A stretch of 64,000 nt of DNA from Geodermatophilus amargosae (GTDB lineage Bacteria; Actinomycetota; Actinomycetes; Mycobacteriales; Geodermatophilaceae). The stretch lies in contig NZ_FPBA01000001.1 in the NCBI RefSeq assembly GCF_900116515.1, forward strand, positions 62,001 to 126,000, written 5' to 3'. The notes under the pieces were generated by a model that was not told the origin of the DNA, searched no databases, and worked only from the letters and a program-made list of their open reading frames with translations. The translations under genes were made by a program, and so were the position numbers. Positions 1 to 64,000 of this stretch are shown piece by piece. The stretch's first letter is position 1; every line of letters begins with the position of its first letter.

Positions 1-724
1 GGCCGGCCGACCGGGTGGCCGCGTAGCCGCCGAGCGTGGCGTACTCCCAGCTCTGCGGCAGGTGCCCGAGCGTCAGCCCGCGCGCGCCGAGTACCTCCTC
101 GAACGCCGGCCCGCGCATGCCCGGGCCCACGGTGACCAGCGACGACGCGACGTCGACGGAGGTCACCGACGCCATCCGCGAGACGTCGACCGACAGCGAG
201 GGCCGGTCGTCGGGGTCCATCCCCGACAGACCGCCCACCACGCTGGTGCCGCCGCCGAACGGGACGACGACGACGCCGTGCTCGGCGCACAGCGCGAGCA
301 GCGCGACGGTCTCCTCGGTGCTGCCGGGCAGGACGACGGCATCGGGGGCGTCGGAGGCGTCGCCCTCCCGCCGGCGCAGCAGGTCGAGGTAGCTCTTGCC
401 ACCGGCCCGCCGCAGCCGTGCCTCGCGGTCGGTGCGCACGTGCTCCTCGCCGAGCAGCGCGACCAGCGCGTCGTGGGCCTCCGCGGGCAGCCGCGAGGGC
501 GCCAGCCGGATCTCGCCGACGGCGACCGGCGGGGTCGGTCGCGGCTCCCAGCCCAGCTCCTTCTCCAGGTGGCGGCGGGCGGCCTTGGGCAGCGCGGTGG
601 CCGGGTCGGGGTCGCGGTCGGGCTCGAGCCGGCCCTCGGGGACGCCCTCCGGCCCGGTCCCCGTGGCTCCGCGGGAGCCGCCGGGCCCCCATCCCTGGAT
701 GGTCAGTTCCGGCTGCTCGGGCAC
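1..724 (-). CDS. FAD-binding oxidase, alkyl-DHAP synthase-like (N-terminal part, runs off window)
   Basis: Only the first 241 residues are in the window; the gene continues past base 1. The frame from a GTG at 724 reads through without a stop. Residues about 120-170 carry the FAD-binding PP-loop region of the vanillyl-alcohol oxidase/ADPS superfamily, with PFGGGTSVVGG as the pyrophosphate-binding stretch. The family makes ether-lipid precursors or oxidises hydroxy acids; actinobacterial members are often annotated as alkyldihydroxyacetonephosphate synthase without biochemical proof. Its start lies 38 bp from the divergent glycerol-3-phosphate dehydrogenase, and both would act around DHAP, so a shared promoter region is plausible. 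The exact substrate is not decidable here. Confidence 0.8.
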   Translation of the reverse strand, partial: MPEQPELTIQGWGPGGSRGATGTGPEGVPEGRLEPDRDPDPATALPKAARRHLEKELGWEPRPTPPVAVGEIRLAPSRLPAEAHDALVALLGEEHVRTDREARLRRAGGKSYLDLLRRREGDASDAPDAVVLPGSTEETVALLALCAEHGVVVVPFGGGTSVVGGLSGMDPDDRPSLSVDVSRMASVTSVDVASSLVTVGPGMRGPAFEEVLGARGLTLGHLPQSWEYATLGGYAATRSAG

Positions 725-762
725 GGCTACAGTCTGCCGGTGCTCCGACCGGGACCCCGCAC

Positions 763-2271
763 GTGACCGGCGACCCCGACCTCACGCCGGAGCGCCGCGC
801 GGCCGACGTCGAGGCGCTGACCAGCGGCGACGTCGACGTCGTGGTGGTCGGCGGGGGAGTGACCGGCGCCGGTGTGGCACTGGACGCCGCCGCGCGCGGC
901 CTGTCCGTGGCGCTGCTCGAGCGGACCGACCTCGCCGCCGGCACCAGCCGCTGGTCGAGCAAGCTCGTGCACGGCGGGCTGCGCTACCTGGCGCACGGCG
1001 GGATCGGCCTGGCGCGGGAGAGCGCCCGCGAGCGCGCCGTCCTGATGCGCAGCACGGCGCCGCACCTGGTCCGGGCGCTGCCGTTCCTGGTGCCCGACGC
1101 CGCGGGCCGCGACGTCAGTGCCGTCGGTGCGCTGGGCGGGCGGCTCGGCGACGCGGTGCGGACCTCCGTGCGCGGCGGTCGCGGCTCGCTGCCGGGCACC
1201 CGCCGCGTGGGCCCCGCCGAGGTCGCGCGGCTGACGCCCGCGGTGCGCCCCGGCCGCGGCGGCGCGGTCTTCTGGGACGGCCAGCTTGCCGACGACGCCC
1301 GGCTGGTGGTCGCGCTGGCCCGCACGGCCGCCGCGCACGGGGCGCGGGTGCTGACCGGGGCGCGGGTGGTCGCCGTCGACGGCGGCGAGGTGCACGCGGA
1401 CGTCGACGGCGCGGCGCTGACCCTGCGGGCCGGCGCGGTGGTCAACGCGACCGGCGTGTGGGCGCAGGCGCTGGCGCCCGGCATCCGGCTGGCGCCCTCG
1501 CGCGGCTCGCACGTCGTCGTCCGCGCGGAGCGGCTCGGCGACCCGCTCGCCGCGCTGACCGTGCCGCTGCCCGGCTCGCGGTCGCGATACGTCTTCGCGC
1601 TGCCGCAGCCCGACGGGCCGGTGTACCTGGGGCTCACCGACGAACCGGTGCCCGGGCCGGTGCCCGACGACGACCCGGTCCCGTCGGACGCCGAGGTGCG
1701 GCAGTTGCTCGACACGGTCAACCGGGTGCTGGCCGTGCCGCTGACCCACGACGACGTCGTCGGCGCCTACGCCGGGCTGCGGCCGCTGGTGCTGCCGGAG
1801 TCGGCGGGGACGGGGCCGGGGGGCGCCACCGCCGACCTGTCCCGCAGGCACCTGCTGCGGTGGGACGGACCGGTCCTCTCCGTCGTCGGCGGGAAGCTGA
1901 CCACCTACCGCGCCATGGCCGCCGAGGCCGTCGACGCCGTGGTCGCGCGGCTGGGCCGCGGTGCGCGGCGGTCGCCCACGGCCCGGCTGCCGCTGGTGGG
2001 GGCGGCGTCGCGGGCGGAGCTGGCCGCCGTCGCCGCGCCGGCCCGGCTGGTCGCCCGGTACGGCACCGAGGCGCCGCGGGTGGCCGACCTCGGCCCCGAC
2101 CCGGTGGTCGCGGGGCGGCCGGAGACGGTGGGGGAGCTGCGCTTCGGCGCGGTGGCCGAGGGTGCGCGGACCGTCGCCGACCTGCTCGACCGGCGGGTGC
2201 GCCTCGGCCTGGTCCCCGCCGACCGCGAGCGCGCGCTCGGCGCCGCCGAGGCCGTCCTGGGCGAGGCATAG
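763..2271 (+). CDS. glpD: Glycerol-3-phosphate dehydrogenase, FAD-dependent
   Basis: Predicted 502 aa enzyme oxidising sn-glycerol 3-phosphate to DHAP with electrons passed to quinone at the membrane face. The N-terminus has a Rossmann FAD motif (VVVVGGGVTGAGVALDAAAR, about residues 27-46) followed by SRWSSKLVHGGLRYL, characteristic of GlpD. A second FAD-contact region, VVGGKLTTYRAMAAEAVD, lies near residue 375. Length is within the family range, although the C-terminal cap is short. The GTG at 763 was chosen because it leaves a normal leader before the Rossmann strand and just clears the divergent FAD oxidase. Its TAG stop lies inside a 59-nt palindromic repeat (2265-2323). Confidence 0.88.
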   Translation: MTGDPDLTPERRAADVEALTSGDVDVVVVGGGVTGAGVALDAAARGLSVALLERTDLAAGTSRWSSKLVHGGLRYLAHGGIGLARESARERAVLMRSTAPHLVRALPFLVPDAAGRDVSAVGALGGRLGDAVRTSVRGGRGSLPGTRRVGPAEVARLTPAVRPGRGGAVFWDGQLADDARLVVALARTAAAHGARVLTGARVVAVDGGEVHADVDGAALTLRAGAVVNATGVWAQALAPGIRLAPSRGSHVVVRAERLGDPLAALTVPLPGSRSRYVFALPQPDGPVYLGLTDEPVPGPVPDDDPVPSDAEVRQLLDTVNRVLAVPLTHDDVVGAYAGLRPLVLPESAGTGPGGATADLSRRHLLRWDGPVLSVVGGKLTTYRAMAAEAVDAVVARLGRGARRSPTARLPLVGAASRAELAAVAAPARLVARYGTEAPRVADLGPDPVVAGRPETVGELRFGAVAEGARTVADLLDRRVRLGLVPADRERALGAAEAVLGEA

Positions 2272-2323
2272 GAAGCTCTGCGCACGTATCCGGCGGGGAG
2301 ACGTGCGGATCGCTTCCCATGCC
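2265..2323. repeat. 59-nt palindromic repeat, copy 1
   Basis: Outer arms GGCATAGGAAGC and GCTTCCCATGCC pair at 11 of 12 positions. After an internal loop, inner arms GCACGT and ACGTGC pair perfectly. A second copy of identical length lies at 19916-19974. The TAG stop of the preceding dehydrogenase (2269-2271) is inside the left arm. It could be a terminator, a REP/MITE-like element or an RNA-processing site; there is no U-tract. Confidence 0.7.
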
Positions 2324-2385
2324 CCTCTGTCTCATCTGGTGGGAAGTCTGTTCCGCTCAGTGGGACGAGCGAGCAGGATGCCGGC

Positions 2386-3180
2386 GTGGACACCTACACG
2401 CACGGGCACGCCGAGCCGGTCCTGCAGTCGCACCGCTGGCGGACCGCCGAGAACTCCGCCGCGTACCTGCTGCCGCACCTGCGGCCCGGCCTCGACCTGC
2501 TCGACGTCGGGTGCGGGCCGGGGACGATCACCGTCGACCTCGCCCGCCGGGTGGCCCCGGGACGCGTGCTCGGCCTCGACGTCTCGCCCGACCCGCTCGA
2601 CGAGGCGCGGGACCTCGCCGAGCGGGAGGGCGTCGCGGTGACCTTCGCCGTCGGCGACGTGTACGCGCTCGACCTGCCCGACGACTCGGTCGACGTCGTC
2701 CACGCCCACCAGGTGCTGCAGCACCTGACCGACCCGGTCGCCGCCCTGCGCGAGATGGCGCGGGTGTGCCGCCCCGGCGGGCTGCTCGCCGTCCGCGACG
2801 TGGACTACGCCGCCACCACCTGGTTCCCCGCCGACCCGGGCCTGGACCGCTGGCTGGACCTGTACGGCCGCGTGGCCCGGGCCAACGACGCCGAACCCGA
2901 CGCCGGCCGCAGACTGCTGACGTGGTCCCACGCGGCGGGACTGCGTGACGTCACCGCGTCGGCGTCGTCGTGGTGCTACGCCTCGGCGGCCGAGCGGGAG
3001 TGGTGGGGCCGCTCCTGGGCCGGCCGCGCGACGGCGTCCGCATTCGCCGAGCAGGCGCAGTCCTACGGGCTGGCCACGCGGGACGAGCTGGGGGAGCTCG
3101 CCGCCGCGTGGCTGCGCTGGGCCGCCGCGGACGACGGCTGGCTCGCGATGCTGCACGGCGAGCTCCTCGTCCGCGTGTGA
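2386..3180 (+). CDS. Class I SAM-dependent methyltransferase
   Basis: 264 aa. The SAM-binding motif I is clear (LDVGCGPGTITVDLA, about residues 39-53), followed by the acidic end of beta-2 (LGLDVSPDPLDEAR), the post-motif GDVYALDLPDDSVDVVHAHQVLQH and LREMARVCRPGGLLAVRD. This is a Methyltransf_11/UbiE-like fold. The methyl acceptor is unknown: the region after residue 150 is not one I can assign. GTG at 2386 is used; an ATG at 2378 is out of frame. It stands alone between the palindromic repeat and a strong hairpin, so it is probably monocistronic. Confidence 0.85.
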   Translation: MDTYTHGHAEPVLQSHRWRTAENSAAYLLPHLRPGLDLLDVGCGPGTITVDLARRVAPGRVLGLDVSPDPLDEARDLAEREGVAVTFAVGDVYALDLPDDSVDVVHAHQVLQHLTDPVAALREMARVCRPGGLLAVRDVDYAATTWFPADPGLDRWLDLYGRVARANDAEPDAGRRLLTWSHAAGLRDVTASASSWCYASAAEREWWGRSWAGRATASAFAEQAQSYGLATRDELGELAAAWLRWAAADDGWLAMLHGELLVRV

Positions 3181-3183
3181 ACG

Positions 3184-3245
3184 GCCGAGATCGGCGGTCC
3201 CGCACGCCTCGGGGCCCGGAGCCGTACGAGACCGCCGATCTCGGC
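3184..3245. terminator. Bidirectional hairpin between convergent genes
   Basis: Perfect 16-bp arms GCCGAGATCGGCGGTC (3184-3199) and its complement (3230-3245) flank a 30-nt loop. It sits between the methyltransferase stop and the MerR gene stop, which converge. No U-tract is present, as is common in high-GC actinobacteria. Confidence 0.65.
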
Positions 3246-3258
3246 GCGCGGAGGAGCG

Positions 3259-4011
3259 TCAGCCCGGGCGGGCGGCGTTGGCCTGGACCGCGGTGCTGAC
3301 CCACTGCGCGAGGCCGGGCGCCACGTTCTCGTACGTCGCGGTGAACCGCTCGTCCTCGACGTACATCCGGCCGAGCGAGGCGTGCATCTCCGGCGGGCAG
3401 TCGTAGAAGTCCCGCGTGATCTGCTGCCGGTGCTCCTCGGCGAGGTCCATCGCCGGCGCGGAGTCCGGTGCGACGCCGGCCCGCAGCGCCTCGGCCATCC
3501 GCCGCATCAGGTCCTCGCCGTCGGCCTTGATCCGCAGCCAGTCGTCCTTGGTGTAGGCCGCGCTGCGCCGCGAGGACTCGCGGTAGGCGTCGGTGTCGCC
3601 CCAGCGCTCCTGCACCTCGGCCTCGTACTGCTCCGGGTCGTGCTCGCCGAACACCTCGAACCGCTCCTGCGGGGTCAGTGAGATCCCCATCTGTCTCGCC
3701 TCCATCTCCTTCTCGACGGCCGCGACCATCGCCTGCGTGCGCTCCAGCCGGTCCCGCAGCAGCCGGTGCTGCCGGCGCAGGTGCTCGGCGGGGTCGGCGG
3801 ACGGGTCGTCCAGCAGGCTCGCGACCTCCTCGAGGGGGAACCCGAGCTCGCGGTAGAGCAGCACCTGGTGCAGCCGGTCCAGGTCCGCCGCCGAGTAGCG
3901 GCGGTACCCGGCCGCGGTGCGGCCCGACGGCGACAGCAGGCCGATCCGGTCGTAGTGGTGCAGCGTGCGCACCGTGACGCCGGCCAGCGCCGCCACCTCT
4001 CCCACGTTCAC
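3259..4011 (-). CDS. MerR-family regulator with TipAS-type antibiotic-binding domain
   Basis: 250 aa. The N-terminal winged helix reads VGEVAALAGVTVRTLHHYDR, followed by the RRYSAADLDRLHQVLLYRELGF wing and a dimerisation helix to about residue 110. The C-terminal part has the TipAS pattern (FGEHDPEQYEAEVQERWGDT, later RDFYDCPPEMHASLGRMYVED), the globin-like domain that captures thiopeptides and other drugs in Streptomyces TipA. Start is GTG at 4011 with a GGAGGGA site 5-6 nt upstream. A MerR-type promoter dyad lies at 4048-4064, so autoregulation is likely. The divergent dehalogenase may share control. Confidence 0.88.
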   Translation of the reverse strand: MNVGEVAALAGVTVRTLHHYDRIGLLSPSGRTAAGYRRYSAADLDRLHQVLLYRELGFPLEEVASLLDDPSADPAEHLRRQHRLLRDRLERTQAMVAAVEKEMEARQMGISLTPQERFEVFGEHDPEQYEAEVQERWGDTDAYRESSRRSAAYTKDDWLRIKADGEDLMRRMAEALRAGVAPDSAPAMDLAEEHRQQITRDFYDCPPEMHASLGRMYVEDERFTATYENVAPGLAQWVSTAVQANAARPG

Positions 4012-4038
4012 GCGGGTCCCTCCTCCCTGACGACGACG

Positions 4039-4069
4039 AGTGCACAGCCTGACGTCGCGTCAGGGTCAA
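4039..4069 (-). promoter_or_regulatory. MerR-type promoter/operator for the TipA-like gene
   Basis: On the minus strand TTGACC (4069-4064) acts as -35. The dyad CCTGACGTCGCGTCAGG (4048-4064) fills the spacer, and a weak -10 (TGTGCA or TGCACT) follows at a 17-19 nt spacing. MerR regulators bind such long-spacer dyads and untwist them on induction. The site lies 28-58 nt upstream of the gene start. Confidence 0.6.
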
Positions 4070-4118
4070 GCGCGATGTCCGGACGGCGCGCGGGCGGTGC
4101 CTGGGCGAGGATGCCGGG

Positions 4119-5027
4119 GTGGCCGCTGAGGACGACCGTGTCAGTGACGAGGTCTCGCACGAGGACCCCTTCCCGCGGCAGCGGCTGACCGTCCGCGGCA
4201 CCGAGATGGCCTACGTCGACGTCGGCGAGGGCGACCCGATCGTCTTCCTGCACGGCAACCCGACGTCGTCCTACCTGTGGCGCAACGTGATCCCGCACGT
4301 GCAGCACCTCGGCCGCTGCATCGCGCCGGACCTGGTCGGCATGGGCGAGTCGGGCAAGCTCCCCGACCCCGGGCGCGGCACCTACTCCTTCGCCACGCAC
4401 GCCGCGCACCTGACCGGCCTCCTCGAGGCGCTCGGCGTCGAGCGGCGAGTCGTCTTCGTGCTGCACGACTGGGGCTCGGCGCTGGGCTTCGACTGGGCCC
4501 GCTCGCACCCCGAGGCGGTGCGCGGGCTGGCCTTCACCGAGGCGATCGTCACCCCGATGACCTGGGCCGACTGGCCGGCCGACGCCCGGAAGATCTTCCA
4601 GACCATGCGCGGCGACGACGGCGAGACCGTCATCCTGGACAAGAACGTCTTCGTCGAGCGGATCCTCCCGGCGTCCACGCTGCGCGGGCTCACCCCGGAG
4701 GCGCACGAGCGGTACCGGCAGCCCTTCCGGGAGCGCGAGGACCGCTGGCCCACGCTGGAGTGGCCGCGGCAGATCCCCCTCTCCAACGTCCCGCCGGCGG
4801 TGCACGACGTCGTCGGCCGGTACGGGTACTGGCTGCGCACCAGCGCCGTCCCCAAGCTGTTCCTGAACGCCGACCCCGGCTCGATCCTGGTCGGCCGGCA
4901 GCGCGCGCTGGTCCGCAAGTGGCCGTCGGTCACCGAGGTGACCGTGCCCGGCGCGCACTTCGTGCCCGAGGACTCGCCGCACGCGATCGGCCGGGCGCTG
5001 GCCGACTGGATCCCGACGCTCCCCTAG
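4119..5027 (+). CDS. dhaA: Haloalkane dehalogenase (HLD-II, LinB/DhaA-like)
   Basis: 302 aa alpha/beta hydrolase that would hydrolyse carbon-halogen bonds of haloalkanes to alcohol and halide in the cytoplasm. The HLD-II catalytic pentad is visible: Asn47 of HGNPTSSYLWRN (halide binding), nucleophile Asp117 and Trp118 of LHDWGSALGFDWA, acid Glu141 of FTEAIVTP, and His280 of PGAHFVPEDSP. The numbering is offset by 8-9 residues from LinB Asn38, Asp108, Trp109, Glu132 and His272. The GTG at 4119 gives a slightly long N-terminus; GTG 4140 is an alternative. It is divergent from the TipA-like regulator, and its TAG stop shares a CTAG with the convergent AraC gene. Confidence 0.87.
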   Translation: MAAEDDRVSDEVSHEDPFPRQRLTVRGTEMAYVDVGEGDPIVFLHGNPTSSYLWRNVIPHVQHLGRCIAPDLVGMGESGKLPDPGRGTYSFATHAAHLTGLLEALGVERRVVFVLHDWGSALGFDWARSHPEAVRGLAFTEAIVTPMTWADWPADARKIFQTMRGDDGETVILDKNVFVERILPASTLRGLTPEAHERYRQPFREREDRWPTLEWPRQIPLSNVPPAVHDVVGRYGYWLRTSAVPKLFLNADPGSILVGRQRALVRKWPSVTEVTVPGAHFVPEDSPHAIGRALADWIPTLP

Positions 5028-5878
5028 GTCCCGGCCCGGGCGCGGGCGAGATAGGCCGACGGCGTCACCCCGACGACGGACCGGAACTCGCGGCTGAAGT
5101 GCGACTGGTCGAACCAGCCGAGCGAGGCCGCGAGCCCGGCCAGGTCGGTGACCTCCCCGCCGTCGATGGCGGCCGCGGCGTCCTGCAGCCGGTAGCGCGC
5201 CAGCACCGCCTTGGGGCTCACGCCGACGTACCCGGCGAAGAGCCGTTGCAGCGACCGCGTGCTCGTGCCGGCCAGCGCGGCGACCTGGTCGACGCGCACC
5301 AGATCCCGGTCCGCGGCCATCCGCTCGAGCAGCGCCCGCAGGTCGAGGTACGCCGGTGCCGGCTCGGGTGCCAGCGGCGCGAGCGCGGCGTCGAGGACGG
5401 CGGCCCGCGCGTCGTCGTCCTCCTCGGCGAGCACGGCCGGGAGCAGTGCGGCGGCGTCGAGGCCGGGGAGCTGGCCGGCCAGCGGGACGGCGGCACCGGG
5501 GGCCGGGGGGCGGCCGCCCATCGCGACCCAGCCGCCGGGCCGGAACTTCGCCGCCGTCACCCGCCCGGCGCCGGTCAGGTCCACGACGAACCGCCGGGGG
5601 ACGACGCCGTGCAGCAGCACCGCGGGCAGGTCGACGCCGAACCGGTGGTCGGTGCCCGTCTCCACGGACAGGTTGACGCTCGGGTGGCTGAGCACCTCCG
5701 ACCGGTACGGCGGGCGGCCCGTCAGGTCCCAGGACACCGACCACCAGCGCTCCACGAACGGCTCCAGCTCCGGCGCGACCGGGGCGTCGCGCCGCAGTCC
5801 GGCCACCCGGGCGGTCTCGCCGGGCCGGAGCAGGCCACGCGTCGTCGGATCGGCTGTCGCGTTCCTCCAAGACGACAC
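5024..5878 (-). CDS. AraC-family transcriptional regulator
   Basis: 284 aa. The C-terminal 100 residues hold two helix-turn-helix motifs: VDQVAALAGTSTRSLQRLFA and the signature TDLAGLAASLGWFDQSHFSREF..VVGVTPSAYL. The N-terminal half (RRDAPVAPELEPFVERWWSVSWDL, HPSVNLSVETG) resembles the DUF6597/AraC-6-type N-terminal domain seen in many actinobacteria, probably a ligand or dimer module. The GTG at 5878 gives VSSWRNATADP and stays clear of the VOC gene that starts 27 bp away on the other strand. Divergence from that VOC protein suggests it is the target. Inducer unknown. Confidence 0.85.
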   Translation of the reverse strand: MSSWRNATADPTTRGLLRPGETARVAGLRRDAPVAPELEPFVERWWSVSWDLTGRPPYRSEVLSHPSVNLSVETGTDHRFGVDLPAVLLHGVVPRRFVVDLTGAGRVTAAKFRPGGWVAMGGRPPAPGAAVPLAGQLPGLDAAALLPAVLAEEDDDARAAVLDAALAPLAPEPAPAYLDLRALLERMAADRDLVRVDQVAALAGTSTRSLQRLFAGYVGVSPKAVLARYRLQDAAAAIDGGEVTDLAGLAASLGWFDQSHFSREFRSVVGVTPSAYLARARAGT

Positions 5879-5905
5879 GGCCGGAGCGTAGGCAGGGTGG
5901 GGGAC

Positions 5906-6385
5906 ATGGCGATCACCGACGGCCGGCCCGACGGCTACACGACCCTGACCCCGTTCCTCGTCTGCTCGCCCGCCGCCGAGGCGATCCGCTTCTACGGGGA
6001 GGTCTTCGGCGCGACGACGGTCAGCCGGATGGACGGCCCCGACGGCACCGTGGTGCACGCGGAGCTGCAGTTCCCCGCCGGCCGCCTGCAACTGGGCGAC
6101 CCGAACCCGCAGTACGGGCTGGTCGCGCCCACCGGGCAGGCCGAGGACCGGGTCAGCGGCTCGACCTGCGTCTACGTGCCCGACGTCGACGCGGTGTTCG
6201 CCGCGGCCGTCGAGCGCGGCGCCACCGTGCGCGAGGAGCCGGCCACCTTCGTCACCGGCGACCGGTTCGCCTCGATCTACGACCCGTTCGGGCACCGCTG
6301 GGCGGTCATGACCCGCGTCGAGGACGTCGGCCCCGAGGAGGCCGAGCGCCGGCTGGCCGAGTGGGCCTCCTCCGGCGGGCAGTGA
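5906..6385 (+). CDS. VOC-family (glyoxalase/PhnB-like) protein
   Basis: 159 aa. It reads TTLTPFLVCSPAAEAIRFYGEVFGA, a typical PhnB/glyoxalase start, and then FASIYDPFGHRWAVMTR, the usual C-terminal metal-site strand. Two beta-alpha-beta-beta-beta modules are expected in this length. Known relatives bind metal and small molecules (aldehyde detoxification, drug binding, or no known activity), so no substrate is proposed. ATG at 5906 follows a GGGGGAC stretch. It is divergently paired with the AraC gene. Confidence 0.8.
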   Translation: MAITDGRPDGYTTLTPFLVCSPAAEAIRFYGEVFGATTVSRMDGPDGTVVHAELQFPAGRLQLGDPNPQYGLVAPTGQAEDRVSGSTCVYVPDVDAVFAAAVERGATVREEPATFVTGDRFASIYDPFGHRWAVMTRVEDVGPEEAERRLAEWASSGGQ

Positions 6386-6410
6386 CTCGCGTCGGAGACG
6401 TCCGGTCGGT

Positions 6411-6472
6411 CGGCTCCCCGGCAGGGCCCCGCCGCGGGCTCGCGAGCGGTGGGGGGCAGGGGGGTCCTCCCC
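6411..6472 (-). repeat. 3'-end hairpin repeat, copy A
   Basis: This G/C-rich element follows the stop of the ABC-2 permease directly. It shares the core GGTGGGGGGCAGG and the trailing GGTCCTCC with copies at 20910, 36288 and 37783. Pairing of the outer arms is weaker than in the other copies. Probably a terminator or REP-like element. Confidence 0.5.
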
Positions 6473-7294
6473 CTAGTCGAGCGCGCGGCGGCGGAAGCCG
6501 ACCAGGCTGAGCACGCCGAACACCACGAGGAAGCCGGTCAGCGCCAGCGCGCACACGGTCAGCGACAGGTGCGGCACCTGCGGCGCCATCTGCGCGCGCA
6601 GCGCCTCGCTGACGTAGGTCAGCGGGTTGAGCGCGCACACCACCTGGAACCAGCGCAGCTGGTCCAGCGCCGGCCACGGGAACTGGGTGGAGCCGGTGAA
6701 CAGCAGCGGCGTCAGGACGACGGCGAAGACGACGTTGATCCGGTTCGGCTTCACGAAGGTGCCCAGTGTCATCCCGATGGCGGCGCCCACCAGCGAGCCG
6801 AGCACCAGGAAGAACACGAGCACCGGGACGTCGGACCAGGTCACCGGCAGCGAGCCCAGCACCCACAGGCCGATCGGGAACATCACCGCCGCCGCCACCA
6901 GCGCCCGCATGGTCGCGAAGACCACCTTCTCGACGGCGACCAGCGCGGTGGGCAGTGGTGCCAGCAGCCGGTCCTCGATCTCCTTGGTGAACGAGAAGTC
7001 GATGACCAGCGGGAACGCGGTGTTCTGCAGCGCGGTCAGGAACGCGGCCAGCGACACGACGCCGGGCAGCAGCACGTCGGCGTAGGCGCTCGAGGTGAAG
7101 CCGAGCTCGACGAGCACCTTGCCGAACACGAACAGCAGGAAGACCGGCTGCAGCACCACCTGCAGCAGGAACGGCACGAACTCCCGGCCGGTGACGAACA
7201 CGTCGCGCCAGAGCAGCGCCGTGAACGCCCGCCCGACGCTCGGCCGGGCGGGGACGGCGGTGCTCGACGCCCTCGGCGTCTCGACGGCGGTCAT
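6473..7294 (-). CDS. ABC-2 type transporter permease
   Basis: 273 aa integral membrane protein with about six hydrophobic segments, including FLLQVVLQPVFLLFVFGKV, VVSLAAFLTALQNTAFPLVI and the C-terminal SLTVCALALTGFLVVFGVLS. The stretch FSFTKEIEDRLLAPLPTALVA matches the conserved amphipathic loop of DrrB/NodJ-like ABC-2 permeases. It overlaps the ATPase stop by 4 bp (ATGA), so the two are translationally coupled and form one exporter, probably for a drug, lipid or polysaccharide-like substrate. Cargo cannot be read from sequence. Confidence 0.88.
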   Translation of the reverse strand: MTAVETPRASSTAVPARPSVGRAFTALLWRDVFVTGREFVPFLLQVVLQPVFLLFVFGKVLVELGFTSSAYADVLLPGVVSLAAFLTALQNTAFPLVIDFSFTKEIEDRLLAPLPTALVAVEKVVFATMRALVAAAVMFPIGLWVLGSLPVTWSDVPVLVFFLVLGSLVGAAIGMTLGTFVKPNRINVVFAVVLTPLLFTGSTQFPWPALDQLRWFQVVCALNPLTYVSEALRAQMAPQVPHLSLTVCALALTGFLVVFGVLSLVGFRRRALD

Positions 7295-8259
7295 CGGAGC
7301 TCCCGTCCGGTCAGGCTGAGGAAGACGTCCTCGAGGCTCGGCTCGCCGATCCGCACGCCGGTGAGCCGGGCGCCGCGGGCGGTGAGCACCTCCGACACCG
7401 GCCCGACCGTGCCTGCGGCGTCGGTGGAGAGGTACAGCCGCGCCCGCAGGCCCGCAGCGTCGGCGACCGGCTCCACCCGCTCGGCCTGCGGCAGCGCCGC
7501 GAGCGCGGCGAGCACCGCCTCGTCGCTGTCCCCGGGGGCGCGCTCGACGTCGACGTCGAGGGTCGCGCTGCCGGGCAGCGAGCGGGTGAGCGCGGCAGGG
7601 GTGTCCAGTGCCAGCAGCCGGCCGTGGTCCATGATCCCGACCCGGTCGGCCAGCGCCGCCGCCTCGTCCATGTCGTGCGTGGTGATCACCACGGTCACCC
7701 CGCTGTCGCGCAGCTCGCGCACCCGCTCCCAGACGAACAGCCGGGCCTGCGGGTCCAGGCCGGTGCTCGGCTCGTCGAGGAACACCACTTGCGGGGCGTG
7801 CATCAGCGCGCGGGCGATGAGCAGCCGCTGCGCCATGCCGCCGGAGTAGTCGTCGACCTTGTCGCCGCCGCGGTCGCCGAGGCCCAGGCGGTCGAGCAGC
7901 TCGTCGGCCCGGCGGTTGCGCTCGGCCCGGCCCATGCCGTGGTAAGCGGCGTGGAAGACGAGGTTCTGCCGCGCGGTCAGCGAGCGGTCGAGGTTGGAGC
8001 GCTGGGGCACCACCGACAGCCGGCTGCGCGCGGTGACCGGGTCGGCTGCCACGTCGACCCCGGCCACGCGCGCCGTCCCGCCGGTGGGCAGCACCCGGGT
8101 GGTGAGGACGCCGATCGTCGTCGTCTTGCCGGCTCCGTTCGGACCGAGCAGGCCGAAGACCTCACCGCGCTCGACCGTGAAGCTCACCCCGGCGACGGCG
8201 TCGACCGGACGGCCGGGATAGCGCTTGACCAGGTCGGTGACCTCCACGGCGGCGTCCAT
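7291..8259 (-). CDS. ABC transporter ATP-binding protein (DrrA-like)
   Basis: 322 aa. Walker A is GPNGAGKTTTIGVL, the Q-loop region VVPQRSNLDRSLT, the signature YSGGMAQRLLIARAL, Walker B VVFLDEPSTGLDP and the H-loop ITTHD. The C-terminal 100 residues form the extra regulatory domain common in drug and antibiotic exporters. It starts at ATG 8259 and is the first gene of a two-gene operon with the ABC-2 permease downstream. It would supply ATP hydrolysis at the inner face of the membrane. Confidence 0.9.
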   Translation of the reverse strand: MDAAVEVTDLVKRYPGRPVDAVAGVSFTVERGEVFGLLGPNGAGKTTTIGVLTTRVLPTGGTARVAGVDVAADPVTARSRLSVVPQRSNLDRSLTARQNLVFHAAYHGMGRAERNRRADELLDRLGLGDRGGDKVDDYSGGMAQRLLIARALMHAPQVVFLDEPSTGLDPQARLFVWERVRELRDSGVTVVITTHDMDEAAALADRVGIMDHGRLLALDTPAALTRSLPGSATLDVDVERAPGDSDEAVLAALAALPQAERVEPVADAAGLRARLYLSTDAAGTVGPVSEVLTARGARLTGVRIGEPSLEDVFLSLTGRELR

Positions 8260-8300
8260 CTCCGGCCATGGTGCCACTCCGCGGTCGGGGTGCCGCTGCC

Positions 8301-8690
8301 TTATGCCGTCGGCGCAGCGGCCGCGGAGAGGGCCTCGTCGACGGTGGGCATCGAGCCGGAGGCCGGCAGGGCCCGGTTGCCGAAGGAGGACAGCCGCGGC
8401 CCCCAGCGGCGCATCGCCGTCCGGTGCGGATCGGTGCGCGCGAACGTCCGCATCGTCGTCTGGTCGTCCCACCACGAGACGGTGGCGAAGTACAGACGCA
8501 GCGGCTGCGCGCGCAGCAGTGCCGAGCGCGCGCCCGGGGACCGGGAGACCTGCCGCAGGATCGTCAGCGAGGTCACCATGAAGGCGGGCACGTCGCGCAG
8601 GCGGCGCAGCCGGAGCTCGGTGAGCAGGACGACGCCGGGGCCGTCGAACGTCCGGCGGGCGGTCCACGGCAGATCCGGGATGACGGGCAC
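8301..8690 (-). CDS. Small ABM/DUF3291-like protein
   Basis: 129 aa. The central RLYFATVSWWDDQTTMRTFARTDPHRTAMRRWG resembles the ferredoxin-like antibiotic biosynthesis monooxygenase/DUF3291 fold, where a strand plus a W-x-D-x-x-x-M helix is typical. I cannot name a substrate. The GTG at 8690 has GGAGG 5 nt upstream. It is divergent from the TetR gene, and one of two 16-nt operators (8700-8715) sits directly over its initiation region, so the TetR protein very probably represses it. Confidence 0.65.
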   Translation of the reverse strand: MPVIPDLPWTARRTFDGPGVVLLTELRLRRLRDVPAFMVTSLTILRQVSRSPGARSALLRAQPLRLYFATVSWWDDQTTMRTFARTDPHRTAMRRWGPRLSSFGNRALPASGSMPTVDEALSAAAAPTA

Positions 8691-8699
8691 GGGAGCCTC

Positions 8700-8748
8700 C
8701 TTAACAGGTGTAAAGCGACCGTACGCCCGCTGCTTTACACATGTAAAG
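8700..8748. promoter_or_regulatory. Two TetR-type operators in a divergent promoter
   Basis: Site A is CTTAACAGGTGTAAAG (8700-8715) and site B is CTTTACACATGTAAAG (8733-8748). Read on one strand both follow CTTTACANNTGTWAAG. Site A lies just upstream of the small ABM-like gene. Site B ends 7 nt before the TetR start, whose mRNA may therefore be almost leaderless. Confidence 0.75.
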
Positions 8749-8755
8749 TGCCAAT

Positions 8756-9313
8756 GTGCCCCGGGACCTCCGCAGTGACCTGCTCGCCGCCGCCGGCACG
8801 CTCGTCGAGCGGAACGGGTCGGTCGAGGCCGTGTCGCTGCGCGGGGTCGCGCGGGAGGCCGGCGTGAGCGCACCCGCCGTCTACGGGCACTTCGCCGACC
8901 TCGGGGTCCTCCTCGACGCCGTGGTCGCACACGGGTTCACCGACCTCGTGGCCGCGGTCCGCGCGGCCACCGACGGGGTCCCCGACCCCGTCGAGCGGCT
9001 GCTGGCCGGCTGCGGCGCCTACGTGCGCTGCGGGTTGTCGGCGCCGGGCCGCTACCGCGCGATGTTCGGCTCCCGCCAGGTGCCCGCCGGGGCGGCCGCG
9101 TTCGACGTCCTGGTCGACGCCGTGGGCGCCTGCGTGCAGGCCGGCCGGTCGGCCAGCCGCGACCCCCGGGCCGACGCCACGCTGGTGTGGACGGCGCTGC
9201 ACGGCCTGGTCACGCTGTGGGCCGGCTGGGTCGACCGTCCCGGGCCGGACCTCGACGCCCAGGTCGACGCGCTGGTCAGACGGCTGGCACTGGTCGACGA
9301 CGGGAGCGCTTGA
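8756..9313 (+). CDS. TetR-family transcriptional regulator (WHG-domain type)
   Basis: 185 aa. The N-terminal HTH is recognisable (LLAAAGTLVERNGSVEAVSL, then VAREAGVSAPAVYGHFADLG). The C-terminal ligand domain (YRAMFGSRQVPAGAAAFDVL, later TLVWTALHGLVTLWAGW) matches the TetR_C_13/WHG type. GTG at 8756 has no clear Shine-Dalgarno site, and operator B lies immediately upstream, fitting a self-repressed, possibly leaderless transcript. Its likely targets are itself and the divergent small gene. The last 38 bases overlap the opposite-strand GGDEF fragment. Confidence 0.87.
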   Translation: MPRDLRSDLLAAAGTLVERNGSVEAVSLRGVAREAGVSAPAVYGHFADLGVLLDAVVAHGFTDLVAAVRAATDGVPDPVERLLAGCGAYVRCGLSAPGRYRAMFGSRQVPAGAAAFDVLVDAVGACVQAGRSASRDPRADATLVWTALHGLVTLWAGWVDRPGPDLDAQVDALVRRLALVDDGSA

Positions 9314-9557
9314 CCTCGTACACCGCCGCGTCGGCCCGGCAGAGCAGGCTGTCGGCGTCGTCGCCGCGCCGGGAGAGGGCCACGCCGGTGCTCGAGCGCA
9401 GCGGAGGCCCGCCGTCGGTCGGGGTCGCCAGGGCCGCGGTGATGCGGTCGACCGGGCGCTGCGCGGCCGACCCGGTGGCGGTGCCGGGGCACAGGACGAC
9501 GAGCTCGTCGCCTCCGATGCGCGCCACGGTGTCAGGGCCGCGGCCGGGACGTTCCCC
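9276..9557 (-). pseudogene. Truncated GGDEF (diguanylate cyclase) fragment
   Basis: Reads RPGRGPDTVARIGGDELVVL, the core of a GGDEF domain including GGDEL, and ends with LLCRADAAVYEVKRSRRR, the usual end of such domains. Everything upstream of the active-site region is missing: only about 93 codons can be read, against about 160 for a whole domain, and the preceding DNA belongs to the TMEM165-type gene. No start context is convincing. It overlaps the 3' end of the TetR gene. It looks like the stump of a lost cyclase. Confidence 0.7.
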
Positions 9558-9560
9558 CGA

Positions 9561-10160
9561 TCAGGTGAGGGCGCGGACGGTCTCCACGACGGCGAACACG
9601 GCGAAGACGACGAACAGCACCGCGGCCACCCGGCGGATCAGCGCCACCGGCAGCCGGTCGGCCAGCGTCTTGCCGAGGAACACCGCCAGGCCCGACACCG
9701 TGAGCAGGGCCGCCCAGGCGCCGATGAAGACCGACAGCGGCGCGTCGAAGCGGGCGGCAAGGCCGGCGGTGGCCAGCTGGGACAGGTCGCCCCACTCCGC
9801 GGCGAACAGCACGCCGAAGGAGACGGCGGCCGCGCGCAGGAACGACGTCCGCTCCCGGGTCTCGGCGGCCTCCCCGCCGTCCTCGGGCCCCTCGGACGCG
9901 CTGCGCCACAGCAACACCGCGCCGACGAGGAAGAGCACCGCCACGACGCCGCTGACCAGTGCCGGCGGCAGCAGGGACAGCAGGCTGCCGGCGGTGACGG
10001 CGATGGCGACCTGCACGCCGAACGCGGTGCCGACGCCGACGAACACCGGCAGCGGCGCGAACCGGGTGGCCAGGACGAGACTCGCGAACAGCGTCTTGTC
10101 CGGCAGCTCCACCGGCAGCACGAGGGCGAACGCCGTCAGCACGACGGACAGGACGATCAC
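9561..10160 (-). CDS. TMEM165/GDT1 (UPF0016) family cation exporter
   Basis: 199 aa membrane protein with about six helices in two homologous halves. Each half carries a version of the family motif E-x-G-D-K/R-T/S: ELPDKTLFASLVLATR near residue 18 and EWGDLSQLATAGLAAR near residue 123. Relatives export Mn2+ (bacterial MneA) or exchange Ca2+/Mn2+ for H+. A yybP-ykoY riboswitch lies in its leader, which supports manganese as the substrate. GTG at 10160 follows a GAAGAGAG stretch; upstream in-frame starts would place coding over the riboswitch. Confidence 0.87.
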   Translation of the reverse strand: MIVLSVVLTAFALVLPVELPDKTLFASLVLATRFAPLPVFVGVGTAFGVQVAIAVTAGSLLSLLPPALVSGVVAVLFLVGAVLLWRSASEGPEDGGEAAETRERTSFLRAAAVSFGVLFAAEWGDLSQLATAGLAARFDAPLSVFIGAWAALLTVSGLAVFLGKTLADRLPVALIRRVAAVLFVVFAVFAVVETVRALT

Positions 10161-10231
10161 GGGCGCTCTCTTCCGCTCGGCACGGCCGGGCGGGGGCGCG
10201 TGCCTCCGACCGGCAGCGCGACGACTGCTCC

Positions 10232-10345
10232 GGCCGAAGGTCTCGCCCACCCGCGCGGGGCGCGGGCCCGCTGACCGGGCGGCTCCCGCGGGAGCCGCCA
10301 GCATGTCGACCAGCGGACGGGGGGCTACTCCCCTTCTCGGGCGCC
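10232..10345 (-). promoter_or_regulatory. yybP-ykoY (manganese) riboswitch
   Basis: On the minus strand the leader contains AAGGGGAGTAGCC (near 10338-10325) and, about 80 nt later, GAGACCTTCGG (10244-10234). These are the two most conserved blocks of the yybP-ykoY RNA, and AAGG/CCTT between them can form P1. A GC-rich helix (GGCGGCTCC with GGAGCCGCC) sits between, as in the variable P2/P3 region. The class senses Mn2+ and turns on Mn exporters, matching the gene downstream. The region 10345-10479 holds nothing else I recognise. Confidence 0.82.
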
Positions 10346-10479
10346 AACCCTAGACGACGGGGACGCGTAATCCCGGTGCGCGCAGGTGTGTGCCCCGTTA
10401 CCGTCGCGCCGTGCCGTTCCGTTGACGCCCTGACCGGATCCCCCTCCCGCCGGCCGCGCGGCCACTGGCCCGCCTGGCC

Positions 10480-11592
10480 GTGGCCTGGACCGCGCTGTCC
10501 GGGCTGGCTCCCGTCTATCCGCTGTACGCACTGCTGTTCCTCGACACCGGGCTCTCGGCGGCGCAGGTGTCGGGCCTGTTCGCCCTGTGGTCGGTCACCG
10601 GCCTGCTGGCCGAGGTGCCCACCGGCGTGCTGGCCGACCGCTGGTCGCGCCGCGGCGCGCTGGTCCTGGCCGGCGTCCTCGAGGCCGCCGGGTTCGTCGT
10701 CTGGACGGTGGCGCCCGGGCTGCCCGGCTTCGCCGCCGGGTTCGTCGTCTGGGGCGTCGGGGGCGCGCTGGTGTCCGGCGCCGCCGAGGCGTTGGTCTAC
10801 GAGGGCCTGGCCGCCGCCGGCGCGGAGGACGCGTTCGTCCGGGTCCAGGGCGCGACGACGGCCACCGAGCTGCTCGTGCAGGTGCCCACCGCGCTGCTGG
10901 CCGGAGCGCTGGTCGAGGCCGGCGGCCACGTGCTGGTCGGGTGGGTGAGCGTGGGCGTCTGCCTGGCGGCCGCGGCGCTGGCCACCCGGTTCCCCGAGAC
11001 CGCGCCCACGGAGGGCGACGACGGGGAGAGGAGCCTGCGCTCGGCCGTGGGCGAGGCGCTGCGCCGGCCGTCGCTGCGGCTGGCCGTCGTCGCCGTCGCG
11101 CTGCTCGGCGGCCTCGACGCGCTGGAGGAGTACTTCCCGGTCATGGCGCGCGATCACGGCGTGCCGACGGAGCTCGTGCCCACCGCGGTCCTCGTCGTCG
11201 CGCTGGCGGGAGCGGCGGGCGCCGCGCTGGCCGACCGGCTGGCGCGGCTGCCGTCCCGGGCGCTGCCGGCCCTGCTGACCGTCTCCGCGGGGCTGCTGGC
11301 GGTGGGGGCGCTGGCCGGGACGGCCGTGGCGCTGGCCGCCGTCGCGCTGTCCTACGGCCTGTACCTCGCCGTGCTGGTGGTGGGGGAGGCGCGGCTGCAG
11401 GAGCAGGTGCCGGGCGCGGCGCGGGCCACCGTCACCTCGGTGGCGGGCCTGGGCATCGAGCTGGCGTCGCTGCTGGTCTTCGGCGCGTGGGCGCTCGGGT
11501 CGGCGCTCGCCGTCGCGGTGCTGTTCCTCGCCGTCGTCCCCGTCGTCGCCCTCGGCCTGTCCTCCCGGGCGAGGAGCCAGGCGCAGAGGTGA
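10480..11592 (+). CDS. MFS transporter
   Basis: 370 aa with roughly ten to twelve hydrophobic helices. The motif LLAEVPTGVLADRWSRRGAL after helix 2 is the MFS motif A (G-x-L-A-D-R-x-G-R-R). The C-terminal half repeats it weakly (GAAGAALADRLARLP). Length is a little short for MFS, and the first helix begins almost at the start, so a non-ATG codon a few residues upstream is possible; an in-frame stop at 10423 limits the extension. Substrate is unknown. Confidence 0.8.
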   Translation: MAWTALSGLAPVYPLYALLFLDTGLSAAQVSGLFALWSVTGLLAEVPTGVLADRWSRRGALVLAGVLEAAGFVVWTVAPGLPGFAAGFVVWGVGGALVSGAAEALVYEGLAAAGAEDAFVRVQGATTATELLVQVPTALLAGALVEAGGHVLVGWVSVGVCLAAAALATRFPETAPTEGDDGERSLRSAVGEALRRPSLRLAVVAVALLGGLDALEEYFPVMARDHGVPTELVPTAVLVVALAGAAGAALADRLARLPSRALPALLTVSAGLLAVGALAGTAVALAAVALSYGLYLAVLVVGEARLQEQVPGAARATVTSVAGLGIELASLLVFGAWALGSALAVAVLFLAVVPVVALGLSSRARSQAQR

Positions 11593-11721
11593 GTCGCCCT
11601 GCGAGGCGGCGGGAGGAGGGGGCCCGGAGGGTCCCGCGATCGAGCGCCGGGAGGGGCTCAGCGCGGCCGGGGGACGGCACCTGGCCGCGGTGGTGTCCGG
11701 TAGGACGGCGGTGCCATCGCC

Positions 11722-14511
11722 CTACCTCGCTGTCCGTCTCGCGATGCGGGCGGCGAAGACGCCGGCGGCGTGGCCGTTGTCGATGTTGCTGACGACGACG
11801 CCCGGCGAGGCCGAGTTGAGCATCGTCAGCAGCGCCCCGAACCCCCCGAAGGAGCCCGGCTGCCCGGTCGAGGTGGGCACCGCGACGATCGGCACGTCGG
11901 TCATCGCGCCCACCGTCGCCGCCAGCGTGGCGTCCAGGCCCGCGACCACGACGAGGCAGTCGACGTCGTCGAGCAGGGTGCGGTCGGTGAGCAGCGGCGG
12001 CAGCCGGCTGCCGCCGACGTCGTCGACCCGCACGACCTCGGTGCCGGTCACCCGCGCGACGAACGCGGCCTCCGCGGCGACCGACGCGTCGGCCGTCCCG
12101 GCGCACAGGACGCCGACCCGGCCCCGCGGCTCGGGCACGGGGCCGACGGCGGCCGACATCGCCGCGGCGTCGACGGTGGTGGACCCGTCGTGGGCGCCGG
12201 CCAGCGCGACCAGCGCGTCGGCGCTGGCCCGCACCACCAGCGCGGGCCGGTCGGGGTGCGCGGCGCGGGTCTCGCGGACCAGGGCGAGCACCTGCTCGGT
12301 GGTGCGGCCCACGCCCCAGATGACGTCGGGCTCGGCCGGCGCCGGACGGGCCGGCGCCGACGGCTTGGCCGGGTCGGGCGTGGGGGCGAGCGCCGGCTGG
12401 CCCGGGCTGCCCAGCGACAGCGGCGGGTCGGCCAACAGCGAGGCGAAGCCGCCCACCGGGTCCAGCGGCGAGGACTGCACCGGCCCGACCCGGACGGCGG
12501 CCGGCCGGGCGGCTTCCCGCCCGCCCGCGCCCTGCGCCGGGGCGTCGGCACGGGCGTCGGCCGGGGCGTCGGGCGCCCGGGTCTGGGTGACCGCCGAGAG
12601 CCGGACGACGCGGTCGCGGCCGCTGCGCTTGGCGTCGTAGAGGACGCCGTCGGCGGCGGCGAACAGCGTGCGGCGGTCGTCGCCGCGCGTGGCCGAGGCG
12701 ATGCCGACGCTGATCGTGACCGGCACGGTCACCCCGAGCGCCGCCCAGTCGTGGGCGGCGACGGCGCGGCGGATCCGCTCGAGCGCCCGCTCGGCCTGCT
12801 CGGCGGTGGTGTCGGGCAGCAGGACGACGAACTCGTCACCGGCCCACCGGCACACCTCGTCGGTGTCGCGGCACCCGGCCAGCAGCAGCTCGGCGACCGC
12901 GCGCAGCACCGCGTCGCCGCCGGGGTGGCCGACGGCGTCGTTGATGGACTTGAACCGGTCGACGTCGACGACGGCCAGCGCCGGCGTGGTGCCCGCGGTG
13001 AGCAGGCCGTCGAGCCGCGCCTCGGCGTAGCGGCGGTTGGGCAGGTGGGTGAGCGGGTCCTCGTAGGCCTGGCGGCGCAGCTGCCCGGCGGCGCGCTCGT
13101 TCTCCAGCAGGCTCTTGCGCCGGCCGAACAGCTCCACCCAGCGGGTGCGCCGCTCGTCGACCCGGTCCAGCTCGTCGGCGAGGTAGGCCTGCAGGTAGGG
13201 CAGCGCGCGGCCGGCGTCGTCGAGCTCGGCGTGCAGCGTGCACAGCTCGCGCAGCGCGGCCCGGCGCAGCCGCGGCAGGCCGTGCTCGGTGGCCAGCGCG
13301 AGTGCCTTGGCCAGCTGCTCGTCGGCGCCCCGGCCGTCGCCCTGCCGGCGCAGCGCGCGACCGAGCGCGAGCAGGGCCGAGGCCAGCAGCGCGCGGTCGC
13401 CGGCGGCGCTGGTGATCCGCACGGCGGCCCGCAGGGGGCCGGTGGCGGCGGCGTGCTCGCCCAGCCCGACCAGCGCCCAGCCGTGCACGACCTGCGCGGA
13501 CACGATGCCGTCGGCGTCGGGCGGCAGCTGGGCCAGGGCCTGCTCGGCCAGCCGGCGGCTCTCGGCGAAGTGCGGGACGGCGGCCTCGGGCTCGCCGTCG
13601 TCGAGCAGCGCCTCGCCCAGCTCCGCGCACAGTGCACCGAGGCAGGTGGCGGCGTTGGCGACGAGGACGTCGGGGTCGCCGTCGTCGGGGCCGAGCGTGC
13701 CCTGCCCGGCGGCGGCGGTGGCCGCCTCCAGTGCGCGGCGCTGGTAGTCCAGTGCCAGCGGCATGAGCTCGAGGTCGGCGAGGACACCGGCCAGCGTGCC
13801 CAGGGTGTCGACGAGCAGCGCGTCGGGCGGCAGGGCGGGGTCGAGCAGGCTGGCCGCCTCGACCGCCTCGTCCATCGCCGCGTCGATGCGGCGCGAGAGC
13901 AGCTCGATGCGGGCGTGCCGGGCCAGGCCGGCGGCCCGCTGCAGGTCGTCGTCGGCGGCGTCGAAGGCGGCCTTCGCCGAGCGCACGAGGGCGATGGCGA
14001 GGGCGGCGTGCGACGCGGACTCCGAGCGCGGGTCGCCGTCGCCGGCGTCGCGGCCGGCGGGGCCGTCGTCGGCGCGGTCGAAGAGGTCGGCGACGCCGGC
14101 GTGCAGGTCGAGCGACTCGGTCGCCTCCGGGGCGTCCAGCGGCTCGCCGACGAGGGTGAACCCGGCGACGCGAAGCCTGCGGACCAGCAGCTCGGCGCGC
14201 AGGGTGTCGGCCCAGGCGCGGCCGAGGGAGGGCTCGTCGTCGCGCGCGGCGGCCGTGGAGGCGGCGCCGGCCTCGTAGGGCCCGGCACCGTACGGCGAGG
14301 AGGGGTCGACGACCGACAGCAGCCGCTCGGCGTCGTCGAGCTGCCAGTTGGCGAGGGCGGCGGTCACCCGGTGGTGCAGGGCTCCCGGTGGCACGAGCGC
14401 ACTGTGCACGCCGTCGGGCGGGGATGCGAGCACCGGTCCGCGGGCACGCCGTGTGGCGCCGGTCGCGTCGTCCGTCGCGTCACTGGCGTCCCAGGTGCGT
14501 CCCGCGCTCAC
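11722..14511 (-). CDS. Helical-repeat GGDEF protein fused to a LarB-like domain
   Basis: 929 aa in one uninterrupted frame. Residues about 45-470 are all-helical TPR-like repeats. Residues about 483-640 form a GGDEF domain (YEDPLTHLPNRR start, RDTD inhibitory site, active site AGDEF at 557-561), expected to make c-di-GMP. A Pro/Ala-rich linker (about 645-725) leads to a LarB-like, PurE-fold domain from EPDVIWGVGRTTEQVL (727) to the end, including LCAGTADASVAAEAAF and SNIDNGHAAGVFAA. LarB carboxylates nicotinic acid adenine dinucleotide in nickel-pincer cofactor synthesis. Here the catalytic cysteine position is Ala901 and the catalytic glutamate position is Asp860, so enzymatic activity is doubtful. 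GTG start overlaps the upstream cyclase stop by 4 bp. Confidence 0.85.
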   Translation of the reverse strand: MSAGRTWDASDATDDATGATRRARGPVLASPPDGVHSALVPPGALHHRVTAALANWQLDDAERLLSVVDPSSPYGAGPYEAGAASTAAARDDEPSLGRAWADTLRAELLVRRLRVAGFTLVGEPLDAPEATESLDLHAGVADLFDRADDGPAGRDAGDGDPRSESASHAALAIALVRSAKAAFDAADDDLQRAAGLARHARIELLSRRIDAAMDEAVEAASLLDPALPPDALLVDTLGTLAGVLADLELMPLALDYQRRALEAATAAAGQGTLGPDDGDPDVLVANAATCLGALCAELGEALLDDGEPEAAVPHFAESRRLAEQALAQLPPDADGIVSAQVVHGWALVGLGEHAAATGPLRAAVRITSAAGDRALLASALLALGRALRRQGDGRGADEQLAKALALATEHGLPRLRRAALRELCTLHAELDDAGRALPYLQAYLADELDRVDERRTRWVELFGRRKSLLENERAAGQLRRQAYEDPLTHLPNRRYAEARLDGLLTAGTTPALAVVDVDRFKSINDAVGHPGGDAVLRAVAELLLAGCRDTDEVCRWAGDEFVVLLPDTTAEQAERALERIRRAVAAHDWAALGVTVPVTISVGIASATRGDDRRTLFAAADGVLYDAKRSGRDRVVRLSAVTQTRAPDAPADARADAPAQGAGGREAARPAAVRVGPVQSSPLDPVGGFASLLADPPLSLGSPGQPALAPTPDPAKPSAPARPAPAEPDVIWGVGRTTEQVLALVRETRAAHPDRPALVVRASADALVALAGAHDGSTTVDAAAMSAAVGPVPEPRGRVGVLCAGTADASVAAEAAFVARVTGTEVVRVDDVGGSRLPPLLTDRTLLDDVDCLVVVAGLDATLAATVGAMTDVPIVAVPTSTGQPGSFGGFGALLTMLNSASPGVVVSNIDNGHAAGVFAARIARRTAR

Positions 14512-16184
14512 GAGGAGGTCCCCTCGGCGGGGCCGTCCACCAGCCCGGGGGCGCGCACCCGGTTGCGCCCGCCGCGCTTGGCGGAGAACAGGTGCAGGTC
14601 GGCGGTGTCGAACAGCGATCGCCAGCCGACCGGCGCGTCGTCGTCGTCGTCGGCGGCCGGCGCGGTGGCCACCCCGATGCTGACGGTGATCGGCTCGCTC
14701 AGGGACAGGTCGCCCCAGTCGGCGTCGGCCACGGCCGCGCGCAGCCGCTCGGCGGTGGCCAGCGCCTGGGCCGGGGTGGCCGTCGGGAGGACGACGAGGA
14801 ACTCGTCGCCGGCCCAGCGGTACACCTCGTCGCCGACCCGGCTGTGCTCGCGCAGCAGCGCGGCCACCCGGCGCAGCACCTCGTCGCCGTGGGAGTGCGA
14901 GGTGTCGTCGTTGACCTCCTTGAACCGGTCGACGTCGACGACGGCCAGCGACAGCGGCTCGGCGCCCGGCCGCAGGCCGGCCAGACGGCGCTCGGCGCTG
15001 CGCCGGTTGCCCAGCCCGGTGAGCGGGTCCTCCAGCGCGTGCCGGCGCAGCACGGCGGCCTGCCGCTCGACCTCCCGCAGCCGGCTCTGGCGCACGAACA
15101 TCTCCGCCCACAGCTCCCGGCTGCGGGCGTGCGCCCTTCCGGTCTCGGCGCGGTAGGCGTCCAGCCAGTGCAGCGCCTCGGCGGGACGGCCCATGGCGGC
15201 GGTGGCCTGCCCCAGCTCGAGCAGGCACTGCCGGTAGCGGCGCCGGTCGGCGGTGGCGGCGAAGGCGCCGGCCGCGTCGACGAGCAGGTCGGCGGCCTCC
15301 TCGCCGTGCCCGCCGCCGGTGTGCGCCTGCGACAGCCGGGTGAGCAGCCGGGACAGGGCCAGGTCGGCGTAGCCGCGCAGCCACGTGCTGCCGCTGCGGC
15401 GCACCCGCCGCTGCACGCTGCGCAGCGGGCCTAGGGCGTCGTCGAGGTCGTCGTGGCAGGCCAGGGCCCAGGCCTGGACGACGTCGAGCAGGTCGAGGTC
15501 GTCGGCGTCGGGCTCGACGTCCAGCGCGCGGGCGTCGGAGGCGCAGGCCAGCGCGGTCCCGGCCAGTTCGCGCGCCCGGTCGGCCTGGCCCCGGCGGCGC
15601 AGCGTCTGGGCCAGCTCGCAGTTCTGCTGGGCGCACAGCCGCAGCAGCAGCCAGTGGTCGGCGAGGTCGGGGAGCGTGGCGGCCACCCGGTGCCCGCGCT
15701 CGGCCGAGGCGACGGCGAGCTCCTCGAGGTCGAGCGCGGTGAGGGTGAGCGAGAGCCACAGGTGCGCCTGGGCGAGGGCGCGGGAGGGCTCGCCGGCGGG
15801 CGGGTCGAGCTGCTCGGTCAGCAGGCTCGCGTCGACGGCGAGCAGCATCGCGGAGTCGGGGTGGTCGGCGGTGGCCTCGAGGTGCGCGAGGTAGGCCAGG
15901 ACCAGCGCCGTCGAGGCCGACGGCGGGCAGGAGCCGAGGGCCTCGCGGGCGGCGCCCACCCCGGCCACGGTGGCGTCCCGGTCGCCGTCGAGGAGTCCGC
16001 GCCGGGCGGCCAGCGCGTGCCGCCAGGCGGCCCAGCTGGGGTCGGCCGCCGCGTCGAGGCGGGCCTCGGCGTCGTCGAGCCCGGCCCGGAAGGCGGCGGC
16101 GTCGTCCCGGCTGCTCGCGGCCAGCAGGCGCCACAGGGCAGCGTCGAGGTCACCGTCGGTGACGGGAGCGGGGCCGGGGGTCAC
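14508..16184 (-). CDS. Helical-repeat diguanylate cyclase
   Basis: 558 aa. Residues 1-375 are helical repeats resembling TPR arrays and carry no transmembrane segment, so the protein should be cytosolic. Residues about 382-545 form a GGDEF domain: LEDPLTGLGNRR, VVDVDRFKEVND, an inhibitory RVGD five residues before the active site AGDEF at 458-462, then TVSIGVATA. AGDEF variants are active in several characterised cyclases. GTG at 16184 has GGAGGG 5 nt upstream. It is the first gene of a coupled pair; its paralogue with the LarB-like tail follows with a GTGA overlap. Confidence 0.88.
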   Translation of the reverse strand: MTPGPAPVTDGDLDAALWRLLAASSRDDAAAFRAGLDDAEARLDAAADPSWAAWRHALAARRGLLDGDRDATVAGVGAAREALGSCPPSASTALVLAYLAHLEATADHPDSAMLLAVDASLLTEQLDPPAGEPSRALAQAHLWLSLTLTALDLEELAVASAERGHRVAATLPDLADHWLLLRLCAQQNCELAQTLRRRGQADRARELAGTALACASDARALDVEPDADDLDLLDVVQAWALACHDDLDDALGPLRSVQRRVRRSGSTWLRGYADLALSRLLTRLSQAHTGGGHGEEAADLLVDAAGAFAATADRRRYRQCLLELGQATAAMGRPAEALHWLDAYRAETGRAHARSRELWAEMFVRQSRLREVERQAAVLRRHALEDPLTGLGNRRSAERRLAGLRPGAEPLSLAVVDVDRFKEVNDDTSHSHGDEVLRRVAALLREHSRVGDEVYRWAGDEFLVVLPTATPAQALATAERLRAAVADADWGDLSLSEPITVSIGVATAPAADDDDDAPVGWRSLFDTADLHLFSAKRGGRNRVRAPGLVDGPAEGTSS

Positions 16185-16291
16185 GCATCCCTCCTCGTGC
16201 GACGCCGGACGTCCGGCCACGCGGGCCGGCGGCGAGGCAGCTCCCCCCGGACGGGGACTGCGCCCCTGTCCGACCGCACTACCCTCGTCGG

Positions 16292-17227
16292 GTGCCCCAG
16301 ACGCCTCCGACGCGGTTCGCCTATCTCGGGCCCGAGGGTACCTTCGCCGAGGCCGCGCTCGGCAGCGCCGTCGCTCCCGGGGAGGGGGTGCGGCAGCCGG
16401 CGGCCAGCGTCCCGGCCGCCCTGGCGGCGGTCCGCGCCGGTGAGGTCGACGCCGCGCTGGTGCCCATGGAGAACTCGGTCGAGGGCTCGGTCCCGGCGAC
16501 GATGGACGGCCTGGCCGACGGCGACCCGCTGCTCATCACCCGCGAGGTGTTCCTTCCCGTCTCCTTCGTCCTCGCCGCCCGGCCCGGCACCCGGCCCGAG
16601 GACGTCCGCGACGTGGTGAGCCACCCGCACGCGCTCGCCCAGACCGCCCGCACGGTGGCCGAGCGGCTGCCCGGCGTGCCCGCGCTGCCCGCCTCCTCGA
16701 CGGCGGCCGCGGCCCGGGCGGTGGCCGACGGCGAGCACGACGCCGCGGTCTGCGCGCCGATCGCCGCCCAGCGCTACGGCCTGGTCCCGCTGGCCGAGGA
16801 CGTGGCCGACCACCCCGGCGCGGTGACCCGCTTCGTCCTGGTGTCCCGCCCCGGGCAGCTCCCGGCGCCGACCGGCGAGGACAAGACCTCGCTGGTCGTC
16901 GTCGTCACCGACCGCACCGGCGCGCTGCTCGACGTGCTGCGCGAGTTCGCCGTCCGCGGGATCAGCCTGACCCGCATCGAGTCCCGGCCCACCCGCGACC
17001 GGCTGTGGGTCTACTCCTTCTCGCTGGACTGCGAGGGGCACGTGGCCGAGGCGCGGGTGGGCGAGGCGCTCGCCGCGCTGCACCGGGTCTGCGAGGACGT
17101 GCGCTTCCTCGGCTCCTACCCGCGTGCCGACGGCCGCACCAGCCGGCCGGTGCCCGACGAGGCCGCCGACGCCGCCTTCGCCGACGCGCAGGAGTGGGTG
17201 ACCCGGCTCCGCGCCGGCCGGGTCTGA
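16292..17227 (+). CDS. pheA: Prephenate dehydratase
   Basis: 311 aa enzyme converting prephenate to phenylpyruvate in phenylalanine synthesis. The N-terminus FAYLGPEGTFAEAAL is the first substrate-binding segment, VPMENSVEGSVPATMDGL the second, and AVTRFVLVSR carries the catalytic Thr-Arg-Phe triad. A C-terminal ACT domain (TGALLDVLREFAVRGISLTR followed by ESRP) provides phenylalanine feedback control. Monofunctional, with no chorismate mutase domain, as usual in actinobacteria. GTG 16292. It stands between the cyclase pair (divergent) and the MMPL gene (convergent). Confidence 0.95.
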   Translation: MPQTPPTRFAYLGPEGTFAEAALGSAVAPGEGVRQPAASVPAALAAVRAGEVDAALVPMENSVEGSVPATMDGLADGDPLLITREVFLPVSFVLAARPGTRPEDVRDVVSHPHALAQTARTVAERLPGVPALPASSTAAAARAVADGEHDAAVCAPIAAQRYGLVPLAEDVADHPGAVTRFVLVSRPGQLPAPTGEDKTSLVVVVTDRTGALLDVLREFAVRGISLTRIESRPTRDRLWVYSFSLDCEGHVAEARVGEALAALHRVCEDVRFLGSYPRADGRTSRPVPDEAADAAFADAQEWVTRLRAGRV

Positions 17228-17289
17228 GCTCTCTGTGTCCCGGCGGTGGCCGCGTCGCCGATGGCGGCGGTCCGGTCCGGCCCGGCCGC

Positions 17290-19398
17290 TCAGGCCGGTT
17301 CCAGCTCCCGCTCGGGCTCGGGCTGCGGGCGCCGGGCCAGCCGGCCCGGCCACCAGGTGCGGTCCCCGAGCAGCGCCACCGCCGAGGGCACCACCAGCGA
17401 CCGGACGACGAAGGTGTCGAGCAGGACGCCGAAGCCCACGAGGAAGGCCAGCTGCACGAGGAACAGCAGCGGCAGCACCGACAGCGCGCCGAAGGTCGCG
17501 GCCAGCACCAGCCCGGCGCTGGTGATGACCCCGCCGGTGACCGCCAGGGCGCGCAGGACGCCGTCGCGGGTGCCGTGCCGTGCGGACTCCTCCCGGGCCC
17601 GCGTCATGAGGAAGATGTTGTAGTCGATCCCCAGGGCGACGAGGAACACGAACCCGATGAGCAGGATGCCGGGGTCACTGCCGGGGAAGCCGAACACGTT
17701 CTCGAACAGCAGCGCCGCCACCCCGACCGTCGCGCCGACGCTGAGCACCACCGTGGCCACCAGCAGCAGGGGGGCCACCAGCGCCCGGAGCAGCAGCGCC
17801 AGGACGACGGTGATGACCACCAGCACGCTCGGCACGATCACCCGCAGGTCGCGGGCGGCGGTCTCGCGGGCGTCGAGGTTGCTCGCGGTGTCGCCGCCCA
17901 CCAGTGCCTCGGGGTCGGCGTCGTCGAGCCGGTCCCGCAGGTCCTGGACGACGTCGATCGCCTCGGTGCTGTCCGGGGCGACGTCGAGCGTGACGTCGAG
18001 GCGGACCAGGCCGTCCACGACCACCGGGTCCGCGCCGGGCTGGGGCGGGCCCTGGGCGCCGGTGAACGGCACGACCGAGGCGATGCCGTCCGTGGCCGCC
18101 GCGGCCTCGGCCACCGCCGGCCAGTCGCCCTCCGGCGTCACGACGACGGTCGGGGCACCCGCGCCGGCGTCGAAGTGGCGGCCCAGGGCCTCCTGGCCGT
18201 CCACCGCGTTCGACTCGCCGCGGATCGCGTCGGTGAAGGTGATGCCGCCGGCGTCGTAGGTCGGCGCGAACACGGCCGCGGCGACCAGTGCCAGGGTGCT
18301 GAGCGCCAGCACCCGCCGGGGCCGCCGGCCGACCAGCGCGGCCACCCGCGGCCACCCGCGGCCCTCCTCGACCTGGTCGCCGACGTGCGGGCGGAACGGC
18401 CAGAACGCGGCGCGGCCGAGCAGGGTCAGCGCGGCGGGCAGGAAGGTCAGCGCGGCGATGACGGCGAGGGTGACGCTCACCGCCGAGATCGGCCCGAGGC
18501 CGCGGTTGGAGGCCAGGTCGGAGAAGAGCAGGCAGAGCACGCCGAGGACCACGGTCGCCCCGGAGGCGACGATCGGCTCCCACGAGCGCCGCAGCGCGGT
18601 GCGCATCGCGGTGTAGCGCGACGTCTCGGTCCGCAGCTCCTCGCGGAAGCGCGAGACCAGCAGCAGGCCGTAGTCGGTGGCCGCGCCCACCACGAGGATC
18701 GAGGCGATGCCCTGGCTCTGCCCGTTGACGGTGATCAGCCCGGCGTCGGCCAGAAGGTAGGCGACCGCGGTGCCGGCGGTGAGCGCCAGGCCGGCGGTGG
18801 CGATCACCAGGAACGGCAGGATCGGGCTGCGGTAGACCACCAGCAGGATGAGCAGCACGACGCCGAAGGCGGCCAGCAGGAGCAGACCGTCGATGCCCTC
18901 GAAGCCGTTGGCGAAGTCGGCGAAGATGCCGCCCGGACCGGTCACGAACGACGACGTCCCGTCGACCGCGATCACCTCGCGGACGTCCTCGACCACGGGC
19001 ACGAGCTCGTCGCCGATCTCCGGTGCCAGCGGGAGGACGGCCTCGACCGCCAGGCCGTCCTCCGAGGGGATGGGCGGCGAGGCCTGCCCGGCGAGGAACC
19101 CGGCGTCCTCGGCGACGGCCGTGGCCTCCTGCAGCCGCTGCCCGATCTCGCCGAGAGTGGCCTCGTCGAGGGGGTCCTCGGACTCCCACAGCAGGATCGC
19201 GGGGATCGCCTCCGTGGGCGAGAAGTCCCGCTGCAGCTCGGCCACCCGGGTGGACTCCGCGCTGTCGGGGAGGAACGCGGCGTTGTCGTTCTCCTGCAGG
19301 CCGGTCAGCTTGCCGCTGAGCGCGCCGAGCGGGCCTGCGGCACCCACCCACAGCAGCAGGACGATCAGGGGGAGCAGCCAGCGGCCACGGCGCGCCAT
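17290..19398 (-). CDS. MMPL/RND-family transporter
   Basis: 702 aa with the MmpL architecture: a helix at the N-terminus, a large extracytoplasmic domain (residues about 35-175), five clustered helices, a second loop and a final cluster of helices. VVGAATDYGLLLVSRFREEL and FLVALGIDYNIFLMTRAREE are the paired GxxxDY segments that carry the proton-relay Asp-Tyr residues, so it should be a proton-driven exporter of lipids or drugs. ATG 19398. Divergent from a MarR gene 50 bp away with a candidate operator between, which suggests drug- or lipid-responsive repression. Confidence 0.9.
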   Translation of the reverse strand: MARRGRWLLPLIVLLLWVGAAGPLGALSGKLTGLQENDNAAFLPDSAESTRVAELQRDFSPTEAIPAILLWESEDPLDEATLGEIGQRLQEATAVAEDAGFLAGQASPPIPSEDGLAVEAVLPLAPEIGDELVPVVEDVREVIAVDGTSSFVTGPGGIFADFANGFEGIDGLLLLAAFGVVLLILLVVYRSPILPFLVIATAGLALTAGTAVAYLLADAGLITVNGQSQGIASILVVGAATDYGLLLVSRFREELRTETSRYTAMRTALRRSWEPIVASGATVVLGVLCLLFSDLASNRGLGPISAVSVTLAVIAALTFLPAALTLLGRAAFWPFRPHVGDQVEEGRGWPRVAALVGRRPRRVLALSTLALVAAAVFAPTYDAGGITFTDAIRGESNAVDGQEALGRHFDAGAGAPTVVVTPEGDWPAVAEAAAATDGIASVVPFTGAQGPPQPGADPVVVDGLVRLDVTLDVAPDSTEAIDVVQDLRDRLDDADPEALVGGDTASNLDARETAARDLRVIVPSVLVVITVVLALLLRALVAPLLLVATVVLSVGATVGVAALLFENVFGFPGSDPGILLIGFVFLVALGIDYNIFLMTRAREESARHGTRDGVLRALAVTGGVITSAGLVLAATFGALSVLPLLFLVQLAFLVGFGVLLDTFVVRSLVVPSAVALLGDRTWWPGRLARRPQPEPERELEPA

Positions 19399-19424
19399 GA
19401 TGTGATCCTCTCGACGGCCGAATG

Positions 19425-19439
19425 TCTCGATGACCGAGA
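19425..19439. promoter_or_regulatory. Candidate MarR operator
   Basis: TCTCGATGACCGAGA has 5-bp inverted arms (TCTCG/CGAGA) in the 50-bp gap between the divergent mmpL and marR genes. A further TCTCGAC half-site lies at 19409-19415. The position would allow one protein to block both promoters. Confidence 0.45.
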
Positions 19440-19448
19440 GGTTAGGGG

Positions 19449-19910
19449 GTGGTGGAGGTGGCGCGCAACGACGGGGGGCGGGTCGAGCTCGCGCTGCTGC
19501 TGCGCCGGCTCACCGTCGAGCTCGACGCGGTGGGCGAGCGCTTCGCCAAGCCGCACGGACTCGGCCGCACGGACGTGCGGGCGGTCATCGCGATCATGGA
19601 CGCCACCCGCCGCGGGGAGCCCCTCACCGCCGGGGGACTGGGCGCCGCGGTGGGGCTGAGCTCGGCGTCGGTGACGGCGCTGGTCGACCGGCTGGAGCGC
19701 GCCGGGCACGTGCACCGCGTCCGCGACGCCACCGACCGCCGTCGCGTGGTGCTGCAGATGTCGGAGGCCTCGATGGCCGCGGGCGCGGCCTTCTTCGGCG
19801 GGCTGCAGCGCGAGCTCGTCGCCGCGATGGACGGCTTCTCCGACGACGACCTCGACTCGGTCCGCCGGTGGCTGACCGCGATGACCGAGGTCGTCGTCGC
19901 CCACCGCTGA
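19449..19910 (+). CDS. MarR-family transcriptional regulator
   Basis: 153 aa winged-helix protein. The recognition region is LTAGGLGAAVGLSSASVTALVDRLERAGHV, and the wing is RVRDATDRRRVVLQMSE, both classic for MarR. The GTG at 19449 has GAGAGG 7 nt upstream; a second GTG at 19458 has a poorer site. Its divergent neighbour is the MMPL exporter, the obvious target. Its stop is followed 5 bp later by the second 59-nt palindromic repeat. Confidence 0.9.
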   Translation: MVEVARNDGGRVELALLLRRLTVELDAVGERFAKPHGLGRTDVRAVIAIMDATRRGEPLTAGGLGAAVGLSSASVTALVDRLERAGHVHRVRDATDRRRVVLQMSEASMAAGAAFFGGLQRELVAAMDGFSDDDLDSVRRWLTAMTEVVVAHR

Positions 19911-19915
19911 GCGGA

Positions 19916-19974
19916 GGCATGGGAAGCTCTCCCCACGTCCTGGCGCCTCGGACGTGCGGAACGCTTCCTATGCC
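19916..19974. repeat. 59-nt palindromic repeat, copy 2
   Basis: GGCATGGGAAGC pairs with GCTTCCTATGCC at 11 of 12 positions, and the inner arms CACGTCC and GGACGTG are perfect. It is the same length as copy 1 (2265-2323), and the two are identical at most arm positions. The minus-strand gene that ends here takes its TAG stop (19968-19970) from the right arm, mirroring copy 1. Confidence 0.7.
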
Positions 19975-20483
19975 GCCAGGTAGCGGGCGAGGTGCGTGGC
20001 CAGCGGCTCGAGGCCGACGGCCGCCCGCCGCTCGTCGAGCCGGTCGGGGTCGGCCACCGGCCACAGCACCGGGTGGCCGTCGACGACGTCGGCCACCTGC
20101 GTGCCGTACGTCTGGTGCCGCCCCTCGGTGACCGCGACCCGGTCCTCGAGCATCGCCAGCTGCTGTGCCGGCGCCCCACCCCGCTCGACGGCCTCCCGCA
20201 GCAGCCGCAGCGCGAGGCGCTGGACGGACAGCTGGGTGTCGGCGTGCTGCGCGACCAGCCACGCGCCGCGGGCGGCTCCCTCACCGACGCGATCGGCGGT
20301 CGGCCACCCGCCGTCGGCCAGCAGCTGCTCGAGCCGGTCGGCGTGCCGGACGAAGACCTCGCGCTGCTCGCGCCGGGCCTCCACCGGCCTCCGGCCCAGC
20401 GAGCCGCCGCCGGTCCGGGTCATGAGCTCGCGCTGCTCGTCGACCATCGCCTCGAGCTCCGCGCGCAGTGCCGCGTCGTCCAC
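19968..20483 (-). CDS. DUF6624-like protein of unknown function
   Basis: 171 aa, soluble and helix-rich. The pattern ALRAELEAMVDEQRELM near the start, GWPTADRVGEGAARGAWLVA with QHAD after it, LEDRVAVTEGRHQTYGTQ and the closing helix look like the DUF6624 family, which has no known function. I recognise no catalytic residues beyond the conserved histidines. GTG at 20483 was chosen because the family starts just before this helix; upstream codons are low-complexity. Stop lies inside the palindromic repeat. Confidence 0.65.
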   Translation of the reverse strand: MDDAALRAELEAMVDEQRELMTRTGGGSLGRRPVEARREQREVFVRHADRLEQLLADGGWPTADRVGEGAARGAWLVAQHADTQLSVQRLALRLLREAVERGGAPAQQLAMLEDRVAVTEGRHQTYGTQVADVVDGHPVLWPVADPDRLDERRAAVGLEPLATHLARYLAA

Positions 20484-20552
20484 CCGCCGTCCTCCCCGTG
20501 TGCCCGTACCGCCGGGCAGCCTGCCCGAGCACCGCGGTGTGTGCACCCGGCG

Positions 20553-20888
20553 CTAGAGGTAGAGGCCGGTGGACTCCTCGATCCGCTCGGCGGCCACGGC
20601 GTGCACGTCGCGCTCGCGCAGGATGACCAGCTCCTCGCCGTGCACCTCGACCTCGTGCTGGTCCTCGGGGGAGAAGAGCACCTGGTCGCCGACCTTCACC
20701 TGCCGGACGCTGGCGCCCACGCCGCGCGCCTCACCCCAGACCAGCCGCTTGGCCACCTGCGCTGTCGCGGGGATGAGGATCCCGCCGATCGAGCGCCGCT
20801 CGCCGTCCTCCCGGCGGAGGGACACCAGGATCCGGTCGTGCAGCATCTTGATCGGCAGCCCGCTGTTCCTGGCGACGTCGGATGGCAC
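20553..20888 (-). CDS. GroES-like (Cpn10) co-chaperone
   Basis: 111 aa. KMLHDRILVSLRREDGERRSIGG followed by ILIPATAQ, then VKVGDQVLFSPEDQHEVEVHGEELVILRERDV, is the GroES beta-barrel with its mobile loop. It is slightly longer than a standard GroES and lacks a groEL next door, so it is probably a divergent second copy or a stand-alone paralogue, not the main chaperonin partner. GTG 20888. The preceding intergenic space holds hairpin repeat copy B. Confidence 0.8.
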   Translation of the reverse strand: MPSDVARNSGLPIKMLHDRILVSLRREDGERRSIGGILIPATAQVAKRLVWGEARGVGASVRQVKVGDQVLFSPEDQHEVEVHGEELVILRERDVHAVAAERIEESTGLYL

Positions 20889-20909
20889 GCGGTCACGGTA
20901 CGCGGACGG

Positions 20910-20967
20910 CCCTCCTGCAGGGTCCCGCCCCGAGCGTGCGAGGGGTGGGGGCAGGAGGGTCCTTCCG
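20910..20967 (-). repeat. 3'-end hairpin repeat, copy B
   Basis: CCCTCCTGC (20910-20918) pairs perfectly with GCAGGAGGG (20951-20959). The loop carries the shared GAGCGTGCGAGGGGTGGGG core. It lies directly after the zincin gene stop on the minus strand and is closely similar to copy D at 37783. Confidence 0.6.
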
Positions 20968-23040
<2,073 letters not shown>

Positions 23041-23050
23041 CGTGGCGGCC

Positions 23051-23554
23051 GTGACGACCGCTCCGGGCATCCGCGAGGTCTCCGAGCACACCGGCCTCAG
23101 CATCGACACGCTGCGCTGGTACGAGCGGGAGGGACTCATCCCGCTCGTCGAGCGGACGCCGACCGGCCGGCGCAGCTACCCACCCGCGGCCCTCCGGTTC
23201 ATCCGGCTGGTCCAGGTACTGCGCCGCACGGGGATGCCGGTCGCGGACGTGCGGCACTTCATGCAGCTCGGGGAGGGGCGCCTGGAGCACCACCCGACCC
23301 GGATGGCGCTGCTCGAGTCGCAGCGGAGGTCGATCGAGCGGCAGGTGGACCAGGTGCACGGGGACCTCGCCGTCCTCACCGCGAAGATCGACCAGTACCG
23401 GGACCTGATCGCCCGCGGCCTCGACTGCGAGGACGAGCACGCCACCCGGGTCGTCTGCCCGGGCGAGGAGGACGCCCGCCACCTGGCCGGACCCCGGCGA
23501 CCGGCCACGCCGGGCCGGGGAGGAGGGCGGACGTCTCTACGATCGACCCCGTGA
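23051..23554 (+). CDS. MerR-family regulator (AdhR-like)
   Basis: 167 aa. [20 protein letters not shown] is the MerR recognition helix region, and [29 protein letters not shown] the wing and second helix; a coiled-coil dimer helix follows ([20 protein letters not shown]). No cysteine cluster suggests metal sensing; a single Cys sits near the C-terminus (LDCED). It most resembles regulators adjacent to alcohol dehydrogenases that respond to aldehydes. GTG 23051 is used; GTG 23042 is possible. The stop overlaps the serS start (GTGA). Its presumed target upstream is now a pseudogene. Confidence 0.85.
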
Positions 23555-24852
23555 TCGACCTGCGCCTGGTGCGCGAGCACCCCGACGTCGTCCGTGCCAG
23601 CCAGCGTGCCCGCGGCGCCGACGAGTCCCGGGTCGACGCGCTCCTGGCCGCCGACGAGGCCCGCCGCGCCGCCGTCAAGCGCGCCGACGACCTGCGGGGG
23701 GAGCAGAAGGCGGCCTCGCAGGCGGTGCGGAACGCGTCGAAGGAGGAGCGCCCCGCCGTGCTGGAGCGGGCCAAGGCGCTCGCCGCCCAGGTCAAGGAGG
23801 CCGAGGAGGCCCAGCGGGCGGCCGACGCCGCGCTGCGCGCGGCGCACCTGGGCCTGGCCAACGTCGTCCACGACGGCGTCCCGCCCGGTGGTGAGGACGA
23901 CGCCGTGACGCTGCGGACCGTCGGCGAGGTCCCGGCCTACGACTTCGAGGTGCGCGACCACCTGCAGATCGGCGAGGCGCTCGGCGCGATCGACATGGAG
24001 CGCGGCGCGAAGGTCTCCGGCGCCCGCTTCTACTTCCTCACCGGCCCGGGCGCGCTGCTGGAGTTCGCGCTCGCCCAGCTGGCGATCAGCCGCGCGGTCG
24101 CCGCCGGGTTCACCCCCGTCGTGGCGCCCGCGCTGGTCAAGCCCGAGGCCATGGAGGGCACCGGCTTCCTCGGCGAGCACGACGAGGAGGTCTACCGGGT
24201 CGAGCGCGACGACCTCTACCTCGTGGGCACGTCCGAGGTGGCGCTGGCCGGCATGCACGCCGACGAGGTGCTCGACCTGTCGGCCGGCCCGCGCCGCTAC
24301 GCCGGCTGGTCGTCCTGCTTCCGCCGCGAGGCCGGCTCCTACGGCAAGGACACCCGCGGCATCATCCGCGTGCACTGGTTCGACAAGGTCGAGATGTTCA
24401 GCTTCTGCCGGCCCGAGGAGGCCGCCGCGGAGCACCTGCGGCTGCTCGCCTGGGAGGAGGAGTTCCTCCAGACGCTGGAGCTGCCCTACCGGGTCGTCGA
24501 CATCGCCGCCGGCGACCTGGGCACCAGCGCCGCCCGCAAGTACGACATCGAGGCGTGGTTCCCCAGCCAGGGCACCTACCGCGAGCTGACCAGCACCTCG
24601 GACTGCACGACCTTCCAGGCCCGCCGGCTGGCCATCCGCTACCGCGACGAGGACGGGAAGCCGCGGACGGCGGCCACGCTCAACGGCACGCTGTGCGCCA
24701 TCGCGCGCACCATCGCCTGCCTGCTCGAGGTGCACCAGCGCGCCGACGGCTCGGTGCACGTCCCGGCGGCGCTGCGGCCGTGGCTCGGCGGCCACGAGGT
24801 GCTCACCCCCGGCATGACGCTCGCCGCCCCGGTGCCGCCGGCGGCCGCATGA
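23551..24852 (+). CDS. serS: Seryl-tRNA synthetase
   Basis: 433 aa class II synthetase charging tRNA-Ser. The N-terminal 110 residues form the long antiparallel coiled coil that grips the tRNA variable arm. Motif 2 is visible in [22 protein letters not shown], and motif 3 in [18 protein letters not shown]; the serine pocket includes [10 protein letters not shown]. Length matches bacterial enzymes. The GTG start lies within the preceding MerR stop, which is unusual for an essential gene and implies at least partial co-transcription from the MerR promoter. Confidence 0.96.
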
Positions 24853-25751
24853 GCCGGACCGTCCTCTCCGGACACGTCCCCTCCCCGGACTCCGAGCGGG
24901 TCGTCGACCTCGGCGCCCTGGACGGCTGGCGCCCGCGGCTGGTCGCCAGCGACCTCGACGGCACGCTGCTGTCCTCCCGCGGCCAGGTCACCCCGCGCAC
25001 CCGGGCGGCCCTGGAGGCGTGCTGGGACGCCGACATCCCCGTCGTCGGCGTCACCGGCCGCGGGCCCCGGCTGCTCGACAGCGTCCGCACCGCGCTCGGG
25101 GGCCGGGGCATCGCCGTCCTCGCACAGGGCGGGTTCGTCGTCGACCTGGAGCGCGACGAGGTGCTGCGCACGGTGGGCCTGCCGCGCGACCAGGCGACCG
25201 CGGTGATCGAGCGCATCGAGGAGGTGGCCGGCGACCTGGTCCTGGCCGTGGAGGACGCCGCCGAGCAGGCCGAGGCGCACTCGCCGCTGCGGGTGCAGCA
25301 CGGCTTCGACTGGCCCTATCCCGAGCCCGCGCACCTGCTGCCGCGGCACCAGGTGCTGCCCACCGGCGCGGTGCTCAAGGTCTTCCTCCGCTCGCCCGGC
25401 CTCGGCCAGGACGAGCTGCTCGCCCGCGCCCGGTCGGTCGTCGACCCGGCCGACGCCGAGGTGACCCACGCGGGCCTCGGCTTCATCGAGGTGCTGCCGC
25501 CCGGCGTCACCAAGGCCACCGGGCTGACGGTCGCGCTCGACCGCTACGACGTCGGGTTCGCCGACGTCCTCGTCTTCGGCGACATGCCCAACGACCTGCC
25601 GATGATCGGTGCGGTCACCGCCGCCGGCGGCCGGGCGGTCGCGGTCGCCAACGCCCACCCCGCCGTCCGCGCGGCCGCCGGCGGGCTCACCAGTGGCCAC
25701 GACGCCGACGGCGTGGCCCGCTACCTCGAGGCGGTGCTCGCCGGTGTCTGA
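24849..25751 (+). CDS. HAD-IIB (Cof-type) phosphatase
   Basis: 300 aa. Motif [14 protein letters not shown] carries the nucleophile Asp and the +2 Asp. Motif II is GVTGRG, the Lys of motif III is in [15 protein letters not shown], and motif IV is [12 protein letters not shown]. The C2B cap between motifs II and III places it among sugar or nucleotide phosphate phosphatases of the Cof/YidA type. ATG overlaps the serS stop by 4 bp, and it is paralogous to the next gene, which it overlaps by 8 bp. Substrate unknown. Confidence 0.88.
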
Positions 25752-26547
25752 CTGGCGCCCCCGGCTGATCGCCAGCGACATGGACGGCACGCTGCTGCGG
25801 TCCGACGACACCGTCAGCGACGCCACCGTCGCCGAGTTGCAGCGCTGGGCGGACGACGGCGTCCCCTTCGTCCTGGCCACCGGGCGGCCGCCGCGCTGGA
25901 TGCGCCGCATCCGGGAGGTCGTGCGGTCGGGCACCGCCGTCTGCTGCAACGGCGCGGTGCTGCTCGACCTCGGCCGCTTCGAGATCCTCACCGAGGAGGC
26001 GCTGCCCCCCGCCGTGCTCGCCGAGATCACCGCGGGCCTGCGCGCCGAGCAGCCCGGCACCTGGTTCGCCGTCGAGTACGGCCTGGAGTTGCGGCACGAG
26101 CCGGTGTACCGGCCGCGCTGGGACGCCGACGCGCCCGGCGTCGCCGAGGCGTCGCTGGAGGAGATGATCGCGGCGCCCGCGGCCAAGCTGCTGGCCCGCC
26201 ACGAGGACCTCGGCCGCGACGAGTTCCTGGCCCTCGTCGAGCGCGTGGTGGGGGACCTCGCGACGGTCACGAACTCCTCGACGGACGCGCTGGCCGAGAT
26301 CTCCGCCCCCGGCGTCACCAAGGCCACCGGCATCGCCCGCATCGCCGACCGGTTCGGCGTGGGCCCGGGCGAGGTCGTCGTCTTCGGGGACATGCCCAAC
26401 GACATCGCCGCGTTCGACTGGGTGCGCGAGGGCGGCGGCCGGGCCGTGGCCATGGCGCACGCGCACCCGGACCTGCTCGCCGCCGCCACCGACGTCACCG
26501 GCACCAACGACGACGACGGCGTCGCGGCCTTCCTCGCCTCCCTCTGA
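25744..26547 (+). CDS. HAD-IIB (Cof-type) phosphatase, paralogue
   Basis: 267 aa. Motif I is [15 protein letters not shown], motif [14 protein letters not shown], the motif III lysine lies in [18 protein letters not shown], and motif IV is [13 protein letters not shown]. It is a close tandem duplicate of the preceding phosphatase but lacks the about 25-residue N-terminal extension. GTG 25744 gives [11 protein letters not shown]. Part of a serS-HAD-HAD operon. The conserved linkage to serS suggests a housekeeping role, but no substrate can be assigned. Confidence 0.87.
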
Positions 26548-26567
26548 CCCCGCGCGCCCCGACCCGG

Positions 26568-26595
26568 CTCAAGGTCGGCCTCCTCCTGCCGATGT
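26568..26595 (+). promoter_or_regulatory. Sigma-28 (FliA/WhiG)-like promoter
   Basis: CTCAAG (26568) and GCCGATGT (26588-26595), with 15 nt between TCAA and GCCGAT, match the TAAA-N15-GCCGATAA pattern of motility sigma factors. It lies about 50 nt upstream of the chemoreceptor gene. Confidence 0.6.
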
Positions 26596-26647
26596 GTGCA
26601 GCGACCGGCACCAGTGCCGACCTGTACGAGGCCACGGAAGGCGACCC

Positions 26648-28273
26648 ATGAGCCAGAGCACCACCCGCGTCCCCCCGGCGGCATCCACCGACGGCTCCCC
26701 GACGGGAGGGTGGGGCCTGCGCACCCGGCTGCTCGGTGCCATCCTCGTGGTCGCCCTGACCACGCTGGCCGTGGGCCTGTTCGGGATCCACCGCATGTCC
26801 GTGCTCGCCGACAAGGCCGACCAGGTCTACAGCGAGGGCGCCGCGCCCCTCGACGGGCTGCGCACGCTGCAGGTCGACTGGTGGGAGCTGGCCGCCCAGA
26901 CCGCCCGCGCGGCGATCCCGTCGCTGCCACCGGCCACCGTCCAGGAGGCGCGGGAGGGTGCGGCCGACGCCGGTGAGGCCATGGCCGGCCACGCCGAGGA
27001 CGTCGCCGCCATGACGCTGTCCGACGGCGCCCGCGCCCAGTTCGAGCGCTTCCGGACCGCCTCGCAGGACTACCTCACCGCGCTCGCGCAGCTGCAGGCC
27101 CTGCCGCTGGGCTCGCCGAACGCCCTGCCGCTGCTGCAGACCATGTCCGACAACGAGGACCTCATCGAGGAGGCCCTGGTCGAGGCCACGACCTCGGCCG
27201 CCGCCTCGGCCCGGCAGACCGTCGCGGAGGCGCGTGAGGCCTACACCTCCGCCCGGACCCTGACGATCGTCGTCGTGGCGCTCGGGCTGGTCGTCTCGCT
27301 GGTGCTCGCCGTGCTGGTGGCCCGCAGCGTCACCCGGCCGGTCGAGCGGATCCGCGAGGTGCTCGGGAAGGTCGCCGGCGGTGACCTGCGGGTGCGCGCC
27401 GGCGAGACCGGCGGCGGTGAGCTCGCCGAGGTCGCCCGCTCGCTGGACGCCACGCTGGACTCCCTGAGCGGCGTGCTGGTGCTCGTCCGCGACTCCGCCG
27501 GCCGCCTGCAGGGCGCCTCCACCCAGCTGGACTCCGCGGCCAGCGGCATCGCCGAGTTCTCCCGCGCGGCCTCCGACCAGACCGACGCCGTCGTCGCGTC
27601 CGCCGGTGAGGTGGCCGCCAGCGTCGACACCGTCGCCACCGGCTCCTCGCAGATGGAGACGGCGATCCGCGAGATCGCGCACAACGCCGCCGAGGCCGCC
27701 CGCGTCGCCGGTCAGGCCGTGGACGTGGCCGAGACGACGACCCGCACGGTCGGCAAGCTCGGCGACTCCTCGCAGGAGATCGCCACGGTCGTGAAGCTCA
27801 TCAACGGCATCGCCGAGCAGACCAACCTGCTGGCGCTCAACGCGACCATCGAGGCAGCCCGCGCCGGGGAGGCCGGGAAGGGCTTCGCCGTCGTGGCCAG
27901 CGAGGTCAAGGAGCTCGCGCAGGAGACCGCCCGGGCGACCGAGGACATCTCCCGCCGGGTCGAGGCCATCCAGGCCGACACCGCCGGAGCCGTCGAGGCC
28001 ATCAGCCGGATCAGCGCCGTCATCGGCGAGATCAACGACTTCCAGGCCACGATCGCCGCGGCGGTCGAGGAGCAGACGGCGACCACCAACGAGATGAACC
28101 GCAACGTGGCCGAGGCCGCGGGCGGCTCGCGGCACATCGCCACCGCGATCGGTGGGCTGGCCGACGGCACGCAGCAGACCGGTGCCCGGGTCGCCGACGC
28201 CCAGCGCGCCGCCGCCGAGCTCGCCCGCATGAGCGGCGAGCTGCAGGACGCCGTCGCCCGCTTCGCCGTCTGA
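26648..28273 (+). CDS. Methyl-accepting chemotaxis protein
   Basis: 541 aa membrane chemoreceptor. TM1 is at about residues 28-46, an about 155-residue extracellular four-helix-bundle type sensor follows, TM2 is at about 204-226 ([18 protein letters not shown]), then a HAMP domain to about 280. The cytoplasmic hairpin ends in the kinase-contact tip [20 protein letters not shown] with flanking methylation helices ([20 protein letters not shown]). It would signal to CheA/CheW; no che genes are nearby, so it is an orphan receptor. A sigma-28-like promoter lies upstream and a strong hairpin downstream. Confidence 0.93.
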
Positions 28274-28290
28274 GCACACCCCCGCACGCC

Positions 28291-28327
28291 ACAGCGGCGC
28301 CGTCCCCACCGGGGGCGGCGCCGCTGT
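28291..28327 (+). terminator. Strong intrinsic hairpin after the chemoreceptor gene
   Basis: ACAGCGGCGCCGTCCCC and GGGGGCGGCGCCGCTGT form a 17-bp stem with one G-T pair and a 3-nt loop (ACC). It starts 18 nt after the stop. No U-tract. Confidence 0.75.
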
Positions 28328-28468
28328 CGCGTCCCCGGCCACCGGCATCGTCACCGGATCGTCATGGGGGACCAGCCCGTGCTCCTCGCTCCCGGTGGGA
28401 CAGTGACGGGGGACGGCCGGGGAGCCCGGCGGGAACGTCCCACGGCGGCCCGGCCGCGGAGGTGGACG

Positions 28469-29419
28469 ATGACCACTCTGCTCGTGGTGCTGATCGTGGT
28501 CGGGGCGCTCGTCCTCGTGATCGCCGGCGCCAGTCTCAAGATGGTCCAGCAGTACCAGCGCGGCGTCGTGCTGCGCTTCGGCCGCCTGCTCCCGGGCGTG
28601 CGCGAGCCCGGTCTGCGGGTGCTCGTGCCGTTCGCCGACCGGATGACCCGCGTGCCGATCCAGACGCTGGTCCTCGACGTGCCCTCGCAGGGCACCATCA
28701 CGCGCGACAACGTGACCATCGGCGTGGACGCGGTCGTCTACTTCCGGGTCGTCGACCCGGTCCGCGCCGCGATCAACGTGCAGGACTACATGCGGGCGAC
28801 GTCGCAGGTCTCGCAGACGTCGCTGCGGTCGGTGATCGGCCGCGCGGACCTCGACACGCTGCTGTCCGACCGCGAGGCCATCAACTCCGAGCTCCGCGCG
28901 GTGATCGACACCCCCACCGAGGACTGGGGGATCCGGATCGACCGCGTCGAGGTCAAGGACATCTCCCTGCCCGAGGGCATGCGGCGGTCGATGTCGCGCC
29001 AGGCCGAGGCCGAGCGCGACCGGAGGGCCCGCGTCATCTCCGCCGACGGCGAGTTCCAGGCCTCGACGAAGCTGGCGCAGGCCGCCGAGGCGATGAGCGC
29101 CACCCCGGGTGCGCTGCAGCTGCGCCTGCTGCAGACCGTCGCCGACGTGGCCTCGGAGAAGAACAGCACCCTCGTCATGCCCTTCCCGGTCGAGCTGCTG
29201 CGCTTCTTCGACCAGGCCGCCGGTCGGCGGGCCGACGCCGCGCCTGCCGACGCCGCGCCCGCTGACGCCGCGCCGGCTGCCACCCCGCCGGCTGCCACCT
29301 CGCCGGCTGCTGCGCTGCCGGCCGCCGCCCCGCCCGTGGGCGCGACCGGCTCGACCGTCGTGGATGCTCCCGACGCTCTACCGGCCCTCCCCGGCGCGAA
29401 CGGCTCCGTCCGGGCGTAG
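28469..29419 (+). CDS. SPFH/Band 7 (stomatin-like) membrane protein
   Basis: 316 aa. A single N-terminal TM (residues 4-22) precedes the SPFH domain: VQQYQRGVVLRFGRLLPGVR, then VPSQGTITRDNVTIGVDAVV and LRSVIGRADLDTLLSDREAI. A coiled-coil flotillin-type helix rich in Ala, Glu and Arg follows. Such proteins build membrane microdomain scaffolds and often regulate proteases. The last about 60 residues are an Ala/Pro tail built from five-residue units. ATG 28469 has GGAGGTGG upstream. No NfeD partner is adjacent, which is unusual for this group. Confidence 0.88.
   Translation: MTTLLVVLIVVGALVLVIAGASLKMVQQYQRGVVLRFGRLLPGVREPGLRVLVPFADRMTRVPIQTLVLDVPSQGTITRDNVTIGVDAVVYFRVVDPVRAAINVQDYMRATSQVSQTSLRSVIGRADLDTLLSDREAINSELRAVIDTPTEDWGIRIDRVEVKDISLPEGMRRSMSRQAEAERDRRARVISADGEFQASTKLAQAAEAMSATPGALQLRLLQTVADVASEKNSTLVMPFPVELLRFFDQAAGRRADAAPADAAPADAAPAATPPAATSPAAALPAAAPPVGATGSTVVDAPDALPALPGANGSVRA
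29231..29320 (+). repeat. Six 15-nt units coding the Ala/Pro tail
   Basis: Units beginning GCCGACGCCGCGCC repeat in register, coding ADAAP three times, then AATPP, AATSP and AAALP. The first three are nearly identical at DNA level, so copy number may vary between strains. Confidence 0.7.
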
Positions 29420-29435
29420 TCCGCGTGCGGGGCCG

Positions 29436-29630
29436 TCACCACCTGTCCGGGGGCAGGTCGGCGGTGAGGTCGGCCAGCTCGCCGAGGGTGCGGGCCGCGT
29501 AGGCGGCCCGCACCCGCTCGTCGAACTCGGTCACGTCGAGGCGACCCTCGGCCAGCCCTCGCTGCAACTGCCGGACGATCACCTCGCGGTCGGCGTCGCC
29601 CGCCCGGACCCCCCGCCGGTCGTCGCCCAC
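29436..29630 (-). CDS. DUF1707 (SHOCT-like) small protein
   Basis: 64 aa. VRAGDADREVIVRQLQRGLA, then EGRLDVTEFDERVRAAYAAR and TLGELADLTADLP, is the complete DUF1707 domain. In actinobacteria this domain usually stands before a membrane or anti-sigma-like segment; here it is alone and soluble. Function unknown, with proposed links to membrane-associated regulation. GTG 29630. It lies between the convergent SPFH gene and the bpa gene, 25 bp from the latter. Confidence 0.85.
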   Translation of the reverse strand: MGDDRRGVRAGDADREVIVRQLQRGLAEGRLDVTEFDERVRAAYAARTLGELADLTADLPPDRW

Positions 29631-29655
29631 GGCGTCTCCCCACAGGTGCTGGGGC

Positions 29656-30210
29656 TCAGAGGTACTGGCCGCCGCCGGGACGGACGTCGGGGGCGCCGGT
29701 GCCGCTGGGGAGCGCCCGGCCGCGACGGATCTCCTCCAGCTGCGCCCGGGCGGCCATCTGCTGGGCGAACAGCGCCGTCTGGATGCCCTGGAAGACGCCC
29801 TCGAGCCAGCCGACGAGCTGGGCCTGCGCGATCCGCAGCTCGGCGTCCGAGGGCGTCTCCTCGTCGCCGAAGGGCGAGGTGATCCGGCGCAGCTCGTCGG
29901 AGAGCTCGGGGGCCAGCCCCTGCTCCAGCTCGCGGATCGACGAGACGTGGATGTCGCGCAGCCGGGCTCGGCTGGCGTCGTCGAGGGGCGCGGCGCGGAC
30001 CTCCTCGAGCAGCTGCTTGATCATCGTGCCGATCCGCATGACCTTGGCCGGCTGCTCGACCATCTCGCCGATGCCGAGGTGGCCGTCGCCACCGCCGTCG
30101 CCGCCGTCGGGGCCGCCGGTGGGCACGGGCATCGCGCCGACCGGCCGCCCGTCGGGACCGACGACGACGACCTGCTGCGGACGATCGATGCCGTTACCGG
30201 GTGCCGTCAT
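29656..30210 (-). CDS. bpa: Bacterial proteasome activator Bpa
   Basis: 184 aa. The protein forms rings that open the 20S proteasome gate independently of ATP and Pup. Residues 1-55 are a flexible Gly/Pro/Asp-rich leader, then four helices (VMRIGTMIKQLLEEVRAAPL ... LVGWLEGVFQGIQTALFAQQ), and the chain ends in GQYL, the C-terminal motif that docks into the proteasome alpha-ring. ATG 30210 has GGAGG just upstream. The gene order with the class V protein and the quinone reductase resembles Rv3780-Rv3777 of M. tuberculosis. Confidence 0.93.
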   Translation of the reverse strand: MTAPGNGIDRPQQVVVVGPDGRPVGAMPVPTGGPDGGDGGGDGHLGIGEMVEQPAKVMRIGTMIKQLLEEVRAAPLDDASRARLRDIHVSSIRELEQGLAPELSDELRRITSPFGDEETPSDAELRIAQAQLVGWLEGVFQGIQTALFAQQMAARAQLEEIRRGRALPSGTGAPDVRPGGGQYL

Positions 30211-30288
30211 GCCCTCCATCCTGCCCCGCGCGCCCGCCCGCCGAACGCGCGGAGCAGGTCGGTGACCGTGCCAACTAGGGTCGCCCGC

Positions 30289-31518
30289 ATGCACCCGGGG
30301 GAACCACGGCTGGACGTCGCGCGCGTCCGTGGCCTGTTCCCCGGCCTCTCCGACGGCTTCGTGCACACCGACGCGCCCGCCGGCACGCTGACGCCGGAGA
30401 GCGTCGTGCACGCCGTCTCCTCGGCCATGCGCGTGCCGGTGGCCAACCGGGGCGGGGTGTTCCCGTCCTCGGCGCGCACCGAGGGCCTGGTGGCCGCCGC
30501 GCGCTCCGCGGTCGCCGACCTCGTGGGCGGGGTGTCCACCGGCGTCGTGCTCGGCCCGAACACGACCACGCTGGTCTACGCGGTGGCCCGCGCGCTGTCG
30601 CGCACGTGGCGCTACGGCGACGAGGTGGTGGTCAGCCGCCTCGACCACGACGCCAACATCCGGCCCTGGGTGCAGCTGGCCGAGCAGGTCGGCGCCGTCG
30701 TGCGGTGGGCCGAGGTCGACATCGAGACCGGCGAGCTGCCCACCTGGCAGTACGACGAGCTCATCAACCCGCGCACGCGCCTGGTGGCGGTGACGGCGGC
30801 CAGCAACGCCATCGGCACCCGGCCCGACGTGGCGTCCATCGCCGCCCGCGCGCACGCCGTCGGTGCCCTGGTGTTCGTCGACGCCGTCCAGGCCGCGCCG
30901 CACGTGTTCCTCGACAGGACCGCGCTGGGTGCCGACTTCGTCGCGGTCTCGGCCTACACCTGGTGCGGGCCGCACGTGGGCGCGGTGGTGGCCGACCCCG
31001 CGCTGCTCTCCGAGCTCGAGCCCGACCGGCTGCTGCCCGCCCCCGACCGGGTGCCCGACCGCTTCGAGACCGGCACTCCGCCCTTCGAGCTCTACGCCGG
31101 CGTCACCGCCGCCGTCGACCACCTGGCCGGCCTCTGCGACGACGCCACCGGCAGCCGCCGCGACCGGCTGCGCACGTCGATGTCGGCCGTCGCCGCCTAC
31201 GAGGGCGGGTTGTTCGACTGGCTGGACCAGGCACTGCGCGCGATGCGGCACGTGCAGGTGGTCGGCTTCCCGGAGCACACGACGCCGACGATGTCGTTCA
31301 CCGTGCCCGGCATGCGCCCCCGCCAGGTGGCCGCCGAGCTCTCCCGCCGCGGCATCTGTGCCTGGGACGGCGACTTCTACGCACGGGAGCTGTTCGACGC
31401 GCTCGGCGTCAACGAGCTCGGCGGCGCGGTCCGCCTCGGGCTGGCGCACTACAACACCGCCGAGGAGGTCGGCTACGTGATCGACTCCGTGGCGGCGCTG
31501 CGGGGCGCACTGCTCTAG
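30289..31518 (+). CDS. Class V aminotransferase-fold protein lacking the PLP lysine
   Basis: 409 aa with the fold of cysteine desulfurase-like proteins (TIGR01976 type): DAPAGTLTPESVV, VVVSRLDHDANIRPW, VFVDAVQAAPH and a C-terminal HYNTAEEVGYVID. At the position of the Schiff-base lysine (usually Y-K-[FW]-x-G-P-H), the sequence is AYTWCGPHVGAVV, with Thr instead of Lys. It may bind PLP non-covalently, have another function, or be a scaffold. From memory the M. tuberculosis homologue Rv3778c also lacks the lysine. Its stop shares CTAG with the convergent quinone reductase. ATG 30289. Confidence 0.85.
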   Translation: MHPGEPRLDVARVRGLFPGLSDGFVHTDAPAGTLTPESVVHAVSSAMRVPVANRGGVFPSSARTEGLVAAARSAVADLVGGVSTGVVLGPNTTTLVYAVARALSRTWRYGDEVVVSRLDHDANIRPWVQLAEQVGAVVRWAEVDIETGELPTWQYDELINPRTRLVAVTAASNAIGTRPDVASIAARAHAVGALVFVDAVQAAPHVFLDRTALGADFVAVSAYTWCGPHVGAVVADPALLSELEPDRLLPAPDRVPDRFETGTPPFELYAGVTAAVDHLAGLCDDATGSRRDRLRTSMSAVAAYEGGLFDWLDQALRAMRHVQVVGFPEHTTPTMSFTVPGMRPRQVAAELSRRGICAWDGDFYARELFDALGVNELGGAVRLGLAHYNTAEEVGYVIDSVAALRGALL

Positions 31519-32507
31519 GAGCCGGGCAGCAGCAGCACCTTCCCGATGTGCTCGCTCGCCTCCACGACGCGGTGCGCCTCGGCCGCCCGCGACATCGGCA
31601 GCCGCCGGTCCACGATCGGCCGCACGACCCCGCGCTCGACGTCGGGCCACACCTCCGCGCGGACCGCCGCGATGATGTCCGCCTTGCCGCCCGGACCGGT
31701 CGCCGGCCGGGAGCGCAGCGCGGTGGCCGCCACCGACGCCCGCTTGGCCAGGAGCCTCGCGATGTCCAGCTCCGCCCTCGTGCCGCCCTGCATGCCGATG
31801 ACGACCAGCCGGCCGCCGACGGCGAGGGCCTCGACGTTGCGGGCCAGGTACTGCGCGCCCATGTTGTCCAGCACGACGTCGACGCCGGCGCCGTCGGTCT
31901 CCTCGCGCACGCGCTCGACGAAGTCCTCGTCGCGGTAGTTGATCCCCACCTCGGCGCCGAGCTCGCGGCAGAACTCGAGCTTGGCCGCGCTCCCGGCGGT
32001 GGTGAACACCTGCGCGCCGGCCCGGACGGCGAGCTGGATGGCCATCGTGCCGATGCCACTGGACCCGCCGTGCACGAGGAACGCGTCGCCGCGGCGCAGG
32101 CCGGCGAGCTGGAAGACGTTCGACCAGACGGTGCAGGTGACCTCCGGCAGGGCGGCCGCGGTGGCCAGCTCCACGCCGGCGGGGCGGGGGAGCAGCTGCC
32201 CGGCCGGGACGGCGACCCGCTCGGCGTACCCCCCGCCGGAGAGCAGCGCGCACACCTCGTCACCGACCCTCCAGCCGGTCACGCCCTCGCCGACCTCGCT
32301 GACGATCCCGCTGCACTCCAGGCCGAGGACCTCGCTGGCGCCGCGCGGCGGCGGGTAGTTACCGGCGCGCTGCAGCAGGTCGGCGCGGTTGACCGCGGTG
32401 GCGGCGACGTCGACGACGACCTCGCCGGGGCCGACCTCCGGATCGGGTACCTCGCCCCAGCCGAGCACCTCGGGTCCGCCGGGTCCGCTCGCGATCACCG
32501 CACGCAT
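31515..32507 (-). CDS. NAD(P)H:quinone oxidoreductase (zinc-free MDR)
   Basis: 330 aa medium-chain reductase of the quinone oxidoreductase/PIG3 branch. The N-terminal catalytic domain has NRADLLQRAGNYPPPRGASE and VLGLECSGIVSEVG, typical of the zinc-less subgroup. The cofactor loop is VHGGSSGIGTMAIQLAVRAG. It would reduce quinones or enones with NADPH in the cytosol. ATG 32507. Convergent with the class V protein; the equivalent neighbour in M. tuberculosis is Rv3777. Confidence 0.9.
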   Translation of the reverse strand: MRAVIASGPGGPEVLGWGEVPDPEVGPGEVVVDVAATAVNRADLLQRAGNYPPPRGASEVLGLECSGIVSEVGEGVTGWRVGDEVCALLSGGGYAERVAVPAGQLLPRPAGVELATAAALPEVTCTVWSNVFQLAGLRRGDAFLVHGGSSGIGTMAIQLAVRAGAQVFTTAGSAAKLEFCRELGAEVGINYRDEDFVERVREETDGAGVDVVLDNMGAQYLARNVEALAVGGRLVVIGMQGGTRAELDIARLLAKRASVAATALRSRPATGPGGKADIIAAVRAEVWPDVERGVVRPIVDRRLPMSRAAEAHRVVEASEHIGKVLLLPGS

Positions 32508-32647
32508 GCCCAGACCCTAGGAGGCCCCCTCGCTCCCCACCGCGCGCCGCTCGCGGCGAGCCCCGTCGAGGGGACCGCGCCCGGCTGCCGGTGGCGTCCA
32601 AGCAGGCCACGAGCGCCGCGCAGGGGCCGGGCGGCACCGTTCCCGCC

Positions 32648-33352
32648 ATGACCACGACGACGTCCCCCACGCACGCCCGCCGGGCGAGCGCCCCCGCCCG
32701 CCGTGGCGCGGTGACCTCCCTGACCGACCACGCCCTGCTGCACCGTGCCCTGCGCTCCGGCACGCGGGTGGTCGCCGACGCGCTCACCGGCATCGCCTTC
32801 GACGAGCCGTGCTGCCCCGTCCGGCAGCGCGAGCTGGTGCGGTGGACCACGCGCGTGCTGGCCGAGGTGCGGGCGCACGCGGCGCTGCGCCGCGGGCTGG
32901 AGGCCGCGCTGTCGCAGGTCGTCCTGCCCGGGGCCCCGGACCTGCGCCGTGCCGGTGGTGACGCCGCCCTCGACTCCGCGCTGGCGCGGGCCCGGCAGGC
33001 GCTGCCGCTGTTCGCCCGCGACGTCAGCGCCGGCGCTCCCGCGCTGGCCCTCGCGCTCACCGGCCTCGCCGACCTGGTCGCCACGCGGCTCGACGCCGAG
33101 GAGGACGGTGTCCTCCCCCTGGTGGACGAGCACGTGCCGGCGGCCCAGCGGGACCGGGTCGTCCGGGCCGCCCGCCGCTCCCTGCCGGCCGGTCAGTCGC
33201 TGTTCACGCTGCCGTGGCTGCTCGACGCCTGCCACCCCGCCGAGCGGATCACGGTGCTGCGGACGGCGTCCCGGCCGGCCCGGACGGTCCTGCGCCATGC
33301 CGGCGCCCGCCACGCCCGCACCCGCGACGCCGTCCTCGGCCTCACGGGGTGA
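32648..33352 (+). CDS. Hemerythrin-like (HHE) domain protein
   Basis: 234 aa, mostly helical. SLTDHALLHRALRSGTRVVA and a later RLDAEEDGVLPLVDEHVP give the H...H...E-x-x-x-x pattern of hemerythrin-like domains, which bind a di-iron centre and O2 or NO. The pattern of ligands is less regular than in classic HHE proteins, so metal binding is uncertain. A basic leader (HARRASAPARRGAV) precedes the domain. ATG 32648 was preferred over upstream GTGs because the leader there is repetitive. Followed by a bidirectional pair of hairpins. Confidence 0.65.
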   Translation: MTTTTSPTHARRASAPARRGAVTSLTDHALLHRALRSGTRVVADALTGIAFDEPCCPVRQRELVRWTTRVLAEVRAHAALRRGLEAALSQVVLPGAPDLRRAGGDAALDSALARARQALPLFARDVSAGAPALALALTGLADLVATRLDAEEDGVLPLVDEHVPAAQRDRVVRAARRSLPAGQSLFTLPWLLDACHPAERITVLRTASRPARTVLRHAGARHARTRDAVLGLTG

Positions 33353-33367
33353 GTCCGCGGACGACAC

Positions 33368-33423
33368 CGGGCCGGTCCCCGAGGGGGACCGGCCCGATCG
33401 GCCCCGTCCCGGGGAGGACGGGG
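33368..33423. terminator. Back-to-back hairpins between convergent genes
   Basis: First stem CGGGCCGGTCCCC with GGGGACCGGCCCG (33368-33396, 3-nt loop). Second stem CCCCGTCC with GGACGGGG (33402-33423). They separate the hemerythrin-like gene from the acyl-CoA ligase gene and could stop transcription from both sides. Confidence 0.75.
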
Positions 33424-33431
33424 TCCTCCGA

Positions 33432-35030
33432 CTAGGCGCGGGCCTTGAGGTCCTTGCGCAGGATCTTGCCGGCCGCGGACTTGGGCACCTGCTCGATGAA
33501 CTCGACCGCACGGATCTTCTTGTGCGGCGCGAGCCGGCTGCCGGCGTAGTCCATGACCTCCTGCTCGGAGATCTCCGCACCGGGCGCCCTCACCACGAAC
33601 GCCTTGGGCAGCTCCTCGCCGCTCCCCTCGTCCTTGACGCCGATGACGGCGGCGTCGGCGATGGCCGGGTTGTTCAGCAGCACGGCCTCGAGCTCGGCCG
33701 GGGCCACCTGGTAGCCCTTGTACTTGATCAGCTCCTTGACCCGGTCGACGACCGTGTAGCAGCCGTTCTCGTCGACGATCGCGACGTCACCGGTGTGCAG
33801 CCAGCCCTCGGCGTCGAGGGTGTCGGCCGTCGCCGTCGGGTTGTTGAGGTAGCCCTTCATGACCTGCGGGCCGCGGACCCACAGCTCGCCGCGCTCGCCC
33901 GCAGCGGCGTCCTCACCCGTCGACGGGTCGACCAGGCGGCACTCGGTGTTGGGCAGCGCCAGGCCGACCGACCCCTTGGGCACGGCGGGAACGCCCTCGG
34001 GCAGCCGGTTGGCGTCCGGGGTGGTGTGCGAGACCGGCGACAGCTCGGTCATCCCGTAGCCCTGCGCGACGACGACGCCGTCGGCCGCGCCCTTGCGCAG
34101 CCGGTCCTGGGCGGCCTGGGCCAGCGCCTCGTCCAGCGGCGCGGCACCGGAGGTGATGCTGCGCAGCGAGGACAGGTCGAACTGGTCGACCATCGGGTGC
34201 TTGGCCAGCGCCAGCACGATGGGCGGTGCCACGAAGGCCCGCGTGATCCTCTGGTCCTGGATGGTGCGCAGGAACTGCTCGAGGTCGAACCGCGGGAGGG
34301 TGACCACGGTGCCGCCCCACTGCAGGCCCTGGTTCATCAGCACGGTCAGGCCGTAGATGTGGAAGAACGGCAGGACGGCGATGATCCGCTCGTCGCCCTC
34401 GACCAGCTCCACGAGCGGGCGGGACTGGCTGACGTTGGCCACCAGGTTGCGGTGGGTGAGCATGACGCCCTTGGGTAGGCCGGTCGTGCCGCTGGAGTAG
34501 GGCAGCGTGACCAGGTCCTCGGCCGGGTCGATGTCCACCTCGACCGACGGGGCCTCGCTGCTGATGAGGTCCAGCAGTGAGGCGTGGCCCTCGGCGCCGT
34601 CCATGACGATCACCTCGTCGACCGGCGTCTGCTCGGTGGCCTCGAGTGCCCGGTCGAGGAACGGCGAGACGGTGATGAGCACCTTCGCGCCGGAGTCCTT
34701 CAGCTGGAAGGCCACCTCGTGGGCGGTGTAGAGCGAGTTGATCGGGCTCATCACGCAGCCGGCACGGGCGATGCCGTGGAACACGACCGGGTACCACATG
34801 GTGTTCGGGCACAGCACCGCGACGACGTCGCCCTTGCGCAGGCCGCGCGCGGCGAGCGCTGCCGCGACCCGGTCGACGTAGGTCGTCAGCTGGCCGTGCG
34901 TGATCTCGTCCCCGGTCAGGCCGTCGACCAGGGCGGGCGCGTCCGGCCGCGAGGCACCGCCCGCGAGGACGAACGCGGGGACCGACTGGTCGGGGATCTC
35001 GACGTCGGGATAACGACTGGCCAGAGCCAC
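33432..35030 (-). CDS. AMP-dependent acyl-CoA synthetase/4-coumarate:CoA ligase-like
   Basis: 532 aa adenylate-forming enzyme activating a carboxylic acid to acyl-AMP and then acyl-CoA. The P-loop is LPYSSGTTGLPKGVMLTHRN, the ATP-site YGMTE in QGYGMTELSPVSH, the hinge YTVVDRVKELIKYKGYQV, and the catalytic Lys of the C-terminal lobe is in PKSAAGKILRKDL. It most resembles 4CL/fatty-acid ligases of actinobacteria; the acid is not predictable. GTG 35030 has GAGGAG 4 nt upstream. The downstream neighbour in transcription order is the hairpin pair; a thioesterase gene lies just upstream. Confidence 0.9.
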   Translation of the reverse strand: MALASRYPDVEIPDQSVPAFVLAGGASRPDAPALVDGLTGDEITHGQLTTYVDRVAAALAARGLRKGDVVAVLCPNTMWYPVVFHGIARAGCVMSPINSLYTAHEVAFQLKDSGAKVLITVSPFLDRALEATEQTPVDEVIVMDGAEGHASLLDLISSEAPSVEVDIDPAEDLVTLPYSSGTTGLPKGVMLTHRNLVANVSQSRPLVELVEGDERIIAVLPFFHIYGLTVLMNQGLQWGGTVVTLPRFDLEQFLRTIQDQRITRAFVAPPIVLALAKHPMVDQFDLSSLRSITSGAAPLDEALAQAAQDRLRKGAADGVVVAQGYGMTELSPVSHTTPDANRLPEGVPAVPKGSVGLALPNTECRLVDPSTGEDAAAGERGELWVRGPQVMKGYLNNPTATADTLDAEGWLHTGDVAIVDENGCYTVVDRVKELIKYKGYQVAPAELEAVLLNNPAIADAAVIGVKDEGSGEELPKAFVVRAPGAEISEQEVMDYAGSRLAPHKKIRAVEFIEQVPKSAAGKILRKDLKARA

Positions 35031-35107
35031 TGTGCTCCTCCTCGGGTACGTGGTGGCGCCAGTCTCACATCCGGGGGATGTCACGGGACACGCGGGTTAC
35101 CGGTGAG

Positions 35108-35530
35108 TCACCTCGGCCAGAGCACCGACTGGGTGCAGCGGAACAGGGCCAGCGTCTTCCCGGCGTCGGACTGCACGACGGCGTCCCACACCTGGGTGCT
35201 GCGCCCGGCGTGCGCGTTGGTGGCGACCGTGCTCACCCGGCCCTCGCGGACCGTGCCGAGGAAGTTGCTCTTGAGCTCGATCGTGGTGAAACCGGCCGAA
35301 CCCTCGGGCAGCAGCGCGCGGGTGGCCAGTCCGCAGGCGGTGTCGGCGAGCGCGACGACGGTCGCGGCGTGCAGGTAGCCGTTGGGCGCGAGCAGGTCGC
35401 CGCGGACGTCGAGTGCGGCCTCCAGCCGGCCGGGCTCGTGTGCGGTGACGGTCAGCCCCAGCAGCCCGGGGAGCGTGCCCGGCAGCAGGACGTTGAGCTC
35501 GTCGGCAGTGAGGAACCCGGTGGCGGCCAT
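35108..35530 (-). CDS. PaaI-family hotdog thioesterase
   Basis: 140 aa single hotdog domain. NGYLHAATVVALADTACGLA is the family helix with the catalytic Asp (ADTACG), and AGFTTIELKSNFLGTVREG the following strand. PaaI-type enzymes hydrolyse acyl-CoA or phenylacyl-CoA esters. Located 78 bp upstream of an acyl-CoA ligase gene on the same strand, so the pair may set acyl-CoA levels together. ATG 35530. Confidence 0.87.
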   Translation of the reverse strand: MAATGFLTADELNVLLPGTLPGLLGLTVTAHEPGRLEAALDVRGDLLAPNGYLHAATVVALADTACGLATRALLPEGSAGFTTIELKSNFLGTVREGRVSTVATNAHAGRSTQVWDAVVQSDAGKTLALFRCTQSVLWPR

Positions 35531-35626
35531 GCGGGGGAACCTAGCTCCGGGTCGGGACGCGCCACGATCAGGCGGCGTGCTCCCGCACGTCCTCCGTCCG
35601 GAGCGGACGCACCGCGATCGGGCCCG

Positions 35627-36205
35627 TCACCGGACGGTGGGGTCGGCCGCGGTCCCCCGGAACCGCCGACGGTGGGAACGCGGCCGCTCGCCGCTGTCGC
35701 GGCGGCGCAGGTGCAGCCGCTCACGGTGCGACTCGGGCGAGTGGACGACGGTGACCGGACACGACGCGTGCAGGACGCACTGCATGCTCGTCGACCCGAG
35801 CAGCATGGTGGAGAACCCGCCGCGGCCACGGCTGCCGACCACCAGCAGGTCCGCGCCGTCCGACTCCCGGACGAGCGCGTCCGCCGCCGACCCGAGGACG
35901 GCCGTCACGTGGACCACCGGGTGGGGCTCCGGCACCTCGCGGAGCACCTCGGCGACGAACGCCTCGGCCCGCTCGACCGCGGCGGCCTCGGCCTCGTGGT
36001 ACCGGGAGCCGCCGATCGCGTCGAAGTCCATCCACACCTCGGGAGGGCGGTGGGAGGTGACCGCCTCGACGGGCACGTCCCGGCGGACGGCGTCCTCGAC
36101 GGCGAACCGCAACGCGGCCCGCGCCCCCGCCGATCCGTCCACGCCCACCACCACCCGCGACCCTCGCGACCGGGACTCGTCGACCTGTACGGGCTGCTCG
36201 ATCAT
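35627..36205 (-). CDS. Universal stress protein with basic tail
   Basis: 192 aa. One UspA domain (about residues 15-155): SRVVVGVDGSAGARAALRFA, then the ATP-binding G-x2-G-x9-G(S/T) motif in VVGSRGRGGFSTMLLGSTS. An unusual C-terminal extension of about 35 residues is rich in Arg and His (HRERLHLRRRDSGERP, then RSHRRRFRG) and could bind nucleic acid or acidic partners. ATG 36205 has GGAGG 7 nt upstream. Expressed alone on the minus strand. ATP binding is expected; its regulon is unknown. Confidence 0.88.
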   Translation of the reverse strand: MIEQPVQVDESRSRGSRVVVGVDGSAGARAALRFAVEDAVRRDVPVEAVTSHRPPEVWMDFDAIGGSRYHEAEAAAVERAEAFVAEVLREVPEPHPVVHVTAVLGSAADALVRESDGADLLVVGSRGRGGFSTMLLGSTSMQCVLHASCPVTVVHSPESHRERLHLRRRDSGERPRSHRRRFRGTAADPTVR

Positions 36206-36287
36206 GACGGCCTCCTCGCACCGCCCGCCGTGGGGCCGGGTGCCGCCACGGGCGACCCGATCATGGTCCGGCCGGCCGCCCGGCGAC

Positions 36288-36329
36288 AAGGACCCCGGGC
36301 GCGTGAGCGGTGGGGGGCAGGGGCCTTCC
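36288..36329 (-). repeat. 3'-end hairpin repeat, copy C
   Basis: AAGGACCCC (36288-36296) pairs with GGGGCCTT (36320-36327) with one bulge. The loop holds the shared GAGCGGTGGGGGGCA core. It directly follows the stop of the folP2-like gene. Confidence 0.55.
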
Positions 36330-37190
36330 TCAGGCGAGGCCGCGGGTGGTGCGCGCCGGGGGACGGTCGCCGCGGATCGCGGCCACCATGTCCAGCGTCT
36401 GGCGGGTCGCGGCGACGTCGTGGGCGCGGAACACCCGGGCGCCCAGCCACGCGCTGACCGCCGTGGCCGCCAGCGTGCCGGTCAGCCGTCGTTCCAGCGG
36501 GACGTCGAGGGTCTCGCCGACGAAGTCCTTGTTCGACAGCGCCACCAGCACCGGCCAGCCGGTGGCCACCAGCTCGTCCAGGCGGCGGGTGGCCTCCAGC
36601 GAGTGCCAGGTGTTCTTGCCGAAGTCGTGCCCCGGGTCGACCAGCACCCGCTCGGGGTCCACGCCGGCGGCGACGGCGGCCTCGGCCAGCGCCGTCGTCC
36701 GCGCGACGACGTCGGCGACCACGTCGTCGTAGGTGACCCGGTGCGGCCGGGTGCGGGGCGGCAGCCCGCCGGCGTGCGTGCACACGATCCCCGCGCCCGC
36801 CTCGGCCGCGACGTGCGCCAGCTCCGGGTCGACGCCGCCCCAGGCGTCGTTCACCACGTCGGCCCCGGCGGCCAGGACCTCGCGGGCGACCTCGGCCCGC
36901 CAGGTGTCGATGGAGATGGGCAGGTCCGGGTGGGCCGCGCGGATGGCCGCGACGAGGTCCGCGGTGCGGCGGATCTCCTCGGCGGGGGACACCTCGGCGC
37001 CCGGCGCGGCCTTCACCCCGCCGACGTCGACCACGTCCGCGCCCTCGGCCACCACCCGGTCCACCCGCTCGACCGCCGCGGCCAGCTCGAAGGTCGCGCC
37101 GCGGTCGTAGAAGGAGTCCGGCGTGCGGTTGACGATGGCCATGACCACCAGACCGCCGTCGGGCACGTCCAGCCGGCCCAGTCGCAGCAC
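36330..37190 (-). CDS. folP2: FolP2-type dihydropteroate synthase paralogue
   Basis: 286 aa TIM barrel. The first loop reads VVMAIVNRTPDSFYDRGATF, the second DVVDVGGVKAAPGAEV, followed by ISIDTWRAEVAREVLAAGAD and VLVDPGHDFGKNTWHSL. These are DHPS landmarks, but the second loop (VGGVKAAPG instead of the usual GGESTRPG) is that of mycobacterial FolP2, which does not replace FolP1 in folate synthesis. Its true substrate is unknown. ATG 37190. Divergent from the MaoC-like gene 85 bp away, and not next to other folate genes. Confidence 0.82.
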   Translation of the reverse strand: MLRLGRLDVPDGGLVVMAIVNRTPDSFYDRGATFELAAAVERVDRVVAEGADVVDVGGVKAAPGAEVSPAEEIRRTADLVAAIRAAHPDLPISIDTWRAEVAREVLAAGADVVNDAWGGVDPELAHVAAEAGAGIVCTHAGGLPPRTRPHRVTYDDVVADVVARTTALAEAAVAAGVDPERVLVDPGHDFGKNTWHSLEATRRLDELVATGWPVLVALSNKDFVGETLDVPLERRLTGTLAATAVSAWLGARVFRAHDVAATRQTLDMVAAIRGDRPPARTTRGLA

Positions 37191-37275
37191 CCCGTCGCCT
37201 CCGTCCCGGCCGATGTGGTGGAGTCAGCCAACCAGACCACCAGCGACACGGACCGAGGACTCAGGAGGACAGGCG

Positions 37276-37737
37276 ATGGCGCAGACCACCGTGGACGGCG
37301 TCGAGGGCGTGCAGGGGCTCGTCGGGCAGCACCTCGGGCACAGCGACTGGGTCGAGGTGACCCAGGAGCAGGTCGACCAGTTCGCCGAGGCGACCGGGGA
37401 CCACCAGTGGATCCACGTCGACGTCGAGCGCGCGAAGAAGGAGAGCCCCTTCGGCGGCCCGGTCGCGCACGGCTACCTGACGCTGTCGCTGATCCCGTCC
37501 CTGCTGCCGGAGATCGTCGAGATCAGCGGCTTCCGCATGGGCGTCAACTACGGCACCGAGAAGGTGCGCTTCCCGTCGCCGGTGCCGGTGGGCAGCCGGG
37601 TCCGCGCCGGCGCCACGCTCGCCTCCGCGACGCCCTTCGACGGCGGCATCGCCATGAACATGGACGTCACCGTCGAGGTCGAGGGCCAGACCAAGCCGGC
37701 GATGGTCGCCACCGTCGTCTACCGCCGCTACCTCTGA
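37276..37737 (+). CDS. MaoC-like (R)-specific enoyl-CoA hydratase
   Basis: 153 aa hotdog enzyme. The catalytic Asp and His lie in FAEATGDHQWIHVDVERA, followed by GGPVAHGYLTLSLIPSLLPE. It adds water to trans-2-enoyl-CoA to give the (R)-3-hydroxy form. It is close to mycobacterial HtdZ (Rv0130). ATG 37276 follows an AGGAGG site. It ends in a perfect 15-bp hairpin, so it is a single-gene transcript. Confidence 0.9.
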   Translation: MAQTTVDGVEGVQGLVGQHLGHSDWVEVTQEQVDQFAEATGDHQWIHVDVERAKKESPFGGPVAHGYLTLSLIPSLLPEIVEISGFRMGVNYGTEKVRFPSPVPVGSRVRAGATLASATPFDGGIAMNMDVTVEVEGQTKPAMVATVVYRRYL

Positions 37738-37740
37738 GGC

Positions 37741-37775
37741 CGTCCGCGGAGGCGCACGGAGCGCCTCCGCGGACG
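37741..37775 (+). terminator. Perfect 15-bp hairpin after the MaoC-like gene
   Basis: CGTCCGCGGAGGCGC and its complement flank a 5-nt loop ACGGA, starting 3 nt after the TGA stop. No U-tract. Confidence 0.8.
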
Positions 37776-37782
37776 TCAGCGG

Positions 37783-37840
37783 CCTCCCTGCGGGGGCCCG
37801 CCGCGAGCGCGCGAGTGGTGGGGTGCAGGGAGGTCCTCCG
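37783..37840 (-). repeat. 3'-end hairpin repeat, copy D
   Basis: CCTCCCTGC (37783-37791) pairs perfectly with GCAGGGAGG (37825-37833). The loop has the shared GAGCGCGCGAGTGGTGGGG core. It ends at the stop of the serine hydrolase gene and is closely similar to copy B. Confidence 0.6.
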
Positions 37841-39097
37841 TCAGGCCACGATCGCCTGGTTGACCAGCGCGCGCAGGTAGGCGCGGATCGGCAGCGTGCT
37901 CGAGGGCAGCAGCTGCGTGTAGAAGGACACGATGATGTCCTCGACCGGGTCGACGTAGAACGCGGTCGACGCCGCTCCGCCCCAGCTGTAGTCGCCGGTG
38001 CTGGCCACGCCGCCGTAGCGCGCCGGGTCGATCACCATCGAGAAGCCCAGCCCGAAGCCCACCCCGCGCAGCGGCGTCTCGGCGAACAGCGGCCGGCCGA
38101 AGGACTCCAGGTCGGCGTTGCCGGGCAGGTGGTTGCGCACCATGTGCGCCAGCGTCCGCGGGCCCAGCAGCCGCCCGCCGTCGAACGAGCCGCCGCGGCG
38201 CAGCATCTCGCAGAAGCGCAGGTAGTCCGCCGCCGTCGAGACGAGCCCGCCGCCACCGGACAGGAACGTCGGCTTGCGGTGCGCCGCCTCGCCCATGGCG
38301 TCGATCGGCGCGAACGCGGTGGCCGGGCCGCCGGGCTTCCCGGGGACGGCGGCGTAGAGGCGGGCCAGCGAGGCGGCGTCGTCGTCCTCCCGCAGACCGA
38401 AGGACGTCTCGGTCATCCCGAGCGGGCGGAAGACCCGATCCTCGAAGAAGGCGTCGAGCGTCTGGCCGGACACGACCTCGACCAGCCGGCCGAGGACGTC
38501 GGTGGAGACGCCGTAGTTCCACTCCGAGCCGGGCTGGAAGACCAGCGGTGCCGAGGCCCACTGCCGGCACACCTCGGCGGAGTCGGCGCCGGGCGGGGTG
38601 CCCCACTCGTGGCCCATCGCCCGGTACACCGCGTCGACCGGGTGGGCGTGGTGGAAGCCGTAGGTGAGCCCCGACATGTGGGTGAGCAGGTGCCACACCC
38701 GGATCGGCTCGACCTGGGGCTGGGTGACCGGCTTCATGGCCGACCCGGCGACGTAGACCCGGGTCTCGGCGAACTCCGGCAGCCACTTGGTGATCGGGTC
38801 GGTGAGCTCGAAGGCCCCCTCCTCGTACAGCATCATCGCTGCCACCGAGGTCACCGGCTTGGTCATCGAGAAGATCCGCCAGCGGGTGTCCTCCTCCACC
38901 GGCAGGCCGTTCTCGACGTCGCGGGCGCCGTACCGCCCCACGTGCGCCAGCCGGCCGTGCCGCGACACCGTGACGAGGAAGCCGGGCAGCTGACCGTCGT
39001 CGACCCAGCGGGCCAGCCGCCGGTCCAGGCGTTCCAGCCGGCCGGCGTCGAGGCCCACCTCGGCCGCGTCGGTCTCGAGAGTCAGTCCGCTCGCCAC
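37841..39097 (-). CDS. Beta-lactamase-fold serine hydrolase
   Basis: 418 aa of the class C/AmpC-like esterase family. The catalytic S-x-x-K is FSMTKPVTSVAA (about residue 76), the tyrosine motif is WNYGVSTDVLGRLVE, and a C-terminal GDYSWGGAASTAFYVDP supplies the third active-site element. It lacks a signal peptide, so it is probably cytosolic and acts as an esterase or D-aminopeptidase-like enzyme, not a resistance beta-lactamase. GTG 39097 has GGAGGAG 4 nt upstream. Followed by hairpin repeat copy D. Confidence 0.9.
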   Translation of the reverse strand: MASGLTLETDAAEVGLDAGRLERLDRRLARWVDDGQLPGFLVTVSRHGRLAHVGRYGARDVENGLPVEEDTRWRIFSMTKPVTSVAAMMLYEEGAFELTDPITKWLPEFAETRVYVAGSAMKPVTQPQVEPIRVWHLLTHMSGLTYGFHHAHPVDAVYRAMGHEWGTPPGADSAEVCRQWASAPLVFQPGSEWNYGVSTDVLGRLVEVVSGQTLDAFFEDRVFRPLGMTETSFGLREDDDAASLARLYAAVPGKPGGPATAFAPIDAMGEAAHRKPTFLSGGGGLVSTAADYLRFCEMLRRGGSFDGGRLLGPRTLAHMVRNHLPGNADLESFGRPLFAETPLRGVGFGLGFSMVIDPARYGGVASTGDYSWGGAASTAFYVDPVEDIIVSFYTQLLPSSTLPIRAYLRALVNQAIVA

Positions 39098-39210
39098 GTG
39101 CTCCTCCGTCCCGGCACCGTCGCCCTCGGGCGGCGCCTGCCGCGCATCCTGACCCACGGTGGGTGGGCGAGGTCACACGGGGCAGGCGCCGCCCCGGCGG
39201 GGCGACCGCG

Positions 39211-39288
39211 GATCGGACCGGGACGTCGCTGCGTCCCTGCAGCGCTGTGTCCCTGCAGCGCTGTGTCCCTGCAGATCAGACCGGGACG
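39211..39288. repeat. Tandem and dispersed repeats at the 3' end of the HU gene
   Basis: GTCCCTGCAGCGCTGT occurs twice in tandem and once in part (39233-39274). GATCGGACCGGGACG (39211) and GATCAGACCGGGACG (39274) flank it, and the second is the end of the HU coding region. It looks like a local duplication of the HU gene tail. Confidence 0.6.
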
Positions 39289-39560
39289 CTGCTGGCGGCC
39301 TTCTTCAGGTTCGAGCCGGCGGTCACCTTGACGGCGTTGGCCGCGGGGATGTCGATCGACTCTCCGGTCTGCGGGTTGCGGCCGGTGCGCGCCGACCGCT
39401 GGGTGCGTTCGACGGTGATGAGGCCGGAGACGGCGACCTTCTCGCCGCGGGTGATCGCCTCGACGAGCTCCTCCTGCAGGCCGGCCAGGACGGCGTCCAC
39501 GGTGGCGCTGGGGACGTCGGCGCGCTTGGCGATGGCGGAGACGAGTTCGGCCTTGTTCAC
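39276..39560 (-). CDS. hup: HU-family DNA-binding protein
   Basis: 94 aa. MNKAELVSAIAKRADVPSAT starts the helical body, and GRNPQTGESIDIPAANAVKV is the minor-groove arm with the conserved Pro that intercalates into DNA. It bends and compacts DNA as a dimer. It lacks the long Lys/Ala-rich tail of mycobacterial HupB and so is the short, general form or a second copy. ATG 39560. The 3' end is embedded in the duplicated repeat region. Confidence 0.93.
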   Translation of the reverse strand: MNKAELVSAIAKRADVPSATVDAVLAGLQEELVEAITRGEKVAVSGLITVERTQRSARTGRNPQTGESIDIPAANAVKVTAGSNLKKAASSVPV

Positions 39561-39820
39561 GGGTTTCCTCTCGGACGTCGCGGCCGCGCGGTCTCGGCGG
39601 GCCGCCGTGTGGGGGTGCCGACCGCGGGATGCGGCGGCCGTCCCGGACGGGCGCCCGGGACGGACCGGTCCCCGTCAGGACGGGCCGGCCCGGGGCACCG
39701 TGACACGCCGACGGCGCATCTGGCCAGTCCACGGGCCGGATCACACCCGGCCGACACCCTCATCCCACCCGTCTCAGCCTCCCTGGGGTGGGGCCCGGCT
39801 CTCGATCCAGCGTGGGGCGC

Positions 39821-40638
39821 ATGCCGCAGCTCCCCGGGGCCGACCTGACCGTCAGCGACCTCTGTCTGGGCGGGAACGTCGTCGGCCGGACCGCCGACGA
39901 GGCGACGTCGCACGCCGTCCACGACCGGTCCGTCGACTCGGTGCCGAGCACGCGGCGCCCGTTCGTCGACACCGCGGAGACGCACGGCAACGGCCGCTCC
40001 GAGCAGATCCCTGGGCGGCTGGATGGCCGAGCGGGGGCTGCGCGACCGCATGGTGGCCACCGAGGCCTCCCCGGGGCGGAAGGAGCACCCGCTGTCCGCC
40101 CGGGAGGTCGAGGCCCCGGCCGAGCGCTCGCTGCGCAACCTGCAGACCGACCGGATCGACCTGTACCACGCGCACCACGACGACGGGTCGACGCCGCTGG
40201 AGGAGACGCTCTCCGCCTTCGACGGGCTGGTGCGCGCGACGACCTCGTGAGGCGGCCCGCCTGCGAGGACGGGCTGCGCGACGTGGTCACCTCCTGCGAC
40301 CTGGGCTGTCTGCCCTGCTCCGCGCTGGCCGAGGGCTTCCTGAGCGGCGAGTACCGCGCTGGCGAGCGGGTCGACTCCCCGCGGGCGGAGGGCGCGCAGG
40401 CCCACGTGGGGGAGCGGGGCGACCGGGTGCTCGCGGCGCTGGCCGAGGTGGCCGCCGCGCACGGCGTCAGCCAGGCCGCCGTGGCGCTGCGCTGGCTGGC
40501 CGACCAGCCGACCGTCACCGCCCCGGTCGCCGGCGGCCGCGACGTCGACCAGGTCGCCGACCTGCTGCCGATGCAGGACCTGGTCCTCCACGACGACGAG
40601 CGCGCCGCGCTCACCACCGCCTCGGAGTGGGCCCGGTC
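39821..40638 (+). pseudogene. Broken aldo-keto reductase gene
   Basis: ATG 39821 opens a frame with an AKR N-terminus (GADLTVSDLCLGGNVVG, then FVDTAETHGNGRSEQI). Near 40010 the frame must shift by one base to read GRWMAERGLRDRMVATEASP and then RIDLYHAHHDDGSTPLEETL, which ends at TGA 40248-40250. The C-terminal half resumes in the first frame (GCLPCSALAEGFLSGEYRAG, VSQAAVALRWLADQPTVTAP). About 55 codons including the GASN segment are missing at the junction, and the catalytic region is damaged. No functional product is expected. Confidence 0.8.
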
Positions 40639-40690
40639 CCGGCGGTCCCTCCCCGCTGGTGCGGACCGCGTGCCCGGACGGGGGCGGGGA

Positions 40691-41785
40691 TCAGCGGGCG
40701 GCGGCCGCGGAGGCCAGGTCCTCGACCCGCAGCAGGCCGAGGACGGCGCCGGCCGCGTCGGTGCAGACCACGGGGTCGAAGCGCTGGGCCGGCGAGCGGG
40801 TCAGCGCCCGGTGCAGGGTGGCGGCGACGTCGTCGGTGGGGTGCGCGCGCAGCGAGACCGGGGCGGTGTGCGCCTGCCCGGTGCGCGGGTCGGCCAGCCG
40901 CAGCGCCAGCGGCTCGCCGTGCGGCCCGACCAGCACGACCGGGGGGACGCCGGGGGAGGCCTCGGTGACCTCGCACTGGCGGACCGGCCGCAGCAGGCTC
41001 GCCACGGTCGACGCCGTCCGGGCGCGCGCGGTGTGCCCGCGGACCAGCGCGGCCACGTCGGGGTCCAGCGGCGCGAACCCCGCCGCCGGGCGGCCGAGCA
41101 GCCAGCCCTGCGCCAGCGGCACGCCGAGCCGGCAGAAGGCGGCCAGCTCGCCGCGGGTCTCGATGCCCTCGGCCAGCAGCCAGGCGTCGATGCGGCCGGC
41201 GAACTCGTCGACCATCTCGGCCAGGGCCATGCGCACCGGGTCGCTGTCGGCACCGGCCACCAGGGACCGGTCGAGCTTGACCAGCTGCGGGCGCAGGGCG
41301 GCCAGCTGCTGCAGACCCGACCAGCCCGAGCCGGTGTCGTCGAGGGCCACCAGCGCACCGCGGGCCCGCAGCGCGGCGACCTGGACCCGCAGGGCGGACA
41401 GGTCGGAGACCGGCGCGTGCTCGGTCAGCTCGACGACGACGCGGCGCAGGTCGGGCCGGGTGGCGAACGCCTCCTGCACCGGGCGGGTGCCGAGCAGGTG
41501 CGGGCCGACGTTGACGGTGAGGAAGGTGTCGAGAGGCAGGCCGGGGACGGCGGCCAGGGCCTTGTGCAGCGCCAGTGCCTCGAGCTCGGCGGCGATCCCG
41601 GCGTCGGCGGCCGCGGCGAACCAGACCTCCGGGCCGGCGGTGCCCGGGAAGCGCGAGAGCGCCTCGTAGCCGGCCACCCGTGCCCGCGCGAGGTCGACGA
41701 TCGGCTGGAACACCAGCGTGAGGTCGCCCGGGTCGGCGAGCAGGGGGCGGCAGTCCGGCAGCCGCCGCGTGAGCATCCCCGTCAT
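40691..41785 (-). CDS. EAL-domain c-di-GMP phosphodiesterase with CBS-like tail
   Basis: 364 aa. Residues about 20-245 form an EAL domain with the catalytic set apparently complete: YEALSRF (EAL), NVGPH, VVELTEH, ALDDTGSG, LVKLDRSLV, LLAEGIET and AQGWLLGRP. It should therefore cleave c-di-GMP to pGpG. The remaining about 110 residues (VLVGPHGEPLALRLADPRTG ... VVCTDAAGAVLGLLRVEDLA) resemble a CBS pair, a nucleotide-binding regulatory module. ATG 41785 has no strong ribosome site. It is divergent from the large PP2C phosphatase gene. Confidence 0.87.
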   Translation of the reverse strand: MTGMLTRRLPDCRPLLADPGDLTLVFQPIVDLARARVAGYEALSRFPGTAGPEVWFAAAADAGIAAELEALALHKALAAVPGLPLDTFLTVNVGPHLLGTRPVQEAFATRPDLRRVVVELTEHAPVSDLSALRVQVAALRARGALVALDDTGSGWSGLQQLAALRPQLVKLDRSLVAGADSDPVRMALAEMVDEFAGRIDAWLLAEGIETRGELAAFCRLGVPLAQGWLLGRPAAGFAPLDPDVAALVRGHTARARTASTVASLLRPVRQCEVTEASPGVPPVVLVGPHGEPLALRLADPRTGQAHTAPVSLRAHPTDDVAATLHRALTRSPAQRFDPVVCTDAAGAVLGLLRVEDLASAAAAR

Positions 41786-41951
41786 GGCAGGGGCATCGGC
41801 CGGGGATGTCGCGGGCCCGACCCCTCCGCCGAGGCTCCTCACCCGGGCGGGGGACGACCCGCGCGGGTGCGGACGGCGCCGTCCGTTCCGCCGCCGCCCG
41901 TGGCAGCATGGTGGGCTGTGGCCGTCCGGGCCGCGCCGGACGAGGAGGGTC

Positions 41952-44690
41952 GTGAGCGTCCCCCAGCCGTTCCCGGCAGTCGACGTCCTGCAGGACCCGC
42001 ACCGCGTCGCCGCCGCCCGCCGGCTCTTCGTCGAGGTGCCCGGTCCGGCCGCGTACGACCGGCTGTCCGGGCTCGCGGCGCGACTGCTCGGTGCCGGCCA
42101 CGCCAAGGTCACCCTGTTCACCGTCCGTGACATCGTCGTCGGCGGGCACGGCCTGCCGCCCGGTGTCGTCGGCGGCCGCGCGCTCCTCACCGGTGCCTTC
42201 TCCGAGCGGATCGTGAGCGAGGGCCGGGCGCTGGCCGTCCCCGACGCGCGGGCCGACGAGACGCTCGCCGCGCTGCCCGCCGTCACCTCCGGCGAGGTCG
42301 TCGCCTACCTCGGCACGCCCCTGGTCTCCGCCTCCGGCCGGGTCGTGGGTGTCCTCGCCGTCTACGACGGCGTGCCGCGGACCTGGCAGGACGACGACGT
42401 CGCGCTGCTCGAGCACCTGGCCGACTCGGTGGTGGCCGAGCTGGAGCTCGCCGCGGCCCGATCGGCGGTCGGCGCCTCCCTCGCCCGGCTCGACGTCGCC
42501 CTCGAGGCCAGCGAGGTGGGCATCTGGGAGTACGACCTGCGCACCGGCGCCCTGCACTGGGACGAGCGCTGCGCGGCGGTGCACGGCCTCGAGGGCCCCC
42601 TGGAGATCGCCGACGTCGACGGCATGCTCGCCGAGCGGATCCACGCCGAGGACCACGAGGCCGTGCGCGCCGCCCTGGCCGAGGCGCTGCGCGGGTCCGG
42701 GGAGTACGCCGTCGAGGCCCGCGCCCTGCACGCCGACGGCACGGTCCGGTGGACGGTGTCCCGCGGCCGCGTCGTCCGCGACTCGCGCGGTGAGCGGGTG
42801 CGCGTGCTCGGCACGGTCCTGGACGTCACCGACGCCCGTGCCGAGGCCGCCCGCCGGATGGCGGCCGTACAGCGGGCCGCCGCCGTCGCGGAGGTCGCCG
42901 CCCAGCTGGCCAACACCACCGAGCCGACCGAGCTGGCCGAGATCGCGTTGCGCGGCGCCCGGGTGCTCGGGGCGTCCTCCAGCGCACTGGCCGCCTTCGA
43001 CGGCGCCGGGTCCCTGCGCCTGCACCTCGCACGGGGGCTCGCCGACAGCGTCGCGGCCGCGGCCGCGGCGGCCGAGGTGGAGCTGCCCGATGACGTGCTC
43101 ATCGAGCTCGACGACGAGCTGCCCACCCAGTACGCCGCCCGGCACGGCGAGCGGCTGCTCTTCGCCGACCTCGACGAGGCCGTCGCCCGGTTCCCGCAGA
43201 TGGCCGAGGTCGGCCCGGCGCTGGGCCTGCACGCCATGGCCGCGCTGCCGCTCCGGGTCGAGGGCCGGCTGCTGGGCAGCTTCGTCGTCACCTGGGACAC
43301 CGACCACGCCTTCGCCGACGACGACGTCGAGCTGCTCGACGCCCTGACCGCGCAGATCGCGCTGAGCGTCTCGCGGCTGCGGTCGGAGGACGAGCGGGCC
43401 GCCGCCGTCACCGCGATGGCCGAGGCCAACCAGCGGCTGCAGCTGCTCGCCGACGCCGGCCGGGTGCTCTCGGGCAGCCTCGACATCGGCGACCAGCTCG
43501 AGCGGCTGGCCGACCTGGTCGTGCCGGCGCTCGCCGACTGGTGCTGGATCGTCGTCACCGAGGAGCAGGGCCGGCTGCACGAGGTGGCCTGGGCGCACCG
43601 CGACCCGGCCCGCCGCGACGACGTCGCCGAGTACGTGCACGCGATGACCCGGGGGATGAGCGATGAGCACGCCGCGCGGGTGGTCACGCGCACCGGCCGG
43701 CCGCTGGTCATCCCGGAGCTCGATGCCGAGCGGATCGCCCGCTCGCTCCCCGACCCCGCCGACCAGGACACGCTGCTGCGGCTGGCGCCCCGGGCGGCGC
43801 TGATCGTGCCACTGGTGGCGGCGGGACGGGTCATCGGCGCCCTGGGCACCGCCAACGGCGCCGAGCGCGGGCCGCACACGCCGGGCGAGGTGGAGACCGC
43901 GGTCGAGGTCGGCCGCCGGGCCGGGCTGGCGCTGCAGGCGGCCCGCCTCTACGAGCAGCAGCGCGACCTGGCCGACGCCCTGCAGCACAGCATGCTCACC
44001 GCGCCGCCCCGGCCCGAGGGGTGCGAGATCGTCGTGCGGTACGTGCCCGCCTCGGAGGGTGCGGAGATCGGCGGCGACTGGTACGACGCCTTCGTGCGGC
44101 CGGGCGGAGCAGTCGTGCTGGCGATCGGCGACGTCGTCGGGCACGACCGGCACGCCGCCGCGGCGATGGGCCAGCTGCGCGGCCTGCTGCGGGGGATCGG
44201 CTACGCCGGCGGCGGCTCACCGGCCGAGGTGCTGACCGGTCTCGACCACGCCGCGGCCGGGCTGGCGCTGGGCACGATGGCCACCGCGGTGGTCGCCCGG
44301 CTCGAGCGTGCTCCGGGCGACGAGGACGGCACGCGCACGGTGCTGCACTGGTCGAGCGCCGGCCACCCGCCGCCGGTGGTGGTCCTGCCCGGCGGCGACG
44401 TCCGGGTCCTCGACCCGGGGGCGGCGGACCTGCTGCTCGGCGTGGACCCGGCCCGCCCACGCACCGACCACCAGTGCGAGCTGCCCGGAGGCAGCACGGT
44501 GCTGCTCTACACCGACGGCCTCGTGGAGCGCCGGGACCGCGACCTCGACGCCGGAACCGCCGCGCTCGTCGCCGCCCTGACCGAGTACGGCGACCTGCCG
44601 CTGGACCGCCTGTGCGACCGCGTGCTCGGGCGGATGTTCCTGCCCGACGCCGAGGACGACGTCGCGCTGCTCGCCGTCCGGGTGGTCTGA
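41952..44690 (+). CDS. GAF-PAS-GAF-GAF sensor with SpoIIE/PP2C phosphatase
   Basis: 912 aa, soluble. A GAF domain (about 25-170), a PAS fold (about 177-300: VGIWEYDLRTGALHWDERCA, then the PAC end VLGTVLDVTDARAEA), two more GAF domains (about 310-480 and 500-680), and a SpoIIE-type PP2C domain from about 690 (GAEIGGDWYDAFVRPGG, ending EDDVALLAVRV). Such proteins dephosphorylate anti-anti-sigma factors and so control stress sigma factors. GTG 41952 has GAGGAGGG upstream. Ligands of the GAF and PAS parts are unknown. Divergent from the EAL gene. Confidence 0.9.
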   Translation: MSVPQPFPAVDVLQDPHRVAAARRLFVEVPGPAAYDRLSGLAARLLGAGHAKVTLFTVRDIVVGGHGLPPGVVGGRALLTGAFSERIVSEGRALAVPDARADETLAALPAVTSGEVVAYLGTPLVSASGRVVGVLAVYDGVPRTWQDDDVALLEHLADSVVAELELAAARSAVGASLARLDVALEASEVGIWEYDLRTGALHWDERCAAVHGLEGPLEIADVDGMLAERIHAEDHEAVRAALAEALRGSGEYAVEARALHADGTVRWTVSRGRVVRDSRGERVRVLGTVLDVTDARAEAARRMAAVQRAAAVAEVAAQLANTTEPTELAEIALRGARVLGASSSALAAFDGAGSLRLHLARGLADSVAAAAAAAEVELPDDVLIELDDELPTQYAARHGERLLFADLDEAVARFPQMAEVGPALGLHAMAALPLRVEGRLLGSFVVTWDTDHAFADDDVELLDALTAQIALSVSRLRSEDERAAAVTAMAEANQRLQLLADAGRVLSGSLDIGDQLERLADLVVPALADWCWIVVTEEQGRLHEVAWAHRDPARRDDVAEYVHAMTRGMSDEHAARVVTRTGRPLVIPELDAERIARSLPDPADQDTLLRLAPRAALIVPLVAAGRVIGALGTANGAERGPHTPGEVETAVEVGRRAGLALQAARLYEQQRDLADALQHSMLTAPPRPEGCEIVVRYVPASEGAEIGGDWYDAFVRPGGAVVLAIGDVVGHDRHAAAAMGQLRGLLRGIGYAGGGSPAEVLTGLDHAAAGLALGTMATAVVARLERAPGDEDGTRTVLHWSSAGHPPPVVVLPGGDVRVLDPGAADLLLGVDPARPRTDHQCELPGGSTVLLYTDGLVERRDRDLDAGTAALVAALTEYGDLPLDRLCDRVLGRMFLPDAEDDVALLAVRVV

Positions 44691-44693
44691 CAC

Positions 44694-44713
44694 TGCGGTC
44701 CTGCCGGACCGCA
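44694..44713. terminator. Hairpin between convergent genes
   Basis: TGCGGTCC and GGACCGCA form a perfect 8-bp stem with loop TGCC, 3 nt after the PP2C gene stop and 16 nt before the saccharopine dehydrogenase-like gene stop. Confidence 0.65.
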
Positions 44714-44729
44714 CCTCTCGACGGCAGCC

Positions 44730-45962
44730 TCAGAGGGCCGCGACCTCGTAGGTGTGCCCGGCGGCGCGCAGCCGCTCCACCAGCACGTTCCCCAGCGCCG
44801 TCGAGGGGGTCAGGGACCCGGCCCGCTGCGGCAGCCGGTCCTCGTCGAGGGCCAGGGCCAGCCCGGCCTCGCCGAGCATCACCGACGTCGCCGCGTAGCC
44901 GGGGTCGCCCTTCCCGGCCGCCGTGGCGCGGTAGCGGCGCCCGCCCTCGGTGTCGGCGTCGACGATCATCCGGAAGAAGCCCTTCTCGCGGGCCGACTCG
45001 CTCGGCCCGCTGCCCGGCGCGGGCAGCACGCGGTCGAGCAGGGCGCGGGTGGGCGCGAACGCCATCGCGCCGAACGCCGCCGCCAGGCCGGTGGTGACGC
45101 CGGCGGCGGTGAACGCACCGGTGATGCCGCGGCCGGTGCTCATCGACTCGCCGTAGCGCAGGCCGCGCCCGTAGGCCCACTCCTGCAGCGCGTTGCTGCG
45201 CCGCACGATGCGCGTGTTGAACGGCGCCATGACGAACGGCGCCGTCCACCGGCCCTCGGCGGCCAGCGCGGGCGGCATGGCATCCGGGGGCTGGCGGGTG
45301 GCGGGCTCGGCGGCCCGGTCGGGGGAGAGGGCGTAGGGGTCGCCGATGACCTTCCGCAGCGTGCGGTCGGTGGCCATGGACTCCACCTGCGCGCGCATCG
45401 AGTCGATCGTGCCGCCGCTGACCCCGCCGCGGGCGGTGGCGACCAGGCGGACGTCGGTGAGCCCGCCGGCGCCGTCCTCGCGGGCCCGCTCGGCCAGGAG
45501 GAACACCGACAGGTCCGACGGGATCGAGTCGTAGCCGGCGGCGTGCACCAGCCGGGCGCCGGTCTCGCGGGCGACGGCGTCGCAGCGGTCGATGGCCTCG
45601 CGGACGAACAGCACCTCGCCGGTGAGGTCGGCGTAGTGCGTGCCCGCCCGGGCGCAGGCCTCCACGACCGGCAGGCCGTAGCGCTGGTAGGGCCCCACCG
45701 TGGTGACCAGCACCCGGGTGCTCTCCGCCATGCGGGTCACCGAGGCCGGGTCGTCGGTGTCGGCCTCGAGCAGCGGCCAGTGCCGCGACGAGGCGGGCAG
45801 GCCGCCGGCGACCGCGACCAGCCTCTCCCGCGACCGGCCGGCCAGCGCGATCCGCAGGTCCGGCGGCGCGGCCTTCGCCAGGTAGGCGGCGACCAGGCGG
45901 CCCACGAAGCCGGTGGCGCCGAAGAGGACGACGTCGTACTCGCGCTCGGGCATGCGGGTCAT
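44730..45962 (-). CDS. Saccharopine dehydrogenase-like NAD(P)-binding protein
   Basis: 410 aa. The N-terminal Rossmann motif is YDVVLFGATGFVGRLVAAYL, with GPYQRYGLPVVEACARAGTH and YADLTGEV further on, then HAAGYDSIPSDLSVFLLAER; this is the trans-acting enoyl reductase/saccharopine dehydrogenase-like family of actinobacteria (Rv2449c/Rv2953 relatives). Some members reduce polyketide intermediates with PKS partners; none is nearby, so function is open. ATG 45962 is listed; ATG 45953 (MPEREYDV) is equally plausible. Confidence 0.85.
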   Translation of the reverse strand: MTRMPEREYDVVLFGATGFVGRLVAAYLAKAAPPDLRIALAGRSRERLVAVAGGLPASSRHWPLLEADTDDPASVTRMAESTRVLVTTVGPYQRYGLPVVEACARAGTHYADLTGEVLFVREAIDRCDAVARETGARLVHAAGYDSIPSDLSVFLLAERAREDGAGGLTDVRLVATARGGVSGGTIDSMRAQVESMATDRTLRKVIGDPYALSPDRAAEPATRQPPDAMPPALAAEGRWTAPFVMAPFNTRIVRRSNALQEWAYGRGLRYGESMSTGRGITGAFTAAGVTTGLAAAFGAMAFAPTRALLDRVLPAPGSGPSESAREKGFFRMIVDADTEGGRRYRATAAGKGDPGYAATSVMLGEAGLALALDEDRLPQRAGSLTPSTALGNVLVERLRAAGHTYEVAAL

Positions 45963-45996
45963 CCTGCCCGTGGGCCGGGTGGGCCGCCCGGCGGTG

Positions 45997-46734
45997 TCAG
46001 CGCAGCCGGCGGCGCAGCGTCCGGCGTCTCCCGTCCGGCCGTGCGGACCGGTCGCGGCCCAGCCGGTTCCTGGCCCGGCCGGGCAGGTCGACGGCGACCG
46101 GCGCCTCCCACCCGCGCCACACCGACAGCACCCGCAGCGCCGCGACCAGGACGATCACCACCAGCGCCACGGGGATCGGGTCGAGGCCGAGCGGGCCGGC
46201 GAGCACCGTGAGCGCGGTGGCGCCGAGCAGTGCGGCGACGGCGTTGTAGGGCCCCGGCTGCACGATGTCGGCGCGCTGGGCGAGCAGCACGTCGCGGATC
46301 ACCGCCCCGCCGACCGCCGTCAGCGTCCCGATGAAGACGACCGAGGCGCTCGGCAGGCCGGCGAGCTGCGCCTTCTGCGCCCCGATCACGGTGAACAGGC
46401 CGAGGGTGACCGCGTCGAGCACCACGAGCAGGCCGGTGAGCCGCGACAGCCAGCCCGAGAAGTAGAAGGTGACCATCGCGGTGATGGCGACGGTGGGCAG
46501 GTAGGCGGGGTCGGTCAGCGCCACCGGCGGTCCCTGTGCGAGCAGCACGTCGCGGATGAGCCCGCCGCCGAGTCCGCCGCTCACGGCGAGCAGCAGCACG
46601 CCCGAGATGGCGAACCCCTCCCGGGCGGCGAGCAGGCCGCCGGTGAGCGCCCCCACGACGATCGCGGCCAGGTCGGCGGCGACGGGGATCCGCAGCGTCT
46701 CGGCCGCCGCGGCGAGGGTGCTCACGACCGGCAA
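45997..46734 (-). CDS. TRIC-family (UPF0126) cation channel
   Basis: 245 aa membrane protein with about seven helices in two repeats, each carrying the glycine-rich kinked helix GGGLIRDVLLAQ and GGAVIRDVLLAQ. TRIC-type proteins form trimeric K+ channels. A basic C-terminal tail (LPGRARNRLGRDRSARPDGR) is cytoplasmic. The start is a TTG at 46734; GTG 46725 is an alternative with the same protein body. The stop lies 34 bp from the saccharopine dehydrogenase-like gene start, so the two are probably one transcript. Confidence 0.85.
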   Translation of the reverse strand: MPVVSTLAAAAETLRIPVAADLAAIVVGALTGGLLAAREGFAISGVLLLAVSGGLGGGLIRDVLLAQGPPVALTDPAYLPTVAITAMVTFYFSGWLSRLTGLLVVLDAVTLGLFTVIGAQKAQLAGLPSASVVFIGTLTAVGGAVIRDVLLAQRADIVQPGPYNAVAALLGATALTVLAGPLGLDPIPVALVVIVLVAALRVLSVWRGWEAPVAVDLPGRARNRLGRDRSARPDGRRRTLRRRLR

Positions 46735-46750
46735 TCATCCCGCCGGAGCC

Positions 46751-46771
46751 GGACCGGGCGGCACCCGGTCC
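46751..46771 (-). terminator. Short perfect hairpin
   Basis: GGACCGGG and CCCGGTCC form an 8-bp stem with loop CGGCA, between the small 35-codon gene and the TRIC gene, both on the minus strand. It could end the small gene's transcript. Confidence 0.5.
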
Positions 46772-46796
46772 TGCCCCCCGCGCGAGGTCCTTCCGG

Positions 46797-46904
46797 CTAC
46801 TGGCCCGGCGGGACGTCCAGCGAGGTGGCGGTGCCGTCCGGGGCTGTCGACTCTGCCTCCGCGGTGAGCCGCGCGGCCTCGGCGGCCGTGTCCTCGAGGT
46901 GCAT
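46797..46904 (-). CDS. Possible small acidic protein, 35 aa
   Basis: ATG 46904 has a strong GGAGG site 5 nt upstream and opens a 35-codon frame (MHLEDTAAEAARLTAEAEST, then APDGTATSLDVPPGQ). Composition is acidic and Ala/Thr-rich, with a helical first half. A short hairpin follows. No family is recognised. It lies antisense to nothing else and just beyond the broken MaoC gene, so it may be a chance frame; the ribosome site is the main support. Confidence 0.4.
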   Translation of the reverse strand: MHLEDTAAEAARLTAEAESTAPDGTATSLDVPPGQ

Positions 46905-46949
46905 GGCCTCCTCCCGGCCGGCCTCCTCCTCGGGGATCGCCGCGCGCTC

Positions 46950-47498
46950 GACCTCGAGGTGTGGGCCGAGCGGTTCGCCCACCCGCGCGGGGCGACCGTC
47001 GACCTGTGCGCGTCGGTGTCGGCCGGCGGCGCCGAGGTGTGGCGCGGCCGCTCGACCCACCTGGCCCGGGGCGCCCGGGCGCCGGAGGGCGCGCCGGCCT
47101 CCGACGTCGACGTCCCCGTCGGCGACCTGCCGGCCGGCACCATCCGCTGGCGGGTGCCCGCGACGCCGGCCGCCGCTACGCGCGGGTGTCCGGCGACGTG
47201 AACCCGATCCACCTCTCCGGGCCGACCGCGCGGGCGTCCGGCTTCCGGCGGGCGATCGCGCACGGGATGTGGGTCACGGCCCGGGCGCTCGCCGCGCTGT
47301 CGGGCCGGCTGCCCGACGCACTCACCGTCGACGTCGGCTTCCGCGAGCCGCTGCTGCTGCCCCGTCGTCCTCGCCACGGCGCCGGCGGACGGCGGCCGGG
47401 ACCTCGCGGTGCGCTCGGCGACGAGCGGCGCCGACCACGTCGTCGTCGGGACCGTCCGCCCCTCTGACCTGGCGGGGCGGTCCACAGGAGGTCACTGA
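46950..47498 (+). pseudogene. Broken MaoC-family dehydratase gene
   Basis: Three frames must be joined: LEVWAERFAHPRGATVDLCA, then after a shift near 47165 GRRYARVSGDVNPIHLSGPT and FRRAIAHGMWVTARALAALS, then after another near 47355 VVLATAPADGGRDLAVRSAT with GADHVVVGTVRP, ending TGA 47496-47498. Together they match the C-terminal two thirds of an actinobacterial MaoC dehydratase; the N-terminus is absent. At least two indels plus truncation rule out function. This fills most of the 46905-47521 gap. Confidence 0.8.
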
Positions 47499-47521
47499 CA
47501 GGTCACGGGGACGCCATCCTC

Positions 47522-47556
47522 TTGACACGGGATATGTAAGGACGGTGTCCTAACTA
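47522..47556 (+). promoter_or_regulatory. ROK repressor promoter with palindromic operator
   Basis: TTGACA (47522) is a consensus -35. The palindrome TAAGGAC-GGT-GTCCTAA (47537-47553) lies immediately upstream of the GTG start and resembles TTAGG-type sites of actinobacterial ROK repressors. No good -10 is visible at a 17-nt spacing; TAACTA just before the start suggests a near-leaderless transcript. Confidence 0.55.
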
Positions 47557-47558
47557 AT

Positions 47559-48737
47559 GTGACCGCCGACGCAACGCCCGTCCCGCGTCGTCGGCCGCTG
47601 CGTCCGACCAGCAAGGTCCTCCCGGAGCACGCCCGGGCGCACCACCGGTCGATGGTGCTGCAGCACCTCTTCCACTCGGGTCCCCGGTCGCGCGCGGACC
47701 TCGCCCGCGCGACCGGGTTGACCCGGGTCACCGTCTCCGACCTGGTGTCCTCGCTGCTGGCCGAGGGGCTGGTCTCCGAGCTGGGCGTGCGCGCCGAGGC
47801 GCGGGTGGGCAAGCCCGCCACGCTGGTCGGCCTGCGCACCGACGCCTTCTCCATCGTCGCGGTCGACCTCGCCGACGACGAGCGGATGCACGGTGCGGTC
47901 CTCGAGCTGTCGGGCACCGTCCTCGAGCGCCGCTCGGCGCTGGTGCAGGGGCTCACCGGCGAGGTCGCGGTGACGGCGCTGCTGGACCTGTGCCGCGACC
48001 TGGTGGCCACCTCGCCGCTGCCGGTGCTCGGCGTCGGCGTCGGCTCGCCGGGCGTCATCACGCCCGCCGGCTGCGTCGTCCAGGCACCCAACCGCGGCTG
48101 GTACGACCTGCCGCTGGCCGCCTCGCTGTCGGCGGAGCTCGGCCTGCCGGTGCACGTGGCCAACGACGCCAACACCGCAGCGCTCGGCGAGTTCACCTAC
48201 GGCGACGCCTCCGGCGGCGGCCTCATGGTGCTGACCGTCGGCGGCGGCGTCGGCGCGGGGATCGTCCTCGACGGCGCCCTGGTGCACGGCGACTCCCACG
48301 CGGCCGGCGAGATCGGCCACGTCACCGCCGTCGACGAGCGCGACGACGTCGACGGCGCGCCCCTGGGCCGGCCCGCCCCCTGCGCCTGCGGGCGCACCGG
48401 CTGCCTGGAGACGGTGCTGTCGGTCCCCTCGATCCGCCGGCGCGTCGAGGGCCTGGCCCCCGGCGACGCCGCCGCGGCGCTGGCCCAGGTGGGCCGGCGG
48501 CTCGGCATCGTGCTCGCCCCCGTGGTGAGCGCGCTCAACCTCCCGGAGGTCGTGCTGCGCGGCCCGCGGGAGCTCCTGGACGGCCCCCTGCGGGAGGCGG
48601 CCCTGGCCGCCCTCCGCGAGCGGACCATGCCGGTCATCAGCGGCACGGTGCAGCTGCGGATGACCTCGCTCGGCGAGGACGGCGCCCTCTCGGGGGCCGC
48701 CGTCCTCGTGCTCTCCGGCCAGCTCGGGGTGACGTGA
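47559..48737 (+). CDS. ROK-family transcriptional repressor
   Basis: 392 aa. The N-terminal winged helix (LARATGLTRVTVSDLVSSLL) precedes a ROK sugar-binding fold: VAVDLADDERMHGAVLEL, VANDANTAALGEFTYGDASG, and the zinc knot CACGRTGCLETVLS. It lacks the kinase-type DxGxTK loop, consistent with a NagC/Mlc-like repressor that binds sugar or sugar phosphate but does not phosphorylate it. GTG 47559. It is the first gene of the amino-sugar operon and probably controls it via the palindrome upstream. Confidence 0.9.
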   Translation: MTADATPVPRRRPLRPTSKVLPEHARAHHRSMVLQHLFHSGPRSRADLARATGLTRVTVSDLVSSLLAEGLVSELGVRAEARVGKPATLVGLRTDAFSIVAVDLADDERMHGAVLELSGTVLERRSALVQGLTGEVAVTALLDLCRDLVATSPLPVLGVGVGSPGVITPAGCVVQAPNRGWYDLPLAASLSAELGLPVHVANDANTAALGEFTYGDASGGGLMVLTVGGGVGAGIVLDGALVHGDSHAAGEIGHVTAVDERDDVDGAPLGRPAPCACGRTGCLETVLSVPSIRRRVEGLAPGDAAAALAQVGRRLGIVLAPVVSALNLPEVVLRGPRELLDGPLREAALAALRERTMPVISGTVQLRMTSLGEDGALSGAAVLVLSGQLGVT

Positions 48738-48799
48738 CCACCCCGAGCCGGCCAGGTGCACGTCGGAGACATCCCGCGCAAACGAGGAGGAACCCCAAC

Positions 48800-50125
48800 A
48801 TGAGAAGAGTACGCACCGGCGGCCTGGCCGCCGCCGCGGTCGCATCACTGCTCGCCGTGTCCGCCTGCGGCGGCGGCGAGACCGCGGAGGCCTCCTCGGA
48901 CACCGAGGTCCGGCTGTGGCTCAACGGCACCGACACCCCGCAGGAGCTGCGCGACTACCTCGTGGAGACCTTCGAGGCCGACCACGAGGGCATGACGCTG
49001 GTCATCGAGGAGCAGGACTGGAGCGGCCTGGTGCCGCGGCTGCAGACCGCGCTCTCCAGCGAGGACCAGACGCCCGACCTCGTCGAGATCGGCAACACGC
49101 AGAGCCCGACGTTCACCTACGCCGGCGCCTTCACCGAGCTGACCGACGTCTACGACGAGCTCGGCGGGGACGACCTGCTGCCCGGCTTCGTCGACGCCGG
49201 CACCGCCGAGGGCACCCTGTACGCGGTGCCGTACTACTCCGGCGCGCGGGCGGTGTTCTACCGCAAGGACCTCTTCGAGCAGGCCGGGGTGGCGGTGCCG
49301 ACGACGCTCGCGGAGTTCCGCACCGCGGCGATCGCCCTGCAGCAGGCCAACCCCTCGCCGGACTTCAGCGGCTTCTGGTTCCCCGGTCAGGACTGGTACA
49401 ACGGCGTGGCCTGGGTGTTCAGCAACGGCGGCGACCTCGCCGTGCAGGAGGGCGACCGCTGGGTCGGCGCGCTGTCCAGCCCGGAGTCGCAGGCGGCCCT
49501 GGCCGAGGTCCAGGACCTGTTCACCAACGCCACGCGGGCGCCGCGCGACGCCGACTCGAACGAGCCGTGGGTGGCCTTCAACAACGGCCAGGCCGCGATG
49601 TTCTCCGCCCCGACCTGGGCCCGCTCCAGCATCGCGCTGCCCGAGTGCGACAAGGGCGTGGACCCCGACGACGAGTCGCCGGAGGCCCAGGCGCTGCTGG
49701 AGGAGCAGCAGGCGTGCAACGAGGAGATCACCGGCGTCTTCCCGCTGCCCGGCACGGAGCCGGGCTCCAGCGCGCCGGTCTTCGCCGGCGGCTCGAACAT
49801 CGCGATCCCGACGATGTCGCAGCACCAGGACGAGGCCCGCGACCTGCTGCGGATCATCTTCAGCGAGGAGTACCAGACGATGCTGGCCGAGAACGGGCTC
49901 ATCCCCGGCAACAGCCAGTACGCCGACGCCCTCGGGAACGACGCCTACGCCCAGGCCGCCCTGGCCGCGGCCCGCAACGCCAAGCTGACGCCGGCCGCGG
50001 AGCGGTGGGCCGACGTCGAGGGCGCCCGCATCCTGGAGGACTTCTTCCAGCAGGTCGCCAGCGGTGCCGACGTCGCCCAGGCCGCGGCCGAGGCCGACCG
50101 GCTCATGGAGGAGACGCTCAACTGA
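48800..50125 (+). CDS. Sugar ABC transporter substrate-binding lipoprotein
   Basis: 441 aa, CUT1-type. The signal peptide ends in the lipobox LLAVSACGGG, so Cys23 would be lipidated and the protein held at the outer face of the membrane. The body has the family-1 pattern ETFEADHEGMTLVIEEQDWS, TAEGTLYAVPYYSGARAVFY with a KDLFEQAG after it, and a C-terminal ARILEDFFQQVASGADV. Context (nagA, nagB, nagZ, ROK kinase) points to GlcNAc or chito-oligosaccharides. ATG 48800 has GAGGAGG upstream. Confidence 0.92.
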   Translation: MRRVRTGGLAAAAVASLLAVSACGGGETAEASSDTEVRLWLNGTDTPQELRDYLVETFEADHEGMTLVIEEQDWSGLVPRLQTALSSEDQTPDLVEIGNTQSPTFTYAGAFTELTDVYDELGGDDLLPGFVDAGTAEGTLYAVPYYSGARAVFYRKDLFEQAGVAVPTTLAEFRTAAIALQQANPSPDFSGFWFPGQDWYNGVAWVFSNGGDLAVQEGDRWVGALSSPESQAALAEVQDLFTNATRAPRDADSNEPWVAFNNGQAAMFSAPTWARSSIALPECDKGVDPDDESPEAQALLEEQQACNEEITGVFPLPGTEPGSSAPVFAGGSNIAIPTMSQHQDEARDLLRIIFSEEYQTMLAENGLIPGNSQYADALGNDAYAQAALAAARNAKLTPAAERWADVEGARILEDFFQQVASGADVAQAAAEADRLMEETLN

Positions 50126-50192
50126 CCGCCCGACCGGGGAGGGCTGCCAGCCCGGCCGCCCTCCCCGGTCCCGGACGCCCCGGAGCCTCCCG

Positions 50193-51179
50193 ATGGCCGC
50201 GCCACCCCTGCCGCCCGAGACAGCGGCACCCCCGCGGGACCCGCTCGTCGCCGAGCCCGCCCCTGCCCGTCCCGTCCCGCCCCGGCGGCGCCTGCCCTGG
50301 CGCGCGCGCCTGGGCCCCTACGTCCTGCTCGTCCCGGCGCTCGTGCCGGTCGCGGTCGGCCTCGGCTACCCGCTCGTGCGGCAGTTCGTGCTGTCGTTCC
50401 AGGAGTACGGCCTCGCCCAGCAGTTCGGCCGGCCGGCCGAGTGGGTGGGGCTGCGCAACTACACCGACCTGCTGTCGGACCCCTACGTCTGGGGCGTCAT
50501 CGGCCGGTCGATCGCCTTCTGCCTGGTCAACGCCGGGCTCACCATGGCGATCGGGGTGGCGCTGGCGGTCCTGATGACCCGGGTCGGCCGGGCCGCGAGG
50601 GTCACCCTGCAGGTCGGGCTGCTGCTGGCCTGGGGCACCCCGGTCCTGGCCACGCTCACCGTCTGGCAGTGGCTGTTCGACTCGCAGTACGGCGTCGTCA
50701 ACTGGCTGCTGTCGGACCCGCTCGGAGCCGAGGGCTTCCGCGGCCACTCCTGGACCATCGAGCCGGCGTCGTTCTACCTGGTGGCCACGGTGATCGTGGT
50801 CTGGATGAGCGTGCCCTTCGTCGTCTTCATCACCTACGCCGCGCTGCTGCAGGTGCCCGACGAGTGCGTCGAGGCCGCCCAGCTCGACGGTGCCTCCGCG
50901 TGGCAGCGGTTCCGCCACCTGTCGCTGCCGCTGATCAAGCCGGTGCTGCTGATCGCCGGGCTGCTGCAGGTCATCTGGGACCTGCGGGTGTTCACCCAGA
51001 TCCACGTCCTGCAGAAGGCCGGCGCCCCGACCCGGGAGACCCACCTGCTCGGCACCTACGTCTACTCGCTGTCCCGGGAGTTCTCCCTGGCCGGCGCCAT
51101 GGCCACGGTCATGCTCGTGATCACGCTGTGCCTGACCGGCTTCTACATCCGCCGCATGCTGCGGGAGGAGGACCTGTGA
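50193..51179 (+). CDS. Sugar ABC transporter permease (MalF-type)
   Basis: 328 aa. Six helices follow an about 38-residue Pro/Ala-rich cytosolic leader. The EAA loop that contacts the ATPase is ECVEAAQLDGASAWQRFRHL followed by SLPLIKP. Pairs with the next gene to form the membrane channel. ATG 50193. It overlaps the next permease by 4 bp. No ATPase gene is in this operon. Confidence 0.92.
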   Translation: MAAPPLPPETAAPPRDPLVAEPAPARPVPPRRRLPWRARLGPYVLLVPALVPVAVGLGYPLVRQFVLSFQEYGLAQQFGRPAEWVGLRNYTDLLSDPYVWGVIGRSIAFCLVNAGLTMAIGVALAVLMTRVGRAARVTLQVGLLLAWGTPVLATLTVWQWLFDSQYGVVNWLLSDPLGAEGFRGHSWTIEPASFYLVATVIVVWMSVPFVVFITYAALLQVPDECVEAAQLDGASAWQRFRHLSLPLIKPVLLIAGLLQVIWDLRVFTQIHVLQKAGAPTRETHLLGTYVYSLSREFSLAGAMATVMLVITLCLTGFYIRRMLREEDL

Positions 51180-52093
51180 GCGCCGCCGTCCCGCCGACCG
51201 CCGCGGTGCCGACGGCGGCGAGCCCCGCGCTGCCCGCCCGCCGCTCGCGACGCCGTGTCCGGCCGCGCACCCGGGCCGTCCGCTGGCTGCTCGGCACGCT
51301 GGCCGTCGTGGTCGCCCTGGTGTGGGCCTTCCCCATCTACTGGATGGTCAGCAGCGCCTTCCTGCCCACCGCGCGGCTGCAGACGCCCGAGCCGACGTTC
51401 TTCCCGTTCGACGGCACCCTCGCCAACTTCCGGCAGGTGCTGACCGACGGGTCGTTCTACGGCTCCTTCCGGGTCTCGCTGGCCGTCACCGGACTGACGC
51501 TGGTGTGCGCGGTGCTGTTCGCATTCGTCGCGGCACTGGCGATCAGCCGTTTCTGGTTCCGCGGGAGAAAGGCGTTCATCGTCACCGTCCTCGTGGTGCA
51601 GATGATCCCGGCGGAGGGATTGTTCATCTCGCAGTACGCCGTTCTCGACGACTGGGGTCTGGTCAATTCCGTCCTCGGTCTCACCATCGTCTACGTGGCG
51701 GCGATCCTGCCTTTCACGATCTGGATGCTGCGTGGTTTCGTGACCGGCGTCCCGATCGAACTGGAGGAGGCCGCGATGGTCGACGGGCTCTCCCGCACCC
51801 GCGCCTTCTTCCGCATCACCTTCCCGCTGCTGGCGCCGGGCCTGGTGGCCTCGGGCGTCTACGGGTTCCTGCAGGCGTGGAACGAGTACACCCTCGCCCT
51901 GGTCGTGATGACCGACCCCGGCGAGCGGACCCTGCCGCTGTGGCTGCAGGGCCTGGTCGAGGCCAACCGGGCCACCGACTGGGGCGTGGTGATGGCCGGC
52001 GCGACCCTCATCGCGGTGCCGGTCATCGCCTTCTTCCTGATGGTGCAGAAGCGGATGAGCGCCGGTCTGGTGGCCGGGGCGGTGAAGGGGTGA
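51176..52093 (+). CDS. Sugar ABC transporter permease (MalG-type)
   Basis: 305 aa with six helices; the EAA loop is IELEEAAMVDGLSRTRAFFR followed by ITFPLLAPG. GTG 51176 overlaps the previous permease stop. Codons between about 51520 and 51765 are clearly atypical: GCA, CGT, AGA, GGA, TTG, GTT, GGT, AAT, CCT and GAA appear in a short span, although neighbours use almost only G or C at third positions. The protein remains intact. The next gene overlaps by 4 bp. Confidence 0.92.
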   Translation: MSAAVPPTAAVPTAASPALPARRSRRRVRPRTRAVRWLLGTLAVVVALVWAFPIYWMVSSAFLPTARLQTPEPTFFPFDGTLANFRQVLTDGSFYGSFRVSLAVTGLTLVCAVLFAFVAALAISRFWFRGRKAFIVTVLVVQMIPAEGLFISQYAVLDDWGLVNSVLGLTIVYVAAILPFTIWMLRGFVTGVPIELEEAAMVDGLSRTRAFFRITFPLLAPGLVASGVYGFLQAWNEYTLALVVMTDPGERTLPLWLQGLVEANRATDWGVVMAGATLIAVPVIAFFLMVQKRMSAGLVAGAVKG

Positions 52094-53040
52094 GCGCGCC
52101 GGGCTGGTCGGTCGGCCTCGACATCGGGGGCACGAAGGTCCTCGGCGTCCTCCTCGACGACGCCGGGACCGTGCACGGCAGCGTGCGCGTACCGACCCGG
52201 CGGGGCACCGAGGGGGTGGTCGCGGCGGCCGCCGAGGTGGTCGGGCGGCTGTGCGCCGACGCGGGCCTGACCGGCGACGACCTCGCCGGGGTCGGCGCGG
52301 GCGTGCCGGGGCTGGTCGACCCCGCCACCGGGGCGGTCTCGCACGCGGTGAACCTCGGCATCGACGACCGCGGCGTGGCGCTGGCCCCACTGCTCTCGGC
52401 CCGCCTCGGCGGCGTCCCGGTGACGGTGGAGAACGACCTCAACGTCGCCGCCGTCGGCGCGGCCCGCGTGCTCGGCCTGCACGGCGACCTGGCGCTGCTG
52501 GGCCTGGGCACCGGGGTGGCCGCCGGCCTGCTCCTCGGTGGCGCCCTGCGGCGCGGGCACGGCGGGGGAGCGGGGGAGATCGGGCACGTGCCGCTGGACC
52601 CGGCCGGCCCGCGCTGCCCGTGCGGGCAGTGCGGCTGCCTCGAGCTCTACGCGTCCGGCTCGGCGCTGGACGCGGCCTGGCCGACGCCGCCCGGGGTGCC
52701 GGCGGCGGCCGCGGTCTTCGCCGCCGCGGCGCTCGGTGACCCCGCGGCGGTGCGGGTCCGGGACCGGTTCGCCGGCGCGGTGGCCGCGGCCGTCCGGCTG
52801 CTGGTGCTGACCTGCGACGTCGAGCACGTGGTGCTCGGCGGCGGGGTCGCGGAGGTCGGCCAGCCGCTGGTCACCGCCGTCCGCGAGCAGCTGGAGCGGC
52901 AGGCGGCCGGGTCGCCGTTCCTACACAGCCTCGGCATCGCCGCGCGGGTGACGGTCGTGCCGGCCGGCGTGCCGGTGGCCCCGGTCGGGGCCGCGCTCAT
53001 CGCTCGCGAGGCGGTCCCCGCGCTGCCCGTCGCACTGTGA
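52090..53040 (+). CDS. ROK-family sugar kinase (probable GlcNAc kinase)
   Basis: 316 aa. The phosphate loop is VGLDIGGTKVLGVLLD, the catalytic base Asp lies in VTVENDLNVAAVGAAR, and the zinc knot reads CPCGQCGCLELYASG preceded by EIGHVPLD. It would phosphorylate GlcNAc (or another hexose) at the 6-OH with ATP, giving the substrate of NagA next door. GTG 52090 overlaps the permease stop by 4 bp. Kinase and importer are therefore coupled. Glucose or ManNAc specificity cannot be excluded. Confidence 0.88.
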   Translation: MSAPGWSVGLDIGGTKVLGVLLDDAGTVHGSVRVPTRRGTEGVVAAAAEVVGRLCADAGLTGDDLAGVGAGVPGLVDPATGAVSHAVNLGIDDRGVALAPLLSARLGGVPVTVENDLNVAAVGAARVLGLHGDLALLGLGTGVAAGLLLGGALRRGHGGGAGEIGHVPLDPAGPRCPCGQCGCLELYASGSALDAAWPTPPGVPAAAAVFAAAALGDPAAVRVRDRFAGAVAAAVRLLVLTCDVEHVVLGGGVAEVGQPLVTAVREQLERQAAGSPFLHSLGIAARVTVVPAGVPVAPVGAALIAREAVPALPVAL

Positions 53041-53047
53041 GTGGCGG

Positions 53048-53089
53048 GTGGAGGTGACGGTGTGGAGGTGACGGTGTGGAGGTGATCGT
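53048..53089 (+). repeat. Three tandem 14-nt units over the nagB start
   Basis: GTGGAGGTGACGGT (53048-53061), an identical copy (53062-53075) and GTGGAGGTGATCGT (53076-53089). Each unit contains both a GTG codon and a GGAGGTGA ribosome site; the third GTG is the nagB start, served by the ribosome site of unit two. Confidence 0.85.
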
Positions 53090-53858
53090 CCTGCCCGGCC
53101 CGGACGACGTCGCCCGGGTCGCCGCCGACGTGGTCGCCGGCGTCGTGCGGCGCCGGCCCGGCGCGGTGCTCGGGCTGGCCACCGGGTCCTCCCCGGTGGG
53201 CGTCTACGCCGAGCTGGCCCGCCGGGTCGCGGCCGGCGAGCTGGACCTGTCCGGCGTCCGCGGCTTCGCCCTCGACGAGTACGTGGGCCTGCCGGCCGGT
53301 CACCCGGAGAGCTACGCGGCGGTCATCGGGCGGGACGTCACCGGCCGGCTCGGCCTCGACCCGGCCCGCGTGCACGTCCCCGACGGCCGTGCCGCGGACC
53401 TCGAGGCGGCCGCGGAGGACTACGAGCAGGCCATCGCCGCGGCCGGCGGGGTCGACGTCCAGCTGCTCGGCATCGGCGCCAACGGGCACATCGGGTTCAA
53501 CGAGCCGACGTCGTCGTTCGGGTCGCGCACCCGGCTGAAGACGCTGGCGCCGCGCACCCGCGCGGACAACGCGCGCTTCTTCGACTCGCCCGACGAGGTG
53601 CCGATGCACTGCCTCACCCAGGGGCTGGGCACCATCCTCGGGGCGCGGCGCCTGCTGCTGGTGGCGCAGGGGAGCGCCAAGGCCGAGGCGGTCGCGGCCG
53701 CCGTCGAGGGGCCGCTGACCAGCATGTGCCCGGCCTCGGCGCTGCAGCTGCACCCGCGGGCCACCGTCGTCGTCGACGAGGCGGCCGCCGCCCGGCTGAC
53801 CCTCCTGGACCACTACCGGCAGGTGTACGCCCGGAAGCCGGCCTGGCAGCGGCCCTAG
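53076..53858 (+). CDS. nagB: Glucosamine-6-phosphate deaminase
   Basis: 260 aa. LGLATGSSPVGVYAELARR binds the phosphate, FALDEYVGLPAGHPESY carries the catalytic Asp, and LLGIGANGHIGFNEPTSSFG the His and second acid. It converts glucosamine 6-phosphate to fructose 6-phosphate and ammonia, sending amino sugars into glycolysis. The GTG at 53076 is the third of three tandem 14-nt repeats, each with a start and ribosome site. The stop shares CTAG with the convergent nagA. Transcribed with the importer and kinase. Confidence 0.95.
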   Translation: MEVIVLPGPDDVARVAADVVAGVVRRRPGAVLGLATGSSPVGVYAELARRVAAGELDLSGVRGFALDEYVGLPAGHPESYAAVIGRDVTGRLGLDPARVHVPDGRAADLEAAAEDYEQAIAAAGGVDVQLLGIGANGHIGFNEPTSSFGSRTRLKTLAPRTRADNARFFDSPDEVPMHCLTQGLGTILGARRLLLVAQGSAKAEAVAAAVEGPLTSMCPASALQLHPRATVVVDEAAAARLTLLDHYRQVYARKPAWQRP

Positions 53859-54985
53859 CGCACGCGGTGGCCGGCCGCCCAGACGGCCGTGACGGACCGG
53901 TCCGGTCCGAGTGCCACGACGTCGGCGGCGTAGCCGGGGGCCAGTCGCCCGAAGGCGCCGGCCAGGCCGAGGGCGCGGGCGGGGGTGGCGGTCAGCGCGG
54001 TGACGGCGGCGACCTGGTCGACGCCCGCGGCGAGCGCGGTGCGCAGCGCGGCGTCCTGGGTGAGCGTCGACCCCGCGATGGTGTCGGTGCCGGCGACGAC
54101 CGCCCGCCCGCCGCGGACGCGGACCTCCAGGCTCCCGAGCCGGTGGTCGCCGTCCCCGGCGCCGGTGGCGGCCATCGCGTCGGTGACCAGCGCGACCCGT
54201 CCCGGGGCGCCGGCGAGCAGCAGCCGCGCGACGACGGGGTGCACGTGCACGCCGTCGAGGACGAGCTCGAGGACGACCCGGGGGTCGGCCAGCGCGGCGC
54301 CGACCGGCCCGGGCTCGCGGTGGTGCAGGCCCGGCATGGCGTTGAGCGCGTGGGTGAGCAGGCGGGCACCGGCGTCGAAGGCCGCCGCGGTGAGCGCGGC
54401 GTCGGCCTCGGTGTGGCCGACGGCGACGACGACCCCCGCGGCGGTGAGGTCCCGGATCGCCTCCAGGGCGCCGGGCAGCTCGGGCGCCACGGTGACCTGG
54501 CGCAGCCTGCCGCGGGCCGCCACCAGGAGCCGGTCGACGACGTCGGCGGTGGGTGCGCGCAGGTGCTGAGGGTCGTGCGCGCCGCAGCGGGCCGGGGCCA
54601 GGAACGGGCCCTCGAGGTGGGCGCCGAGCACGGTCGGGTCGCCGGCGGCCACCTCGGCGATGCCCGCCAGCGACGCCTCCAGCTCCGCGAGCGGGGCGGC
54701 CACCAGGCTGAGCACCGAGCGGGTGGTGCCCGCCGCGCGGTGCACGGCGAGGGCGGTGCGGATCGCGCCGGGACCGTCGTCGAAGGCCGCGCCGCCGCCG
54801 CCGTGGGCGTGCAGGTCGACGAAGCCCGGGACGAGTTCGGCGCCGGCCAGGTCGACGGTCCCGTCCGCGGCCGGCGGACGGCCGGTGCCGGTGGCGGTGA
54901 TCGCGTCGCCCTCGAGCAGCACCCAGCCGGGCCCGGTGGCCCCGCCGGCGTCGACCAGGCGGGCACCGGTCAGCAGCGTGCTCAT
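53855..54985 (-). CDS. nagA: N-acetylglucosamine-6-phosphate deacetylase
   Basis: 376 aa amidohydrolase. Metal and substrate residues are visible in order: FVDLHAHGGGG, GAHLEGPFLAPARCGAH, VAVGHTEADAALT, LLTHALNAMPGLHHREPGPV and ALVTDAMAATG with the catalytic Asp. It produces glucosamine 6-phosphate for NagB and releases acetate. ATG 54985 overlaps the nagZ stop (ATGA), so it is co-translated with nagZ and convergent with nagB. Single-metal site type is likely (no HxH with a second conserved His pair). Confidence 0.95.
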   Translation of the reverse strand: MSTLLTGARLVDAGGATGPGWVLLEGDAITATGTGRPPAADGTVDLAGAELVPGFVDLHAHGGGGAAFDDGPGAIRTALAVHRAAGTTRSVLSLVAAPLAELEASLAGIAEVAAGDPTVLGAHLEGPFLAPARCGAHDPQHLRAPTADVVDRLLVAARGRLRQVTVAPELPGALEAIRDLTAAGVVVAVGHTEADAALTAAAFDAGARLLTHALNAMPGLHHREPGPVGAALADPRVVLELVLDGVHVHPVVARLLLAGAPGRVALVTDAMAATGAGDGDHRLGSLEVRVRGGRAVVAGTDTIAGSTLTQDAALRTALAAGVDQVAAVTALTATPARALGLAGAFGRLAPGYAADVVALGPDRSVTAVWAAGHRVR

Positions 54986-56442
54986 CCGCGCAGCGCCTCG
55001 GCGGCGGCGCGGGTGAGCACCCGGGCGGCGCCGTGCGTGACCAGTGCGGGGCCGGCGGTCAGGTCGGCGTCGTCGGGCATGCCGAGGGCGACGACGACGG
55101 CCCCGGGCCGGGCGGCGAGCAGTGCCTGCAGCCATCCGCGCTGGTCGGGGTGCCGGTAGGCGTCCCGGACGGCGAGCACCAGGGGCCGCTCCCCGGCGCG
55201 GGCGGCCACCTCGGCCGGCGACGGGTCGCTCCCGCGCACGGTCACCGCCTCGGCGAGCAGGCCGAGGTCGGCCAGCGGGCCGGCCAGGCTCCACCGGGCG
55301 TCCCCGACGGCCGTGTTGGCCTCGCCCCGCAGCTCCACGACCACCGCCGGGGCGGCCAGCGGGGCGACGTCGCGCAGCCGCAGCGCCCGCCGGGCGGCCA
55401 CGGCCCCGGGGTCGCCCTCCGGCACCGCGCCGGCCCTCCGGGCGGCCTGCCGCTCCCGCAGCGCGCGCACCCGCCCCGCCGCCTCGCGCAGCCGCGCCTC
55501 GGGCAGCCGGCCCTCGCGCACGGCCGCGGCGACGGCCTGCCGGATCGCGGCGCAGTGCTCCTCGCCGTCCTCGGCCCCGACCAGCAGCAGGTCCGCCCCG
55601 GCCGCCAGCGAGAGCGCGCCCGCGCCGGCGATGCCGTGCGCGGCCCGCACCCCGGCCATGTCGAGGGCGTCGGTGACCACGACGCCCCCGAACCCCAGCT
55701 CGCCGCGCAGGACGTCGACCAGCCAGCGCCGGCTGAGCGTGGCGGGCTCGGCGTCGACGGCGGGGAAGACGACGTGCGAGGTCATCACCAGCTCCGCTCC
55801 GGCGGCGACGGCCGCGGCGAAGGGCGGCAGCTCGCGGGTGCGGGCGGTGTCCGGGCCGACGTCGACCACCGGCAGGCCGAGGTGCGAGTCCACGGTGGTG
55901 GCGCCGTGACCGGGGAAGTGCTTGGCGCAGGCGGCCACCCCGGCGGCCTGCAGGCCGGCCACGAAGGCCGCGCCGTGCCGGGCGACCAGGGCCGGGTCCG
56001 CGCCGAAGGACCGCACGCCGATCACCGGGTTGCGGGGGTCGCTGTTGACGTCGACCGACGGCGCGAGGTCGACGTCGGCCCCGGCCCGGCGCAGGTCGGT
56101 GCCGACGGCGGCGGCCACCGCCCGGGTGAGCTCGACGTCGTCGACGACCCCCAGGGCGAGGTTGCCCGGGTACCCGCTGCCGACCAGGTAGTCGAGGCGG
56201 GTGACGTCGCCGCCCTCCTCGTCGAGGGTCACCAGGGCGTCGGGGGAGGCGGTGTGCACGGCGTCGCTGATCGCCCGCACCCGCTCCGGCGCGGGCTGCG
56301 CGGACCCGGCGGTGAGGTTGTGCCCGTAGACGCACACGCCGGCCATCCCGCGCCCGAGCGCGGCGCTGACCCAGCCGGGGACCTCCGGACCGGTGAACCC
56401 GGGGACCAGGCAGGAGTCGACCAGGTCGTCCAGTTCCGACAT
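54982..56442 (-). CDS. nagZ: Beta-N-acetylhexosaminidase, GH3 (NagZ-like)
   Basis: 486 aa. The GH3 barrel shows VTLDEEGGDVTRLDYLVGSG, the general-acid loop CAKHFPGHGATTVDSHLGLP with the Asp-His dyad, and the nucleophile Asp in VVVTDALDMAGV. A C-terminal domain of about 150 residues follows, unlike the short E. coli NagZ. No signal peptide is seen, so it acts in the cytosol on GlcNAc-containing saccharides such as imported chito-oligosaccharides or muropeptides. ATG 56442. First gene of nagZ-nagA. Confidence 0.92.
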   Translation of the reverse strand: MSELDDLVDSCLVPGFTGPEVPGWVSAALGRGMAGVCVYGHNLTAGSAQPAPERVRAISDAVHTASPDALVTLDEEGGDVTRLDYLVGSGYPGNLALGVVDDVELTRAVAAAVGTDLRRAGADVDLAPSVDVNSDPRNPVIGVRSFGADPALVARHGAAFVAGLQAAGVAACAKHFPGHGATTVDSHLGLPVVDVGPDTARTRELPPFAAAVAAGAELVMTSHVVFPAVDAEPATLSRRWLVDVLRGELGFGGVVVTDALDMAGVRAAHGIAGAGALSLAAGADLLLVGAEDGEEHCAAIRQAVAAAVREGRLPEARLREAAGRVRALRERQAARRAGAVPEGDPGAVAARRALRLRDVAPLAAPAVVVELRGEANTAVGDARWSLAGPLADLGLLAEAVTVRGSDPSPAEVAARAGERPLVLAVRDAYRHPDQRGWLQALLAARPGAVVVALGMPDDADLTAGPALVTHGAARVLTRAAAEALRG

Positions 56443-56679
56443 CGGCTCCGCCGTTCGTCTCGGGCGCCCGGGAATGGGCCGCGGAGCGGTCCGGGAATGG
56501 CGCGCGGCGAGCATATCGGCACGGGACGCCGTGCGGGCCGGAGAATGGTGCGCCAGCCCTTTTCCCGACCCGCCGTCTGCACTACTGGCGCGAGCGCGCC
56601 GGGCGCCGCTCCGGTCGGCGCGGGAAATGGCTCTGCTCCCGTTCTCCCCGCCCGTTCCACACCGCTCGGAGGACCCGCG
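56443..56679. promoter_or_regulatory. Divergent nagZ/msiK control region with GGGAATGG repeats
   Basis: The 237-bp gap has four related words: CGGGAATGG at 56469, CGGGAATGG at 56492, CGGAGAATGG at 56539 and CGGGAAATGG at 56621. The first two are 23 nt apart, about two helical turns. No clear palindrome accompanies them. They may be binding sites for a regulator of the amino-sugar genes. The MsiK-type gene has CGGAGG just before its ATG. Confidence 0.4.
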
Positions 56680-57756
<1,077 letters not shown>

Positions 57757-57775
57757 ACCGCGGCGCGCGCCGGTC

Positions 57776-57822
57776 GTCGACCTGCGGTCGTCCCCGGCTC
57801 GGTGAGGCAGCCGCAGGTCGAC
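57776..57822 (+). terminator. Hairpin after the MsiK-type gene
   Basis: GTCGACCTGCGG (57776-57787) and CCGCAGGTCGAC (57811-57822) form a perfect 12-bp stem around a 23-nt loop, 20 nt after the stop. Confidence 0.65.
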
Positions 57823-57897
57823 ACCCGGCGACGGTCCCGGCGTGGGGTGGGCGGCGGCCGCCGTGCTGTGCGGCCCGGGTTCCGGTGAGGTGGGGAC

Positions 57898-59679
57898 GTG
57901 GACCGCCGCTCCGATGCCATGGACCCGACCGCCCACCCTCGCCCGCTGCTGCGCCGGCCCTGGCGTTGCCTCGACGGCGAGTGGCAGTTCGCCGCGGACC
58001 CCGACCTCGCCGGCAGGCCCGGCGCCGTGCGGTTCGACCGCACCATCCGCGTCCCCTATGCCCCGGAGACCCCGGCCAGCGGCGTGCACTGGACCGGCCC
58101 GCTGCACCGCGCCTGGTACCGCCGCCCGTTACCCGGCCGGCGGGGCGACCGCCGCACCGTGCTGCACCTCGGCGCCGTCGACCGGGTGCGCGACGTCTGG
58201 GTGGGCGGCGCGCACGTCGCCTCCCACGAGGGTGGCTACACGCCGTTCCGCGTCGACGTCACCGACCACCTCGGCGACGGCGCCGACCTCCTCGTCCGTG
58301 CCGACGACGACCCCCGCGACCTCGAGGCGCCGCGCGGCAAGCAGGACTGGCGCGACGAGCCGCACGAGATCTTCTACCCGCGCACCACCGGCATCTGGCG
58401 GACGACGTGGCTGGAGTCCGTGGCGCGCGAGCACGTCACCGACGTCGTCTGGCGCGGCGACCCCCGCACGATGCGCGTCGACGTCCGCGTGGAGCTGTCG
58501 GTCCCGGTCACCGGCGCCCGGCTGCACCTGCGCCTCCGGCACGGCGACCGGCTCCTCGCCGACGACTCCGTCCGGGTCGACGGCGCGGTGGTCGAGCGGA
58601 CCCTGCAGGTCGGCGACGGCGGCACCGACGACCGCTGGCACCTGACCTGGGAGCCGGGCCCGCACCCGGTGCTGCTCGACGCCGAGGTGGCGCTGGTTCG
58701 CGAGGACGGTGAGGTGCTCGACGAGGTGGCGAGCTACACCGCGCTGCGCTCGGTCGAGGTCGACGACGGGCACCTGCTGGTCAACGGCCGGCCGGTGCCG
58801 CTGCGCCTGGTGCTCGACCAGGGCTACTGGCCCGCCACCGGCGCCACCCCGCCCGACGTCGCCGCGCTGCGCCGGGACCTGGAGCTGACCCGCGCGCTGG
58901 GCTTCACCGGCGTCCGCAAGCACCAGAAGACCGAGGACCCGCGCTACCTCGCCCTCGCCGACCGCATGGGCGTGCTCGTCTGGGCGGAGATGCCCTCGGC
59001 CTACCGGCCCGGCCCCACGGCGGGCGCCCGGCTGCTGCGGGAGTGGGCCGACGTCGTCGCCGCCCACCGCGGGCACCCCAGCGTGGTCGCCTGGGTGCCG
59101 CTCAACGAGTCCTGGGGCGTGCAGGAGGCGGCCACCGACCGCGCCCAGCGCGGCCTGGTCACCGCGCTGGCCGCCACCGCCGACGCGCTCGACGGAACCC
59201 GCCCCGTCTCGGCGAACGACGGCTGGGAGGCCCTCGGCGGGCAGGTGCTCGGCGTCCACGACTACGAGCAGGACCCGGCCGTGCTGGCCACCCGGTACGC
59301 CACCGGCGCGGACCTGGAGCGGCTGGCCACCGGACGGCGCCGGGACGGCCACCTCGCCGACCTCGACCGGGCGGGCGTCGCCGGGCGCGCCGTCGTCCTG
59401 TCGGAGTTCGGCGGCATCTCGCTGGACGCACGGCCTGACCGGGAGTCCGACCCCGACCGCACCGAGCCGTGGGGCTACGCCGACGCGCGCTCGCCGGAGG
59501 ACCTGCTCGAGCGCTACCGCGGGCAGTGGGCGGCCGTGCACGCGAGCAGCGCGCTGGCCGGCGCCTGCTGGACGCAGCTCACCGACACCTACCAGGAGGT
59601 CAACGGGCTGCTGACCGCCGACCGGGTGCCCAAGTGCGACGTCGACGCGCTCCGGCGGGCCACCCTCGGCGAGACGTGA
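57898..59679 (+). CDS. Glycoside hydrolase family 2 enzyme (beta-galactosidase/glucuronidase type)
   Basis: 593 aa. The N-terminal jelly roll (RPWRCLDGEWQFAADPDLAG, then HWTGPLHRAWYRRPLP) and an immunoglobulin-like domain precede the TIM barrel. The acid/base is Glu404 in VPLNESWGVQE, the nucleophile Glu503 in VLSEFGGISLD. No signal peptide, so it acts on imported saccharides in the cytosol. Family members hydrolyse beta-galactosides, -glucuronides or -mannosides; specificity is not clear. GTG 57898; ATG 57919 is an alternative. Its neighbours suggest cell-wall or chitin-derived substrates, but that is inference. Confidence 0.9.
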   Translation: MDRRSDAMDPTAHPRPLLRRPWRCLDGEWQFAADPDLAGRPGAVRFDRTIRVPYAPETPASGVHWTGPLHRAWYRRPLPGRRGDRRTVLHLGAVDRVRDVWVGGAHVASHEGGYTPFRVDVTDHLGDGADLLVRADDDPRDLEAPRGKQDWRDEPHEIFYPRTTGIWRTTWLESVAREHVTDVVWRGDPRTMRVDVRVELSVPVTGARLHLRLRHGDRLLADDSVRVDGAVVERTLQVGDGGTDDRWHLTWEPGPHPVLLDAEVALVREDGEVLDEVASYTALRSVEVDDGHLLVNGRPVPLRLVLDQGYWPATGATPPDVAALRRDLELTRALGFTGVRKHQKTEDPRYLALADRMGVLVWAEMPSAYRPGPTAGARLLREWADVVAAHRGHPSVVAWVPLNESWGVQEAATDRAQRGLVTALAATADALDGTRPVSANDGWEALGGQVLGVHDYEQDPAVLATRYATGADLERLATGRRRDGHLADLDRAGVAGRAVVLSEFGGISLDARPDRESDPDRTEPWGYADARSPEDLLERYRGQWAAVHASSALAGACWTQLTDTYQEVNGLLTADRVPKCDVDALRRATLGET

Positions 59680-59782
59680 CGGGGTGATCACGGGTGCGCA
59701 ACGATCACCGCCTCGACCTGCGGGAGGTCCCGGGCCGGGCCAGGGTCGGGACCGAAGACGCCGTCGAGCTCCGGAGGTCCGC

Positions 59783-61312
59783 GTGCGCACGAACCGGCTC
59801 CTGCCCCTCGCCGCGGCCGCGGCCCTGCTCGTCACCGCCTGCGGTGGCGGCGGGGAGAGCGTCGACACCGGGGGAGGCGGCGGCGGAGGTGGTGACAACG
59901 TGCTCGTCGCGGCGGTCAGCGCCGAGCCCGACCAGTTCGACCCGCACGTCACCAACGCCTACGCGAGCTTCCAGGTGCTGGAGAACGTCTACGACACCCT
60001 CGTCGTCCCCAGCGCCGAGGACCTCACGATGCAGCCGAGCCTGGCCGAGTCGTGGACGACCAGCGACGACGGCCTGAGCTGGACGTTCACCCTCCGCGAC
60101 GGCGTCACGTTCCACGACGGCAGCGAGTTCGACTCCGCCGACGTCGTCTACAGCTTCAAGCGGATCATCGACGAGGAGCTGTCGAACGCCTACCGGTTCG
60201 CCACGGTCTCCGACGTGACCGCGCCCGACCCGCGGACCGTCGTCGTCACGCTGACCCGGCCCACGCCGAACCTGCTCGAGCTGATCGGCTCGTTCAAGGG
60301 CATGGCGATCGTCTCCGAGAACGCCGCCGACGAGTTGGACCTGCAGAGCGAGGCCAACGGCACCGGCCCGTTCCAGCTGGAGAGCTCCGACGCCAACGCC
60401 ACCGTGCTCACCACCTTCGACGACCACTGGGGCGGGGCGCCGAGCATCGACGGCGTCGAGTTCCGCTACATCACCGAGCCCACAGCGGCGCTGACCGCGC
60501 TGCGCAACGGCGAGATCCAGTGGACCGACAACGTCCCGCCGCAGAACGTGGCCGACCTCGAGGGCGACGAGGAGGTCGAGCTCGGCTCGGTCACCAGCGT
60601 CGAGTACTTCTACATGTCGATGAACTACGCGGTCCCGCCGTTCGACAACCGCGACGTGCGCCGCGCCATCGCCACCGCGATCGACCGCGACGAGGTCACC
60701 CAGGCCGCCCGCTTCGGCGCCGCGCAGCCCAACCAGACGGCGATCCCCGAGGGCAGCCCGTTCTTCCTCGAGTACGCCCCGTTCACGCCCGACCAGGACG
60801 CCGCCCGCCAGCTGCTCGAGCAGGCCGGCGTGCAGACGCCGATCACGATGGGCCTGATGGTCACCGACGAGTACCCGGAGACCGTGGCCGCGGCGCAGGT
60901 CATCGCCAGCCAGCTCGAGCCGGTCGGGATCGACGTGGAGATCCAGGAGGAGGACTTCGCCACCTGGCTCGACCGGCAGTCCGAGGGCGACTTCGACGCC
61001 TTCATGCTCAGCTGGATCGGCAACATCGACCCGGCCGACTTCTACGAGAACCAGCACCTGTCCACCGGCGGCAGCAACTACCAGGGCTACAGCAACCCGC
61101 AGGTCGACGACCTGCTCACCCGTGCCGCCACCGAGCCCGACCAGGCCGCCCGCAAGGCCCTCTACGACCAGGCCGCGCAGCTCATCGTCGACGACGTCAG
61201 CTACCTGTACCTCTACAACCCCGACGAGGTGCAGGCCTGGGCACCCGGGCTGACCGGCTACCAGGTGCGGGCGGACTCCGCGATCGACTTCGCGAACGTG
61301 GAGCTGCCCTGA
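59783..61312 (+). CDS. Peptide/oligosaccharide ABC transporter substrate-binding lipoprotein (DppA/OppA family)
   Basis: 509 aa, SBP family 5. The lipobox is LLVTACGGG (Cys17 or so), followed by a Gly-rich flexible linker of nine glycines. The body has EPDQFDPHVTNAYASFQVLE, SLAESWTTSDDGLSWTFTLR and a late domain LYLYNPDEVQAWAPGL. It binds di- or oligopeptides or related molecules outside the membrane. GTG 59783 has GGAGG 5 nt upstream. First gene of a Dpp-type importer operon; the next start overlaps its stop. Confidence 0.93.
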   Translation: MRTNRLLPLAAAAALLVTACGGGGESVDTGGGGGGGGDNVLVAAVSAEPDQFDPHVTNAYASFQVLENVYDTLVVPSAEDLTMQPSLAESWTTSDDGLSWTFTLRDGVTFHDGSEFDSADVVYSFKRIIDEELSNAYRFATVSDVTAPDPRTVVVTLTRPTPNLLELIGSFKGMAIVSENAADELDLQSEANGTGPFQLESSDANATVLTTFDDHWGGAPSIDGVEFRYITEPTAALTALRNGEIQWTDNVPPQNVADLEGDEEVELGSVTSVEYFYMSMNYAVPPFDNRDVRRAIATAIDRDEVTQAARFGAAQPNQTAIPEGSPFFLEYAPFTPDQDAARQLLEQAGVQTPITMGLMVTDEYPETVAAAQVIASQLEPVGIDVEIQEEDFATWLDRQSEGDFDAFMLSWIGNIDPADFYENQHLSTGGSNYQGYSNPQVDDLLTRAATEPDQAARKALYDQAAQLIVDDVSYLYLYNPDEVQAWAPGLTGYQVRADSAIDFANVELP

Positions 61313-62253
61313 CCGGTTACCTGCTCCGGCGGGCCGGCCAGGCCGTCGTCGTCCTGGCCGGCGTGAGCGTCCTGGTCTTCTCCCTGATCCACCTCGTGCG
61401 GGGCGACCCGATCCGCCTGGCCCTCGGCACGCGGTTCTCCCAGGAGACCTACGACGCCCTGCGGGAGCGCAGCGGGCTGGACCTGCCCCTGGTCCAGCAG
61501 TACTTCACCTGGGCCGGACGGGCGCTCACCGGCGACCTCGGGGTCAGCTTCCGCAGCGGGGACACCGTCACCTCGCTGATCGGCGAGCGGCTGCCGGCCA
61601 CCCTCACGCTGGCGCTCGCCGCGCTGGTCGTCGCGCTGGTCATCGCGCTGCCGCTGGGGATGCTCTCGGCGCTGCACCCGCGGTCGCTGATCGACCGGGT
61701 GGCCACCGTGGTCAGCCAGTTCGGCATCTCGGTGCCCGACTTCTGGCTGTCGATCATGCTCATCCTGGTCTTCGCCGGGCTGCTGGGCTGGCTGCCCTCG
61801 GGCGGTTACGTCCCGCTCACCGAGGACCCGCTGGGGTGGCTGCAGCGGCTGGTCCTGCCCGCGGTGGCCACCGGCGTCGTCTCCGGCTCGGTGATCACCC
61901 GGTTCGTCCGGTCGAGCATGCTCGAGGCGCTGGGCCAGGACCACGTGCGCACGGCGCAGGCCAAGGGCGTCCCGACCCGGCAGGTGCTGACCTGGCACGT
62001 GCTGCGCAACGCGCTCCTGCCGCTGGTCACCGTCACCGGCGTGCAGCTGGCCTACCTGCTGTCCGGCGTCGTCGTCGTGGAGATCGTCTTCTCCTGGCCC
62101 GGGCTGGGGCAGCTGGCCTACCAGGCGGTGCGCGACCGCGACTTCCCGGTGCTGCAGGGCGCCGTCCTGCTGTTCGCCCTGGTCTTCCTCGTCATCAACC
62201 TGCTGGTGGACCTGCTCTACAGCCGCATCGACCCGAGGATCGCCCGCCGATGA
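61309..62253 (+). CDS. dppB: Peptide ABC transporter permease DppB
   Basis: 314 aa with six helices. TGYLLRRAGQAVVVLAGVSV opens TM1 exactly as in DppB/OppB, and the C-terminal AQAKGVPTRQVLTWHVLRNA is the EAA-type loop. No ATG, GTG or TTG exists in frame near this point. CTG at 61309, overlapping the previous TGA (CTGA) with GGAG 5 nt upstream, is the only start that keeps TM1 intact. GTG 61363 would remove most of TM1. I therefore propose a CTG initiator. Confidence 0.88.
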   Translation: MTGYLLRRAGQAVVVLAGVSVLVFSLIHLVRGDPIRLALGTRFSQETYDALRERSGLDLPLVQQYFTWAGRALTGDLGVSFRSGDTVTSLIGERLPATLTLALAALVVALVIALPLGMLSALHPRSLIDRVATVVSQFGISVPDFWLSIMLILVFAGLLGWLPSGGYVPLTEDPLGWLQRLVLPAVATGVVSGSVITRFVRSSMLEALGQDHVRTAQAKGVPTRQVLTWHVLRNALLPLVTVTGVQLAYLLSGVVVVEIVFSWPGLGQLAYQAVRDRDFPVLQGAVLLFALVFLVINLLVDLLYSRIDPRIARR

Positions 62254-63188
62254 CGCAGCTGCCGACGCCGGGCGCGACCCCGGCGGCACCGCCGCCCGCC
62301 GAGCCCCTGCCGACGGCTGCCCCGGTACGCCCGCGGTGGCGGGAGACGCTCGGGCTGCTCGCCCGCAACCCGACGGCGGCCGTCTCCGCCGTCGTGCTGG
62401 TCCTGATCGTGCTGGTCGCGGTGTTCGACGAGACGCTCGCGCCCGACGGCCCCAACGAGCAGGACCCGTCGCTGCAGCTCCAGCCGCCGAGCTGGGCCCA
62501 CCCGTTCGGCACCGACGAGTTCGGCCGCGACGTGTTCAGCCGGGTGATCCTGGGGGCGGCGACGTCGCTGCGGGTCGGCTTCCTCTCCGTCGCGTTCGCC
62601 CTGGTGGTCGGCACGCTCATCGGCCTGCTCGCCGGCTTCTACGGCACGTGGGTCGACGACGTCCTCATGCGGCTGATGGACGTGCTGTTCGCCTTCCCCG
62701 CGGTGCTGCTGGCCATCGCCATCGTGGCCATCCGCGGCGCCGGGCCGGCCAACGCGATCCTCGCGATCGGCATCGTCTACGTGCCGATCTTCGCCCGGGT
62801 CACCCGCGCCAGCGTGCTCGGCGTCCGCGAGGAGGTGTACGTGCGGGCCTCGCGGTCGGTCGGCGCCTCGGACTGGCGGCTGATCACCCGGCACGTGCTG
62901 CCCAACGCCGCGCCGCCGATCATCGTGCAGACCTCGGTCAGCCTGGCGTTCGCGGTGCTGGCCGAGGCGGCGCTGTCCTTCCTCGGCCTGGGCCCGCGCC
63001 GGCCCGACCCGTCATGGGGGCTGATGCTCGCCGACGGCCGCGGCTTCATCGAGCAGGCCTGGTGGTACGCGGTCTTCCCGGGCCTGGCGATCGTCGTCAC
63101 GGTGCTCTGCTTCAACCTGCTCGGCGACGGGCTGCGCGACGTCCTCGACCCGCGGCAGCGCACGCTCATGGCCGGGAGCGGCAGGTGA
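62250..63188 (+). CDS. dppC: Peptide ABC transporter permease DppC
   Basis: 312 aa with six helices and an N-terminal about 30-residue Pro/Ala-rich cytosolic segment. HPFGTDEFGRDVFSRVILGA is the DppC/OppC landmark, and RASRSVGASDWRLITRHVLP the ATPase-contact loop. ATG 62250 overlaps the dppB stop by 4 bp. It forms the channel with DppB. The next gene starts at a GTGA overlap. Confidence 0.94.
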   Translation: MTQLPTPGATPAAPPPAEPLPTAAPVRPRWRETLGLLARNPTAAVSAVVLVLIVLVAVFDETLAPDGPNEQDPSLQLQPPSWAHPFGTDEFGRDVFSRVILGAATSLRVGFLSVAFALVVGTLIGLLAGFYGTWVDDVLMRLMDVLFAFPAVLLAIAIVAIRGAGPANAILAIGIVYVPIFARVTRASVLGVREEVYVRASRSVGASDWRLITRHVLPNAAPPIIVQTSVSLAFAVLAEAALSFLGLGPRRPDPSWGLMLADGRGFIEQAWWYAVFPGLAIVVTVLCFNLLGDGLRDVLDPRQRTLMAGSGR

Positions 63189-64000
63189 GCGCCCCGTCGT
63201 TCGAGAAGCCCGCGACGGCGGCCGCGCCGGTGCTGGAGGTCGAGGACCTGCGGGTGGACCTGCGCACCCCGCGCGGCACCGCGCACGTGGTCAACGGGCT
63301 CAGCTACACCGTCGGCCCGGGCGAGACCGTCGCGGTCGTGGGGGAGTCCGGCAGCGGCAAGAGCGTCTCGGTGCTCGCGCTGCTCGGCCTGCTGCCGGCC
63401 CGCACGGCGACGGTGACCGGCCGCGCGCTGCTGCAGGGCGAGGACCTGCTGACCATGGCGCCCGAGCGGCTGCGGCAGGTGCGCGGCCCCGGCGCCGGGA
63501 TGGTGTTCCAGGACCCGATGACCTCGCTGAACCCGGTGCTGACCGTGGGGCGGCAGCTGACCGAGGGCCTCCGGGCGCACGGGCCGGTGTCCAAGGCCGC
63601 GGCCCGGGCGCGGGCGGTCGAGCTGCTCGGCGAGGTGGGCCTGCCCGACCCCGGGCGCGCGGTCGGCCGCTATCCGCACGAGCTGTCGGGCGGGATGCGC
63701 CAGCGGGTGGTCATCGCGATGGCGCTGGCCAACTCGCCGGCGCTGCTCATCGCCGACGAGGCGACGACGGCGCTGGACGTGACGGTGCAGGCGCAGATCC
63801 TCGACCTGGTCGAGCGGCTGCAGAGCGAGCACGGCACCGGCGTCATCTGGATCACCCACGACCTCGGCGTCGTCGCCGGCATCGCCGACCGGGTGCTGGT
63901 CATGTACGGCGGACGCTGCGTGGAGGACGGCACGGTCGACGACGTCCTGGAGCGGCCGGTGCACCCCTACACGCGTGGGCTCCTCGGCGCGCTGCCCGAC
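63185..64000 (+). CDS. dppD: Peptide ABC transporter ATPase DppD (3' end beyond window)
   Basis: 272 codons are present and open to the window end. Walker A VVGESGSGKSVSVLALLGLL, Q-loop VFQDPMTSLNPVL, signature ELSGGMRQRVVIAMALANSP, Walker B LLIADEATTALDVT and H-loop ITHDLGVV are intact. The missing end should carry the oligopeptide_binding C-terminal domain with the iron-sulfur-type cysteines, and a DppF would be expected next. GTG 63185 overlaps the dppC stop by 4 bp. Confidence 0.93.
   Translation, partial: MSAPSFEKPATAAAPVLEVEDLRVDLRTPRGTAHVVNGLSYTVGPGETVAVVGESGSGKSVSVLALLGLLPARTATVTGRALLQGEDLLTMAPERLRQVRGPGAGMVFQDPMTSLNPVLTVGRQLTEGLRAHGPVSKAAARARAVELLGEVGLPDPGRAVGRYPHELSGGMRQRVVIAMALANSPALLIADEATTALDVTVQAQILDLVERLQSEHGTGVIWITHDLGVVAGIADRVLVMYGGRCVEDGTVDDVLERPVHPYTRGLLGALPD

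Follow-up and report, generated by a model that had tools for sequence, protein, structure and literature searches.

LarB, the NaAD carboxylase/hydrolase of the nickel-pincer cofactor pathway, of solved structure (PDB 7mj0-7mj2, 8soq, 8stc and 8std), reportedly works via a cysteinyl intermediate, which we assume to form at Cys221. In the L. plantarum enzyme, Glu180 and Cys221, with the roles assigned to them, are taken here as the catalytic residues. The wild-type PDB chain has Ser at position 127, and the PDB also includes S127A variants as complexes, which presumably hold substrate. Positions 57, 180 and 234 are presumed, from conservation, to line the pocket. Among GGDEF cyclases, a long helix precedes the GGDEF domain in SiaD (7e6g), DgcB (6ttr) and PA3702 (3bre, presumably WspR), which were retrieved by Foldseek. 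PurE, of the AIR carboxylase superfamily, is a more distant relative; PurE enzymes are octamers.

The window, a 64-kb stretch of Geodermatophilus amargosae DNA, encodes a protein in which a GGDEF domain is fused to a LarB-like domain. It has the LarB fold at approximately 38-40% identity (Foldseek), Asp or Glu at position 180 and many of the structural positions of LarB; unlike LarB, it lacks Cys221 and Ser127, is joined to a diguanylate cyclase and is present without LarC, LarE and LarA. It resembles the SiaD, DgcB and PA3702 class in the helix before the GGDEF domain and in having both active and inhibitory sites, but differs from them in its TPR-like input region and in the pseudo-LarB that a disordered segment tethers to its C-terminal side. 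With PurE it has the superfamily fold in common, and Pfam AIRC matches above its cut-off; a strong AIRC match elsewhere in the G. amargosae genome is presumably the organism's own PurE. We place the protein among the active-type diguanylate cyclases, as one whose C-terminal domain is of a new kind, and not among the LarBs, because its LarB score falls short and Cys221, Ser127 and the company of LarC and LarE are all missing. In the open-licence PMC literature, no paper was found with both LarB and diguanylate cyclase or with both GGDEF and AIR carboxylase, and no title dealt with such a fusion or with a LarB pseudoenzyme.

Architecture of the fusion protein

The features of the locus are listed in Table 1. 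A single frame of 929 codons runs from a GTG start (14511) to a stop (11722), at the coordinates given by the first-pass annotation, and its strand is minus. In the AlphaFold model the helical region at approximately 231-440 has pLDDT mostly above 90, and a long helix (433-481) closes the TPR-like region and runs into the GGDEF domain. The domain search proposed in that annotation returned GGDEF (Pfam, 131.1 bits against a cut-off of 23.8), AIRC (PurE superfamily, residues 799-925, 36.6 bits against a cut-off of 30) and LarB (NF033503, residues 728-925, E 1.5e-45). The last match, at 155.5 bits, is below the curated cut-off of 175, as is that of the LarB domain alone (160.9 bits). Among solved structures, phmmer ranks LarB chains 8soq and 7mj0 as the best matches to the C-terminal part.

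Table 1. Features of the fusion locus; positions are those of the window.
Feature	Coordinates	Strand	Remarks
Fusion gene	11722..14511	-	TPR-like - GGDEF - linker - pseudo-LarB, 929 aa
TPR-like helical-repeat region, residues 1-470	13102..14511	-	TPR matches below Pfam cut-offs; AlphaFold helices
GGDEF domain, residues 482-634	12610..13068	-	Pfam E 4e-38
Disordered linker, residues 635-722 (~90 residues)	12346..12609	-	pLDDT <50 at 634-722
LarB fold, residues 727-929	11725..12333	-	A807 at Ser127, A901 at Cys221, Asp860 at Glu180
DGC1, upstream tandem diguanylate cyclase	14508..16220	-	stop overlaps fusion start (GTGA)
pheA (presumed; named from its sequence without family search), prephenate dehydratase	16292..17227	+	divergent; marks ancestral larC-larB / pheA locus
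MFS transporter	10480..11592	+	convergent with fusion gene

The full-length AlphaFold model, based on an alignment of 58 sequences, has a mean pLDDT of 75.3 and a pTM of 0.44, which says little on the domain arrangement; it contains the GGDEF domain and a mostly confident LarB fold at 727-928, which matches solved LarB chains with target TM of 0.80-0.87 (Foldseek). Modelled alone, the LarB part reaches a pLDDT of 84.0 and a pTM of 0.83 with one poor loop at 883-888 (pLDDT <50). No Rfam family was detected in the 64-kb window at gathering scores.

The GGDEF domain has the active-site motif RWAGDEF at 555-561 and an RDTD inhibitory site at 548-551. Both motifs are intact, as the first reading of an apparently active domain had supposed, and both are kept throughout the 85 fusions collected here: RWAGDE is invariant (85/85) and is followed by F in 82 fusions and by Y in the other 3, and the Arg and Asp of the RxxD site, five residues upstream of the motif, are present in all 85. 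By its motifs, the domain is of the active diguanylate cyclase type, and it would be expected to make c-di-GMP.

The linker is 68 to 174 residues long across the fusions, with a mean identity of 40%. A stop at residues 645-725 hidden by a sequencing error, a possibility raised at the outset, does not hold, as the frame runs uninterrupted through the linker in 85 of the 87 family genomes read at length; the in-frame fusion in these relatives also rules out a sequencing error or a one-genome oddity. A separate LarB product from an internal start was likewise rejected: an in-frame start with a Shine-Dalgarno-like motif occurs in the linker of only 14 of the 85 fusions, at scattered positions, and none of them is in the G. 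amargosae genome.

Residues of the LarB-like site

Residues were numbered after L. plantarum LarB, represented in the alignment by an S127A variant chain, and phmmer pairs Asp860 with Glu180 and Ala901 with Cys221, as had been claimed. The 85 fusions (without the out-of-frame genomes G046 and G091) were compared with 42 stand-alone LarBs, a set of 44 from which two misfiled fusion rows (L177 and L191) had been removed. Position 901 is never Cys in the fusions (A 64, S 10, T 5, G 4 and P 2), whereas Cys221 is present in every one of the 42 stand-alone LarBs, among them the L. plantarum chain, and in all 57 of the best LarBs retrieved outside the family, from the samples of the class and the phylum. 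The first-pass annotation held that both catalytic residues appear to be lacking; this is correct for Cys221, lost in 85 of 85, and incorrect for Glu180. Position 860 is D in 78 fusions, E in 6 and G in 1, and the stand-alone LarBs, all of which keep Cys221, have E in 23 and D in 19; the 57 LarBs outside the family have E in 53 and D in 4. Since Asp at 180 occurs in LarBs that retain Cys221, Asp860 is no sign of loss, and it was rejected as a lost catalytic residue. The residue lost alongside Cys221 is instead Ser127, not named earlier, which is replaced at position 807 by G (44), A (37), V (2) or P (2) and is never Ser in the fusions.

The rest of the domain is changed in a patterned manner. 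Of the positions at least 90% alike in the stand-alone LarBs, 37 are kept in at least 90% of the fusions and 17, with one gap column excluded, in fewer than 15%; a further 21 positions that vary in the stand-alone LarBs are at least 95% alike in the fusions. K57 has become Arg in 84 of 85, position 180 is Asp or Glu in 84, F234 is replaced by another ring residue in 81, and D128, T200, S201 and D231 are retained in 83 to 85. Thr126, His158, Arg159, Tyr204 and Gly205, nearly fixed in the stand-alone LarBs, are altered in most fusions, and the poorly modelled loop at 883-888 adjoins changed site residues. Newly fixed residues include A861 (85/85), R736 (84/85) and R836 (76/85), and Q884 is likewise a new residue that the fusions conserve. 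Cys852, which sits in a strand, is found in approximately 99% of the fusions and also in 21 of the 42 stand-alone LarBs. Over the 85 genomes, 58 of the 199 positions of the LarB part are at least 97% conserved. This pattern indicates a domain that is remodelled, not rotting.

Distribution, origin and the cofactor pathway

The family survey called for by the first-pass annotation comprised 112 Geodermatophilaceae genomes from 12 genera, of which 87 were read at length; 15 others were left out of the full-length reading. The fused LarB domain is matched at E 0.001 in 111 of the 112, and GGDEF and LarB lie in one open frame in 85 of the 87. In the other two, G046 (L104) and G091 (L162), LarB is out of frame with GGDEF owing to a frameshift or an assembly error. 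In G066-G074, nine draft assemblies from three genera, LarB occurs but such a cyclase does not, apart from one weak match (E 4e-4). G080 (C185:117526-118863) keeps the cyclase, with a TPR-like part 70% identical, and has no LarB domain, its sole NF033503 match being 29 bits. The LarB part is shortened in G107 and diverged in G005, G019 and G020 (59-61% identity). The domain is thus dispensable in places, namely in these five genomes and in G046 and G091. Second LarB-like matches in G001, G003, G006, G016 and G017 (32-43 bits over ~130 positions) were set aside as most likely PurE.

Every fusion found falls within the Geodermatophilaceae. The named contigs with matches are from Geodermatophilus (G. 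aquaeductus among the near relatives), Blastococcus, Modestobacter, Klenkia, Trujillonella and Goekera, all of which we take to belong to the family. A scan of the species-genome collection, which detects close relatives only, gave 75 named loci: 48 with both GGDEF and the TPR-like part, 5 truncated at the end of a contig, and 22 in which LarB stands alone with no GGDEF nearby. For the class (394 genomes) and phylum (396 genomes) samples, tblastn detected no GGDEF or TPR-like part within ~1.5 kb on each side of the best 57 loci; as a rule only 7 or 8 candidates per genome were scored in the large samples, and rarer or more distant fusions may occur elsewhere. The loci read outside the family in the order sample (397 genomes) are G117, G119, G124 and G132. 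No single place in the plasmid records covers 80% of the fusion protein. One record titled unverified Bacillus sp. AZ43 (L229), a title that is likely wrong, carries at a contig end a LarB that shares 73% identity with the LarB domain of the fusion.

The sister lineages, whose synteny was read by tblastn, retain a simpler locus. Three genomes from families elsewhere in the order (G117, G124 and G132) and four Geodermatophilaceae (G071-G074) have a larB that encodes the Cys, with larC behind it and pheA in head-to-head orientation; in G119 the same genes are ~3.4 kb apart. Fusion genomes have the order larC (where kept), LarB-GGDEF-TPR, second diguanylate cyclase and pheA. The second cyclase, DGC1, is directly upstream in all 84 fusion loci with sequence there, at a distance, judged with the starts aligned, of at most 10 bp in 72 and within 73 bp in the other 12. 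larC is at most 1 kb downstream of the fusion in 41 of 85 loci, further away in 3 and not seen in 41; it lies between the MFS transporter and the fusion gene in G053 (L083) and G107 (L102) and is absent in G. amargosae. In the LarB tree, into which 32 of the 85 fusions were entered, all 32 form one clade (SH-aLRT 100, stem 0.8; two further rows are duplicates of the same fusions), nested among Cys-containing stand-alone LarBs of the same locus. Synteny and tree show that two cyclase genes took up a place between pheA and larB, one of them being joined to larB in place. The two cyclases probably arose by duplication, because they are 36% identical over a long alignment in G. amargosae.

Of the proteins of the nickel-pincer cofactor pathway, LarC is found in 82 of the 112 family genomes, LarE above cut-off in 72, LarA in 35 and catalytic LarB, defined by more than 200 bits to NF033503, in 73. 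LarE and catalytic LarB go hand in hand: 72 genomes have the two and 39 have neither, the sole exception being G100, whose LarE match is a fragment. Four of the 39 are drafts 67-80% complete (G081, G095, G096 and G098), whose absences may reflect missing sequence; G095 has a LarB fragment at a contig end. Of the 85 fusion genomes, 52 have LarC, LarE and a separate catalytic LarB, 27 have none of the three, 5 have LarC alone, and G100 has LarB and LarC. The pathway-free 27 agree with the earlier view that the LarB-like domain without Cys221 is not tied to cofactor synthesis. That the fusions are a source of LarB activity is ruled out by the NF033503 scores and the co-occurrence of LarE with catalytic LarB. 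Two fusions without Cys221, in G093 (C1:2485195) and G090 (C82:38469), score 178.7 and 177.3 bits, above the LarB cut-off of 175.

For G. amargosae, the first-pass annotation had found neither larC nor larE in the window, and this extends to the whole assembly, which has no match to PF01969 (LarC) and none over the cut-off to TIGR00268 (LarE), with only two weak matches to the latter; LarA and catalytic LarB are also absent from the genome. A quick tree built from the cyclase part requires 10 changes of the pathway-free state, at least 8 of them being forced by well-supported branches; some are likely regains, G049, G109 and G014 having a stand-alone LarB from another clade. Our reading of the tree suggests approximately seven separate groups without the pathway. 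More generally, some Geodermatophilus and relatives (L033-L039 and L097), these three genomes among them, have a separate LarB of another clade, with Glu and Cys, adjoining larC or larE and probably acquired. Six genomes, G002, G011, G013, G015, G018 and G057 (loci L148, L147, L063, L145, L065 and L085), keep LarC without LarE over the cut-off or catalytic LarB. In all of them except G057 the frame is open and PF01969 scores 312-362 bits, against ~430 in many relatives, as if LarC were drifting or repurposed.

Possible roles of the LarB-like domain

Selection was assessed from median pairwise dN/dS. In the clade of G. amargosae, comprising nine genomes of which eight lack the pathway, it is lowest in GGDEF (0.10), followed by LarB (0.157), the TPR-like region (0.30) and the linker (0.51). 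In a trio without larC (G090, G093 and G099) the values are 0.076 for LarB and 0.86 for the linker, whose medians range from 0.51 to 1.04 by set. Two other sets without larC have LarB values of 0.31 and 0.36, and a set whose lar operon was acquired has 0.28. The dead LarB domain is still under purifying selection. The higher values in these sets, together with loss or shortening in some lineages, imply that the LarB part is not equally valuable everywhere.

We consider it fairly probable that a dead LarB was repurposed to regulate, from its tether, the active-type diguanylate cyclase to which it is fused. A cyclase with a TPR-like region, a signalling helix and a GGDEF domain captured, in place, the larB that formed a unit with larC; this LarB part lost its nucleophile-type residues Ser127 and Cys221, left cofactor synthesis and would have been kept as a tethered, non-catalytic regulatory domain. 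The retention of the LarB part after the loss of both catalysis and the cofactor pathway suggests a role as a control part. The N-terminal repeats and the long helix would control GGDEF in the usual way, and the pseudo-LarB would still bind a small ligand, with pyridine or adenine nucleotides as the likeliest candidates, and would self-associate in the manner of PurE. Ligand or assembly state would alter how closely the GGDEF domains pair and hence the c-di-GMP output. Binding without chemistry is favoured because charge at 57 and 180 and a ring at 234 are kept and two nucleophile-type residues are lost. An argument against this regulatory reading is that allosteric change passes poorly through a disordered tether.

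That the pseudo-LarB is a nucleotide sensor, as first suggested, is a working hypothesis. LarB-like binding is not assured, because positions 126, 158-159 and 204-205 have changed in most fusions, and the ligand may for the same reason not be NaAD. The more specific proposal, in which a family-wide protein uses a remodelled but conserved, nucleophile-less LarB site to report NaAD/NAD or adenylate status to c-di-GMP, is a tentative one that we would not yet expect to hold.

A ligand-free pseudo-LarB could also act as a pure scaffold, holding cyclase protomers together by PurE-type self-association and raising the local concentration of GGDEF. Many of the best-kept LarB positions are glycines and hydrophobic core, the tether is disordered and the changed pocket positions vary, all of which would suit a scaffold; however, residues 57, 180 and 234 keep their charge or ring character in 81 to 84 of the 85 fusions, and the retention of D128, T200, S201 and D231 goes beyond scaffold needs, which makes this explanation unlikely. 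It is quite improbable that the domain is still an enzyme that, without Cys221 and Ser127, acts on NaAD or some other nucleotide in an altered reaction. The acidic residue at 180, the newly fixed residues near the site and Cys852 might be read in that way, the last despite its place in a strand and its frequency in stand-alone LarBs, but LarB uses a cysteinyl intermediate, and the occurrence of A, S, T, G or P at 901 in different genomes indicates loss and not a new catalyst. Least probable of all is a decaying LarB remnant on the cyclase with no present role, since the loss in G080, the shortening in G107, the frameshifts in G046 and G091 and the raised dN/dS in some sets are outweighed by LarB values far below those of the linker in the own clade and the trio and by the many nearly invariant positions in 85 genomes.

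In annotation, such fusions can receive the name LarB from the NCBI model, whose cut-off two of them pass. Nucleotide binding by the domain, if it occurs, would make it an input to c-di-GMP that we have not found described, in bacteria of soil and rock. On the preferred reading of a repurposed regulatory domain, an enzyme has turned into an apparent signalling part, and the steps of this change are visible in living relatives: the same locus, an active ancestor, gene fusion, loss of catalytic residues and survival after the pathway vanished.
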